Source: Thermoleophilia bacterium
Lineage (GTDB): Bacteria > Actinomycetota > Thermoleophilia > Miltoncostaeales > Miltoncostaeaceae
DNA: 49,289 bases
Assembly (NCBI GenBank): GCA_017882585.1
Contig: JADGPF010000006.1
Span: 1-49,289 of the forward strand
Direction: 5' to 3'
The notes below the pieces were generated by a model. It did no database searches. It was given only the letters and a program-made list of their open reading frames with translations, and was not told the origin of the DNA. Below are positions 1 to 49,289 of the stretch, piece by piece; position 1 is the stretch's first letter, and every line of letters begins with the position of its first letter. A program made the position numbers and the translations under genes.

Positions 1-737
1 AACGACATGAGGTCACGCACCAATCCGATGCATTCTTCCTCGGAGTCCGTGGCGAAGTGGCACACGCCTGAACGGGTTGCATGGGTCTGCGCGCCCCCGA
101 GTTCTTCCATGGTCACCTCCTCGCCGGTGACCGTCTTGATCACATCGGGGCCGGTGATGAACATGTGGCTGGTCTCGCGGACCATGAAGATGAAATCGGT
201 GATCGCGGGGCTGTAGACCGCGCCGCCGGCACACGGACCGAGCACCACCGATATCTGCGGCACGACGCCGCTCGCGCGGACGTTGCGGAAGAAGATGTCC
301 GCGTAGCCTGCCAGGGAGACCACGCCCTCCTGGATGCGCGCACCGCCGGAGTCGTTGAGCCCGATTACCGGGCAGCCCATGCGCACGGCGAGATCCATCA
401 CCTTGACGATTTTCTCGGCAACGACCTCGCCGAGACTCCCGCCAACCACGGTAAAGTCCTGGCTGAACACGCAGACCCGCCGGCCGTCGATCGTGCCGTG
501 CCCGGTCACCACGCCGTCGCCCCACGGGCGGCTGTCCTCGAGCCCGAACCCCTGGGAACGGTGCCGGGTAAACATGTCCAGCTCCGTAAACGACCCTGGG
601 TCGAGCAGCAGCTCGACCCGCTCGCGGGCGGTGAGCTTGCCGCGGGCATGCTGGCGTGCGATCGCGTCTTCGCGTCCCGCCCCCAGGGCCTGTTCTCGCA
701 GCTCCCGCAGCTGCTGGCGCTTGTGCTCGACCGACAT
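1..737 (-). CDS. pccB: Acyl-CoA carboxylase carboxyltransferase (beta) subunit, 3' end outside window
   Basis: Carboxyltransferase subunit of an acetyl/propionyl-CoA carboxylase, which moves the carboxyl group from carboxybiotin to the acyl-CoA. The first 245 residues are present and the gene runs off the left edge. Visible family motifs are [11 protein letters not shown] (128-138) and [12 protein letters not shown] (167-178), which build the acyl-CoA oxyanion pocket, then [18 protein letters not shown] (184-201). The start ATG at 737 is preceded by GGAGGT at good spacing. The family is clear. Whether the preferred substrate is propionyl-CoA (PccB/AccD5) or acetyl-CoA cannot be told without the C-terminal half. 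The gene is divergent from moaD. A possible -10 (TAGCCT, 833-828, minus strand) lies upstream. Confidence 0.93.
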
Positions 738-913
738 CGGACCTCCGGGCGCGATCTGGGCGCCCCATTTCGGCATAGATCAGGTCCGCCATGACCAGCC
801 TCGTGCGGAACGTCACAGCGGGCACGGAGGCTACCAAAACCTCGTCTGGCTCCCGGCATGTCGCCGACCGACCCGATGGGTCCGCGCGGGCGGCGTGACC
901 GCCGGTGCGTGCA

Positions 914-919
914 TATGAT
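914..919 (+). promoter_or_regulatory. Putative -10 box of moaD (leaderless)
   Basis: TATGAT lies 6 nt before the GTG start of moaD. There is no SD between them, so transcription probably starts at or next to the start codon. No clear -35 is seen. Confidence 0.55.
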
Positions 920-925
920 CGGATC

Positions 926-1180
926 GTGCCCGATCCTGTCACCGTGACCGTCCTCGTGTTTGCCTCGCTGCGCGACCGACTGGGCGCCGACGAGTGCGTC
1001 GTGCGCGCCCCGCATGGTGCCGCGCTCAATGGCGTGTGGCCGTTGCTGCCGGAGCAGATCCGCCGCGCCGATGCTCCGCCCGGCGTGCGCTACGCGGTCA
1101 ACGATGTCTGGGCGCCCGCGGAGACACCGCTCGCAAATGGGGACCGCATCGCCATCGTGGTGCCGGTGTCCGGCGGATGA
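926..1180 (+). CDS. moaD: MoaD-type ubiquitin-like sulfur carrier
   Basis: Small subunit of molybdopterin synthase. Its C-terminal Gly-Gly becomes a thiocarboxylate that donates sulfur to precursor Z. The 84-residue protein has the beta-grasp pattern (VTVLVFASLRDRLG at the start, VNDVWAPAETPLANGDRIAIVVPVSGG spread over the last third) and ends exactly in GG. GTG 926 is chosen because it leaves a normal MoaD N-terminus and sits 6 nt after a TATGAT box; an in-frame GTG at 905 would overlap that box. The stop overlaps the moaE start as ATGA, so the two subunits are translationally coupled. No other molybdopterin genes are in the window. Confidence 0.88.
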   Translation: MPDPVTVTVLVFASLRDRLGADECVVRAPHGAALNGVWPLLPEQIRRADAPPGVRYAVNDVWAPAETPLANGDRIAIVVPVSGG

Positions 1181-1626
1181 GCGTACCCGCGTTGACCAAC
1201 CTGCCGGTCCGCATCGACGACCTGATCGCGGCGGTTTCCGACCCTGAGCATGGTGGCATCGCGACGTTTCTGGGAACGACGCGTCGCGAAGCCGACCGGC
1301 GCGCGTTCCGTGCCATCGAATACTCCGCCTACGGCCCGCTCGCCCAGACCGAGATGGCCGCGATCGCCGCGGAGGCCCACCGTCAATTCGGTGCCGTGGT
1401 GTGCATCCAGCACCGGATCGGCCATGTCGCCGTCGGCGAGGCATCGGTTGGGATCGCCGCCTCGGCACCCCATCGCGCGGCGGCATTCGCGGCGTGCCGG
1501 TACGCCATCGACGAGCTCAAGGTGCGGGTCCCGATTTGGAAGCGGGCCCACTTTGCCGACGGCACGACAGCGTGGTTCGATGAACATCGCACCACCCAAC
1601 CCGCACACGACTCACCAGGGACCTGA
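1177..1626 (+). CDS. moaE: Molybdopterin synthase catalytic subunit
   Basis: Catalytic large subunit that converts precursor Z to molybdopterin using two MoaD thiocarboxylates. The 149-residue length is typical. Key residues are visible: SAPHR at 96-100 and LKVRVPIWK at 114-122, whose two lysines (115 and 122) correspond to the family's catalytic pair. It starts at an ATG that overlaps the moaD stop by 4 nt. The next gene starts 1 nt after the stop, so the three genes form one operon. Confidence 0.95.
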   Translation: MSVPALTNLPVRIDDLIAAVSDPEHGGIATFLGTTRREADRRAFRAIEYSAYGPLAQTEMAAIAAEAHRQFGAVVCIQHRIGHVAVGEASVGIAASAPHRAAAFAACRYAIDELKVRVPIWKRAHFADGTTAWFDEHRTTQPAHDSPGT

Positions 1627-1627
1627 C

Positions 1628-2053
1628 ATGCCCGAGATTCCCGGATATCCGAGGGGCGTACCCAGCCCAATCACCATCCAGGAGCCGATGATCGCCGAGC
1701 CCGAGTTCGAGATCGAGATCGACGAGGAACTGTGGACCGACGACTCGGGCGAGGACTACACCGGCTGGTATTGCGTGCGCACGGATCCGTGGCCATGCCC
1801 GGCTGCCGAATGCACGTTCGTGGCGACCCATCTCACCGCCGCCCATCTGGTCATCGTCTGGCCCGAAATCGACGACCCGAGCCTGCTGCGCCATTCGGCG
1901 GCCGCCCGCGACATCGGCCGCAACCCCAAGGTCGAGACCTATGAGATATCGATGGGTCCCGCCTGCTCGTACTACCAGTGGGACGCCGCAGGCAACCCGG
2001 TCCACGGGGTCCGCAAGAGTGACGGCGACGACGTGTATTCGACGGGCCGCTAA
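1628..2053 (+). CDS. Unknown 141-aa protein with a Cys/His cluster
   Basis: Not recognised. The N-terminal third is strongly acidic (residues 21-44). A potential metal site follows: C57, C62, H68 and H73 (C-x4-C-x5-H-x4-H), within a segment rich in Trp and Pro (DPWPCPAAEC). Conserved-looking aromatic and Cys residues recur near 112-118 (PACSYYQW). AGGGA lies upstream of the ATG, and the gene begins directly after moaE, so it is probably co-transcribed with moaDE. Codon use and third-position GC look like a real gene. The stop overlaps that of the convergent def gene by 3 nt. Zinc binding is an inference from spacing only. Confidence 0.8.
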   Translation: MPEIPGYPRGVPSPITIQEPMIAEPEFEIEIDEELWTDDSGEDYTGWYCVRTDPWPCPAAECTFVATHLTAAHLVIVWPEIDDPSLLRHSAAARDIGRNPKVETYEISMGPACSYYQWDAAGNPVHGVRKSDGDDVYSTGR

Positions 2054-2577
2054 CCGGCGGCGCGCAGCGTGCCCGACGCGGCGCGGATCTTGCGTGGGAA
2101 CACGTCGGTGGCCAGCGACGCCACCCGATCGAGGATCAGCACGCCATCCAGGTGATCGATCTCGTGGAGCACCACGCGGGCCTCAAACCCCTCGAGCACA
2201 AGGTGCACGGGGATGCCCTCGAGCCCGAGGGCATCGATCTCGATGGAGGTCGCCCGACGCACGTTGGCCGTAATCTCCGGTAGCGACAAGCAACCCTCAC
2301 GCCCGACCTCGCTGCCCTGGCCCGCGGTGACGACCGGATTGATGAGGATCCGCGGGCTCCGCGGATCGGGTACCTGCTTGTGGCCCGCGCAGTCAACGAA
2401 GATCATCCGCCACATCGCGCCGATCTGCGGCGCGGCCAGGCCGACGGTGCGCGGGTACGCGCGGGCGGTCCGCTCGAGGTCCGCTGCCAGGCGCATGACG
2501 GCCGGCCCGACCCCGCGGATCGCAACCGCGGGAGACTTGAGCCGGCGGTCCGGGTAGACCACCACCTCACGTGTCAT
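2050..2577 (-). CDS. def: Peptide deformylase
   Basis: Removes the N-formyl group from nascent proteins. The 175-residue sequence has all three family motifs: GLAAPQ (46-51), EGCLSLP (94-100) with metal ligand C96, and HEIDH (138-142) with two metal-binding His and the catalytic Glu. The ATG at 2577 is preferred over the GTG two codons upstream because AGAGGTG sits 3 nt before it. The downstream end converges on the unknown gene at 1628 with overlapping stops. Confidence 0.95.
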   Translation of the reverse strand: MTREVVVYPDRRLKSPAVAIRGVGPAVMRLAADLERTARAYPRTVGLAAPQIGAMWRMIFVDCAGHKQVPDPRSPRILINPVVTAGQGSEVGREGCLSLPEITANVRRATSIEIDALGLEGIPVHLVLEGFEARVVLHEIDHLDGVLILDRVASLATDVFPRKIRAASGTLRAAG

Positions 2578-2606
2578 GGACACCTCTGGCCGTGCGCACC
2601 GGGTAG

Positions 2607-3137
2607 CTACAGCACCTCGTCGGCGACGGGAACGACCGCCAGTTCCACCTGATGTGCGCTCGCCACGGGCCGCAAGCGGACCTCCAGGGAGTGGGCGGTC
2701 AGCTCATGGGGCAGCTCGACCTCGATACCGAGGATGTAGATCGCCGGGGTCCCGGCCGCCCGCGAGGACAGATCGAGGATGTTCGCCCCGGCGTCGGCGA
2801 GTTCCGCGGTGATCGCGTGCACGATGCCCGGCTGATCGACGCCGTAGACCGACACCATGCAGCGTTCGGCGCTGAGATCAGGGTCGATGTCGGGCGCCGC
2901 CGGACCGGTCCACAACCCCAGGCCCAGTGCGTCGGCGACCGGGCGCAGCGCCGCATCGACGGCGGCGGCGTCGACGGCGTCGGGCACGCTGACCAGCAGG
3001 GCGATCGCGAACGACCCGCGCAGCAGGGCCGCTCGGCAGTCCTCGAGATTGCCGCCGAGCTCGAGCAGGGCCCGGGTGAGCGAGGCCACGATCCCCGGTC
3101 GGTCGGCCCCGACGGCGGTGACGGCGATTTCGTTCAT
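2607..3137 (-). CDS. Double ACT-domain protein (GcvR-like)
   Basis: 176-residue protein made of two ACT domains (about residues 3-80 and 92-165). Both begin with the typical strand-turn pattern that includes a DRPGIV or DQPGIV motif. This architecture matches the GcvR-like glycine-cleavage regulators and related amino-acid-sensing proteins. No DNA-binding or catalytic domain is present, so it probably acts by binding a ligand or partner. It sits upstream of def on the same strand with a 29-nt gap. A TAGCGT box lies 6 nt before the SD-less ATG. Confidence 0.82.
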   Translation of the reverse strand: MNEIAVTAVGADRPGIVASLTRALLELGGNLEDCRAALLRGSFAIALLVSVPDAVDAAAVDAALRPVADALGLGLWTGPAAPDIDPDLSAERCMVSVYGVDQPGIVHAITAELADAGANILDLSSRAAGTPAIYILGIEVELPHELTAHSLEVRLRPVASAHQVELAVVPVADEVL

Positions 3138-3143
3138 ATCCAG

Positions 3144-3149
3144 ACGCTA
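3144..3149 (-). promoter_or_regulatory. Putative -10 box of the ACT-domain gene (leaderless)
   Basis: TAGCGT on the minus strand, 6 nt before the ATG at 3137, with no SD. It faces away from the pgsA promoter; both fit in a 49-nt divergent gap. Confidence 0.5.
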
Positions 3150-3173
3150 CAGGCCAACGACCCCACCGCGACG

Positions 3174-3179
3174 TAGCAT
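3174..3179 (+). promoter_or_regulatory. Putative -10 box of pgsA (leaderless)
   Basis: TAGCAT, 7 nt before the GTG start of pgsA, without an SD in between. Confidence 0.55.
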
Positions 3180-3186
3180 TGCGCCT

Positions 3187-3744
3187 GTGAACGCTGCCTT
3201 GTGGGTGACCGCCGTGCGCATCTCCATCATCCCGGTGGTGATGGCGCTGCTGCTCGTCGATACCGACCAGACGCGCTGGTGGGCGGCCGGACTGTACGCG
3301 TTCGCGGCGGCGACCGACTCGCTCGACGGCTGGCTCGCGCGCGCACGGGGCGAGGTCACCGTCGCGGGGGCGTTCCTTGATCCGCTGGCCGACAAACTGC
3401 TGGTCAGTGCGGCGCTGGTCTGCCTGGTCCAGCTCGGCTCGATCGGCGCGTGGGCGGCGATGATCATCATCACCCGGGAGTTCGCCGTCACGGGCCTGCG
3501 ACTGGTCGCCGTGAATGAACGCCTGGTCATCCCGGCAGGTCGGCTCGGCAAGGCCAAGACGTTGAGCCAGAACATCGCCCTGCTCGCGTTCATCGCCCCG
3601 CACCCCGGAAGCTGGATCAACGCGCCACTGCTGTACCTGGCGCTCGTGCTGACCGTGCTCTCCGGGGCGTACTACTTCATCATGGCCCGCCGACGCCTGT
3701 TCGAGATGCGCGCCCCGGATGCCCACGCCGGGGTCGACCCATGA
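3187..3744 (+). CDS. pgsA: CDP-diacylglycerol-glycerol-3-phosphate 3-phosphatidyltransferase
   Basis: Membrane enzyme of the CDP-alcohol phosphotransferase family, making phosphatidylglycerol phosphate. The 185-residue protein has the complete signature D44-x2-D47G48-x2-A51R52-x8-G61-x3-D65-x3-D69. About five hydrophobic segments are visible. GTG 3187 gives the usual N-terminus that enters the first membrane helix. The stop overlaps the plsY start as ATGA. The family also includes other phosphatidyl-alcohol synthases; the pairing with plsY and the length favour PgsA. Confidence 0.9.
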   Translation: MNAALWVTAVRISIIPVVMALLLVDTDQTRWWAAGLYAFAAATDSLDGWLARARGEVTVAGAFLDPLADKLLVSAALVCLVQLGSIGAWAAMIIITREFAVTGLRLVAVNERLVIPAGRLGKAKTLSQNIALLAFIAPHPGSWINAPLLYLALVLTVLSGAYYFIMARRRLFEMRAPDAHAGVDP

Positions 3745-4361
3745 CCCAGCTGTTCGTCGTCCTGGTCGCGTACCTGCTCGGCTCGATTCCGTTCGCGTAC
3801 CTGGCCGGACGGACACAGGGCATCGATATCCGGACCGTCGGCAGCAAGAACGTCGGCGCGAGCAACGTGTTTCGCGAGCTCGGCAAGGGCATCGGGGTCA
3901 CGGTCATGGCCCTCGACATCGCGAAGGGCCTCGTGGCGGTCCTGATCGCCAACTCGGAGACCTCGAGCCCCTGGCCGCTGATCGCCGCAGCGGCGGCGAT
4001 CGTCGGCCACGTGTTTCCGGTCTGGCTGCGCTTCAAAGGCGGCAAGGGCGTCGCGGTCGCCGGCGGGGCCATGATCGGGCTCGTCCCGATTCCGGCAGTG
4101 ATCGTCGTGGTTCTCTGGGTGGTCGTGGTCGGGGTGACCCGCTACGTCTCGGTCGGAAGCATCGCCGCGGCGGCGGTGTTCCCATTCCTGGTGCTGGCCT
4201 TCGGCGCACCGTGGCCGACGGTCGTCTTCGCAGCGTTGGCGGCGATCATGGTGATCGTCCGCCACCGCGCGAACATCACACGACTGCGGCGCGGCGAGGA
4301 GCTCCGTCTCGATTTCCGCCGGTCACGCGCACACGGCACGGAGCGGGGTCCGAACACCTAG
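3741..4361 (+). CDS. plsY: Glycerol-3-phosphate acyltransferase PlsY
   Basis: Integral membrane acyltransferase that transfers acyl from acyl-phosphate to glycerol-3-phosphate, the first step of phospholipid synthesis. Signature loops are present: GSIPFAYL (14-21), GSKNVGASN (34-42) and GHVFPVWLRFKGGKGVA (89-105), plus RHRANITRL near the C-terminus. Length is 206 residues with several membrane segments. It is translationally coupled to pgsA by a 4-nt overlap, giving a small phospholipid operon. Confidence 0.95.
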   Translation: MTQLFVVLVAYLLGSIPFAYLAGRTQGIDIRTVGSKNVGASNVFRELGKGIGVTVMALDIAKGLVAVLIANSETSSPWPLIAAAAAIVGHVFPVWLRFKGGKGVAVAGGAMIGLVPIPAVIVVVLWVVVVGVTRYVSVGSIAAAAVFPFLVLAFGAPWPTVVFAALAAIMVIVRHRANITRLRRGEELRLDFRRSRAHGTERGPNT

Positions 4362-4393
4362 CTCCGAGCGCTCCGTGACACCGGTACGCCGGC

Positions 4394-5395
4394 TCACTCG
4401 CCGAGCAGTCCCTCGTGCAGCCACTCCCTCAGGCCGGTGTGGTGCGTCGAATGCACCCCGCCCGCGAGTTCCTGGCGGATCTCGCCCAGGGTGCCCGAGC
4501 GCTCCGCCTCGACGTCGTGGGTATGGATAGTCTCGAAGTTCGTCTGATGCGCCCAAATGAACGCGGAGTCCGGAAGCTGCGCGAACTGCTCGGCGACCCC
4601 GCGAATCATCTCGCGCACGCTGTCCTCGACAAACCGCGGCCGGCGGTGCGCCCGGTCGACGATGTACTGCTCGTCGGTGCGCTTGAGCAGCTCGTAGATC
4701 TCCGATGACATGCCCTGTTCAACGATGTCGATGAGCACATCGGCGGGAATGACGGTGTCCTGATCGGTCGTACCGAGATAGAGCGTCCCGCGAGCGCGTT
4801 GGTTGTGGGTCGCGATCGGCACGTGGGTCACGATGCGGTGGATCTCCTCGCGCGTGAAGCCGTCGTTGGCCAACGCGACCTCTGCCTGCGCACGGATCAG
4901 GCCCTGGGCGCACGGGCAGGCGTTCATGCCCTGGGCCGATACGCCGACGATGCGCCGGGCGTGGATCGGCGTCGCCGACGCGACGCCGATCAGCTCGTAC
5001 ATTTCCTGACTCTGGATCTCCGAGACCGGCGTCAGACGCACCTTCGGATAGCTCGCCCGAATGGTGACCTCGCTGCGCAGCGCACCCTGGGAACTCACCA
5101 CGCGCTCGGCGATGTGCTGGGCCAGCGACTCGATCGACAGCGCCTCGCCGAGGACCACCTGATCGATCGCCTCGTTGATCCCCTCCTCGAAGCGCGACAT
5201 GTGCACGCCCTTCTGCTGGGGGTTCAGGTCGGCCACACACGCGATCTCGGCCTGAAACAGCTGCTCGATGCCCTCATGGCTGATGCGGATTGCCTTGGCC
5301 GACCGGGTCACGCCGGCCTTGGTCAGGCTGATCGAGGCGGGGGGTCGGCTCTGCTGAAGATCCTCCGCCGGAAGGATCGCCCTGCTGCTCATCAT
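4394..5395 (-). CDS. folE2: GTP cyclohydrolase I type 2 (FolE2)
   Basis: Converts GTP to 7,8-dihydroneopterin triphosphate at the head of the folate pathway. This family is unrelated to FolE1 in sequence and can use metals other than zinc. The 333-residue protein carries QKGVHMSR (61-68), NACPCAQ with C160 and C162, and THNQRARG (196-203), typical of FolE2/MptA. Two adjacent ATGs (5395 and 5392) could start it; GAAAGG lies 4 or 7 nt upstream. No other folate gene is adjacent. It converges with plsY and is divergent from the sigma-factor gene. Confidence 0.93.
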   Translation of the reverse strand: MMSSRAILPAEDLQQSRPPASISLTKAGVTRSAKAIRISHEGIEQLFQAEIACVADLNPQQKGVHMSRFEEGINEAIDQVVLGEALSIESLAQHIAERVVSSQGALRSEVTIRASYPKVRLTPVSEIQSQEMYELIGVASATPIHARRIVGVSAQGMNACPCAQGLIRAQAEVALANDGFTREEIHRIVTHVPIATHNQRARGTLYLGTTDQDTVIPADVLIDIVEQGMSSEIYELLKRTDEQYIVDRAHRRPRFVEDSVREMIRGVAEQFAQLPDSAFIWAHQTNFETIHTHDVEAERSGTLGEIRQELAGGVHSTHHTGLREWLHEGLLGE

Positions 5396-5519
5396 TGGGC
5401 CTTTCGCTCGGTCCAGACGCGGGGACGGCAGATACGGGATCGGTCCGCCGCACATCGCAGTCAAGGATGGCAGCATTTTCGCCGAGAAGGCGTGAGTACG
5501 GCCCCCTTGTGCGACCCTC

Positions 5520-5525
5520 TACACT
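5520..5525 (+). promoter_or_regulatory. Putative -10 box of the sigma-factor gene
   Basis: TACACT, 42 nt before the ATG. Unlike the leaderless genes of this window, this transcript would have a leader with an SD (AAGGA) about 7 nt before the start. The rest of 5396-5567 shows nothing else clear. Confidence 0.4.
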
Positions 5526-5567
5526 TCCGAGGGTACCGGTCCCCGGTTCCCGGACAAGGATGACTGC

Positions 5568-6635
5568 ATGCCTCGGGCTTCCCAAGCAGATACCGCCGTG
5601 ACGGCGATCATGCGAGCCCTGATCCGGGAAGGACGCGACAAGGGGTCCTTGACCTACGACGACATCGTCGCGGCGTTCGAGGACCATGAGCTCGCACCAG
5701 ACCAGCTCGAGCGGTTTCTCACCGACCTGGCCGAGCGCGGCATCGACGTCGTCGAGACCGATGGCGGCCCCAATGAGACCGAGGTCGCCAATGTCGACCT
5801 CACCATCGACCCCAGCCTCGACTCGCTGCGCATGTACCTGCGCGAGATCGGGCGCGTGCCGCTCCTCACCGCCGGCCAGGAGGTCTCGCTCGCGAAGCGC
5901 ATCGAGCGCGGCGACCTGCGCGCCAAGGACGAGATGATCGAGGCCAACCTGCGTCTGGTCGTCAGCATCGCCAAGGGTTACCTCGGCCGGGGCCTGTCGT
6001 TTCTCGACCTCATCCAGGAGGGCAGCCTCGGCCTCATCCGGGCGGTCGAGAAGTTCGACTATCGCCGCGGCTACAAGTTCTCCACGTACGCGACCTGGTG
6101 GATTCGCCAGGCCGTCACGCGTGCCATCGCCGACAAGGCCCGCACGATCCGCATCCCGGTCCACATGGTCGAGAAGCTCAATCGCGTCGTCCAGATGGAA
6201 CGGCAAATGACCCAGAACCTGGGCCGTGAGCCAAAGCCGGAGGAACTGGCGACGGAGCTGCGGATGGAGATCGGGGAGGTCCGCGAGCTCCTGCGGCTGG
6301 CACAACAGCCGATCAGCCTCGAGCGCCCGGTGGGCGAGGATGAAGACTCGTCACTGGGAGATTTCGTCGAAGACGAGGCGGCGCCATCGCCATTCGATGA
6401 GGCCTCGCGCACGCTGCGCGAGACCGACATCAGGCGTGCGCTCGACACGCTGCCCGAGCGTGAGCGCCAGGTGCTCGAGCTCCGCTTCGGCCTCACCGGC
6501 GACCAGCCACGGACCCTCGAAGAGGTGGGTCGCGAGTTTGGGGTCACGCGGGAGCGCATCCGTCAGATCGAAAACAACACGCTGCGCAAGCTCAAGGCGT
6601 TGCCCGAGGCCCAGCGCCTGACCGAGTCCGCGTAG
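5568..6635 (+). CDS. rpoD: Primary-type RNA polymerase sigma-70 factor
   Basis: 355-residue group 1 or 2 sigma factor. The order is a region 1.1-like helical domain (about 10-75), region 1.2 ([18 protein letters not shown]), region 2 with the [15 protein letters not shown] and [17 protein letters not shown] blocks and the [15 protein letters not shown] region 2.3/2.4, region 3, and region 4 ending in the -35-binding helix ([21 protein letters not shown]). The 1.1-like domain suggests the housekeeping factor, but a close paralogue cannot be excluded. ATG 5568 has a good SD. It converges with the response-regulator gene. Confidence 0.9.
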
Positions 6636-6654
6636 CCCGACGGCTCGCCGGCGC

Positions 6655-7452
6655 TCAGCGCGCCAATGACGGGTGCAACGACGAGTGCGCCGATGGACGC
6701 GGCTCCTCCGGCGTCGCACCGCGCACGGCTCCGGCCGGCATCTGCCGCAGCATGGCGTCAAACCGGTACCCGACCCCGTGTTGGGTCTGGACATAGGTGT
6801 AGGCGCCGCCGATCTCATCGACTTTGCGCCGCAGCCGTCGCACCAATACGTCGACCGAGCGGTCGCCATGGCCACGCTCGGCCCGCCAGACCCGCTGGTA
6901 GATCACGTCGCGCGAGAGCGCCCGCCCGCGATGTTCGGTCAGGACCCACAGGAGCTTGAACTCCAGCGGGGTGAGGTCGATCGGTTGGCCGGCGATCGTG
7001 ACCGCCAGGCGGTCGGGATCGATCACCAGGTCGCCGGCCGTGATTTCCTGCCGTTCGGCGTCCAACTGCGCGACCGACGCCCGCCGGACGGCGGCGGTCA
7101 CCCGGGCGACGAGTTCACGCATCGAGAAGGGTTTTGAGACCACATCGTCGGCGCCGAGCCCGAGGACCTCGACCCGGTCATGCTCGTTGGTGCGGGCGGT
7201 CATCACGATGATCGGCAGGTTCGGCGCCCACGAGCGAACCTCGCGGATGAGGTGCCACCCGTCGATGTGGGGCAGCATCAGGTCGAGGACGAGCACCGCG
7301 GGAAGCCCGCTCTTGAGTGCCTGCAATCCCGCCAAGCCGTCGATCTCCAGCCGTGGCGCAAACCCCGCCCGCTGCAGATGAAACGCCACCGCCTCGCCCG
7401 TGCTCTCGTCGTCTTCGATGATGAGGATGTAGGGATGCTCGGTTTCTGTCAT
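6655..7452 (-). CDS. OmpR/PhoB-family response regulator, probably PhoP-like
   Basis: 265-residue two-component regulator. The receiver domain (about 8-120) shows acidic pocket D14-D15, phosphoacceptor D57, T85 and K107; the winged-helix DNA-binding domain (about 137-233) follows, ending in QTQHGVGYRF. A 30-residue low-complexity tail is added. It stands divergent to pstS, so a role as phosphate regulator is likely, but no histidine kinase is adjacent. ATG 7452 has no SD; a TAACCT box 11 nt upstream would give a leader of only a few nucleotides. An in-frame GTG about 12 codons earlier is an alternative. A three-unit PHO-box-like repeat lies upstream, suggesting autoregulation. Confidence 0.88.
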   Translation of the reverse strand: MTETEHPYILIIEDDESTGEAVAFHLQRAGFAPRLEIDGLAGLQALKSGLPAVLVLDLMLPHIDGWHLIREVRSWAPNLPIIVMTARTNEHDRVEVLGLGADDVVSKPFSMRELVARVTAAVRRASVAQLDAERQEITAGDLVIDPDRLAVTIAGQPIDLTPLEFKLLWVLTEHRGRALSRDVIYQRVWRAERGHGDRSVDVLVRRLRRKVDEIGGAYTYVQTQHGVGYRFDAMLRQMPAGAVRGATPEEPRPSAHSSLHPSLAR

Positions 7453-7463
7453 ATCGGAAACGA

Positions 7464-7469
7464 AGGTTA
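7464..7469 (-). promoter_or_regulatory. Putative -10 box of the response-regulator gene
   Basis: TAACCT on the minus strand, 11 nt before the ATG and 27 nt downstream of the PHO-box-like repeat. Confidence 0.4.
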
Positions 7470-7496
7470 GGACCTCGCGACACGTCACAACGCGCA

Positions 7497-7529
7497 GTTT
7501 TGTGACGATCCCGTGAACAGGCTGTGAAC
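7497..7529 (-). promoter_or_regulatory. PHO-box-like array of three 11-nt direct repeats
   Basis: Read on the minus strand, three consecutive 11-nt units begin GTTCACA (7529), GTTCACG (7518) and CGTCACA (7507). Actinobacterial PhoP sites are direct 11-nt repeats of a GTTCACC-like core, so the phase and core both fit. The site lies 45 nt upstream of the response-regulator start and in the shared 441-nt gap (7453-7893) with pstS. The remainder of that gap shows a weaker second site and no credible gene. Confidence 0.6.
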
Positions 7530-7708
7530 GCATGCTCACTGGGACGCTGACGCCGCCGTGATCCCGCGCCGCCGCATCGGGAAATCCGCGAAAATGCCGG
7601 GATGCCGCCCATCTCACGCCCATCGCCGGAACGCCCGGACCGCGGGAGCGCGCGTCCGCCGCGCCGTGTTACAGGCCAGCACCATTTGACCGCCCAGAGA
7701 CACCAATT

Positions 7709-7730
7709 CGTTACCTGAAGGTCACAGGGC
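7709..7730 (+). promoter_or_regulatory. Weak PHO-box-like repeat upstream of pstS
   Basis: Two 11-nt units, CGTTACCTGAA and GGTCACAGGGC, repeat the TNAC core in phase. The first unit is degenerate. It lies about 160 nt before the pstS start. No convincing -10 was found, so the site is tentative. Confidence 0.3.
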
Positions 7731-7893
7731 TGCCACCACTGGCCGGCAATCGTCTGGTCCACTCATCTCGCGCGGTGCGCACACCCACCACCGCGGCATC
7801 AGATACCACCGCGCGGCGGCGGCATTCCACTCCGGAGGCCCCACGCTGCGACGCATTCCGCGCGGACGACTCAACGAGAGAAGGAAACTCAGC

Positions 7894-8988
7894 GTGAAGC
7901 GAACAATGCGCAACCGTGTGATGGCCGTTGCTGCGGTCGGCGGGCTTGGACTCCTGGCCGCGGGCGGCGCGTTTGCCGCCTCGAGCAACAACCTCATCGT
8001 GGGAAGCACGTTCATCCAACCGGCGTTCAACACCTGGTGCGTGCACATCGGCCACAGCTTCTGCACGGATGCCGGCGGTGGCTCGGGTGCAGGTATCAAC
8101 GCGTTCAAGAACGACACCGCCGACTGGGAGGCAACGGATGCCCCGCTGCTCCCGACCGACAACACCGGTTTCGTGAAGAGCGCCGGGTTCCGGTACTTCG
8201 TGACCGCGGTCGGCGGCGTCGCCGTGCCGACGAACTTCAGCGGCGAGAAGAAGGCCATCAAGCTCGACGGCGGCACGCTCGCGTCGATCTTCGACGGAAA
8301 AATCACGAAGTGGAACGCGAAGCAGATCACCGCACTCAACCCTGGCGTCAAGTTCCCGAACTCCACGATCGTCGAGTGCGTGCGGGGCGACTCCTCGGGT
8401 ACCTCGTTTGTGTTCTCCAACTACCTCGCCCGCGTGAACGGCACCTTCGCCCACGTGGTGGGGCCGGCGTCCAAGAAGCCCGCCTGGAAGGGCACGGTCA
8501 CCAGCTTCGGAACGGGCAGCGGCCTCGAGGCATCGTGCGTGAAGGGGACCTCGAACTCCATCGGCTACGTCGAGCTCGCGACCACGATCGGCACGAACAA
8601 GTTCCTGTCCCTGCTCGGCCATAAATACAAGGGCAAGATCTACTGGACCGGACCCTCGTCCGCCGCTCTGACCGCAGCGTCGGTCGTTGCATCCAAGGAG
8701 CACGGCGTCTCGCTGACGAACGCGAGTGCCATCCAGAATGGCCTGCTGAACACCCCTTCGGCCAGCTCATATCCGATCGCCGCAACGACCTTCCTGTTGG
8801 CGTACGGGAACTACTCGCACCTCACCGCGCACGGCGGCGGGGCGTCGCAGTGGGCGGCCGTCAAGAAGTTCATCAACTACGCGATCAGCGTGAAGGGCCA
8901 GAACCTCCTGCCCGGCATCCATTTCGCCAAGCTCCCGCCAGCCTGGGTCAGGCTTGACCAGGCCCAGGAGAAGACCGTCACACCGTAA
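7894..8988 (+). CDS. pstS: Phosphate ABC transporter substrate-binding protein PstS
   Basis: Extracytoplasmic phosphate-binding protein of 364 residues. A Sec-type signal peptide is clear (KRTMRNR, then a hydrophobic stretch to about residue 28, with AFA-A as likely cleavage site). There is no lipobox cysteine, unlike most PstS of monoderm bacteria. Phosphate-pocket motifs are present: GSTFIQPAF (37-45), GGGSGAGINAF (61-71), ATDAPL (80-85) and RGDSSGTSF (164-172). Only four cysteines occur (49, 57, 162, 215), which could form two disulfides. GTG 7894 is preceded by GAAGGA. Stem-loops follow the gene before the permease gene. Confidence 0.93.
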   Translation: MKRTMRNRVMAVAAVGGLGLLAAGGAFAASSNNLIVGSTFIQPAFNTWCVHIGHSFCTDAGGGSGAGINAFKNDTADWEATDAPLLPTDNTGFVKSAGFRYFVTAVGGVAVPTNFSGEKKAIKLDGGTLASIFDGKITKWNAKQITALNPGVKFPNSTIVECVRGDSSGTSFVFSNYLARVNGTFAHVVGPASKKPAWKGTVTSFGTGSGLEASCVKGTSNSIGYVELATTIGTNKFLSLLGHKYKGKIYWTGPSSAALTAASVVASKEHGVSLTNASAIQNGLLNTPSASSYPIAATTFLLAYGNYSHLTAHGGGASQWAAVKKFINYAISVKGQNLLPGIHFAKLPPAWVRLDQAQEKTVTP

Positions 8989-8997
8989 CCCGGCTTC

Positions 8998-9019
8998 GTG
9001 CGACGCGATTGCGTCGCAC
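8998..9019 (+). terminator. Hairpin just after pstS
   Basis: Perfect inverted repeat GTGCGACGC-GATT-GCGTCGCAC starting 9 nt after the pstS stop. There is no T-run, so it may protect the 3' end of pstS mRNA rather than terminate by itself. Confidence 0.5.
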
Positions 9020-9033
9020 CGCCACCGCCCGAT

Positions 9034-9070
9034 CCGACGGCCGGCCCCCTCCCGGGGAGCCGGCCGTCGG
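9034..9070 (+). terminator. Strong GC-rich hairpin between pstS and pstCA
   Basis: Arms CCGACGGCCGGC (9034-9045) and GCCGGCCGTCGG (9059-9070) are perfectly complementary over 12 bp, with a loop that can pair internally. It is followed by a weakly T-rich stretch. Likely a terminator or attenuator that keeps the permease below the binding protein. Confidence 0.65.
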
Positions 9071-9089
9071 CGTTCTCTTCGCCAGGGAG

Positions 9090-9111
9090 ATTCACACGAG
9101 TTTCACCATTC
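9090..9111 (+). promoter_or_regulatory. PHO-box-like repeat upstream of pstCA
   Basis: Two in-phase 11-nt units carry TTCAC at 9091 and 9102. A TAGCGT box starts 16 nt after the second unit, so the repeat would occupy the -35 region, as expected for a PhoP-activated promoter. Confidence 0.45.
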
Positions 9112-9127
9112 GCACCAGGCGCGCGAG

Positions 9128-9133
9128 TAGCGT
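9128..9133 (+). promoter_or_regulatory. Putative -10 box of pstCA
   Basis: TAGCGT, downstream of the PHO-box-like repeat and 42 nt before the TTG start. It suggests a separate promoter for the permease/ATPase genes after the pstS hairpins. Confidence 0.4.
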
Positions 9134-9175
9134 GCGCGACACCGTGATCACTTGATTCCGTAGAGGTCCTGCCCG

Positions 9176-11338
9176 TTGACTCCCGCGCCGCCCGACGCCA
9201 GTGCCGCCGTCGCTCCCGACGGTCCAATCGCGCCCAAACGGCACTCGCTCAAGCGCACGTTCACTGCGACGATCGCCGAGCGCTCGTACTTCGGCCTGAC
9301 GATCCTGGCCGGGCTCATCGCGGTCGTCGCGATCGGCTTCTTCTTCTGGAAGACGTTCGCGCAGACGACCGAGACCTGGAGCACGTTCGGTGTCTGGGGC
9401 TTCATCACCGGCACCGTGTGGAACGCACAGCCCATCACCGGTCCGCCGGTGTTCGGCGCGCTGCCATTCATCTACGGCACGGCCGTCACCGCGACGATCG
9501 CGATGGCGCTCGCGGTGCCGCTCGCGATCGGCGTGGCGCTGGCAACGACCTTCGTGTTGCCCCGCCGCGTGCGCGCGCCCCTGGCCGGGATGATCGACCT
9601 GCTCGCGGCCGTCCCATCGGTCGTCTATGGCCTCTGGGGCATCGTCATCATGGTGCCGTGGATCAACCCGCGCCTGGAGTGGATCAGCTCCCACCAGATG
9701 ATCACGGTGTTCGTGCTGGCGGCCCTGTGTGGCGTGGTGAGTCTCGTGCTCCCACGCGGCGTACTCAAGGTCGTCGGCTTCGCGGTTGCCGCCTTCCTGT
9801 TTCTGAGCTGGTTCCTCGCGTTGATCGGGGTCATCGGGCGCTCGTTCCGTCTGCTCGACGGCCCAGTGCTCAGCGGCTCGTACGTGTCCGCCGGGCTCGT
9901 GCTTGCGGTCATGGTCCTGCCGATCATCACCGCCATCACGCGGGAGGTCTTCGTGACCGTCCCGCGCGAGCAGGAGGAGGCGGCCTACGCCCTCGGCGCC
10001 ACGCGCTGGGAGATGATCCGCGACGCGGTCCTGCCCTGGTCGCGCTCGGGCATCGTCGGCGCGTCGACCCTCGGCCTGGGACGCGCGGTCGGCGAGACCA
10101 TCGCCATCGCGATCCTCATCGGAGACCAGCCCAACATCCTGAACTCGCTGTTTGGGCCCGGCGCGACGCTTGCCGGATGGATCGCGCTCCAGACCGGCGA
10201 GGCCAGCGGCCTGCAGCTGAGCGCCTTAACGGCGCTCGCCGTGGTGCTGTTCGGCCTGACCCTGATGACGAACCTCGGCGCGCGGCTGGTGACCCGCCGC
10301 AGCCCCCGATCCGGCGGACGCAAGCTCTCCGAGCGGATCTTCTTCCGGCGCGCGACCGGTGAAGTGGCGATGCCGGATATCGAGATCCAGGACGATGACG
10401 GGGATTTTCCGGACGCCAGCGAGCCCGTTCCCGTTGTTCCGGCAGCGGTGCGCGAGGGCGCCGGCATCGCCGATGTGTCACCCCAGCGCCGGAGGCAGGC
10501 GCGACTGGCGACCGTGGGGATCTACCTGGCCGTCGTCCTCGCGCTGATCCCGCTCGGGCTGGTGATCGGCGAGATTGTGGTCCAAGGGGTGCAGGAACTG
10601 TCGATCGACTTCTTCACCCAGCTCCCGCCGGTCGACCCGTCAAACACCGCCGGGGCGGGCATCAGCAACGCGCTGGTTGGGACCCTCATCATGGTCGGGA
10701 TCGGCACGGCGATCGCCGCACCGCTCGGCATCCTGACCGCGCTGCTGATGTATGAGAGCGCACTCTCCGGACGGATTGGCTCGCGGATCGCCTGGGCGAT
10801 GGGGCTGTTCGTCGACCTGCTGCTCGGGGTGCCCTCGATCGTGGTCGGCATGATCTGCTATTTGGCGATCGTCATCGCCACCCAGCAATTCGATGCGCTG
10901 ACGGGCGGGATCGCGCTGTCGATCATCATGTTTCCAATCATCGTGCGCACCGCCGACGAGGTCATCCGCCTGGTCCCGTCGGACCTGAGTGAGGCGGCGC
11001 TCGCGCTGGGCGCGCCCAAGTGGCGGACCGCGCTGCGGATCGTGATCCCGGCGGCGTTGCCGGGCATCCTCACCGGAGTCGTGCTCGCGATCGCCCGTGC
11101 CGCCGGCGAGACGGCCCCGCTGCTGTTTACCGCAGGGAGCAGTAACTTCTTCTCGACGGACATCTTCCAGCCGATGGCGTCGATGCCCATTGTGATCTAC
11201 AACCTCGTCATCAACGCCCGCACCCCGCAGTCGACGCAATTCGCATGGGGGGCGACATTGGTGTTGGTTGCGATGATTCTGGTGTTAAATCTGATTGCGC
11301 GATTCTTTGGACGCCTCGCGCGTGGAACGGAGCGATAG
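9176..11338 (+). CDS. pstCA: Fused PstC-PstA phosphate permease
   Basis: One uninterrupted frame of 720 residues carrying both membrane subunits of the phosphate importer. Residues 1 to about 392 are PstC-like, with the ATPase-coupling loop [21 protein letters not shown] charged, Pro-rich linker of about 45 residues (rich in Asp and Glu, about 395-435) follows. Residues from about 440 are PstA-like, with a second coupling loop [20 protein letters not shown]. PstC and PstA are usually separate genes. TTG 9176 is chosen because AGAGGT lies 8 nt upstream and no other start precedes the first helix. The stop overlaps the pstB start by one base. Confidence 0.92.
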
Positions 11339-12222
11339 TGACCGACGGATCCCCCCTGGAGAAGGCGATGTCAGCCGAATCTGACCCGACCCCATCCTCC
11401 GAGCGCGCCGAGCGACCCAACGCAGTCAACGGGGCTGCCGTGGCCGAGCTGCCGCTCCGCTCGCGCGACCTGAGCTGCTACTACGGCAAGCATCTCGCGG
11501 TCGAAGGCGTCACGCTCGAGTTTTGCGAGAACTCGGTCACCGCCCTTATCGGTCCGTCCGGCTGCGGCAAGAGCACCTATCTGCGCTCGCTGAACCGGAT
11601 GCATGAACTGATTCCGAACGCGTACAACACCGGCGAAGCCGTCCTGCGCGGCACCAATATCTTCGAGCGCGGGGCCGATCCGGTCGCGATCCGACGGGCG
11701 ATCGGGATGGTGTTCCAGCGGCCGAACCCGTTCCCGACAAAGTCGATTGCCGACAACGTACTGGCCGGACCGAAGTTCAGCCGCGTCAAGCTCTCACGGT
11801 CCGATCGCACCGATCTCGTCGAGCACACGCTGCGCGGGGCGGGTCTGTGGAACGAGGTCAAGAATCGGCTGAACGCCCCCGCTGGCGGGCTGTCGGGTGG
11901 TCAGCAGCAGCGCTTGTGCATCGCGCGTGCGCTGGGGGTCGAACCCGAGGTGTTGCTGATGGACGAGCCCTGCTCGGCGCTCGATCCGCAGTCGACGCTG
12001 CGCATCGAGGACCTGATCCAGGAACTAAAGGACCGCGTCACGATCGTGATCGTCACGCACAACATGCAGCAAGCCGCCCGTGTCTCGGACACGACCGCGT
12101 TCTTTACGATCACCAACGAGGGCGAACCCGGCCGGCTCATCGAGGTGGGCCAGACCGAAGAGATGTTCTCGAACCCCAAGGACCCCCAGACCGAGGCGTA
12201 CGTGTCCGGCCGCTTCGGCTGA
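11338..12222 (+). CDS. pstB: Phosphate ABC transporter ATP-binding protein PstB
   Basis: 294-residue ATPase of the phosphate importer. Walker [10 protein letters not shown] (72-80), Q-loop FQRPNPFP (126-133), signature LSGGQQQR (185-192) and Walker [13 protein letters not shown] (206-217) are all present. GTG 11338 shares its first base with the pstCA stop (TAGTG) and has GGAG upstream. An ATG at 11368 is an alternative that would remove ten residues of a poorly conserved N-terminal extension. phoU, which often follows pstB, is absent here; the next gene lies on the other strand. Confidence 0.95.
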
Positions 12223-12261
12223 CCCCGCATCCCGCGCCTCACATGGACCGCTACGCGCGCG

Positions 12262-13347
12262 CTAGTCGGTGACCGCGGCGACCTCGTGGCCGTCGCTCTC
12301 CAGTTCGACGGCCTCGGCTTCTGCCTCCCGGCGCAGCTGCCCGAAGCTGACGCCCTCGAACAGCAGGAAGATGAAGCCGGTGACGACGCCGACGATGATC
12401 TCGGTGAACTGCAGGACGACCGAGAACGCGATGGCTTGTGACGCCGGGACGCCGTAGGTCGCCGTGAGCGGCACGACCGCGGCGGCCTGGAAGATCACCA
12501 GGTTGCCCGGCAGCAGCGGGAACGCCTGGGCCAGCGTGATCGTGACCAGAAGCAGCCCCGCGCCACCCCATCCGACATATCCCAGACCGAATGCCTTGAG
12601 CGTGCAGTAGATCCCCGCCCACTGCGCGAACCAGGTAAACAGGCTCGCGCCGCTGACCATGGCGAAGCGGCTCGGATCCCGCAACACCAGGTGGCACTCC
12701 CGCACGGCGCCCCACAACCGCGATGCCGCCCGCACCGCCTTGGCGAAGACCGACCCGTGGGACAGCCACGGCAGCGGCTGGTGCCCGGTGGCGGTCATCA
12801 TCGCGTAACCGACGATCAGCGCGGCGATGCCCCCAATCACCAGGCTCGCGATCCACGCGTAGAGCGGCAGCGGCAAGAACATGCCGATCCCGATCACGAG
12901 CAGCACCCACATGAGCGTGCCGATCAGGTTCTCGACGACGATCGTGCCCAGAAGCACCGTCGCGGAGATGTCCTCCCCCCGGGCGACGAGGCGGCGGCGC
13001 GCGAGGGCGACCTTGACCAGTTCCCCGAGCCGTGCGGCGAGCATCGTGTTGAACAGGAACCCGATGAAGACCGGCGGGAGCAGGTCGCGATAGCGCGTGC
13101 GCTGCCGCAGCCCGGGAAGCCCGTCGATGATGCCCTTCCAGACGAGGCCCTTGAAGCCGACCGAGATGAAGTTCGCGATCACCGCCAGCAACAGGAACCA
13201 CCACGACGACGGGTGGACGAACAGACGGGCGCTCGACCAGTTGACGCGCCAAACGACCACGAGCGCCACGACGACCACGATCGCGGCCCGGACCAGATGA
13301 ACCACCCAGCGGCGCCCGCCCACCCGGTCGGCAACGCGGGAGCTCAC
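12262..13347 (-). CDS. Lysylphosphatidylglycerol synthase TM-region family (UPF0104-like) membrane protein
   Basis: 361-residue integral membrane protein with roughly eight hydrophobic segments, and motifs typical of the flippase-like family: GFLFNTMLAARLGELVKV, and AQAFPLLPGN in the second half. It lacks the soluble lysyl-transfer domain of MprF, so it is probably a lipid or glycolipid translocation protein rather than a synthase. The GTG start overlaps the stop of the upstream deacetylase gene by 4 nt (GTGA), so both are made from one mRNA and may act on the same envelope glycolipid or polysaccharide. The ligand is unknown. Confidence 0.8.
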   Translation of the reverse strand: MSSRVADRVGGRRWVVHLVRAAIVVVVALVVVWRVNWSSARLFVHPSSWWFLLLAVIANFISVGFKGLVWKGIIDGLPGLRQRTRYRDLLPPVFIGFLFNTMLAARLGELVKVALARRRLVARGEDISATVLLGTIVVENLIGTLMWVLLVIGIGMFLPLPLYAWIASLVIGGIAALIVGYAMMTATGHQPLPWLSHGSVFAKAVRAASRLWGAVRECHLVLRDPSRFAMVSGASLFTWFAQWAGIYCTLKAFGLGYVGWGGAGLLLVTITLAQAFPLLPGNLVIFQAAAVVPLTATYGVPASQAIAFSVVLQFTEIIVGVVTGFIFLLFEGVSFGQLRREAEAEAVELESDGHEVAAVTD

Positions 13348-14192
13348 ACACCCACCAACTCGTCGAATCGCACCAGCGCCAGGCCCAGATCACGGGCGGC
13401 CGCACAGATGCCGGGAATGGCGTCGACCGTCTGGGGGCGCGCGCGCGTCGCGTCCCACCCGTCGGCGTCGTGCAGGAGGATCACGGCGCCCGGCACCAGC
13501 GCCTCGGCGCTGCGGGCCACGATCACCTCGACCCCGGGCTCGGCGGTGTCCCAGACTCCGGTCGTCCATGCGGCCATGTGATAGCCGCGCCGACGTGCGG
13601 ACAGCCAGGTCGCGGGTCCGCGAAACCCGTGCGGGGCGCGAAAGTACGGGGTCAGCGCGCCCGGACCCGCCGCGGCCACAACGGCCGCCTCGGTCGCACG
13701 GAGCTGCTGATCCACGTAACGCGGCCCGCGAAACACGAGAATTCCGTGGTCATATCCGTGGCTGGCGATCTGGTGACCGTCCCGTTGCATCCGGACGATC
13801 AGGTGCGGGTATGCACGAGCCTGGCGCCCAAGGACAAAGAACGTGGCGTGGACGCCCTCGTCCGCGAGGACATCGAGCAGCGCGTCCGTCGATGGCCCGG
13901 GCCCGTCATCGAAGGTCAACGCCGCCTGGCTGCCCGCGGCCGGACCGCGGCTGAGCGTCGGCCCGAACAGGGGCGCGGTCGGGACGAACGCGGCGGCGCC
14001 GAGTGCGCCGGCACCGGCGACCACACCCGCCGCAGACACCCGGCGCCCCCTCGCGGCGAGGCCCACTGCCAGCACGCCGGCGGCGGCACCCAACACGGCC
14101 GCACGGCCGACGACCTGGTTCCTACGCATCGGATCTGCCACGTCGAATTCCCAGATCGCGGGTCGGTCAGACGGATCGTCGTGCTCGCTCAT
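13344..14192 (-). CDS. Membrane-anchored polysaccharide deacetylase (NodB domain)
   Basis: 282 residues. Two hydrophobic helices (about 28-48 and 52-70) are followed by a NodB homology domain: TFDDGP (93-98), SHGYDH (144-149) with the two metal-binding His, a RAPHG motif, and LHDADG near the end. Such enzymes remove acetyl groups from GlcNAc-type polysaccharides or peptidoglycan. The first Asp of the motif is the expected base, so activity is plausible. ATG 14192 is used; a GTG at 14210 would add six residues. Neither has a strong SD. It is coupled to the downstream flippase-like gene. Confidence 0.88.
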   Translation of the reverse strand: MSEHDDPSDRPAIWEFDVADPMRRNQVVGRAAVLGAAAGVLAVGLAARGRRVSAAGVVAGAGALGAAAFVPTAPLFGPTLSRGPAAGSQAALTFDDGPGPSTDALLDVLADEGVHATFFVLGRQARAYPHLIVRMQRDGHQIASHGYDHGILVFRGPRYVDQQLRATEAAVVAAAGPGALTPYFRAPHGFRGPATWLSARRRGYHMAAWTTGVWDTAEPGVEVIVARSAEALVPGAVILLHDADGWDATRARPQTVDAIPGICAAARDLGLALVRFDELVGV

Positions 14193-14278
14193 CCGCTCGT
14201 CGGGCACCACACGACGCCCGATCGGTCGTCATGGCCGCATGGTACCAACGCGGTCGTGGCTGACGAACGGCTCGGTTT

Positions 14279-14305
14279 TTGGCACACTCTTGCTAAGAGT
14301 GCCAA
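14279..14305 (+). promoter_or_regulatory. CIRCE-like operator upstream of fmdB
   Basis: TTGGCACAC-N9-GAGTGCCAA. The HrcA operator CIRCE is TTAGCACTC-N9-GAGTGCTAA, so spacing is exact. The right arm differs at one base and the left arm at two. It lies 57 nt before the fmdB start. A second, better-paired copy of the same arms is found at 28022-28067. Confidence 0.6.
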
Positions 14306-14362
14306 AATCGTCCGCAGCGGACGCTCCGCTGACGGGCTACCGAACGCCGGACGAGGTGCCGC

Positions 14363-14716
14363 GTGCCGACTTACGTTTACCGCTGCAGTGACTGCGACCA
14401 CTACTTCGAGGTCATGCAGAGCATGAGTGACGATCCCGTCACCATGTGCGAAGCGTGCGGCGGTGAAGTCACGCGCGTCCTGTTCGCTCCGGCGATCCAC
14501 TTCAAGGGCTCGGGCTTCCACAACACCGACTACGGCACCAAGCGCCGCCCAGTGGGCGGTGACGGCGCCGGAGACGGTGCGGGGACGAAGACCGCGGACG
14601 GCGCCGGCGGGAACGGCGCTTCGACGGGCAACGGAGCGACCGGCAACTCCGGCACCTCGTCCAGCGAGAACGCGGGCTCGAGTTCGAGCAAGACGGTCGG
14701 GCTCGACAAGGCCTAG
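14363..14716 (+). CDS. FmdB-family zinc-ribbon protein
   Basis: 117 residues. The N-terminal half is a FmdB/CxxC zinc ribbon: MPTYVYRCSDC..., with C8, C11, C29 and C32, and the typical ending FKGSGFHNTDY. The C-terminal half (from about residue 65) is low-complexity Gly, Asn, Ser, Thr and Ala, probably disordered. The molecular function of the family is not established; members are often stress-linked. GTG 14363 is supported by GAGGTG upstream. A CIRCE-like element precedes the gene. Confidence 0.88.
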   Translation: MPTYVYRCSDCDHYFEVMQSMSDDPVTMCEACGGEVTRVLFAPAIHFKGSGFHNTDYGTKRRPVGGDGAGDGAGTKTADGAGGNGASTGNGATGNSGTSSSENAGSSSSKTVGLDKA

Positions 14717-14723
14717 CCCCCTG

Positions 14724-14743
14724 GCGACGTCGGAGACCGTCGC
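14724..14743. terminator. Small hairpin between convergent fmdB and LCP genes
   Basis: GCGACG (14724-14729) pairs with CGTCGC (14738-14743). It lies in the 33-nt convergent gap and could serve both strands. The stem is short. Confidence 0.3.
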
Positions 14744-14749
14744 TCCGCC

Positions 14750-15949
14750 TCAGTTCTTGCTCATGAAGGCCTTCTTGGCCGCGGCGCTGAGGTTCGGGTC
14801 GTTGACGACGTAGTTGACGTTGCCGATGTACGTCGGCGCACCCGGCAGCAGGAAGTGGTCCTTGGAGGGCTGAGTGAGGCTCATCTCGAGCCATCCGAGT
14901 TCGGTCACGTCAGTCGTGCTCATGTCGGTCGAGAGCGCGCTCACGAGCGACGCCGCGCTCCACGGTGCCTTCCAAATCAACCACGGCGAGACGATCGTCG
15001 ACTTCAGCGCCGCCAGGAATACCTGCTGCCGACGTTCACGCTGGAAGTCGGTGTCGCAGTCGCGCACGCGCACGTACTGGAGCGCGGTGGTGCCGTTGAG
15101 CGTGATCGGGCCGCCCGGAAAGCTCACCTTGATCCCGCCCGTATAGCCGCAGTTCTTCAACGGGGTCGGGTTGTTCAACGTGACCCCGCCCAGGTCGTTG
15201 ACGACCTTGCTGAGTCCGTCGAAGCTCACCACCACGATGTGGTTGACCGGCAGCCCTGTGAATTGCTCGACGGTCTTGATCGCGCCGGCTTCACCGGCGA
15301 AGAAGTAGGCGGCGTTGATCTTCTGGTTCTGCACGTAGGCGCCGCAGGACGGGCAGCTTTGGCTGTCGATCAGGGTGTCGCGCGGAATCGAAAGGTACTT
15401 GATCTTGCCGGAGTTCGGATCGAGACGCATGAGCATCATCGTGTCCGAGCGCGATGCACCCTGGCCAGGCCGTGCATCGGATCCGATGAACAGGATGTTC
15501 GTCGGTGTCGTCAACATGGACCCGTTGCTCGGTGTGAGGGCCTTGACGGCCGACGCGGTGATCCGCGAGTTCGCGTCCGAGACCGCGCTGTTGAGCGCGA
15601 TATATCCCGCGATGCCCCAGACGAGGAGCCCCAGGACGAGCACCACCGCGATGCGCCAGGTCCAGCCGACCCAACTGAGCCCGCGCAGCGACCACCAGCG
15701 GCGCGAAGGTTTGTCCGGCGGGAGATCCCCGGAACTCGACGCCGGCTGCTGTCGACCGGGCGGCGGAGGCGCAGGCGGGGTGGAATCCAGCTGTGACGGC
15801 CGCGGTGGCGTCACGACTGCGGCCCGCGGGGGTCCGCCGGCGCGCGCGACCTCACCATCGGTCATCCGCCGCAATTCCTCGATGCCGCCGGACGCGGACC
15901 CCCCATGAACGCGGAAGCGCCGGTACGGCTTCGTGGTATTCGTCGTCAT
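14750..15949 (-). CDS. LytR-CpsA-Psr (LCP) family protein
   Basis: 399 residues. A long Pro-rich cytoplasmic N-terminus (1-90) is followed by one membrane helix (about 98-120) and an extracellular LCP domain (about 150-300). Catalytic-type residues are visible: SDARPGQGASRSDTMML (157-173) and SIPRDTLID (187-195). LCP proteins attach wall polymers such as teichoic acids or arabinogalactan to peptidoglycan. ATG 15949 lacks an SD but sits 9 nt after a TACCAT box, so it is probably leaderless. The gene is divergent from rsmI. Confidence 0.93.
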   Translation of the reverse strand: MTTNTTKPYRRFRVHGGSASGGIEELRRMTDGEVARAGGPPRAAVVTPPRPSQLDSTPPAPPPPGRQQPASSSGDLPPDKPSRRWWSLRGLSWVGWTWRIAVVLVLGLLVWGIAGYIALNSAVSDANSRITASAVKALTPSNGSMLTTPTNILFIGSDARPGQGASRSDTMMLMRLDPNSGKIKYLSIPRDTLIDSQSCPSCGAYVQNQKINAAYFFAGEAGAIKTVEQFTGLPVNHIVVVSFDGLSKVVNDLGGVTLNNPTPLKNCGYTGGIKVSFPGGPITLNGTTALQYVRVRDCDTDFQRERRQQVFLAALKSTIVSPWLIWKAPWSAASLVSALSTDMSTTDVTELGWLEMSLTQPSKDHFLLPGAPTYIGNVNYVVNDPNLSAAAKKAFMSKN

Positions 15950-15958
15950 GCGTGGATG

Positions 15959-15964
15959 ATGGTA
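15959..15964 (-). promoter_or_regulatory. Putative -10 box of the LCP gene (leaderless)
   Basis: TACCAT on the minus strand, 9 nt before the ATG at 15949, with no SD. Confidence 0.5.
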
Positions 15965-16008
15965 GCGACCTGCATACTCGAGTCGGTGATCCCCAGGCAG
16001 AGGACAAC

Positions 16009-16866
16009 GTGACCACATCAGCGACAGACGGCCGCCTGACGGTCGTTGCAACGCCGATCGGAAACTTGAGCGACATTTCGCCGCGAGCGCGCGAGACCCT
16101 GCGAGATGCCGACATCATCGCGTGCGAAGACACACGACGCACCGGCATGTTGCTGCAGACCCTCGGGCTGAAGGCACCGCTGATCAGCCTGCATGCCCAC
16201 AATGAGACGGCCCGACTTCCCGAACTCCTCAGGCGACTGGACGCCGGCGCACGAATCGCCGTGGTCAGCGACGCCGGCATGCCGGGCGTCAGCGACCCCG
16301 GCGCGCGACTCGTGACCGCGGCTCACGACGCCGGCATCACGGTCGAGGTCATTCCGGGTCCGAGTGCGGTGACCGCGGCGATCGCGGCCTCAGGCGCGCC
16401 CGCCGACCGCTTCGCCTTCGCCGGCTTCATGCCCCGCAAGGCCGGCGAACGCAGCGCCCTGCTTGAGGATCTCGACCGCTTGGGATGGCCCGTCGTGGGG
16501 TTCGAGAGCCCGCAGCGCGTTGCGGGGCTGCTCGTCGACGTCGCCGCCCACGACCCGGCGCGGCGCGTGGCGATCTGCCGGGAGCTCAGCAAGCTCTACG
16601 AGGAGACCATCGTCGGCTCCGCAGGCGAACTTGCCGCCCGGCTCGCGGCCGCGCCCGTGCGCGGCGAGATCACGCTCGTGTTGTGGCCGCGGGTGGGCGC
16701 CGGACAGGCGGCGGCGGCCCGGCACCTCGAGGACGTCGTGACGACGTTGCTGGACGCTGGTCTGAGCCCGGGACAGGCCGCCGACATCACGGCGAAGATC
16801 GGGGCCGCCTCCCGCAACGCGGCCTACCGCACCGCCCTCGCCGCAGCCAAGCGCCGAAACACGTAG
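16009..16866 (+). CDS. rsmI: 16S rRNA (cytidine1402-2'-O)-methyltransferase
   Basis: SAM-dependent enzyme of the tetrapyrrole-methylase fold that 2'-O-methylates C1402 in the decoding site. Motifs: ATPIGNLSDISPRA near residue 20, CEDTRRTGMLL, SDAGMPGVSDPG, and PGPSAVTAAIAASG. Length is 285 residues. GTG 16009 is preceded by AGAGGA. The last 43 nt overlap the 3' end of the antisense nucleotidyltransferase-like gene. It stands just before metG-tatD-ksgA-ispE, a common arrangement. Confidence 0.95.
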   Translation: MTTSATDGRLTVVATPIGNLSDISPRARETLRDADIIACEDTRRTGMLLQTLGLKAPLISLHAHNETARLPELLRRLDAGARIAVVSDAGMPGVSDPGARLVTAAHDAGITVEVIPGPSAVTAAIAASGAPADRFAFAGFMPRKAGERSALLEDLDRLGWPVVGFESPQRVAGLLVDVAAHDPARRVAICRELSKLYEETIVGSAGELAARLAAAPVRGEITLVLWPRVGAGQAAAARHLEDVVTTLLDAGLSPGQAADITAKIGAASRNAAYRTALAAAKRRNT

Positions 16867-17366
16867 GCCGGTCGCGGCGGCGGTCCGCCGCCGCCCGAGA
16901 CCTTGGCGATCCGCGCCCAGTCGCCGGCGATCAGGGCGCGGACCAGCTGCTCTTCGGGCGGCGCGAGCGTGATCGCGTATCCGCTGACGGCGACCGACCG
17001 GGACCAGACACGGGCCAATGCGTCGTCGGACTCGAGCCCCCATTCGGGCCCACGCACCGCGACGCCCGCGCTCACGTCGACCTCGACGCCCTCGACGGCG
17101 CACCGGCCGCGCAGCGATGACCACCCGTTACCCGAGTCGACCGTGAGCACGCATCCCAATGCGACAGCGACCCGATCGGCATCGATCACCGCGATCTCGA
17201 TGTCCAGATCGCGCGGCGCGACCGTCGCGCCCGCAAGCGCCCGCGCCGCGGATCCCGCCAGCATCCACTCGATGTCCGCCGAGCCAAGTCGACGCGCGAG
17301 CTCAGCGAGCGCGGCTGCGATCCGTGGCGGCAGCCGCCCGTCTAGACTGTTGGACTCGTGAGCCAC
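16824..17366 (-). CDS. Nucleotidyltransferase-fold protein
   Basis: 180-residue protein with the minimal nucleotidyltransferase pattern: G38-S39 after a helix-strand, the acid pair D53-x-D55 in PRDLDIEI, and a third acid in VEVDVSA (D97). This resembles small kanamycin-nucleotidyltransferase or MNT-type proteins; no HEPN partner is adjacent. Substrate unknown. Its 3' end overlaps rsmI by 43 nt. The only early start, GTG 17366, overlaps the divergent metG start by 9 nt. A shorter start at the internal ATG of residue 35 would remove the first helix. Third-position GC and protein character support a real gene. Confidence 0.7.
   Translation of the reverse strand: MAHESNSLDGRLPPRIAAALAELARRLGSADIEWMLAGSAARALAGATVAPRDLDIEIAVIDADRVAVALGCVLTVDSGNGWSSLRGRCAVEGVEVDVSAGVAVRGPEWGLESDDALARVWSRSVAVSGYAITLAPPEEQLVRALIAGDWARIAKVSGGGGPPPRPAYVFRRLAAARAVR
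17343..17348 (+). promoter_or_regulatory. Putative -10 box of metG (leaderless)
   Basis: TAGACT, 9 nt before the GTG start of metG, with no SD. It lies inside the 5' coding part of the antisense gene. Confidence 0.5.
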
Positions 17367-18884
17367 GATCGTTTCTACGTCACCACACCGATCTACTACG
17401 TGAACGCCGAGCCCCATGTCGGGCATGCGTACACCACGATCATGGCGGACATCTTCGCGCGCCATCATCGGCAACGTGGGGAAGATGTGTTTTTTCTGAC
17501 GGGCACCGACGAGCATGGTGCCAAGATCGCCCGCGCCGCCGAGGCCGCCGGCCACACCCCCAAGTCGCATGCCGACACGCTGTCGGCCAAGTTCCGCGAC
17601 CTCGGGCGGGTCCTGGAGGCGAGTAACGACTTCTTCATCCGCACAACGGACGCAGCGCACATCACCGAAGTGCAGCGCGTCCTGGGCATCCTCCACGCAC
17701 GGGGCGACATCTACAAAGGCAGCTACGGCGGTTGGTACTGCACGCCGTGCGAGGCCTTCTACACCGAAGGCGAGCTGGCTGAGGCCTACACCTGCCCCAT
17801 CCACGGCACGCCGGTCGAATGGCTCGAGGAGGACAACTGGTTCTTCCGCTTGTCGGCGTACCGTGAGCGGCTGCTGGCCCATTTCGATGCCCACCCCGAG
17901 TGGGTGGTCCCGACGCCGCGGTACAACGAGGCGCGCCGCATGATCGAGTCCGGTCTCGAGGACCTGTCGATCTCGCGCTCGCAGATCTCCTGGGGTGTAC
18001 CGGTGCCGTGGGACCCTGAGCAGGTGATCTACGTGTGGGTCGACGCGCTGTTCAACTATTGGACCGCGCTCGGCTACGGCGCCGGTGCGGACGGCGCGCG
18101 CTATTGGCCGCCGGACCTGCAGCTCATGGCCAAGGACATCCTCAAGTTCCACGCGGTGATCTGGCCGGCCCTGCTGATGGCGGCAGAGATCGAGCTCCCC
18201 CGGCGCCTGGCCATCCACGGCTACGTGCTCAAGGGCGGCGAGAAGATGAGCAAGACGACCGGCAATCTCGTCGACCCGTTCCCGTTCATCGATGACTACG
18301 GCATCGATGCGCTGCGCTATTACCTGTGCCGGGAGATTCGGTTCGGCGAGGACGGCACGTTCAGCGCGGAGGGATTCGACGCCCGCTACACCGGCGAACT
18401 GGCCAACGAGCTCGGCAACCTGCTCAACCGCACCGTCATCATGATCGACCGCTACCGCGGCGGTGTGGTGCCGGCGGACCAGGGCGAGGATCGCGCACTC
18501 GCCGACGAGGTCGCGCAGCGGCAGGCCGAAATCGTCGCGGCATTCGACGCCGCCGACATCACCCGTGCGGTCGAGGCGGCGTGGGTGCTGGTGCGGGCGC
18601 TCAACCGACTGGTCGAACAGCGCGCGCCCTGGGTGCTGGCCAAGGACCCGGGCGCGGCGGCCGACCTCGACCAGGTGCTGTTCTCGCTCGCGGCCGGATT
18701 GACGTCCGTGCTGGTGCTGCTGTGGCCGATCATCCCGGGCAGCGCCGCGCGCGCGCTCGCATCGCTCGGCCAGGATCCGTCGCAGGTGCTCCTCGCGCGC
18801 GCCACCTGGGGCGACGGGATTGCCGGTGCACGGGTGACGGCGATCCCACCGCTATTTCCGCGCGTGGAAGGACGCCCGGAGTAG
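17358..18884 (+). CDS. metG: Methionyl-tRNA synthetase
   Basis: Class I synthetase that charges tRNA-Met. Motifs: TPIYYVNAEPHVGHAYT at the start (HIGH variant HVGH), FFLTGTDEHG, a single zinc-knuckle pair (CTPC near 128 and CPIH about 20 residues later), WVDALFNYW, and the KMSKT signature near 297. The 508-residue length lacks the C-terminal tRNA-binding EMAP domain found in some bacteria. GTG 17358 is SD-less and lies 9 nt after TAGACT. The TAG stop overlaps the region where tatD must begin. Confidence 0.96.
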   Translation: MSHDRFYVTTPIYYVNAEPHVGHAYTTIMADIFARHHRQRGEDVFFLTGTDEHGAKIARAAEAAGHTPKSHADTLSAKFRDLGRVLEASNDFFIRTTDAAHITEVQRVLGILHARGDIYKGSYGGWYCTPCEAFYTEGELAEAYTCPIHGTPVEWLEEDNWFFRLSAYRERLLAHFDAHPEWVVPTPRYNEARRMIESGLEDLSISRSQISWGVPVPWDPEQVIYVWVDALFNYWTALGYGAGADGARYWPPDLQLMAKDILKFHAVIWPALLMAAEIELPRRLAIHGYVLKGGEKMSKTTGNLVDPFPFIDDYGIDALRYYLCREIRFGEDGTFSAEGFDARYTGELANELGNLLNRTVIMIDRYRGGVVPADQGEDRALADEVAQRQAEIVAAFDAADITRAVEAAWVLVRALNRLVEQRAPWVLAKDPGAAADLDQVLFSLAAGLTSVLVLLWPIIPGSAARALASLGQDPSQVLLARATWGDGIAGARVTAIPPLFPRVEGRPE

Positions 18885-19630
18885 TCGACACGCACGCTCA
18901 CCTGGAGTCCTGCGAGGGCGGGATCGAGGCGGTCCTGGCGGCGGCCGCCGAGCACGGCGTCGAGCGCATCGTCGGCGTCGGGATGGGACGCGCGTCGAGC
19001 CTGGCCACCGTCGCCCTCGCCGAGACCCATACCGCGATCTGGGCGGCCGTCGGGGTGCATCCCAACAGCGCCGCGACATGGACCGATGCCGATATCGCAT
19101 GGATCGCCGAGCTCGCCCGCCATCCCCGGGTCGTGGCGATCGGAGAATGCGGGATGGACTTCTACCGCGATACGGCCACCCCGGCCCAGCAGGAGCGGGC
19201 GTTTCGCGCGCAGATCGCGATCGCGCGCGCGGCCGGACTGCCCCTGGTCATCCACACCCGCGACGCAAGCGTCGCCACGCTGAAGGTGCTCGGCGAGGAC
19301 GCCACGGGACTCGTCGTGATTCTGCATTGTTTCTCGATGGTCGAGCACCTCGACAGGGTCATCGACGCCGGCTGGTACGCGAGCTTCGCCGGACCGTTGA
19401 CGTACAAGCCCAACGACGCGCTGCGCGCGGCCGCCGCCCAGATGCCCGCCGACCGCATCCTGGTCGAAACCGACAGCCCCTACCTCGCGCCGGTCCCGCT
19501 GCGGGGCAGACCGAACCAGCCGGCATACGTCGCCCACACGCTCGCCAAATTGGCCGAGGTCCGCGGGCTCGACGTCGCCACCTGCGATGAACTCACCACC
19601 ACCAACGCCGCCCGCGTCTTCGGCTGGTAA
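18881..19630 (+). CDS. tatD: TatD-family metal-dependent hydrolase (start codon unclear)
   Basis: Putative Mg-dependent DNase of the TIM-barrel TatD family. Metal ligands are visible: DTHAHLES at the very start (H-x-H), GECGMDFY, LVIHTRDA, LHCFS, and ETDSPYL near the end. The position between metG and ksgA is typical. No ATG, GTG, TTG or CTG exists in frame near the expected start; the nearest lie deep inside metG or after the H-x-H motif. Candidates are ACG 18872, GTA 18881, GTC 18884 and ATT 18854. The coordinate given (GTA) is the best spacing from GGAAGG and overlaps the metG stop, but it is uncertain. Confidence 0.85.
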   Translation, partial: VVDTHAHLESCEGGIEAVLAAAAEHGVERIVGVGMGRASSLATVALAETHTAIWAAVGVHPNSAATWTDADIAWIAELARHPRVVAIGECGMDFYRDTATPAQQERAFRAQIAIARAAGLPLVIHTRDASVATLKVLGEDATGLVVILHCFSMVEHLDRVIDAGWYASFAGPLTYKPNDALRAAAAQMPADRILVETDSPYLAPVPLRGRPNQPAYVAHTLAKLAEVRGLDVATCDELTTTNAARVFGW

Positions 19631-20462
19631 CCCCGCGCCCAGCGCGCGGGTCCGGGTCATCCGCCTGCTCGCGGAGCATGGACTGTCCCCGAACACCGAC
19701 CTCGGCCAGCACTTTCTGGCCGACGAGAATTTGGTCGACCTCTCACTCCGTGAGGCCCATCTGCGCCCCGACGACGTCGTGCTCGAGGTCGGTGCAGGCG
19801 TTGGCGTCCTGACGCGCGCGCTGGCGGGCGCCGTGGCGTGGGTCCATGCGGTGGAGATCGACCGGCGTCTCGCGCCGCCGCTCGCCGAGGTACTGCACGG
19901 CCAGTCCAACGTCACGATCCACTGGGATGACGCGATGCGCCTTGCACTCGGGGCGCTGTCTCCCGCGCCCACGGCGCTCGTCAGCAACCTGCCATACGCG
20001 ATCGCGACCCCCGTCGTCGTCGAGAGCACCTGGCAGCTGCCCGCGCTGCGGGTCTGGTCGGTGATGGTCCAACGCGAAGTTGCCGACCGCTGGCTGGCGC
20101 GCCCCGGTGACCCGAGCTACGGGGCGCCGTCGGTCATGATCCAACTCGCGGCCCAGTCGGCATTCCGACGCAACGTCGGCCGCGAGGTCTTTGTGCCGCG
20201 CCCGCGCGTCGATTCTGCGCTCGTGGTGCTGCGGCGCACCGGCCCTGGCGCCGCGCCTGCGCTGCGGGGCATCGTCCGCGCAGCGTTCGCCCAACGGCGC
20301 AAGACCATCGCCAATAACCTTGCCGCGCACGGGCTCAACCGCGCGGATGTCACCGACCTGCTTGACGAACTCGGACTTCCTGCCGCGGCCCGGGCCGAAC
20401 ATCTCGCGCCGGACCATTACCGCATCCTCGCCGAGCGACTGCCATGGCCGATCACCTCGTAA
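19587..20462 (+). CDS. ksgA: 16S rRNA dimethyladenosine transferase (RsmA/KsgA)
   Basis: Dimethylates A1518 and A1519 of 16S rRNA late in small-subunit assembly. SAM-binding EVGAGVGVLTRAL and catalytic SNLPYAIATP are present, with LGQHFL near the N-terminus. The 291-residue protein starts at ATG 19587, overlapping tatD by 44 nt. This is the only standard start before the LGQHFL motif, giving a Pro/Ala-rich extension of about 20 residues. The gene overlaps ispE by 19 nt. The rpf gene often found between tatD and ksgA in actinobacteria is absent. Confidence 0.95.
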   Translation: MNSPPPTPPASSAGNPAPSARVRVIRLLAEHGLSPNTDLGQHFLADENLVDLSLREAHLRPDDVVLEVGAGVGVLTRALAGAVAWVHAVEIDRRLAPPLAEVLHGQSNVTIHWDDAMRLALGALSPAPTALVSNLPYAIATPVVVESTWQLPALRVWSVMVQREVADRWLARPGDPSYGAPSVMIQLAAQSAFRRNVGREVFVPRPRVDSALVVLRRTGPGAAPALRGIVRAAFAQRRKTIANNLAAHGLNRADVTDLLDELGLPAAARAEHLAPDHYRILAERLPWPITS

Positions 20463-21286
20463 TCCCCGCGCCGGCCAAGCTCAACCTCGTGTTGCGCGTC
20501 GGTCCGCGCGCACCGGACGGCTACCATCCGCTCGGCACGCTTCTGGTCGCCCTGGCGGGCCTCGAGGACACGGTGACCATCGCGGCGGCCCCGACGCGCA
20601 CGCTGTCGTGCCCGGGCGCACCTGGCGGCCCGGCGAATCTCGCCTGGCGCGCGGTTGATGCGCTTGAGGCGGCGTGCGCGCGGCCACTGCCCGCCAGGAT
20701 CGACATCGTCAAGCGCATCCCGATGCAGGCCGGTCTGGGCGGTGGATCGAGCGACGCCGCTGCCGTGCTCATCGGAATCACCGCGCTGTACAGGCTCGGA
20801 CTCGACGTCCGCGAACTGGAGCGACTGGCGGCGGATCTCGGCTCCGACGTCCCGTTCTTCGTGCGCGGCGGCACCCAATGGGCGACCGGTCGCGGCGAGC
20901 GGTTGCTGCCCCGCTCGCGTCCCGCCGACCTGTGGGCCGTCATCTGCGGCCCGGTGGCGCCGCTGTCGACCACCGACGTGTATCGCACCTTCGACCGGCT
21001 CGGCCACGGCGGCGCGATCGACCCCGATCCTCCGACCGGACCGTGGACCTCAGGAGGATGGGTCGGCAACGATCTCTGGCGGGCCGCGCGGACGCTCGCC
21101 CCCGAGCTCGGTGCCGCGGCACACGATCTGGCGCGTCTCGGCGCGCACGAGGTCCTGCTGTGCGGAAGCGGCGGCGCGATGGCCGGGCTCTGGACCACCC
21201 GCGCCGCCGCCGAGACCGCCGCCGGCCAGCTTCGATCGGTGATCGCGATCACGTCACCGCGTCCGAGCGTCACCGGGACCGGATGA
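20444..21286 (+). CDS. ispE: 4-diphosphocytidyl-2-C-methyl-D-erythritol kinase
   Basis: GHMP kinase of the MEP isoprenoid pathway. Motifs: PAPAKLNLVLRVG at the N-terminus, the phosphate loop IPMQAGLGGGSSDAAA, and LGSDVPFFVRGG. Length is 280 residues. It starts inside ksgA, so the two are coupled. ispH, a later enzyme of the same pathway, is at 36283. Confidence 0.95.
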   Translation: MADHLVIPAPAKLNLVLRVGPRAPDGYHPLGTLLVALAGLEDTVTIAAAPTRTLSCPGAPGGPANLAWRAVDALEAACARPLPARIDIVKRIPMQAGLGGGSSDAAAVLIGITALYRLGLDVRELERLAADLGSDVPFFVRGGTQWATGRGERLLPRSRPADLWAVICGPVAPLSTTDVYRTFDRLGHGGAIDPDPPTGPWTSGGWVGNDLWRAARTLAPELGAAAHDLARLGAHEVLLCGSGGAMAGLWTTRAAAETAAGQLRSVIAITSPRPSVTGTG

Positions 21287-21310
21287 CCGGCCACGAAATC
21301 CAACGCGCGA

Positions 21311-21316
21311 TACACT
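21311..21316 (+). promoter_or_regulatory. Putative -10 box of the small membrane protein gene (leaderless)
   Basis: TACACT, 9 nt before the GTG at 21326, with no SD. Confidence 0.5.
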
Positions 21317-21325
21317 GAGTCGACC

Positions 21326-21712
21326 GTGGATAATCAGCAGCCCATCATCATCGAACAGCACGCCCACGGCAGAGGACCGGGCATGGGCGGCGGCTCGGTC
21401 AACGTCCTGCGTCGACGACGTTGGTCGATCGCCGCAGGGCTCGCGCTCGCCGAGATGCTCTATGTCATCGTCGGGCGGCCCACGTGGTTTCTCGCCTCGC
21501 TCGTCGCGCTGCTGGTTCTGGTGCTGGCCGTGCTCGGCATCCGGCACCTTCGTCCAGGAATCGTTCGCGATGCGCTGATGATCATCGCGATCGCGCAGGG
21601 ACTCGTACTCGTAATACCCATCGCGATCACCGCCTCATTCGCTCTCGGTCTGCTGCTGGCCGTGTTGGTCATCATCGGGGTTGCCATCTTCGCCTTCCGG
21701 CTCGGCGCGTAA
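21326..21712 (+). CDS. Small membrane protein of unknown function
   Basis: 128 residues, not recognised. A hydrophilic N-terminus (1-35, with a Gly-rich patch and an RRRRW basic cluster) precedes three or four closely spaced hydrophobic helices. The basic cluster suggests a cytoplasmic N-terminus. It appears to be a single-gene transcript from a leaderless promoter between ispE and ppk. No catalytic motif is seen. Confidence 0.75.
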   Translation: MDNQQPIIIEQHAHGRGPGMGGGSVNVLRRRRWSIAAGLALAEMLYVIVGRPTWFLASLVALLVLVLAVLGIRHLRPGIVRDALMIIAIAQGLVLVIPIAITASFALGLLLAVLVIIGVAIFAFRLGA

Positions 21713-21809
21713 CTGACGGCGCGTCCGCGGCGCCCGCCGCCGGCGATATTTCACCTGCAAATCATCGTCCCACTACCGGGTTCCACCGATCCGCGTCAGA
21801 CTAGGGACG

Positions 21810-23888
21810 ATGCTGAACTCGTCTGACGCCACGGCAACCCCGTTCGATCTGCGCGATCCGGCGCTCTACACGAACCGCGAGTTGAGCTGGCTGGACTTCT
21901 TCGCGCGCGTGCTTGCCCAAGCCGAGGACCCGGCGGCCCCACTGCTGGAGCGATGCCGGTTCCTGTCGATCTGCGCGAACATTCTCGACGAGTTCTTCAT
22001 GGTGCGGGTCGCTGCGATGCAGGAGGCCGCCGCGGCAGGCCGGCGCCCGTCGACACCGGATGCCATGCCGCGCGACGAGGTCATCTCCGCCGTGGGTACC
22101 CGCATCCGCGAGCTCATCGCCGAGCAGGTGCGAATCTGGACCGAGCATGTGCATCCGGCCCTCTGGCAGGTGGGCATCCTCATCACCAACGTGGCGGACC
22201 TGACCGACGACCAGCGCGCCAAGGCGGCCGAGCTGTACGACAATCAGATCGCCCCGACCCTGACGCCGCTGGCGGTCGGCCCGGGCCTGCCGTTCCCGTA
22301 CATCTCCGGGCTGTCGCTGAACCTTGGCCTGATCGTCCGCGATCCCGAGACCCAGGAGCAGCGCTTTGCGCGGGTCAAGGTCCCCCCGGGTCTGCCGCGG
22401 CTGATGCCGATCGGGGCACACCTTGTTCCCCTCGAGCAGCTCATGGCGGTCCACATCGACCGGCTGTTTCCCGGCATGGACGTCGTGGAGTGTGTCCAGT
22501 TCCGGGTCACGCGGGACGCGGACTTCGACATCTCCGAAGACGCGGACGACCTGCTGGGCGCGGTCCAGGACCAGTTGCGCCAGCGCCGCTTCGGCCATGT
22601 GGTGCGCCTGGAGATCCAGGAAGGCGCCTCACCGATGATCCTGGAGGAACTGTCGCGGGCGCTGGAAGTCGCCCCCAAGGACATCTACACGGTGCCTGGT
22701 CTGCTGGATATGACCTGCTTGGGCAAGGTCGCCAACAGCGACCTTCCGGAACTCAAGTTCGAGCGGTGGGAGCCGGTGATCCCCCGGCGCCTACGCTCTC
22801 TCGACGACGAGCCCGTTGACATCTTCAACGTGATCCGTCACCGGGATCTGATCGTCCATCACCCCTACGACGACTTCACGGCCAGCGTCGAGCGGTTCGT
22901 CGTCAACGCGGTCGACGATCCGGCGGTGCTCGCGATCAAGCAGACCGTGTATCGCACCAGCGGCGACTCGCCGATCGTGCCGGCCTTGATCCTGGCGGCT
23001 GAGCGGGGCATCCAGACGGTCTGCCTGGTGGAGGTCAAGGCCCGATTCGACGAGGAGCGCAACATTCGCTGGGCCCGCGGGATGGAGCGCGCCGGCGTAC
23101 ACGTCGTCTACGGCATTCCCGCCCTGAAGACCCATGGCAAGTTGTGCCTGGTCGTCCGTCAGGAAGGCGACGCCGTCGTGCGCTACGTGCACATCGGCAC
23201 GGGCAACTACAACCCCGCCACGGCCAGCCTGTACACCGACCTGGGGCTGTTCACCTGCGATGCGGACATCACCCGCGACGTCGCGAATCTGTTCAATTAC
23301 CTGACCGGATTTGGACAGCCGCCGGAATACCAGAAGATCCTGGTCGCCCCGGTACACCTGCGTGACGGCCTGATCGCCGAGTTTGACCGGGTAGTCGAGG
23401 CCCACCGTGCCGGGACACCCGGGCGAGTGGTCATGAAGCTCAACGCCTGCATCGACGGCCCGATCATCGAGGCGATCTACCGCGCCTCGCAGGCGGGCGT
23501 GAAGGTCGACTTGATCGTCCGCAGCATCTGCGGCCTGCGCCCCGGCGTCGCCGCGGTCAGCGATAACGTGCGGGTCATCTCGATCGTCGGGCGCTTCCTC
23601 GAGCACGCACGGATCTTCGCCTTCCATTCCGGAGCGCAGCCCCGCGTGTTCATCGGGTCCGCCGACATGATGGTCCGGAACCTCGACCACCGTGTCGAGG
23701 TGATGACCCCGGTCGACGATCCCGCGTGCCAGCGCGAGCTGCTCGAGGCCATGGACCTGATGCTCGCCGACACCCGACTCGCGTGGGAGCTGCACCCCGA
23801 CGGCAGCTGGGAGCACCTGCGCGCGGAGCCCGGCCGCGAGCCGTTCAACAGCCAAGAGGCCCTCATGCGACGCGCCGTCGCCAGCTAG
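21810..23888 (+). CDS. ppk: Polyphosphate kinase 1
   Basis: Reversible polymerisation of ATP gamma-phosphate into polyphosphate. 692 residues, the normal PPK1 length. The N-terminal domain begins TNRELSWLDF and has the helical segment with CRFLSICANILDEFFMVRV. The catalytic domains carry KTHGKLCLV (about 440, autophosphorylated His) and HARIFAFHSG with GSADMMVRNLDHRVEV. ATG 21810 has no SD; CAGACT 7 nt upstream is an imperfect -10. The gene would draw on phosphate brought in by the pst system, but no PHO box is visible here. Confidence 0.96.
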   Translation: MLNSSDATATPFDLRDPALYTNRELSWLDFFARVLAQAEDPAAPLLERCRFLSICANILDEFFMVRVAAMQEAAAAGRRPSTPDAMPRDEVISAVGTRIRELIAEQVRIWTEHVHPALWQVGILITNVADLTDDQRAKAAELYDNQIAPTLTPLAVGPGLPFPYISGLSLNLGLIVRDPETQEQRFARVKVPPGLPRLMPIGAHLVPLEQLMAVHIDRLFPGMDVVECVQFRVTRDADFDISEDADDLLGAVQDQLRQRRFGHVVRLEIQEGASPMILEELSRALEVAPKDIYTVPGLLDMTCLGKVANSDLPELKFERWEPVIPRRLRSLDDEPVDIFNVIRHRDLIVHHPYDDFTASVERFVVNAVDDPAVLAIKQTVYRTSGDSPIVPALILAAERGIQTVCLVEVKARFDEERNIRWARGMERAGVHVVYGIPALKTHGKLCLVVRQEGDAVVRYVHIGTGNYNPATASLYTDLGLFTCDADITRDVANLFNYLTGFGQPPEYQKILVAPVHLRDGLIAEFDRVVEAHRAGTPGRVVMKLNACIDGPIIEAIYRASQAGVKVDLIVRSICGLRPGVAAVSDNVRVISIVGRFLEHARIFAFHSGAQPRVFIGSADMMVRNLDHRVEVMTPVDDPACQRELLEAMDLMLADTRLAWELHPDGSWEHLRAEPGREPFNSQEALMRRAVAS

Positions 23889-24215
23889 CGACCGGTCGGC
23901 GCCTCAAGGGACGCCACCAGCGGCGAACCCCCCGGCGTCGGTGCGTGACGGGCCCAGATCATGAGCCCGTTGAGGATCACCCGAGGGCGGACCAGCGGGC
24001 GCCACACCACGTTCGGATCCGTCGCGGCGTGGGCCACGAACTCGGAGATCGCCGGCAGGCTGACACCAACGCGTCATGGGTTGCCCGGAAGCGCGTCGCG
24101 CTCCCACCACAGGATCGGGTGGGGGGCGGGCGCCGCGACTGTGAGCTCGACGTGCTCTGCCAGCGCATGGGTCGACGGAAACACGACGATCGGGGCGGCG
24201 CGCCGGCAATCTCCA
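23885..24215 (-). pseudogene. Decayed LysR-type regulator remnant
   Basis: In one minus-strand frame, two pieces resemble a LysR substrate-binding domain. The first is VVFPSTHALAEHVELTVA followed by PILWWERDALPGNP and a stop at 24076-24074. The second is VGVSLPAISEFVAHAATDP followed by NVVWRPLV and a short C-terminus ending at 23885. The 45 or so residues normally between them are missing, and no N-terminal HTH is found upstream. This explains most of the 442-nt gap between ppk and the SDR gene. Assignment rests on sequence feel alone and is tentative. Confidence 0.45.
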
Positions 24216-24330
24216 TCGGCACATCCGATTGTTCCGTCTGGTCGCTTCGATTGGAATGTCCGGGCGCCGGTCGGCAGGCTGTGCACACCCCGGCGCGGGC
24301 CGGGACCCGCCATGACCATGGAGCGTGCCG

Positions 24331-25200
24331 ATGTCGTCCGTCACATCCCAGTTCGATCTCACCGGTAAGACCGCGTTGGTCACCGGTGCCTCATCGGGGC
24401 TCGGTGTGGATTTCGCCCACGCGCTCGCCGCCGCCGGGGCGAACGTCGTCCTCGCCGCGCGTCGGCGAGACCGCCTCGATGCGCTCGCGGCCGACATCTC
24501 CGCCGGCGGCGGCAACGCACTCGCGGTCGAGTGTGACGTGACCGACGAGGCCCAGGTCGCCGCCGCGGTGGCCGCGGCCGTCGCAACCTTCGGCGGCCTC
24601 CACATCGCCGTCGCCAACGCCGGATCGGTACCCGAGGGCGGCGCCATGCCCGAGAAGATGCCCGCCGACCTGTTTCGCCAGTCGATCGACATCAACCTCA
24701 CCGGAACATTCGTGACCGCCACCGCGGCGGCACGCCACATGCTCGCCAGCGGCGGAGGATCCATCATCCTGCTGGCGTCGGTCGCCGGTGCCGGCGGCCA
24801 CTTCAACATCCCCGTCGGCTATGCCGTGTCAAAGGCCGCGACAATCCACCTGGCCAAGTACCTGGGGGCCCATTGGGCCGACCGCGGCGTGCGCGTCAAC
24901 GCCATCGGACCCGGGTGGTTCCCAAGCGAGATGACCGACCAGGTGCTGGCCGTTCCGCCGTTTCGTGCTCGCATCGAGGATCAGACGCCGATGGCGCGCA
25001 TCGGACAGCCGCACGAGCTGGTCGGGACCCTGCTCCTGCTGGCCTCGGATGCGGGCAGCTACATCACCGGCCAGACGATCTTCGTCGATGGCGGCATGAC
25101 GGCCTCGATCGGTGCGAGCCCGTACCCGGCGGAGCTCTATGAGCTCCACAGCCAGATCATGCCCGATGGACTGGGCGACCGGATCCTGCCGGCCTCCTAG
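24331..25200 (+). CDS. Short-chain dehydrogenase/reductase (SDR)
   Basis: 289-residue classical SDR using NAD(P). TGASSGLG cofactor loop near residue 18, NAG motif (VANAG), catalytic Ser in LLASVAG, and Y-x3-K in GYAVSKAA, followed by NAIGPGW. The arginine pair at AARRRDR after the second strand suggests NADP. An insert-like C-terminus (after FVDGGMT) extends about 30 residues. ATG 24331 is favoured over GTG 24325 because GGAG lies 7 nt upstream. Substrate unknown. The stop overlaps that of the convergent esterase gene by 3 nt. Confidence 0.9.
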   Translation: MSSVTSQFDLTGKTALVTGASSGLGVDFAHALAAAGANVVLAARRRDRLDALAADISAGGGNALAVECDVTDEAQVAAAVAAAVATFGGLHIAVANAGSVPEGGAMPEKMPADLFRQSIDINLTGTFVTATAAARHMLASGGGSIILLASVAGAGGHFNIPVGYAVSKAATIHLAKYLGAHWADRGVRVNAIGPGWFPSEMTDQVLAVPPFRARIEDQTPMARIGQPHELVGTLLLLASDAGSYITGQTIFVDGGMTASIGASPYPAELYELHSQIMPDGLGDRILPAS

Positions 25201-25841
25201 ACGGTATTTCCGTGAGCAGGCGCCGTGAGCCAGGCTGCCGCGTCCAGCGCCTGCTCCCGCGTGATCGTGTGGCCGACACCCGGGTAGCGCAGCGCCACGA
25301 CGTCTGCCCCTGCCTTGGTGTAGGCGGTCACGCCGGCGTCCATCATCGCGGCGGTGTGAAACGGGTCGTCGGCGCCGCCCGCGATCAGGATGCGATGTCC
25401 GGCCAGCCCACCGCGCGCGGTGATGTGGTCGGGCAGCCGATACCCGGAGGCCATGAGGATCGCGGCGTCGACGAGCTCGGGCCGCGTCGCCACCAGCGCC
25501 CCCGCCATCATGCCGCCGTTGCTGAACCCGAGAGCCGTCATCGGGACCACGATGCCGTAGGCGACGGCGGCCGCCTCGAGCCAGGCGACGAGCTCCGCCA
25601 GACGCCCATCAAAGGATGCATCCACCGGGACGCCGATCGCCCGATGCGCGAACCAGGCCCAGCCGGGCGGTTGGGGCTCGAGTCCGCGCGGCGCCAGGAC
25701 GCCGCCACCCGGGGCGATGAGCTGTGCCGCCGACACGAGGTCCTGTTCGCTGCCGCCACGTCCATGCAGCGCCAAGATGACCGGGCCGAATCCCGACGGC
25801 GGCTGCCATACGTGGGCGACGTCGGTGACGCTGGCGCTCAT
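25197..25841 (-). CDS. mhqD: Carboxylesterase/phospholipase-family alpha/beta hydrolase (MhqD-like)
   Basis: 214-residue serine hydrolase. The strand ILALHGRGGSEQDL gives the oxyanion turn, GFSNGG holds the nucleophile, GADDPF the acid, and GVGHTIT the histidine. Its ATG overlaps the stop of the ring-cleavage dioxygenase gene by 4 nt. In Bacillus, MhqD and MhqO-type genes act together in resistance to hydroquinones and other catechol-like stress. The pairing here suggests the same role; the symbol is given by analogy. Confidence 0.8.
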   Translation of the reverse strand: MSASVTDVAHVWQPPSGFGPVILALHGRGGSEQDLVSAAQLIAPGGGVLAPRGLEPQPPGWAWFAHRAIGVPVDASFDGRLAELVAWLEAAAVAYGIVVPMTALGFSNGGMMAGALVATRPELVDAAILMASGYRLPDHITARGGLAGHRILIAGGADDPFHTAAMMDAGVTAYTKAGADVVALRYPGVGHTITREQALDAAAWLTAPAHGNTV

Positions 25842-26773
25842 CGCGGCGCCTCCTGCGGTGCGGAATCGAGCCCGACCAAGTGCCGGCGCAATTCGTCCCG
25901 GTGCACCTCAAGCCATGGCGGTAGGCACAGTGCCTCACCCAGCGTCGCGAATGGCTCGTCGCGGGTGAATCCGGGCCCATCGGTCGCGATTTCGAGCAGC
26001 ACCCCGCCCGGCTCATGGAAATAGATCGAGGTGAAGTACTCGCGATCCTGGACGGGCGTCGGCAGCGCGCCGTGTCGGCGGACGTGATCGGCCCACTGGC
26101 GCTGTTCGCCGGCGCTGGTACTGCGGAACGCGATGTGGTGGACGATCCCCGCGCCGAGACGCGTCCTGGGAGCCCCGGCGGCATCGCGGACGCGGACACG
26201 CCCACCGAGCGAATCGCCGGCGCGGTAGTCGCCGTGATCGTCGGGCTGCAGGCCCAGCCAGACGCCGAGCACCCGAGCCGTATCGGACGCGGCGGCGCTC
26301 GCCAGTTGGACACCGTCGATCCCTTGGATTGCCATCTCCGACCCGACGCGGGCGCCCCACACACGCGGACCGACCACGTCCGCCGACTCGACCAGCGCAA
26401 TCTCCAGTCCATCGGGGTCCGCAACCACAAGGCCGTCACGCCCGTCGCCCCCGGCGCGCTCCCCGACCGCGACATGGTGGTCATCAAAACGGGCCCGCCA
26501 TGCCGGGGCTGCGCCGACCGGAATCCCGAGGGCCACACGCTCGGTCGTGCCGGCCCCCCGCGTGCCCGGTCGCAGCCCGGGGATGGGAAAGAACGTCAGG
26601 ATGGTCCCTGGAGACCCAACCCCGTCGCCATAGTAGAGGTGATACGTCCCAGGGTCGTCGAAGTTGACCGTCTGCTTGACCAGGCGCAGGCCGAGAACGC
26701 CCTCGTAGAAGTCGCGATTGCGCTGCGGGTCGGCCGCCATCGCGGTGACATGATGGATTCCCGCGGTCTGCAT
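25838..26773 (-). CDS. mhqO: Ring-cleaving dioxygenase of the glyoxalase/VOC fold (MhqO-like)
   Basis: 311 residues with two VOC modules. The first begins GIHHVTAMAADPQRNRDFYEGVLG (counted as two motifs, GIHHVTAMA and RNRDFYEGVLGLRLV); the second has GIVHHIAFRS and later FTSIYFHEPGGVLLEIATDGPGF. The His-His-Glu metal triad expected of the family is visible (first His of GIHH or GIVHH, and the Glu of LLEIA). ATG 26773 is followed directly by the conserved start MQTAGIHH. It is first in a two-gene operon with the esterase. The 218-nt gap to infA holds a TTGA-N4-TCAA palindrome. Confidence 0.85.
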   Translation of the reverse strand: MQTAGIHHVTAMAADPQRNRDFYEGVLGLRLVKQTVNFDDPGTYHLYYGDGVGSPGTILTFFPIPGLRPGTRGAGTTERVALGIPVGAAPAWRARFDDHHVAVGERAGGDGRDGLVVADPDGLEIALVESADVVGPRVWGARVGSEMAIQGIDGVQLASAAASDTARVLGVWLGLQPDDHGDYRAGDSLGGRVRVRDAAGAPRTRLGAGIVHHIAFRSTSAGEQRQWADHVRRHGALPTPVQDREYFTSIYFHEPGGVLLEIATDGPGFTRDEPFATLGEALCLPPWLEVHRDELRRHLVGLDSAPQEAPR

Positions 26774-26808
26774 GCTGTCCGCCCGTGTCGTGGTGCATCG
26801 GAATATGG

Positions 26809-26820
26809 TTGACTGATCAA
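26809..26820. promoter_or_regulatory. Small palindrome upstream of mhqO-like gene
   Basis: TTGA-CTGA-TCAA, 36 nt before the mhqO-like start. It could be a repressor site for the quinone operon, but it is short and single. Confidence 0.2.
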
Positions 26821-26967
26821 TGATCGTACGCCGATCCCGCGCGCGCCTCAACCGCGGACCGGCCACGACCGCCACGTGACGGCACAACGCGCGCCGGGGG
26901 ATGCACGCTTCGGCGCGGCGCTATACCCTTGCGGGCGGACTGCACCAGTCGCGCCGTGGCGTGCGCG

Positions 26968-26973
26968 TACGAT
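26968..26973 (+). promoter_or_regulatory. Putative -10 box of infA
   Basis: TACGAT. A transcript beginning about 7 nt later would start just before the SD-like GCGAGG (26981-26986) and would exclude the upstream in-frame TTG and GTG codons. TATACC at 26922 is a competing candidate. Confidence 0.4.
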
Positions 26974-26991
26974 CCGACAAGCGAGGTTCCT

Positions 26992-27216
26992 ACGCCGAAC
27001 AACAAAGAAGAAGCGATTGAGGTCGAGGGCGAGGTCACCGAGGCCCTGCCCAACACGATGTTCCGGGTCGTGCTCGACAACGACCATGAAGTACTGGCCC
27101 ACATGGCCGGACGCATGCGCCGGTTCCGGATTCGCATCAACCCGGGCGACCGGGTCCGCGTCGAGCTGTCGCCCTATGACCTGACCCGCGGGCGGATCGT
27201 CTACCGCGAGAAGTAA
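26992..27216 (+). CDS. infA: Translation initiation factor IF-1, apparent ACG start
   Basis: IF-1 binds the 30S A site during initiation. The 74-residue OB-fold protein is complete: [35 protein letters not shown], and the family ending [16 protein letters not shown] (given as separate motifs). No ATG, GTG or TTG occurs at the position where IF-1 normally starts; the codon there is ACG, followed by Pro-Asn-Asn-Lys-Glu-Glu. GCGAGG lies 5 nt before it. The first standard in-frame start upstream is GTG 26956, which would add 12 residues without an SD and would precede the likely transcription start. Confidence 0.9.
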
Positions 27217-27221
27217 GCGCT

Positions 27222-27249
27222 GGCGCGGCCGAGGGTTCCCGGCCACGCC
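27222..27249. terminator. Bidirectional hairpin between convergent infA and cnoX
   Basis: GGCGCGGCCG (27222-27231) pairs with CGGCCACGCC (27240-27249) with one mismatch and an 8-nt loop, in a 51-nt convergent gap. Confidence 0.6.
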
Positions 27250-27267
27250 GCACACCGTACGGAGGAT

Positions 27268-28008
27268 CTAATACAGCGCCTGGGCCAGGCGTTTGCGGAA
27301 CCGCGCCGTCAGCGGGTGGTGCTCGCCCAGTTCCCCGAACATGCCTACGATCGCGGCCCGGAGCGTGTTGCGCCGTTCCTGATCGGCGGAGGCGCGCACG
27401 GCGTCGAGCATATGCGTCAGCGCCTGCTCGCTCAGACCGGCGTCCCACGCGGCGAGGCCGGCCTGGATGTCCGGGTGATCGACATCCGACAGCGCTAGGC
27501 GGGCCAGGATGCCTGCGGCCTGGCTGTCATATGACACCGGGTCCAGCAACCCGGAGATCTCCGACGTCTCGCCGTCGGCGATCAGCAGGCGCGCCAACGC
27601 GAGGCGGGCGGCGGTGTTGGTCGGATCCAGGCCCAGCGCCTCACGCAACGAGGTCTCGTCGCCGATCTCCACGAGCCGGTCCGCCTTGGACGGGATCAGG
27701 CGATTGACGAAGGAGTCGATCGTATGCGCCGACTGCAGACCGGCGAACTCGTCGACGACCTCTCCATCGCGGAACACCTTCACGAGCGGGATGCTCATGA
27801 CGCGGTATCGCTGGGCGAGCACCGGGTTCTCGTCAATGTTGACCTTTGCGAGCAGGAGCTCGCCGTCGTGGCGACCCACGGCATTCTCGAGCAGCGGAGC
27901 GAGTTGGCGGCATGGCGCGCACCACGGCGCCCAGAAGTCCACAACCACGGGGACCTCACCGGAGCGCTCGATGACGTCGTATTCGAACGTCGCGTCCGTC
28001 GTGTCCAC
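27268..28008 (-). CDS. cnoX: Thioredoxin domain-TPR co-chaperone (CnoX/YbbN-like)
   Basis: 246 residues. The N-terminal thioredoxin domain (about 3-105) has W29-C30-A-P-C33 and cis-Pro in MSIPLV (P74). The C-terminal part (about 115-246) is helical with TPR-like repeats, including LGLDPTNTAARLALARLLI. This matches CnoX (YbbN), a chaperedoxin that protects proteins from oxidation and passes them to GroEL. The intact CxxC suggests redox activity, unlike the E. coli protein. GTG 28008 has GGGGTAGGA directly upstream. An extended CIRCE-like palindrome lies at 28022-28067, implying HrcA control. Confidence 0.88.
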   Translation of the reverse strand: MDTTDATFEYDVIERSGEVPVVVDFWAPWCAPCRQLAPLLENAVGRHDGELLLAKVNIDENPVLAQRYRVMSIPLVKVFRDGEVVDEFAGLQSAHTIDSFVNRLIPSKADRLVEIGDETSLREALGLDPTNTAARLALARLLIADGETSEISGLLDPVSYDSQAAGILARLALSDVDHPDIQAGLAAWDAGLSEQALTHMLDAVRASADQERRNTLRAAIVGMFGELGEHHPLTARFRKRLAQALY

Positions 28009-28021
28009 TCCTACCCCTTTC

Positions 28022-28067
28022 AACGTTCTATTTGGCACTCACGATGCGGAGTGCCAAGTAGAACGTT
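28022..28067 (-). promoter_or_regulatory. Extended CIRCE-like operator upstream of cnoX
   Basis: Core TTGGCACTC (28032-28040), 8-nt spacer, GAGTGCCAA (28049-28057). The symmetry extends outward as AACGTTCTA on the left and TAGAACGTT on the right, so 18 of 19 positions per arm pair. CIRCE is TTAGCACTC-N9-GAGTGCTAA; the spacer here is one base shorter. A TAACGT -10 candidate overlaps the outer right arm on the minus strand. The palindrome also abuts the stop of the upstream 72-aa gene and could double as its terminator. Confidence 0.65.
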
Positions 28068-28284
28068 AGCCCATCGGCGGGCTGCAAAGCGGACACGGCT
28101 GCCAGTGATGCGAGAGATACCGCCACGGGCCGTGTACCACGGCGCGCACACCCTCGGCGCGGCGCTGGGGCGCATAGACGCAATCCAGACGGTGGTAGTG
28201 GCCCCATCCGTCGTCGCTCATCCGGGCAACCACTCCCTCAAGCGCGGCATCGCGCGAGCGTGGTTCGAAATTGATTGTGGTCAT
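28066..28284 (-). CDS. Unknown 72-aa protein with C-terminal CPLC
   Basis: Not recognised. It carries a single Cys at LDCVYA (residue 34) and a C-terminal HHWQPCPLCSPP motif, so it could bind a metal through H/C ligands. The ATG at 28284 has a very strong SD (AAGGAGG, 6 nt spacing), better than most genes here, which argues that it is translated. Its stop falls in the arm of the CIRCE-like palindrome, 57 nt before cnoX, so the two may be partly co-transcribed. Confidence 0.65.
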   Translation of the reverse strand: MTTINFEPRSRDAALEGVVARMSDDGWGHYHRLDCVYAPQRRAEGVRAVVHGPWRYLSHHWQPCPLCSPPMG

Positions 28285-28409
28285 GTCACCCCTCCTTCGG
28301 GGCTCGCAGGTGTCTCGGTCCGCACCTGCGCAGTGCTCATGTTGCGGTCTTCTCAGCAAATCGACCGTAGCGCACGCAACTTGAGGTGTCGCCCGTTCGG
28401 GTGGTTAGT

Positions 28410-28415
28410 TACGCT
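28410..28415 (+). promoter_or_regulatory. Putative -10 box of the ABC-F gene (leaderless)
   Basis: TACGCT, 8 nt before the ATG at 28424, with no SD. Confidence 0.5.
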
Positions 28416-28423
28416 GCCGTGTC

Positions 28424-30106
<1,683 letters not shown>

Positions 30107-30277
30107 CAGGGAGTTCACCGGCGGCGGCGCACACGCGACGCTCCTCGGTGCCCGGAATCGCCCAAGGTGCACGCTCGCCGCACGGTCCGTTGCGCGCGAA
30201 AACCGCGGTCGGGGCATTTGCTCCGGTACCCTTCATAGGCGCAGATCCGACCTTTCCGAGCCTGAGGAGCAACGCCG

Positions 30278-32977
30278 TTGACCGCGATTCCCGACCCGTT
30301 TGGCGCCCGCGACACGCTGACCGTTGGTGACGCGAGGTACGCCGTCTACCGCCTCGACGCCCTCGGCGCCGATCTCACACGGCATCCCGTCACGATCAAG
30401 GTCCTGCTGGAAAACGTGCTGCGGAACCTCGCCCGCGGCTTCGTCGACGACGACGATGTCAAGGCCCTGATTTCGTGGGCGCCGAACTCCGGCCAGGCCA
30501 TCGAGGTCCCGTTCATGCCGGGCCGGGTCGTGCTGCAGGACTTCACCGGCGTGCCGTGCGTCGTGGACCTTGCCGCGATGCGTGACGCGATGACCGAGAT
30601 GGGCGGTGACCCCTCCCGCATCAACCCGCTCGTCCCGGCCGATATGGTCATCGACCACTCGGTCCAGGTCGACCACTTCGGTGACCACGAGGCGTTTGCG
30701 GACAACGTGGCCATCGAGTACGAGCGCAACGGCGAGCGCTACGCGCTGCTGCGCTGGGCGCAGCAGGCGTTCGACAATTTCCGCGTCGTGCCGCCCGGCA
30801 TGGGCATCGTGCACCAAGTCAACCTCGAGCACTTGGCGCCGGTCGTCGACGCACGCGAGATCGACGGTGAGCTGGTCGCGTTCCCGGACACCTTGGTCGG
30901 TACCGACTCCCACACCACGATGATTAACGGCATCGGGGTGATCGGGTTCGGCGTCGGCGGCATCGAGGCAGAGGCCGTCATGCTCGGCCAACCCTTGTCG
31001 CTGCCGATGCCCGTCGTGGTGGGCCTGAAGCTGACCGGTGCACTCCCGGCCGGCGCAACCGCCACCGACCTTGTGCTGACGGTCACCGAACTGCTGCGCA
31101 ACCACGGTGTCGTCGGCAAGTTCGTCGAGGCCTACGGGGCCGGCTTGTCGTCGCTATCGCTGGCCGACCGCGCCACGATCGCCAACATGTCGCCCGAGTT
31201 CGGTGCCACCGGCACGCTGTTTCCGGTTGACAACGAGACGCTGCGGTACATGAAGATCACCGGCCGCTCCGATGCGGCGATCGCCCGCACCGAGGCCTAC
31301 ACCAAGCTGCAGGGGCTGTTCCGCACCGACGCGACGCCGGACCCCCAGTACGACGAGAACGTCGAGCTGGACCTGTCGACGATCGTCCCGAGCCTTGCCG
31401 GCCCGCGCCGCCCGCAGGACCGCGTCGTGCTCGGCAACGTCGGCAATGCCTTCCGCGAGGCGTTCCCCGACGGCCTGGTGCCCGCCAATGGCACCCCGGC
31501 CCATTACCCGACGGTAACGATCGAGAATGCCGGCGAGACGTTCGAGATGGCCAGCGGCTCGGTCGCGATCGCGGCTATTACCAGCTGCACCAACACCTCG
31601 AATCCCTCGGTGATGCTCGGTGCCGGACTGCTCGCCAAGAAGGCCGTCGAGCGTGGCCTCGCCACGCCCCCGCACGTCAAGACCTCGCTCGCACCCGGAT
31701 CACGCGCGGTGACCGGGTACCTCGAGAAGGCCGGCCTTCAGGAGTACCTAGACCAGCTGCGCTTCGATCTGGTCGGATACGGCTGCACGACCTGTATCGG
31801 CAACTCCGGCCCGCTCGCCGAGCCGATCAACAAGGCCATCGAAGAAAACGGCCTGGTCGCCGCCGCGGTGCTCTCCGGCAACCGGAACTTCGAGGGTCGC
31901 ATCCATCCTCTGGTGCGCGCGAGCTACCTGGCCTCCCCGCCCCTGGTCGTCGCCTACGCCCTCGCCGGGCGGGTCGACATCGACCTCGAGAACGACCCGA
32001 TCGGCACCGGTTCGGACGGCAAGCCGGTGTACCTGCGGGAGATCTGGCCCACGCCGGACGAGGTCAAGGAGGCGATGGCCGCCTCGATCACGCCCGAGCT
32101 GTTTGCCACCAGCTACAGCACCGTGTTCGACGGTGACGAGCGCTGGCAGTCGCTGCCGGTTCCGGCCGGCGATACCTACGACTGGGACAGCGCATCGACC
32201 TACGTTCAGCGCCCGCCGTTCTTCGACAACCTCGGCGCGGCCGTCGGGGAGCTGACCGACGTCGTGGACGCGCGGGCCTTGGCGCTGCTGGGCGACTCGG
32301 TCACCACCGACCACATCTCGCCGGCCGGGGTCATTCCGGCAACGTCTCCCGCCGGCACCTACCTGCAAGCGCACGCGGTGCACCCGAAGGACTTCAACAG
32401 CTTCGGCTCACGCCGCGGCAACCATGAGGTCATGATGCGCGGCACCTTCGGCAACATCCGCCTGCGCAACACGTTGGCCGACGGCAAGGAAGGCAACTGG
32501 ACCAACTTCCTGCCCGACGGCGAGATCATGAGCATCTACGACGCCTCGATGAAGTATCAGGCCTCGGGCACCCCGCTGATCGTGTTCGCCGGCGCCGAGT
32601 ACGGCACCGGCTCCTCGCGCGACTGGGCCGCCAAGGGCACCTTGCTGCTCGGCGTCAAGGCAGTCATCGCCAAGTCGTTCGAGCGCATTCACCGCGGCAA
32701 CCTGGTCGGCATGGGCGTCCTGCCGCTCGAATTCCTGCCCGGCCAGGGCATCCAGGAGCTCGGCCTGACCGGTCGCGAGGTCTTCAGCATCCCGGGATTG
32801 ACAACGCTTGCCCCGCGCCAGGAGCTCGGCGTGCAGTACACCCGTGAGGACGGATCGTCGGGCGCATTCACGGTGCGTGCCCGCATCGACGGGCCGACCG
32901 AGCTGACGTATCTCAAGAACGGCGGCATCCTGCCGGCAGTGCTGCGGCGGCTGCATCAGGAGTCGATCGGCGCCTGA
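30278..32977 (+). CDS. acnA: Aconitate hydratase A
   Basis: TCA-cycle enzyme converting citrate to isocitrate via a 4Fe-4S cluster. 899 residues, as in AcnA/IRP1. Cluster ligands are in [11 protein letters not shown] (Cys near 436) and [12 protein letters not shown] (two Cys near 502 and 505). Substrate-binding [14 protein letters not shown] and the swivel-domain [16 protein letters not shown] are present. TTG 30278 is preceded by GAGGAG at about 8 nt. The 171-nt gap upstream shows TACCCT (30227) as a possible -10 but nothing firm. A GC-rich hairpin follows the gene. Confidence 0.96.
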
Positions 32978-32989
32978 CACCGCCACCGG

Positions 32990-33020
32990 CGCGGCGCGGG
33001 CACTTGCTGCTCGCGCCGCG
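32990..33020 (+). terminator. GC-rich hairpin after acnA
   Basis: CGCGGCGCG (32990-32998) pairs perfectly with CGCGCCGCG (33012-33020). There is no T-run. The TAGCCT box of lpd follows directly. Confidence 0.5.
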
Positions 33021-33021
33021 A

Positions 33022-33027
33022 TAGCCT
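33022..33027 (+). promoter_or_regulatory. Putative -10 box of lpd
   Basis: TAGCCT just after the acnA hairpin. It would give a leader of about 70 nt, and the lpd start has an SD (GAGGAG). Confidence 0.35.
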
Positions 33028-33103
33028 GTGCGGCGAACACGGCCGGTCGTCTCCTCCCCGCAGACGGCATGGTTTTATTGGTTTCGATCTGAGGAGATCA
33101 CAC

Positions 33104-34519
33104 GTGATCGAGGTCGACGTCGCGGTACTCGGCGGTGGACCCGGTGGCTACCCGGCCGCCATTCGCGCGGCCCAGCTCGGGCTGAGCGTGGCCGTCATCG
33201 AGCAGGGCCGCCTGGGCGGCACCTGCCTGAACGTGGGTTGCATCCCGACCAAGGCATGGGTGCAGAGCGCCCACGCGATGAAGGATGCCCACGACACGTT
33301 CGCCAAGCTCGGGGTCAACGTCCCGACGGTGGAGCTGGACTTCGCCCAGGTCCAGAAGAACAAAGAGGACATCGTCGACCGGTCGGTGAGCGGTGTCGGC
33401 GGTCTGCTCAAGGCCAACGGGATCACGCTTGTCGAGGGTCGCGGGGCGTTCGCCGACGCGAACACGATCACGACCGACACCGGTGAGACCGTCGTGTTCA
33501 AGGACGCGGTCATCGCGACCGGCTCGCGCCCGACCCGACCCCCGGTGGATGGGATCGACGGACCGCGCTGCGTGGATTCAACCGGTCTGCTGGCGATCGA
33601 TGCGGTCCCGCCGCGTCTGATCGTGCTGGGCGGCGGGGTGATCGGCGTCGAGTTCGCGTCGGTGTTCGCGCACTTCGGCAGCGAGGTCACGATCGTCGAG
33701 ATGCTCGACCACCTCATCGCCAACGAGGACGCCGAGGCGCGGACCGAGCTCGAGCGGGCATTCAAAAAGCGCAAGATCGCCCAGCACCTCGGCGCGCGTG
33801 CCTCCCGCGTCGAGGAGACCAAGGACGCCGTGTTCCTGTACTTCGTCGACAGCGCGGGCGCCGAGCAGAAGGTCGAAGGCGACCTCGTGCTGGTCGCGAC
33901 CGGCCGGCGTGCCAACGTCGAGGACATCGGACTCGAGGCCGCGGGCGTGCACTTCGAGCCGACTCGCATCACGACCGACGAGTACCGGCGCACGAACGTG
34001 CCGAATATCTATGCCGTGGGCGACGTGGCCGGGTACTGGCAACTTGCCCACACCGCGTTCCGTGAAGGCGAGCTGGCGGCCGACAATATCGCCGGCCACA
34101 ACATCCCGGTCACGGGTGCGGTACCACGCTGCATTTACACCGACCCGGAGATTGCGGCCGTCGGGCTGACCGAGGAAGAGGCGATTGCCGAGTACGGCAA
34201 GGACCGCATCCGCACCGGCAAGTTCCCGTTCTCCGCGCTGGCGCGGGCGGCCATGTTCGCCGACCGCACCGGCTTCGTGAAGACGATCCACGAGACCACC
34301 CTCGACGAGCTGCTGGGCGTCGTGGTCGTGGGCATGTCAGCCACCGAAATCATCAACGCCGGCGTCGTCGGAATCGACGCCGAGGCGCGGGTCGACACGA
34401 TCGGTGACTCGATCACGGCACACCCGACGCTGGCGGAGGCGTTCAAGGAGGCCGCGCTGATGGGCCTCGACCGGCCACTGCACTGGCCTCCGGCGAAGAA
34501 GAAGGCTGCTGCTGCCTGA
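33104..34519 (+). CDS. lpd: Dihydrolipoamide dehydrogenase
   Basis: Flavoprotein E3 of 2-oxo-acid dehydrogenase complexes and the glycine cleavage system. 471 residues. FAD site GGGPGGYPAAI (10-20), redox pair in GGTCLNVGCIPTK (C41, C46), NAD site LGGGVIGVEFAS, and the C-terminal catalytic pair in AHPTLAEAF. GTG 33104 has GAGGAG upstream. No E1 or E2 gene is adjacent. The Ala/Lys-rich tail (KKKAAAA) is unusual but short. Convergent with the monophosphatase gene. Confidence 0.95.
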   Translation: MIEVDVAVLGGGPGGYPAAIRAAQLGLSVAVIEQGRLGGTCLNVGCIPTKAWVQSAHAMKDAHDTFAKLGVNVPTVELDFAQVQKNKEDIVDRSVSGVGGLLKANGITLVEGRGAFADANTITTDTGETVVFKDAVIATGSRPTRPPVDGIDGPRCVDSTGLLAIDAVPPRLIVLGGGVIGVEFASVFAHFGSEVTIVEMLDHLIANEDAEARTELERAFKKRKIAQHLGARASRVEETKDAVFLYFVDSAGAEQKVEGDLVLVATGRRANVEDIGLEAAGVHFEPTRITTDEYRRTNVPNIYAVGDVAGYWQLAHTAFREGELAADNIAGHNIPVTGAVPRCIYTDPEIAAVGLTEEEAIAEYGKDRIRTGKFPFSALARAAMFADRTGFVKTIHETTLDELLGVVVVGMSATEIINAGVVGIDAEARVDTIGDSITAHPTLAEAFKEAALMGLDRPLHWPPAKKKAAAA

Positions 34520-34520
34520 C

Positions 34521-34559
34521 GGGCGGACGATCGCCGCCCGGATCAGCCGATTCGGGCGG
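34521..34559. terminator. Alternative hairpins between lpd and the monophosphatase gene
   Basis: GGGCGG (34521-34526), CCGCCCG (34534-34540) and CGGGCGG (34553-34559): the middle arm can pair with either flank. Starts 1 nt after the lpd stop; likely a two-strand terminator. Confidence 0.55.
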
Positions 34560-34570
34560 CGGACCCGCAA

Positions 34571-35371
34571 CTAGCCGGAATCCGTGCCGCCGTCCTCGAA
34601 CAGCCGCACGACCGCCTCGAGCAGCTCGGCTCGTGCGACGGCGATGCCCGCAGGGCGCGTGTCGGTCGGGGCGAGCACGCGCACTGCACCCCCGGCCTCC
34701 GTGACCAGGAGCTGGCCGGCCATCCAGTCCCATTCCTGGACGCCGCGCTCGATGAAGGCATCGAGACGGCCCGTGGCAACCCAGGCCAGATCCAGGGCCG
34801 CCGCCCCGAATCGGCGCACGTCGCGCACCAGCGGCAGTGCCCGCCGCAGCACATCGGCTTGGCGCGCGCGCTCGTCGGCCGAATAGTTGAAGCCTGTACC
34901 GACCAGCGCACGCGGAAGTTCGGGGGGCTCGGGCATGTGAAGGCGCTGGTTGCCGAGCCAGGTGCCGCCGCCTCGCAGCGCGGCGAAGGTCTCGCGACGG
35001 GATGGGTCCATCACCACGCCCGCCACCGGTCCGTCCGCGTCGCAGACGGCGACACTCACCGCCCAGTGCGGGATGCCCCACAGGTAATTGGTGGTGCCAT
35101 CGAGGGGATCGATGACCCACCACAGTCCCGACGCCCCGGTGTGCCGGCCGCCCTCCTCGGCCAGTCGCCCGTCGTCGGGGCGCTCGGCAGCGAGCACCGC
35201 GACGATCGCCTCTTCGGCGGCCCGATCGGCATCGCTGACCAGGTCCGTGTCCGAGCTCTTGGTCACGACCCCCGAGGACGGGCGCTCGGCACGCATCACG
35301 AGCTCGCGCGCGGCGGCGTCCGCGGCGCGCAACGCGGTCTCGATGAGCTGATTCGGGCTGGCGGCGGTCAT
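34571..35371 (-). CDS. Inositol monophosphatase-family phosphatase
   Basis: 266-residue Mg-dependent, Li-sensitive-type phosphatase. Metal motifs: LAEEGG, WWVIDPLDGTTNYLWG, and EWDWMAGQLLVTEAGG. Family members hydrolyse inositol phosphate, histidinol phosphate, 3'-phosphoadenosine phosphate or fructose bisphosphate; the sequence alone does not decide among them. ATG 35371 has a poor SD; a GTG at 35416 would add 15 residues of unlikely composition. It lies downstream of the SDR gene at 35429 on the same strand, with a hairpin between them. Confidence 0.88.
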   Translation of the reverse strand: MTAASPNQLIETALRAADAAARELVMRAERPSSGVVTKSSDTDLVSDADRAAEEAIVAVLAAERPDDGRLAEEGGRHTGASGLWWVIDPLDGTTNYLWGIPHWAVSVAVCDADGPVAGVVMDPSRRETFAALRGGGTWLGNQRLHMPEPPELPRALVGTGFNYSADERARQADVLRRALPLVRDVRRFGAAALDLAWVATGRLDAFIERGVQEWDWMAGQLLVTEAGGAVRVLAPTDTRPAGIAVARAELLEAVVRLFEDGGTDSG

Positions 35372-35408
35372 GCGCCGGGCGCCGCGGCACGCCGAATCGC
35401 ACGTCGTC

Positions 35409-35432
35409 CTAGGCACGGGCCCATGTGCCTAG
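35409..35432 (-). terminator. Hairpin between SDR and monophosphatase genes
   Basis: CTAGGCAC (35409-35416) and GTGCCTAG (35425-35432) with an 8-nt loop; it includes the SDR stop codon. No T-run. Confidence 0.35.
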
Positions 35433-36124
35433 ACCTCCTGGGCCGTCGGCCGGACCAGGATCTCGTTCACATCGACACGCGACGGCTGCTCGAGGGCAAA
35501 CATGATCGCCCGCGCGACGTCGTCGGCCTCCAGCGAGTCTTCCTGCGGCGAGCCATGCTCAAAGAATGGCGTCTCGACGAATCCCGGTTCGATGAGGGTC
35601 ACGCGCGCGCCGGTGCCGTTGAGCTCCTGACGAAGGGACTCGCCCATCGCACTCACGGCCCACTTCGTCGCCGAGTACATGGAGCCCGGAAGCGCCTTGC
35701 GCCCCGCGACCGATCCGGTGAGAATGAAATGGCCTCGGGACTCGGTGACCGCCGCGATGTTCGCCCGGATCGTCAACGCGACCCCGTACACGTTGGTGAG
35801 GACCATCGCGCGCCACTGTTCCGGCGTCGCAGTCGTGAACCCGCGCGTCAGACCGAAGCCGGCGTTGGCGAACACGGCGTCGATGCGCCCGAACCGCGCC
35901 AGCGCCGCGGCCGTCAGCGCCTGGACCTGCGGCCATTCGCAGACGTCGCACGTCTGGGTCATCACCCGATCCGGCGTGCCGAATTGGTCGGCGATCGCGT
36001 GCAGGCCACGCTCGCCGCGGGCCGCCAGCACGAGTGCGTAGCCGGCGGCGTGAGCCCGACGAGCGGTGGCCGCGCCGATGCCGCTCGACCCACCGGTGAT
36101 CAGCATGACCTTTTCCTGGCCCAT
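35429..36124 (-). CDS. Short-chain dehydrogenase/reductase (SDR)
   Basis: 231-residue classical SDR. Cofactor loop ITGGSSGIG near residue 10, AARGERGL after the second strand (NADP-type Arg), NAG motif (FANAGFG), catalytic Ser in LTGSVAG and Y-x3-K in MYSATKWAVSA, then EPGFVETPF. ATG 36124 has AAGGAG at good spacing, which decides the start over longer in-frame options. Substrate unknown. Divergent from ispH. Confidence 0.9.
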   Translation of the reverse strand: MGQEKVMLITGGSSGIGAATARRAHAAGYALVLAARGERGLHAIADQFGTPDRVMTQTCDVCEWPQVQALTAAALARFGRIDAVFANAGFGLTRGFTTATPEQWRAMVLTNVYGVALTIRANIAAVTESRGHFILTGSVAGRKALPGSMYSATKWAVSAMGESLRQELNGTGARVTLIEPGFVETPFFEHGSPQEDSLEADDVARAIMFALEQPSRVDVNEILVRPTAQEV

Positions 36125-36268
36125 CGGTGCTCCTTGGGGTCGGGCGGCGCCGTCGTCGATCATAGGATGCCCGCGACGGGCGGGCCCGGCCCGGCGGCCG
36201 GCACGCGGCCCAGACCGATACCCTCTGGCGGCGAACCCTGTGCGGGTCACCGGTGGCCGCCGGTCCGC

Positions 36269-36274
36269 TAACGT
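36269..36274 (+). promoter_or_regulatory. Putative -10 box of ispH (leaderless)
   Basis: TAACGT, 8 nt before the ATG at 36283, with no SD. Confidence 0.5.
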
Positions 36275-36282
36275 CTGTCGGG

Positions 36283-37227
36283 ATGCCCGAGATCTCTTCG
36301 CGAATTGACCTCATCGCGCCGCGCGGCTACTGCGCCGGTGTCGACCGCGCCATCGAGACGGTCGAGCGGGCGCTCGACGAGCTGAGTCCGCCGGTGTACG
36401 TCCGCGGCGAGATCGTCCACAATCGCCACGTCGTCGACACGCTCACCGCTCGCGGGGCGATCTTCGTTGCGACCGAGCAGGAGGTGCCGGAGGGCGCCAC
36501 GATCATCCTGTCCGCCCACGGCGTCGCCCCCGAGGTTCACGCCAATTGCGCGGCGCGCAGGCTGCGGGTGATCGACGCGACCTGCCCGCTGGTAAGCAAG
36601 GTCCACGCTGAGGTGCGTCGCTACGCGACGCGGGGCGCGACCGTCTTGCTGGTCGGCCACACCGACCACGACGAGGTGATCGGCACGTCCGGGGAGGCAC
36701 CGGATCAAGTCATCGTCGTCGAAGACGTCGAGCAGGCGCGCACCGTCGAGGTCACCGACCCGAACAACGTCGCGCTGACCACCCAGACCACGCTCTCGCT
36801 GGACGACACGACCGAGATCGTCCAGATCCTCCACGAGCGGTTTCCGGCACTGCTGATGCCACCCAACGGCGACATTTGTTACGCGACGCAGAATCGCCAG
36901 GACGCGGTCAAGAGTGCGGTCGCCGCCGGCGCCGATCTGGTGCTGGTCGTCGGATCGCAAAACTCCTCAAACTCGAACCGGATGGTCGAAGTCGGGCGGG
37001 CTGCCGGCGCCGAGGCCTACCTGATTGAGAACGTCGACTCGGTGGACCCGGACTGGTTGACTGGCAAGCGCCGCGTGGCCCTCACCGCCGGCGCGTCGGC
37101 GCCCGAGGTCTTGGTGCGCGAAGTCGCCGACCTGCTCGCGGGGCGCGGTTTCGACCGGACCGGCTCCGACACCCCGAGCGCGGAGGGCGTGATCTTCGCC
37201 CTACCGCGCGAGGTCCGCGTCCCCTAA
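36283..37227 (+). CDS. ispH: 4-hydroxy-3-methylbut-2-enyl diphosphate reductase
   Basis: Last enzyme of the MEP pathway, an iron-sulfur reductase making IPP and DMAPP. 314 residues. The three cluster cysteines are visible in PRGYCAGVDRAI (near 17), DATCPLVSKVH (near 104) and GDICYATQNRQ (near 203). Further motifs are IVHNRHVVD, SAHGVAPEV, TQTTLSLDDT and SQNSSNSNR. ATG 36283 is used because TAACGT sits 8 nt upstream and the next in-frame codon would overlap it. Its last 27 nt overlap the convergent pyrophosphorylase gene. Confidence 0.96.
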   Translation: MPEISSRIDLIAPRGYCAGVDRAIETVERALDELSPPVYVRGEIVHNRHVVDTLTARGAIFVATEQEVPEGATIILSAHGVAPEVHANCAARRLRVIDATCPLVSKVHAEVRRYATRGATVLLVGHTDHDEVIGTSGEAPDQVIVVEDVEQARTVEVTDPNNVALTTQTTLSLDDTTEIVQILHERFPALLMPPNGDICYATQNRQDAVKSAVAAGADLVLVVGSQNSSNSNRMVEVGRAAGAEAYLIENVDSVDPDWLTGKRRVALTAGASAPEVLVREVADLLAGRGFDRTGSDTPSAEGVIFALPREVRVP

Positions 37228-38655
37228 CCGAGTCGCGAGCCAGGGAGCGCTCAGCGCCGTCGGGCGATCGATCGGCGCGTGGCCTGCCAGGCGCGTGCGC
37301 ACGTCGGCGGCATCGAGTGCGAGGCGTGGATCGAGTTCCACGTCGACCGGTTCGCCGTCGTCGTCGTGGGCGACTACGACACCAGCAGCCTCGAGCCAGC
37401 CCGCATACAGGCGGTTCATGTCACGCCGGCAGCTCTCGGGCGAGTCGCTGCCCGTGGCGTTCTTGATCGGGCTGAACTGCGCCGCGCGCGGGATCTCCAC
37501 GGTGATCGAGGCACGGGCGATCGGCAGGGCATCGAAGATGAACGTCTCGAATTTCATGGCGTTGGGATCATCCGGGACGACGGTGCGCCCGCTGGCCGCC
37601 AGGTACGGCACCTTCTTGATTGCGCGGTGATACGGCAGCCGCAACCCGTCATCGGTCAGCCGTCGCGCAAACTCCGCCTCGATGAAATGCGTGGCGACAT
37701 TACCTGCCCAGAGCACCAGCTCCCCCGCTGCGTCACGGGCCGCGGCGGTCGCGTCATCCAGATCCGAGTACTCGACCACGATGGTCTGGTCGCCGCGCCG
37801 CGCGATCACCCCGACACGCTCGCCGGGCTCCCGCTTGCGCACGGCCAGATTCGACATGTCGGACCCAGCGCCGAGGTGATACCCGAGAAATTCCGGGTCG
37901 GCGATGCTCGTCAGCGGGTTGTCGACCTGGAAGGTGAACATCGTCTGGACTCCGCGGTCGGCGAGCCAGTCGAGCGTGCCCGAGCGCCGCAGCGCGAGGA
38001 ACAGGCCCCCGTGTCCGTCGGGCGAGAGTGCCAGTCGCCCGGGTGCCTCAAGCAGCAGCTGGCCGGTAGCGCTGTCGACCGCCGGCAAGGTGCCCTGGAC
38101 GACGAACCGCACCGAGTCGGGGTCGAGTCCGAACCACGCGGCATCGGCGAACGCGGCCCGCGTGACGGCGTCGTTCGCGGGCGAGGTCAGGATGCACCAC
38201 GGCAGGTCGGCGTCGTAGCGCGTGCGCACCGCGGCGACCTTGGCCGCATGGTGGGCGAACAGGGTCATGCCGGTCACGGGACCGAACGGGAAGTTGCCCT
38301 TCGGTCCGTTGAACCCCAGCCGCGTCCCCTGGCCGCCGGCCAGCAGCACGAGGCCGACGTGCCCCGCGCGCAGGGCCGCCTCACCAGCAGCTCGCGCCGT
38401 CCGATCGCGGACCTCGTCCGCAGGTCCGCGCGCCAGCGGCACCGCGTTCGGCGGCGCGAGCGGACCCGCTGCCGAAGCCACCTCGTCGTGACCGACGAAT
38501 TGGCCGACCAAACGGGCGATCAGCTCGAGGTCAAGCTCATCGAGCTGCGCGGTCAGCGCCGCTGCATCCGCGGGGGTTGCGTGAGCGAGCACCTCGATCA
38601 GATGGCCCTGGCCGGCTGCCGCGAGGCGGTCGGCGAGCTGGCGGTTGCCGCCCAT
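37201..38655 (-). CDS. UDPGP-type UDP-sugar pyrophosphorylase (UAP1-like)
   Basis: 484-residue uridylyltransferase of the eukaryotic-type UDPGP family. The nucleotide loop LLAGGQGTRLGFNGPKG (104-120), a VVQGTLPAVD segment, FTFQVDNPL, and FETFIFDALP are typical of UDP-GlcNAc/GalNAc pyrophosphorylases. Most bacteria make UDP-GlcNAc with GlmU instead. The fold and length fit UDP-GlcNAc or a broad UDP-sugar product, but specificity is not decided. It starts 3 nt after the alcohol dehydrogenase gene ends, so it is the last gene of a minus-strand operon. Confidence 0.87.
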   Translation of the reverse strand: MGGNRQLADRLAAAGQGHLIEVLAHATPADAAALTAQLDELDLELIARLVGQFVGHDEVASAAGPLAPPNAVPLARGPADEVRDRTARAAGEAALRAGHVGLVLLAGGQGTRLGFNGPKGNFPFGPVTGMTLFAHHAAKVAAVRTRYDADLPWCILTSPANDAVTRAAFADAAWFGLDPDSVRFVVQGTLPAVDSATGQLLLEAPGRLALSPDGHGGLFLALRRSGTLDWLADRGVQTMFTFQVDNPLTSIADPEFLGYHLGAGSDMSNLAVRKREPGERVGVIARRGDQTIVVEYSDLDDATAAARDAAGELVLWAGNVATHFIEAEFARRLTDDGLRLPYHRAIKKVPYLAASGRTVVPDDPNAMKFETFIFDALPIARASITVEIPRAAQFSPIKNATGSDSPESCRRDMNRLYAGWLEAAGVVVAHDDDGEPVDVELDPRLALDAADVRTRLAGHAPIDRPTALSAPWLATRLGDADLAR

Positions 38656-38658
38656 CGG

Positions 38659-39747
38659 TCAGGCGATCTTGAGTGCGACCTTGACGGCGCCCTCGCGGCG
38701 TTCGGCCATCATCCGATACCCCTCAGCAGCATCCTCGAGCGACAATGTGTTGGTCAGCATCGGGCTCGGATCGATCTCGCCCTCCGCGAGCAGCTCGAGC
38801 AGGCGTGGGATATACAGCCCGGTCGGCAACAGACCGCCCGAGATGGTGATGTTGCGAACAAACTGGTCAAACCAGTTCACACTCGGCGTCTTACCCATGA
38901 AGTGGTCCATACCGAGGCAGGAGATCGTCCCGCCCGGGCGGACCGATCCGTGGGCAGCCTGCATCGAGTCGGCGTTCGACACCGCGTCCACGACCACGCG
39001 CGCGCCCTGGCCACGGGTGGCGTTGGCGGCGAACTCGGCGATCTCCGCCGGATCGCGGACGTCACTGGTTGCTGTGGCCCCGAGCGTGCGTGCGAGCGCC
39101 AGCCGATCGTCGTGATGGCCGAAGCAGATGATGTTCTCGGCGCCCAGGGCCCGGGCGCAGTGCACCGCCGACAGGGCTACCGCGCCGTCACCGATCACCA
39201 CGACGTCGTCGCCCGGGTGCAGGCGACCGGTGACCAGCCCGTGCATCGCCGTCGACATCACGTCGACGATCGGCACCAGCTTGGTCTCGTGCTCGGACGC
39301 GGCGACGGCCTCCGGAATCCTGATCATGGTGGTCTGGGCCAGCGGCACCCGTGCGTACTCGGACTGCCCGCCTTCGACCGCCCCCCCATGCCGCCACAGC
39401 CGGGGCGCCCAGCCGAAGATGGACATCTGTTCGCAGCTGGCGCGGATTCCCTCCTGGCACCACACGCAGTGGCCGCAGCTGACGCCGACCGCGACCATCA
39501 CCCGATCGCCGGGCGCGAAGCCGCGTACGTCGGACCCGACTTCGACGAGTGTCCCGATGAACTCGTGACCCAGCCGCGCGCCCGGCTCGAAGCCGAAGGC
39601 CTCGCCCGCGTTCAAGATGTGCAGGTCGGATCCGCAGATTCCTGCCATCGTGATCTTCACGATGGCGTCCGTGGGCGCCGCGAGCGTCGGGTCCGCAACA
39701 TCGTCGACCGCGACGATGCCGTTGCCGTGAAAGGTCAGTCCGCGCAT
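38659..39747 (-). CDS. Zinc-dependent alcohol dehydrogenase (MDR family)
   Basis: 362 residues. Catalytic zinc site C38 with H61-E62 (LGHEF), structural zinc site C91, C94, C97, C105 (CGHCVWC), and a Rossmann loop VVVIGDGAVALSAV. The sequence resembles threonine-dehydrogenase/IMP-dehydrogenase-like MDR members; substrate unknown. It is in line with hemQ upstream (28-nt gap) and the pyrophosphorylase downstream (3-nt gap). Confidence 0.9.
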   Translation of the reverse strand: MRGLTFHGNGIVAVDDVADPTLAAPTDAIVKITMAGICGSDLHILNAGEAFGFEPGARLGHEFIGTLVEVGSDVRGFAPGDRVMVAVGVSCGHCVWCQEGIRASCEQMSIFGWAPRLWRHGGAVEGGQSEYARVPLAQTTMIRIPEAVAASEHETKLVPIVDVMSTAMHGLVTGRLHPGDDVVVIGDGAVALSAVHCARALGAENIICFGHHDDRLALARTLGATATSDVRDPAEIAEFAANATRGQGARVVVDAVSNADSMQAAHGSVRPGGTISCLGMDHFMGKTPSVNWFDQFVRNITISGGLLPTGLYIPRLLELLAEGEIDPSPMLTNTLSLEDAAEGYRMMAERREGAVKVALKIA

Positions 39748-39775
39748 CCGTGCCTCCGGAATTCGGTGTTGGCGA

Positions 39776-40540
39776 TCAATTCAATCCACTGCGCTGGAGC
39801 GCATCATCGACGTCGGTCACCAAGCCGGTCCAAAACGGTCCGAAGTCCCCATAGACCGCGCTGACTTCGTCAAATCGCATTTCGTAGACGATGTCCTTGA
39901 TCACCGTCGGCTCGTCGGCGAAGAGGGTCACGCCCCATTCCCAGTCGTCGAGCCCCGTCGCTCCCGTGATCAGCTGCAACACACGGCCGGCGTACCTGCG
40001 CCCGACCCGGCCATGGCCCAACATCAACCGCTTGCGCTCCGCGAAATCGAGCGCGTACCAGTTCGCACCGACGTTCCGCGTCTTGGACATGGGATAAAAC
40101 GCGATGACCCGGCGCGGCGGCAGGCGCGGGTAGAGCCGGTCGTGGCGGTACGCGGTCATCCGCTCCCGCCATTGCGTCAGGGCCGCGTCAATGTCATCGG
40201 TGCCCTCCGCGGCGAGCCGCGCGCGCTCATCATGCTCGGTCGTCGTGTATTCGGACTGCTCCGTGACCGAAAAGAACGACGCGACACAGCGCACCGGGCC
40301 GGACCGGACCCGCTTCGTGCAGCGGTCGAGTGCGTCGAGATCGGGGCCCACGAGCATCACCCCGAAGTCCGCGCGACCACCCATGACACTGAACACGACC
40401 GCCTGATTCGGCTCGATCGCCGTGAACTCCGCGATCGCCGCGCGAATGTCCTCGCCCGATCCACCGCGCCGGGCCCGCAGCATCAGATGGACGACACCCC
40501 AGCCCTCACCGACGATGGCGCCCACGTTGTCGTGTCCCAT
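39776..40540 (-). CDS. hemQ: Coproheme decarboxylase HemQ (chlorite-dismutase family)
   Basis: Converts coproheme III to heme b in the coproporphyrin-dependent route of Gram-positive bacteria. 254 residues. The catalytic Tyr is in FYPMSKTR (Y149, with K153), W161 follows, and the proximal His is H176 in MLGHGRVGRRYAG. TGLDDWEWGVTLFAD is typical. The Arg needed for true chlorite dismutase activity is not evident at the usual place. No other heme gene is adjacent. ATG 40540 is SD-less and sits 6 nt after TAGCCT, so it is probably leaderless. Confidence 0.93.
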   Translation of the reverse strand: MGHDNVGAIVGEGWGVVHLMLRARRGGSGEDIRAAIAEFTAIEPNQAVVFSVMGGRADFGVMLVGPDLDALDRCTKRVRSGPVRCVASFFSVTEQSEYTTTEHDERARLAAEGTDDIDAALTQWRERMTAYRHDRLYPRLPPRRVIAFYPMSKTRNVGANWYALDFAERKRLMLGHGRVGRRYAGRVLQLITGATGLDDWEWGVTLFADEPTVIKDIVYEMRFDEVSAVYGDFGPFWTGLVTDVDDALQRSGLN

Positions 40541-40546
40541 GCCCGG

Positions 40547-40552
40547 AGGCTA
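40547..40552 (-). promoter_or_regulatory. Putative -10 box of hemQ (leaderless)
   Basis: TAGCCT on the minus strand, 6 nt before the hemQ ATG, with no SD. Confidence 0.5.
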
Positions 40553-40616
40553 CCGGACGGCGCCGGTCGATCGGGATCGGCTCGAGCTGGTCGTCACCGC
40601 TCGGGGCGGCGCGGGT

Positions 40617-40868
40617 CTATCCCTCGAGGATGTGTTCGAGCGCGGGCTGCACGGCACGGCTTACCGTCACCGGCAGCAGACGCACAAACGCGTTTAGCTC
40701 GGCCGCACTCGCGCCGCCGACGATGCCGTTGGCCAGCCGTTCGAGCACCGCCTGTTCGCGATCGCCGAGCTCCGGTGCGACCGGAGCAAGTGCCTCAAGG
40801 ATGCTGTTCTTGAGCTCCGGATCGAGGACTTGAAGCGAATCGATGAGCTTCTGGGGAATTTCCGCCAT
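40617..40868 (-). CDS. Unknown 83-aa helical protein
   Basis: Not recognised. The protein is almost entirely predicted helix, with a Leu/Ala heptad-like pattern and no Cys, Trp or Tyr. It lies between the 583-aa protein and hemQ on the same strand. ATG 40868 follows GATAAT by 7 nt, so it probably has its own leaderless promoter. Confidence 0.65.
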   Translation of the reverse strand: MAEIPQKLIDSLQVLDPELKNSILEALAPVAPELGDREQAVLERLANGIVGGASAAELNAFVRLLPVTVSRAVQPALEHILEG

Positions 40869-40875
40869 CCGCGGG

Positions 40876-40881
40876 ATTATC
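40876..40881 (-). promoter_or_regulatory. Putative -10 box of the 83-aa gene (leaderless)
   Basis: GATAAT on the minus strand, 7 nt before the ATG. It is the closest match to TATAAT in this group. Confidence 0.5.
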
Positions 40882-40961
40882 GCACAATGCGAACCGGCAT
40901 GCGTCTTTTTGGAACATTCCGGGTCGTCGCGCCCGGCCGCGCCGCGCCGCCTGGGATCCGC

Positions 40962-42713
40962 TCAGCGGTCGGGGTCGGCGGGCACCCGATCCGCGCCCTG
41001 TGCGGTCCGCGGAAGCACGAAGCGCCGCAACCTGGCCACGACGGGTTGATACTCCAGAGCCGGCAGTGATTCGCCTCTTGCTTCCGTACGCGCCAGCGCC
41101 TCAGCAAGGAGCGTGATCGCCTGATCGACGACGATCGGCCGCAAGGGAAGCCCCAGCTCGGCGATCGGGCGCAGCAGCTCGCGTCGGAAGCGGGGCTCGG
41201 CGAGGTCGTTGAGAAAGAAGGCGTCCCGCACGGCGCCACCGAGCTCAGGCTGGTCGATCACCACGATCAGCGGTGCCCAGCGGGACTCTTCCTTGCCGAT
41301 CGCGACGATCAGGTGTTGCTGGTCCGAGCCCGACGCGGGCGAGGTCATCCAGGCCTCGACGGGCTTGGCCGAGACCAACCCCTGCACCCACGCCCTGCGG
41401 GCGGAACGTGCGCCGCCGGTCGCACGCCGGGCAGCGTGGCCCGCAGACCCCTCGAGTACCGACGCGCAGGCCAGACACGCGTCGCGCCCGGGCGGGCCCA
41501 AACGGTGCAGCTCCGCGATCAGCATCAACGCATTGGCCTCGTCGAGGTCGGCGAAGGCCTGCTCGACGAGTGCCCCGACGAGGTAGCTGCGGTGCGGTGC
41601 GACCAGCCGGCTCGCGAGCCGCGAGGCCGCAAAGACGCGATCCAGCGGCTCGGGCAGCCACTCCTGCACACCGCGATACGTCGCCTGGGCGTCGAGATCG
41701 CCCGCCAGATCCTCGAGGCATGCCCCGACCTCCGCATGACCCGGCCCGTCGACCCGTGCCATGCCCTCTTCGGCCCACCGCCGAGCCGCGACCGTATCGC
41801 CCAGGCGGATGGCAAGCAGGCAGGCCTCGTAGCGGTCTTCGGGGTCGCCGAAGCCGAACGCTCCGGTCAGCACCGAGAGCCCGTCCCTGGCGCGTCCCGC
41901 GCGGGCGAGGACCCGCGCCAAGCGCCGGCGCGCGTCGGGGACGCGCTCGGGCAGGTGCCGACGCAGCAGCGAGACGACCCGGTCCTGAAGCTCCGCGGCC
42001 TCGACGGGCCGATCTGCGGCGAGGTGGTCGGCCACGCCGCGCTCCAGCGCCTCGATTTCGAGTTCGGTCAGGGCACCCCAGCGCGTTCCGATGGGCGCGA
42101 CCCACCCGAGATGAACTTCAAAGCCGGCGTCCCGCAGCACGTCGGACAGCGGGCGTCCGGCGCGTCGGAACGCGGCGGCGTCGATGGCGGTCACGTCACA
42201 CAGCGCGTCGGCGAGACGCACCCGGGATTCGTCGTGGGGTGACGATCCCGAGTCGGCTAGGCGCCTGCGCACGGCGGTGACGAGCGACGGCTCGGCCGCG
42301 GCGTGTTCCAGGTGGCTGGGAGCGCGCTCGAGGTCGATGCGCCCGGTCACGCCATCGGCGACACGCGCCACGACGTAATCGCCGGGACGGATATCCGTCG
42401 GCAGTACGGCCCCGCTGACCCCGAGCACCGTGAGCGGGGCAAAGTCGCCGTCGATGTCCGCCGCGCCACGCATGTGCTCGGTGACCGACACCTGGGATGT
42501 AAGCACGACGCGGTTGAGCGCCTGGGCTCGGCTGGCCAGACGCCCGTCGCCCAGGGTCACGACCCGTTTGTCCGTTCGCAACGCGGTCCGGACGGCTGCC
42601 ACGGGGTTCTTCGCTCGCGTTGCTCCGGCGCGTGCGAGATGCCCGGCGAGATCGTCGAGCGTCGCCGGCGCGTTGTCCAGCCGCGCAACCGCGGCGTCCG
42701 CAATGCGGCCCAT
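40962..42713 (-). CDS. Unknown 583-aa protein with N-terminal HARE-HTH-like domain and helical repeats
   Basis: Residues 1-65 (ATLDDLAGHLARAG, then AVRTALRTDKRVVTLGDGRLAS) resemble the HARE-HTH winged-helix found at the N-terminus of RNA polymerase delta and chromatin proteins. Residues about 68-130 look like a beta-rich, OB-like segment (GDFAPLTVLGVSG, IRPGDYVVARV). From about 210 to 450 the protein is helical with TPR-like features (VPDARRRLARVLARAGRAR). The C-terminal 120 residues carry WAPLIVVIDQPELGG and no known catalytic motif. No function is assigned. ATG 42713 is 6 nt after TAGTGT. Confidence 0.8.
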   Translation of the reverse strand: MGRIADAAVARLDNAPATLDDLAGHLARAGATRAKNPVAAVRTALRTDKRVVTLGDGRLASRAQALNRVVLTSQVSVTEHMRGAADIDGDFAPLTVLGVSGAVLPTDIRPGDYVVARVADGVTGRIDLERAPSHLEHAAAEPSLVTAVRRRLADSGSSPHDESRVRLADALCDVTAIDAAAFRRAGRPLSDVLRDAGFEVHLGWVAPIGTRWGALTELEIEALERGVADHLAADRPVEAAELQDRVVSLLRRHLPERVPDARRRLARVLARAGRARDGLSVLTGAFGFGDPEDRYEACLLAIRLGDTVAARRWAEEGMARVDGPGHAEVGACLEDLAGDLDAQATYRGVQEWLPEPLDRVFAASRLASRLVAPHRSYLVGALVEQAFADLDEANALMLIAELHRLGPPGRDACLACASVLEGSAGHAARRATGGARSARRAWVQGLVSAKPVEAWMTSPASGSDQQHLIVAIGKEESRWAPLIVVIDQPELGGAVRDAFFLNDLAEPRFRRELLRPIAELGLPLRPIVVDQAITLLAEALARTEARGESLPALEYQPVVARLRRFVLPRTAQGADRVPADPDR

Positions 42714-42719
42714 GCGGCC

Positions 42720-42725
42720 ACACTA
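42720..42725 (-). promoter_or_regulatory. Putative -10 box of the 583-aa gene (leaderless)
   Basis: TAGTGT on the minus strand, 6 nt before the ATG, with no SD. The rest of the 202-nt gap to 42916 shows nothing clear. Confidence 0.5.
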
Positions 42726-42915
42726 CCAGCGCTCCCCGGCGCAGCGGGCCCGCCAGCGGTACGCCTCGACATGATGGCCCTCCGCGCCGGTTCACACGCC
42801 GCCGGGCGCCCCGGTCTCGACACGGCAACGTGCCAATCGCCGCGCCCGTCGGGGGCATGGGGAATCGCGGACCCCGGTGGGTTGAGGGTGCCCGCGCCAG
42901 TCCCCGTGTGCTGTC

Positions 42916-43410
42916 ATGTGTGACATGCACGCCCAGCCCGAGGGCACCCGTTCGATCGTCCCCGAACCGCTCGCGGACGCGCTCGCCCGCGTCGCGACTG
43001 CACCGATGGCGGTGTTGGGGCTCGGGATCCCGCGCTGCCCGGCGACCCAGATGCTGCCCGCGAGCCTCACCGTCGTCGCGAACGTCCGCACGGACCTGCC
43101 CATCGCGCTCGGCATCCTGTCGGGCCCCGAGGAGTGGGGCGCGCGCGAGACCGAGCTCTGGCCGCGCCGAATCCACATCAGCCGGTCGGTCGTGCCAATC
43201 CTCGTAGTGCTGCGCGAGGGCCTGGCGATCGCCACCCGGCGCGGGGGGGCGTCGGCCTACGTAATCGACACGTGGCTCGCCGACGCGGCCGAACTCCCCC
43301 CGACGCAGCTCGCCGAACCGTGGGCCGACGACGAGCACGATGAGCTCGCCCGGCTCGCCGCACGCCGCGCACAGCACGCCGCAGTAACGGGGCGGGCAGC
43401 GGTCGACTGA
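42916..43410 (+). CDS. Thioredoxin-fold protein with a single active-site Cys
   Basis: 164 residues. The pattern fits a thioredoxin fold: a strand MAVLGLGIP then R40-C41-P-A-T in place of CxxC, and SVVPILVVLREG (91-102), whose VP matches the cis-Pro loop. The resolving Cys is Thr, so disulfide exchange would need a partner or the protein has another role. The C-terminus (130-164) is charged and helical. ATG 42916 has no SD; MCDM offers a second Met three codons on. It lies before the rpsF operon with its own 137-nt gap. Confidence 0.65.
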   Translation: MCDMHAQPEGTRSIVPEPLADALARVATAPMAVLGLGIPRCPATQMLPASLTVVANVRTDLPIALGILSGPEEWGARETELWPRRIHISRSVVPILVVLREGLAIATRRGGASAYVIDTWLADAAELPPTQLAEPWADDEHDELARLAARRAQHAAVTGRAAVD

Positions 43411-43474
43411 ACCGCTCGGGTCGCGGGTCGCCCACGCGGCCGCCCGGGACTCGCGCGAACCGTCACGCAATCGC

Positions 43475-43480
43475 TATAGT
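43475..43480 (+). promoter_or_regulatory. Putative -10 box of the rpsF operon
   Basis: TATAGT, 67 nt before the ATT start of rpsF. A leader of about 60 nt with SD GGAGA is predicted, unlike the leaderless genes around it. Confidence 0.55.
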
Positions 43481-43547
43481 GCCATGCTTGCCAGAACGGG
43501 CCGGGCGACGCGTGGTCCGGATTTGTGTGATCTGAACGGAGACAGCG

Positions 43548-43955
43548 ATTAGCCCCTACGAAATCATGATTATCCTCGACCCCGACGTGGACGAGGAGCG
43601 CCAGCAGGAGATGCTGGAGCGCGTCCAACAGATCATCCGGGACGCCGACGGAGTCGTCGATCACGTCAATGACTGGGGCCGCCGAAAGCTCGGCTACGCG
43701 ATGGAGAAGAAGGCTGACGGCCGCTACGTGGTGATCACGTGTTCGGCGACCGTCGACGGCCTGAATGAGGCTGAGCGCGTGATGACCATCAACAAAGAGG
43801 TCGTCATCCGCCACATGGTGATCGTGCTCAACCCCATCCAGGCCGAACGCGCGAAAGCCAACGGCGCGCCGCTTCCGGTCGACGATCGTCCCGAAGGCGA
43901 CGCCCGTCCCGCACGCGCGGGCCGTGGCGGCCCCCGACGCGGCCCGCGCAGGTAG
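43548..43955 (+). CDS. rpsF: 30S ribosomal protein S6, apparent ATT start
   Basis: S6 pairs with S18 on the 30S platform. Starting at ATT 43548 the protein reads M-S-P-Y-E-I-M-I-I-L-D-P, the usual S6 N-terminus (consensus M-x-x-Y-E-x-M-x-I-L-D-P). GGAGA is 5 nt upstream. An in-frame TGA at 43533 excludes any longer version. The only standard start, ATG 43566, would delete the first strand residues and lie 23 nt from the SD. Typical motifs WGRRKLGYAMEKKADGRYVV (given as WGRRKLGYA and KKADGRYVV) are present. The tail is basic (RPARAGRGGPRRGPRR). 135 residues. Confidence 0.93.
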   Translation: MSPYEIMIILDPDVDEERQQEMLERVQQIIRDADGVVDHVNDWGRRKLGYAMEKKADGRYVVITCSATVDGLNEAERVMTINKEVVIRHMVIVLNPIQAERAKANGAPLPVDDRPEGDARPARAGRGGPRRGPRR

Positions 43956-43958
43956 CCG

Positions 43959-44435
43959 ATGCCCGCCGATCTCAACCGCGTCACGCTCGTCGGTCGCCTC
44001 ACGCGGGACCCGGAACTCCGGCACACCGCCGGTGGCCAGTCGGTCTGCTCGATCCGCCTCGCAGTCAGCAGCCGGGGGCGCGATGAAAGCGGCAACTGGT
44101 CGGACCGCGCGAACTACTTCGACGTCACCGTGTTCGGTCGAACGGCCGAGACGGCGTCCAATTACCTGTCCAAGGGACGCCGGATCGGCGTCGACGGACG
44201 GTTGTCCTGGCGCGAATGGGAAGCCCAGGACGGCGGCAAGCGCCAGTCGGTGGAAGTGGTCGCCAACGACATCTTTTTCCTCGATAGTCGGGGCGACAGC
44301 GGCGAGGGCGGCAGCTCCGGTGGCGGTGGTGCCGACCGTGGCTGGGGAACCGCAGCACCCGCCACCGATCTTCCGGTCGACACGTCCGATCTTCGGCCAG
44401 CAGCACCGGCCGACGACGACGACATTCCCTTCTAA
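43959..44435 (+). CDS. ssb: Single-stranded DNA-binding protein
   Basis: 158-residue SSB. OB domain (1-110): NRVTLVGRLTRDPELR, NYFDVTVFGRTAE, KGRRIGVDGRLSWREWE. A Gly-rich linker leads to the acidic tip DDDDIPF, the partner-binding motif for replication and repair proteins. It starts 3 nt after rpsF. rpsR, which commonly follows ssb, is not present before rplI. Confidence 0.97.
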   Translation: MPADLNRVTLVGRLTRDPELRHTAGGQSVCSIRLAVSSRGRDESGNWSDRANYFDVTVFGRTAETASNYLSKGRRIGVDGRLSWREWEAQDGGKRQSVEVVANDIFFLDSRGDSGEGGSSGGGGADRGWGTAAPATDLPVDTSDLRPAAPADDDDIPF

Positions 44436-44468
44436 GCACGAACACCGCAAGCGGAGGCGCGAGCGCGA

Positions 44469-44921
44469 ATGGACGCCATCCTTCTTCAGGACATCAACGG
44501 GCTGGGCGACGCCGGGACTGTGGTCTCGGTTGCACGCGGCTACATGCGTAACTACCTGCAGCCGCGTGGACTCGCCGAGGTTGCGACCCCGGCGCGTATC
44601 GCTGAGGTTCAGCGCAACGAAGCCAAGCGCAAGGCCGCCGACGAGCGCGCCCGCCTTCAGGCCATTGAGCAGGCCGACCTCCTGGGCCGCACGATCCTCA
44701 CGCTCAAGGCCAAGGCCGGCGATGACGGCCGCCTGTTCGGATCGATCACTTCCGGGGACGTCGCAGACGCCATCCAGGAAGCGCGCGGCATCGTCATCGA
44801 TCGCCGTCGGATCACCGTCGACCCCCCCATCCGCGCCGTTGGCACCTACAACGTGCCGATCGAGCTCGGGCCGGACCTCGTTGCCGAGGTCAAGACGATC
44901 GTCAGCCCTGTGCTGGACTAG
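44469..44921 (+). CDS. rplI: 50S ribosomal protein L9
   Basis: 150-residue L9: N-terminal domain with the rRNA-binding pattern (LGDAGTVVSVARGYMRNYLQPRG), the long connecting helix (IAEVQRNEAKRKAADERARLQA, about 40-75), and the C-terminal domain with LFGSITSGDVADAI. Preceded by an SD-like GGAGGCG. Follows ssb by 33 nt. Confidence 0.97.
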   Translation: MDAILLQDINGLGDAGTVVSVARGYMRNYLQPRGLAEVATPARIAEVQRNEAKRKAADERARLQAIEQADLLGRTILTLKAKAGDDGRLFGSITSGDVADAIQEARGIVIDRRRITVDPPIRAVGTYNVPIELGPDLVAEVKTIVSPVLD

Positions 44922-44981
44922 TCACGCGGCGACGCTCGGCGCATCCGCGTCGAGCGCACGCACGGCCTACGGCCAACTCAC

Positions 44982-46313
44982 GTGCCCGAGAGCGTCCCAC
45001 CGCCCCAAAACCTCGAGGCCGAGGAGCTTCTTCTCGCCTCATTGATGGAGAACCCCGGCAACGTCGCGGAGACGCTCGCGATGGTCGGGCCCGACGACTT
45101 CTACAAGGAAGGCCATCGACGGATCTTCATGGCCATGAACGACCTGTTCATGGTGGGCGAGCCGATCGAGCCGCTGCTGGTCGTCGAGCAGCTCACCAAG
45201 CAGGGCGACCTTGACGTCGCCGGCGGGCGCACGGCGGTACTCGACATCATGGCGACCCCGTTTATCGCCGCCAGTTTCCGAAGTTACGCCGAGATCGTGC
45301 GCGAGACGGCGACCCAGCGCCGGCTGCTCCAGGTGGCGCAGCGGATCGAGCAGATGGTCGCCGAGCGCGAGGGCGAGACCAGCGACATGGTCCAGTCGGC
45401 CGAGGATCTCATCTTCGAGCTCAGCCAGAAGCGCGTCCGCGGCGACTTCACCTCGTCGAAGGAGCTCGTCACCCAGAGCTTCGAGCGCCTGACGGCCGCA
45501 AGCGCGGTCGGGTCGGAGGTCACGGGCCTGGCGACCGGGTTCACGGATCTGGATCGGCTGACCGGTGGTCTGCGCCCGGCGAACCTGATCGTCGTCGCCG
45601 CCCGCCCAAGCATGGGCAAGACCGCACTCGCGCTGTGCATCGCCGAGCATGTGGCCCTGCACGCCGACGGGACGGTCGCGGTGTTCTCGCTGGAGATGAG
45701 CGGCGAGGAGCTCGTGCAGCGGATGCTCGGGTCGGCGGCGATGGTGGATATGACCCGCATGCGTAGTGGGCGTCTGGCGCCCGAGGACTGGCCCCGGGTT
45801 ACCCGCGCCGCCGATCAGATCGCTCAGGCGCGGCTGTTTATCGACGACTCCGAAGGCATCACGGTCGGTGAGATGCGCACGAAGGCCCGGCGCCTGAAGA
45901 GCCGTGAAGGCCTGTCGCTGGTCATCGTTGACTACATCCAGCTCATGGAATCCCGCACCGGGCGCCGCGACGAGAATCGCGTCCAGGAGTTGTCTACGAT
46001 TTCGCGGGGCCTCAAGATGCTCGCGCGCGACCTTGATGTGCCGCTGATCTGCATCTCGCAGCTCAACCGCTCGCCCGAAAGTCGCCCGGACAAGCGCCCG
46101 ATGTTGTCGGACCTGCGTGAATCCGGGGCGATCGAGCAGGACGCCGATCTGGTCATGCTGATCTACCGCGACGACTACTACAACACCGATTCCGAGGAGA
46201 AGGGGATCGCCGAGGTGAACCTTGCAAAGCACCGCAGTGGCCCGACCGACCGTGTGAAGCTCACGTTCATGGGCACGTATGCAAAGTTCGGCAACCTTCG
46301 GCGGGACAACTAA
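44982..46313 (+). CDS. dnaB: Replicative DNA helicase DnaB
   Basis: Hexameric 5'-3' helicase at the replication fork. 443 residues. N-terminal DnaB_N domain begins PPQNLEAEELLLASLM; the RecA-like domain has Walker A ARPSMGKTALAL, VAVFSLEMSGEELVQRM, Walker B LVIVDYIQLM, and LRESGAIEQDADLV. GTG 44982 is the start after a 60-nt gap from rplI. No intein is present. The start lacks a strong SD. Confidence 0.97.
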   Translation: MPESVPPPQNLEAEELLLASLMENPGNVAETLAMVGPDDFYKEGHRRIFMAMNDLFMVGEPIEPLLVVEQLTKQGDLDVAGGRTAVLDIMATPFIAASFRSYAEIVRETATQRRLLQVAQRIEQMVAEREGETSDMVQSAEDLIFELSQKRVRGDFTSSKELVTQSFERLTAASAVGSEVTGLATGFTDLDRLTGGLRPANLIVVAARPSMGKTALALCIAEHVALHADGTVAVFSLEMSGEELVQRMLGSAAMVDMTRMRSGRLAPEDWPRVTRAADQIAQARLFIDDSEGITVGEMRTKARRLKSREGLSLVIVDYIQLMESRTGRRDENRVQELSTISRGLKMLARDLDVPLICISQLNRSPESRPDKRPMLSDLRESGAIEQDADLVMLIYRDDYYNTDSEEKGIAEVNLAKHRSGPTDRVKLTFMGTYAKFGNLRRDN

Positions 46314-46316
46314 CCG

Positions 46317-47600
46317 ATGCCAGCAACCGTGATCGTTGGAGCCCAGTGGGGCGATGAGGGTAAAGGGAAGGTCGTCGACCTGCTCGCGGAAAAGAGCGAC
46401 TTGGTCGCGCGCTATCAGGGCGGCAACAACGCCGGGCATACCATCGTGGCGGACTCGCAGACCTACAAGCTGCACCTGGTGCCGTCGGGGATCCTGTATC
46501 CGGGCACGCTCTGCGTGATCGGCACCGGCACCGTCGTCGACCCCGGAGCGCTCGTCACCGAGATCGACGGTCTCGAGTCGCGCGGAATCGTGCTCGACGG
46601 GCTGCGCCTGTCGGGGAGCGCGCACCTGATCATGCCGTACCACGTGGCCCTCGACGGCGCGTCGGAGATGCGCCTTGGGCGCTTTTCGATCGGCACTACA
46701 CGGCGCGGGATCGGTCCCTGTTACCAAGACAAGGCCGCACGGATCGGCATCCGCGCGCAGGATCTCTTGGACCCCAAGATCCTCGTGCGCAAGCTCGAGA
46801 TCGCGCTCGAGATGAAGAACGAGATCATGGAGCGCATCTTCGGGCTGCCGCGCATGGACGCCCAGGACATCGCCGACGCCCTAGCGCCGATGGCCGCGCG
46901 GCTGGCGCCGTTCATCGCCGACACGTCTCTGTTGGTCGACCAGGCACTTCGCGACGACAAGAACGTGCTGCTCGAGGGCGCCCAGGGCACCATGCTCGAC
47001 GTCGACCACGGCACGTATCCGTTCGTGACGTCCTCGAACCCGATCGCCGGAGCGGCGTGCGCCGGGATCGGCATCGGGCCGACCCGCATCTCACGCGTCG
47101 TCGGAGTCAGCAAGGCATACGCGACCCGCGTGGGCGAGGGGCCGTTCCCGACTGAGCTCGACGACGCCGACGGCGCCCGCATGCTCGAGCGTGGCAATGA
47201 GTTCGGCACGACGACCGGTCGCCAGCGGCGCTGCGGGTGGATCGATCTGGTGGCCCTGCGATACGCGGCGCGGCTGTCCGGATTCACCGAACTCGCGCTG
47301 ACCAAGCTCGATGTCCTTTCCGGCTTCCCGCGGGTGCGGATCTGCGAGGCCTACCGAACCCGCGACGGGGAGATCCTGACCGAGTTTCCGTACCACCAGA
47401 CCGTGTTCCACGGCTGCACGCCGGTCTACCGCGATCTCGAGGGCTGGGACGAGGACATCTCCGAGTGCCGCGGCCTCAAGCACCTGCCGGTGGCGGCTCG
47501 TACGTACGTCGAGACCATCGCGGCTGCGGTCGAGGTCCCAATCACCCTGATTGGCACCGGCCAGGGCCGCCACCAGGTCATCGACACTGTGGAGATCTAG
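46317..47600 (+). CDS. purA: Adenylosuccinate synthetase
   Basis: Catalyses IMP + aspartate + GTP to adenylosuccinate, the first committed step to AMP. 427 residues. GAQWGDEGKGKVVDLL at 8-23, NNAGHT, GTTRRGIGPCYQDKA, ATRVGEGPFPTEL, and LTKLDVLSGF are typical. Begins 3 nt after dnaB. The product is used by purB, which lies at the right edge. Confidence 0.97.
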   Translation: MPATVIVGAQWGDEGKGKVVDLLAEKSDLVARYQGGNNAGHTIVADSQTYKLHLVPSGILYPGTLCVIGTGTVVDPGALVTEIDGLESRGIVLDGLRLSGSAHLIMPYHVALDGASEMRLGRFSIGTTRRGIGPCYQDKAARIGIRAQDLLDPKILVRKLEIALEMKNEIMERIFGLPRMDAQDIADALAPMAARLAPFIADTSLLVDQALRDDKNVLLEGAQGTMLDVDHGTYPFVTSSNPIAGAACAGIGIGPTRISRVVGVSKAYATRVGEGPFPTELDDADGARMLERGNEFGTTTGRQRRCGWIDLVALRYAARLSGFTELALTKLDVLSGFPRVRICEAYRTRDGEILTEFPYHQTVFHGCTPVYRDLEGWDEDISECRGLKHLPVAARTYVETIAAAVEVPITLIGTGQGRHQVIDTVEI

Positions 47601-47633
47601 GCCGGCACACACCGGGCACGACCCCGCTCCCCG

Positions 47634-47659
47634 CGAGAAAAACTCTCGACGCATCGAGA
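47634..47659 (+). promoter_or_regulatory. Overlapping alternative hairpins between purA and purD
   Basis: CGAGA (47634-47638) can pair with TCTCG (47644-47648), or TCTCGA (47644-47649) with TCGAGA (47654-47659). The pairings are mutually exclusive. They lie in the 92-nt gap just before purD and could be a terminator or attenuator. Confidence 0.35.
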
Positions 47660-47692
47660 CCTGCAGGGGGCCGTGTATGCGAGCATGCGCAG

Positions 47693-48961
47693 GTGCGACA
47701 GACGGCGCTGGTGGTTGGCGGCGGCGGCCGCGAGCACGCCCTGGTTCGGGCGCTCGCGCGCGCTGACGGCAACCCGAACATCTTCTGTGCCCCGGGCAAC
47801 GCGGGCATCGCACTCGACGCACAGGTCCGTGCGCTGGACGTGACCGATCCGCGTGCCGTGACCGCGCTCGCGCAGACGGTCGGTGCGGACTTCGTCGTCC
47901 TGGGCCCGGAGGCCCCGCTGGTCACGGGCGCCGCCGATGCGCTCCGGGCGGCGGGCATCCCGGTCCTCGGTCCGTCCGGGGCGGCAGCGCGGCTCGAAGG
48001 CAGCAAGGCGTTCGCGAAGGAGATCATGCTCGCTGCGGGCGTGCCGACGGCCCGGGCGGCAAGTGTCACCCACGTGGCCGCCGGAATCGCGGCCATCGAC
48101 GAGTTCGGAGTGCCTGTGGCGATCAAGGCCGATGGGCTCGCGGCAGGCAAGGGCGTCGTCGTCGCCCAAACACGCGCGGAGGCGATCGATGCGCTGACCA
48201 ACGCACTCGAGCTGCACGTGTTCGGCGAGGCCGGCGACATCGTGGTCGTGGAAGAAGGGCTCACCGGGCCGGAGGTATCGCTGCTCGCCGTCTGCGCCGG
48301 CGAGGATGTCGCCCGCTTCCCGGCCGCCCGCGACTACAAGCCCATCGGTGAGCGCAACACCGGACCGAACACGGGCGGGATGGGGTCCGTGTCGCCGATC
48401 CCCGATCTTTCCAATCGCGACGCGGATCGCCTGATCGATCTCGTGCACCGTCCCGTCGTCGCGGAAATGGCCCGTCGGGGAACGCCGTTCTCCGGCGTGC
48501 TCTATGCGGGGCTGATGATGACGCCGGACGGGCCGCGGGTGCTCGAATTCAATGTCCGTTTCGGCGACCCCGAAACGCAAGCACTGTTGCCGCGCCTTGC
48601 CGATGACGCGCTCGAGTTGCTCGGCGCCGCCGCGCGCGGCACCGTGCCCGACCGCCCCGTGGCGATCCACGCGGACCCCTGTGTGGCGGTCGTGCTCGCG
48701 GCGGCGGGCTATCCTGGCTCGCCGCGCCAGGGCGATGCGATCTCGGGTCTTGACGCTGCGGCCGCAACGGGAGCGGAGGTCTACCACGCCGGCACCTGCA
48801 CCGACGCGCTCGGACGGATCGTCACCGCCGGTGGTCGCGTACTGGCGGTTGCCCAACGCGGTACCACCGTCATCGAGGCCCGCACGAAGGCCTACGCGGC
48901 CGCGGATCTCATCGCCTGGGAGGGCATGCAAATGCGACGCGACATCGCGCTCGACCTATGA
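47693..48961 (+). CDS. purD: Phosphoribosylamine-glycine ligase
   Basis: ATP-grasp enzyme making GAR in purine synthesis. 422 residues. GGGGREHALVRAL near the N-terminus, GPEAPLVTGAADAL, IKADGLAAGKGVVVA, EEGLTGPEVSLLAV, and the GPNTGGMGSVSP and EFNVRFGDPETQALLPRL blocks are typical. GTG 47693 gives the normal N-terminus; no SD is seen. Its stop overlaps the purB start as ATGA. Confidence 0.97.
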   Translation: MRQTALVVGGGGREHALVRALARADGNPNIFCAPGNAGIALDAQVRALDVTDPRAVTALAQTVGADFVVLGPEAPLVTGAADALRAAGIPVLGPSGAAARLEGSKAFAKEIMLAAGVPTARAASVTHVAAGIAAIDEFGVPVAIKADGLAAGKGVVVAQTRAEAIDALTNALELHVFGEAGDIVVVEEGLTGPEVSLLAVCAGEDVARFPAARDYKPIGERNTGPNTGGMGSVSPIPDLSNRDADRLIDLVHRPVVAEMARRGTPFSGVLYAGLMMTPDGPRVLEFNVRFGDPETQALLPRLADDALELLGAAARGTVPDRPVAIHADPCVAVVLAAAGYPGSPRQGDAISGLDAAAATGAEVYHAGTCTDALGRIVTAGGRVLAVAQRGTTVIEARTKAYAAADLIAWEGMQMRRDIALDL

Positions 48962-49289
48962 TTCCGCGCTATTCACGCCCCGCCATGGCTGCGATCTGGG
49001 TCGAACAGGCAAAGTTCGGACGCTGGCTTGAGGTTGAGCTGGCGGTCTGCCGGGCCTGGGCGCGCCGCGGCGTGATCCCCGCCGCGGACCTCGCCGAGAT
49101 CGAAGCCAGGGCGTCGTTCACGGTCGAGCGCTCGCAGGAGCTCGAACAGACCACCAACCACGATGTTGTCGCGTTCCTGACCGACGTCGCCGAGCATGTT
49201 GGGCCGGCCTCGCGCTGGATCCACTACGGCATGACCTCGTCGGATGTCTTGGACACCGGACTGGGACTCGCGATCGCACGCGCCGGCGA
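48958..49289 (+). CDS. purB: Adenylosuccinate lyase, 3' end outside window
   Basis: Lyase used twice in purine synthesis (SAICAR and adenylosuccinate). The first 110 residues are present: MIPRYSRPAMAAIWVEQAKF at the start, then TTNHDVVAFL and the active-site block WIHYGMTSSDVLDTG. It overlaps purD by 4 nt and runs off the right edge, extending the purA-purD-purB group. Confidence 0.95.
   Translation, partial: MIPRYSRPAMAAIWVEQAKFGRWLEVELAVCRAWARRGVIPAADLAEIEARASFTVERSQELEQTTNHDVVAFLTDVAEHVGPASRWIHYGMTSSDVLDTGLGLAIARAG

Follow-up and report, generated by a model that had tools for sequence, protein, structure and literature searches.

The infC gene of E. coli and other bacteria, which encodes IF3, starts at AUU or AUA and is subject to IF3 feedback, and pcnB of E. 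coli starts at AUU. In S. aureus, conserved non-canonical starts are found at cvfC1 (AUU) and ccpN (AUA), and such AUA/AUU starts, which are paired with extended Shine-Dalgarno (SD) sequences, gave about 10% of AUG expression in poor medium (PMC13009471). Ribosomal protein genes offer two further points of comparison: E. coli rpsT (bS20) starts at UUG (PMC10931766), and rpsF is preceded by an autogenous S6:S18 leader as described in Matelska 2013, Fu 2014 and Babina 2015 and reviewed in PMC10931766. Here we compare with these systems an rpsF gene of the Miltoncostaeaceae that very probably begins translation at AUU, and we show by comparison that a weak, non-NUG rpsF start is kept across most Thermoleophilia families near it and in Rubrobacter.

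The gene lies in a 49,289-nucleotide stretch of Thermoleophilia DNA (contig JADGPF010000006.1 of assembly GCA_017882585.1; hereafter the window), which comes from a draft, metagenome-like bin of 107 contigs and 82% completeness. Its product is identified as S6 by TIGR00166 (76.7 bits, cut-off 42.9) and PF01250 (E = 6.6e-25), and since a second S6 was not detected in the genome it is the sole S6 found there. The gene order is rpsF-ssb-rplI-dnaB, followed by an open reading frame, MPATVIVGAQWGDEGKGK, that reads as purA and that we take to be purA by its N-terminus. The features of the locus are collected in Table 1. From the position of the TATAGT element the rpsF transcript would start near 43487, and TATA-like elements stand at a comparable distance in nearly all Miltoncostaeaceae rpsF leaders. 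A two-codon frame, GTG-ATC-TGA (43527-43535), ends 12 nt ahead of the rpsF start; its counterpart in the congener G002 is ATG-ACG-TGA, and it is missing in the congener G003, an absence that makes the frame probably a product of chance.

Table 1. Features at and downstream of the rpsF start (positions in the window).
Feature	Position	Strand	Basis or remark
-10 like element TATAGT	43475..43480	+	about 68 nt upstream of start codon; promoter role putative
In-frame TGA, bars N-terminal extension	43533..43535	+	sequence; same TGA in congeners G002, G003
Shine-Dalgarno GGAGA, 5 nt ahead of ATT	43538..43542	+	SD:anti-SD duplex -8.5 kcal/mol
rpsF start codon ATT	43548..43550	+	alignment of 35 family members, SD spacing, in-frame stop
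rpsF, ribosomal protein bS6, 135 aa read from ATT	43548..43955	+	TIGR00166, PF01250; AlphaFold2 model
Internal ATG, codon 7, non-start	43566..43568	+	24 nt past GGAG; inside strand 1; missing in 8 CTG-start relatives
ssb, ATG start	43959..44435	+	TIGR00621; relatives ATG/GTG
rplI (bL9), ATG start	44469..44921	+	TIGR00158
dnaB, GTG start	44982..46313	+	TIGR00665

The first-pass annotation had placed the S6 N-terminus at the ATT, and the site bears this out in each part. Read from ATT 43548, the frame I-S-P-Y-E-I-M fits the S6 pattern M-x-x-Y-E; the coordinates of the SD check, with a spacer of 5 nt counted from GGAGA, or 6 when counted from the end of GGAG; and not one ATG, GTG or TTG stands in frame between the TGA and the ATT, so that, as had been claimed, no longer frame is permitted. 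A longer protein was also considered, but three of the four congeners have a TGA in frame that rules it out; the fourth, G001, is without this stop and has an in-frame GTG seven codons upstream. Across 25 genomes no ATG, GTG or TTG separates the near-cognate codon from the in-frame stop, and the SD spacer is 5-8 nt in the Miltoncostaeaceae and 6-9 nt for the other families (almost every spacer falls within 5-9 nt). An ATG at this codon in relatives, the outcome that had been named as speaking against the reading, is absent from all 35 Miltoncostaeaceae species, of which 33 have ATC (25), ATT (7) or ATA (1) in the same column. The recurrence of these codons at one position, with an SD 5-8 nt upstream, is more than chance would give. 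The use of AUU as the start codon is thus strongly supported by the alignment of 35 family members, by SD spacing and by the in-frame stop.

Two other accounts of the ATT were weighed. The first standard start beyond it is the ATG at codon 7, which is present in every near-cognate Miltoncostaeaceae species and in most other near-cognate species, and S6 might begin there, with the preceding codons serving as an untranslated leader. Such a start, however, would be separated from the SD by 24 nt, and the protein would be without Tyr4 and Glu5, which are invariant in the S6 alignment. In an AlphaFold2 model built from 18 relatives strand 1 spans codons 3-10, so that initiation at codon 7 would remove codons 3-6 and truncate the strand, as the annotation had anticipated. 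Within the Miltoncostaeaceae, moreover, codons 4-6 remain YEI or YQI through synonymous changes (TAC/TAT, GAA/GAG). Finally, 8 of 14 CTG-start genomes of family f4 have no ATG at codon 7 (the next standard codon is 14, 22, 38 or 72), and internal initiation therefore cannot account for the pattern; we regard it as very improbable. The other account, a sequencing or assembly error in which ATG was misread as ATT, draws on the draft nature of the bin, but it is ruled out by relatives and finished genomes, with ATT, ATC or ATA in 33 of the 35 family members, including a single-contig genome (G014) and M. oceani, and its probability is close to nil.

To place the window gene we aligned the start column of 118 Thermoleophilia rpsF genes, with families labelled f1 to f12 and f1 denoting the Miltoncostaeaceae. 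The two f1 species outside the near-cognate set are G013, which reads GTC on a contig of 3.4x coverage, and G020, in which a new ATG stands three codons before the column. The pure culture Miltoncostaea oceani, whose genome is finished (G025, with a replicon identical to NZ_CP064357.1 across the 4 kb tested), has ATC. Near-cognate codons occupy the column in 13/13 f2 genes (ATC 9, ATA 2, ACG 2) and in all six aligned f6 genes (ACG, with more f6 genomes found to have ACG by pattern search); f4 has CTG in 14 and TTG in 2 of 16 genes, and f11 has ATC in 4 and ATG in 1 of 5. ATG thus stands at the start column in only 1 of the 75 rpsF genes of f1, f2, f4, f6 and f11. Family f3 (17/22) and family f8 (14/14) have mainly GTG, and the thinly sampled f5, f7 and f12 have standard starts. 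Outside the Thermoleophilia, 43 of 48 sampled Actinomycetota have ATG, GTG or TTG; the remaining five comprise an f19 species with CTG and 4/4 genes of f23 (ATA in three, ATT in one), among them Rubrobacter radiotolerans (G448, a finished genome identified via plasmid NZ_CP007516.1), with ATA. In 80 further loci, largely from Firmicutes and Coriobacteriia, most genes have a standard start at the column or a few codons above it, and the loci that clearly depart from this, L060-L063, are from Thermoleophilia or from members of their families. This comparison shows a start whose codon identity turns over (AUC, AUU, AUA, ACG, CUG) while its weakness persists, and suggests that evolution has for a very long time retained an inefficient start on a core gene of the ribosome.

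In f2, f6 and f11 a formal competitor exists, a GTG that lies in frame within the SD, three codons before the column (12/13, 6/6 and 4/5 genes, respectively), and that could be the true start in those families but is irrelevant to the window. We consider this improbable. That GTG belongs to the SD helix itself; an f2 genome (G082) has ATC with a stop at -2; and 12/16 f4 genes with the same extended SD have no in-frame GTG, so that CTG remains. Most f4 genes in fact carry an in-frame TGA inside the extended SD (AGG AGG TGA CCC AAA CTG), which leaves only CTG.

The surroundings of the start differ among these families. In f2-f7, rpsR lies about 0.9 kb or slightly more downstream of rpsF. In the window operon it is not found between ssb and rplI, and the source genome has it on another contig (G000:C23:12228-12377; L230). 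It is unlinked from rpsF in the Miltoncostaeaceae generally, lying 2.3 Mb away in coordinates in the single-contig genome (G014:C1:816802), and likewise in an f8 genome (G048:C82). In one f3 genome a selenocysteine tRNA (RF01852, 60.4 bits) was seen near rpsF (L016 500-590, - strand).

Where rpsR is in the operon, in f2, f4 and f6, the rpsF leader forms a hairpin within a stem that pairs CACNCCU with AGGAGGUG, covers the SD and has a CCG-containing bulge, the same architecture as that of the S6:S18 autogenous operator as described in PMC10931766. The hairpin covaries, with 21 double-change cells, a number matched by 0/500 shuffles, and sliding the alignment by one column collapses the pairing; the covering stem is nearly invariant and is therefore backed by pairing and position, not by covariation. 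Because Rfam returned no leader family at E up to 1 for 16 scanned rpsF loci, L002, L003 and L006 among them, we built a covariance model (R1) from the f2, f4 and f6 leaders. R1 scores those leaders at 64-69 bits, on its own training alignment, and loci outside the training set (L289, L264, L247) at 42-57 bits; it also matches the leaders of f11, of the Rubrobacter family and of other actinobacterial outgroups, and f3 weakly. It finds no match at the rpsF of 30 f1 loci or in the searched loci of f5, f7 and f8, and none in the window leader, where its best score, 5.7 bits, falls inside the gene. In the window, then, neither the SD-covering stem, hairpin and CCG bulge of the S6:S18 class nor the linkage of rpsF to rpsR is detected. 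SD-covering structures of the S6:S18 type stand before rpsF in several Actinomycetota (L002, L003, L006, L180, L247, L251, L264, L289). With the operator kept in f2, f4, f6, f11 and the Rubrobacter family and undetectable in f1, the weak start occurs both with and without it. SD strength varies as well, the extended SDs of f2, f4, f6 and f11 having family means of -17 to -23 kcal/mol and the moderate SDs of f1 -9 kcal/mol.

If near-cognate codons served the Miltoncostaeaceae about as well as AUG, the rpsF start would call for no regulatory explanation. One observation invites this reading: adk starts at ATA in 27/27 Miltoncostaeaceae genomes, where the codon overlaps the secY stop (AUAA/AUAG) and no standard start lies nearby upstream (L291, about 10854, in G002; L302-L331), whereas f4 and f6 adk have ATG. 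On sequence grounds adk would be another essential gene with a near-cognate start throughout the family, and the family may simply tolerate such starts; the apparent ATA start of f4 infC points the same way. Under so lax an initiation fidelity AUC, AUU and AUA would be read about as well as AUG, with nothing regulated. Set against this, a comparison of f1, f4 and f6 across the ribosomal protein region gave standard starts for about 30 genes, and the window genes whose N-termini are clear throughout the family have them too; and in the same lineage ssb and rplI keep ATG/GTG, rpsR keeps ATG/TTG and f1 infC keeps GTG/TTG. Near-cognate starts are therefore rare and gene-specific, with 2 of roughly 45 genes looked at in f1 (rpsF and adk). 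The sharing of the rpsF trait by five families, with a single ATG among 75 genes and the new upstream ATG of G020, also argues against neutrality, and we judge neutral tolerance to be rather unlikely. As for infC itself, the f4 gene appears to be ATA-started (L201, L202, L203, L206, L209), with an in-frame TGA just upstream in G044, and the Rubrobacter-family gene seems to start at a conserved GTA after GGAG, with no NUG there (L354, L355, L356, L358).

We propose that the weak rpsF start is probably a selected attenuator, discriminated against by IF3, that keeps S6 translation down. On this model initiator fMet-tRNA on ordinary SD-led 30S complexes would read rpsF from AUU 43548, and IF3 and the initiation checkpoint would reject many of these complexes, since the AUU of the window belongs to the class of codons that IF3 discriminates against. 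S6 output would then be a fraction of the AUG rate, drawn from an abundant operon mRNA, and the rpsF start would act as a brake while the downstream ssb, rplI and dnaB retain standard starts. In families with linked rpsR, the brake would be joined to an autogenous S6:S18-type operator with its stem over the SD; in the Miltoncostaeaceae, which have no detectable operator and whose rpsR has moved out of the operon, the start codon and leader would be the remaining control at this site. We favour an attenuation by which S6 production is fitted to need, whether or not the S6:S18 operator accompanies it. Several observations sit less easily with a brake. Where a ribosomal protein is needed in stoichiometric amounts, a much weaker start has to be compensated by a strong SD and abundant mRNA, but the f1 SD, unlike that of f2, f4, f6 and f11, is not extended; the codon-7 ATG is kept in all near-cognate f1 species; adk is also AUA in f1; and the GTG inside the SD of f2, f6 and f11 offers a formal alternative start. 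The first-pass annotation went further and suggested that the AUU ties the operon to IF3 levels or to S6 dosage. Regulation of this kind is a plausible hypothesis, and control exerted in practice through IF3 availability is a tentative one that we think somewhat doubtful.

A more specific proposal makes the weak start a sensor: 30S subunits devoid of S6 (or S6:S18), or from which IF3 has been lost, would be the preferred readers of rpsF, and a shortage of S6 would thereby raise its synthesis without an RNA operator. There is precedent in F. johnsoniae, whose rpsU is translated by ribosomes lacking bS21, a protein that, together with bS18 and bS6, makes up a pocket of the platform (PMC9976891), and the N-terminal domain of IF3 docks near the 30S platform (PMC5037330). 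The undetectable f1 operator and unlinked rpsR would suit such an arrangement, in which an operator-free loop through acceptance of AUU, AUC, AUA, ACG or CUG could, in the Miltoncostaeaceae, have taken the place of the S6:S18 RNA operator. The laxity of S6-deficient 30S subunits in start-codon choice is, however, an assumption of this proposal, and the trait is also present where the operator is kept (f2, f4, f6, f11 and the Rubrobacter family). We hold both the sensing by deficient subunits and the replacement of the operator to be unlikely, and we continue to favour simple attenuation.

Near-cognate starts that act as translational brakes are already known from infC, pcnB, ccpN and cvfC1. 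The rpsF start adds a case in which the gene concerned encodes a stoichiometric ribosomal protein and in which the weak start, with a changing codon, has persisted in two classes of Actinomycetota, in one of them across several families. A search of the open-access literature, with subscription papers mostly outside its reach, found no earlier report of a near-cognate start either for rpsF or for any other ribosomal protein made in stoichiometric amounts. These families are natural replicates in which one can ask what selects for a weak start and whether the dosage of ribosomal proteins can be set by start-codon fidelity. They also suggest that annotation pipelines limited to NUG starts may misplace the starts of S6 and adk in these bacteria.

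The parallel with infC and pcnB drawn at first pass is apt as to the kind of start, the AUU of rpsF being in the class known from both genes. As with infC, a conserved near-cognate start of the codon class rejected by IF3 stands on an essential translation gene with an SD upstream. The differences are that S6 is a stoichiometric structural protein and that Miltoncostaeaceae infC itself has GTG or TTG; rpsF does not encode the fidelity factor, and so a direct feedback loop like that of infC does not follow for it. With S. aureus cvfC1 and ccpN and E. coli pcnB the rpsF start shares family-wide conservation, an extended SD (in f2, f4, f6 and f11) and an expected lower translation, but those genes encode regulators or enzymes, not structural ribosomal proteins, and the turnover among AUC, AUU, AUA, ACG and CUG seen at rpsF is not described for them. 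The S6:S18 leader is shared by f2, f4, f6, f11 and outgroups, which have its SD-covering stem, hairpin and CCG-containing bulge; it is undetected in the Miltoncostaeaceae, and the near-cognate start lies outside the motif as those accounts outline it. Like rpsU of F. johnsoniae, rpsF encodes a protein of the 30S platform and has an unusual initiation region, although the unusual part is a very strong SD there and the start codon here, and sensing of the missing protein, a feature of rpsU, is for rpsF hypothetical. E. coli rpsT, finally, resembles rpsF in having a weak start on a small-subunit protein gene that is confined to some lineages, but its UUG is a standard weak start, whereas AUU, AUC, AUA and ACG are non-standard.
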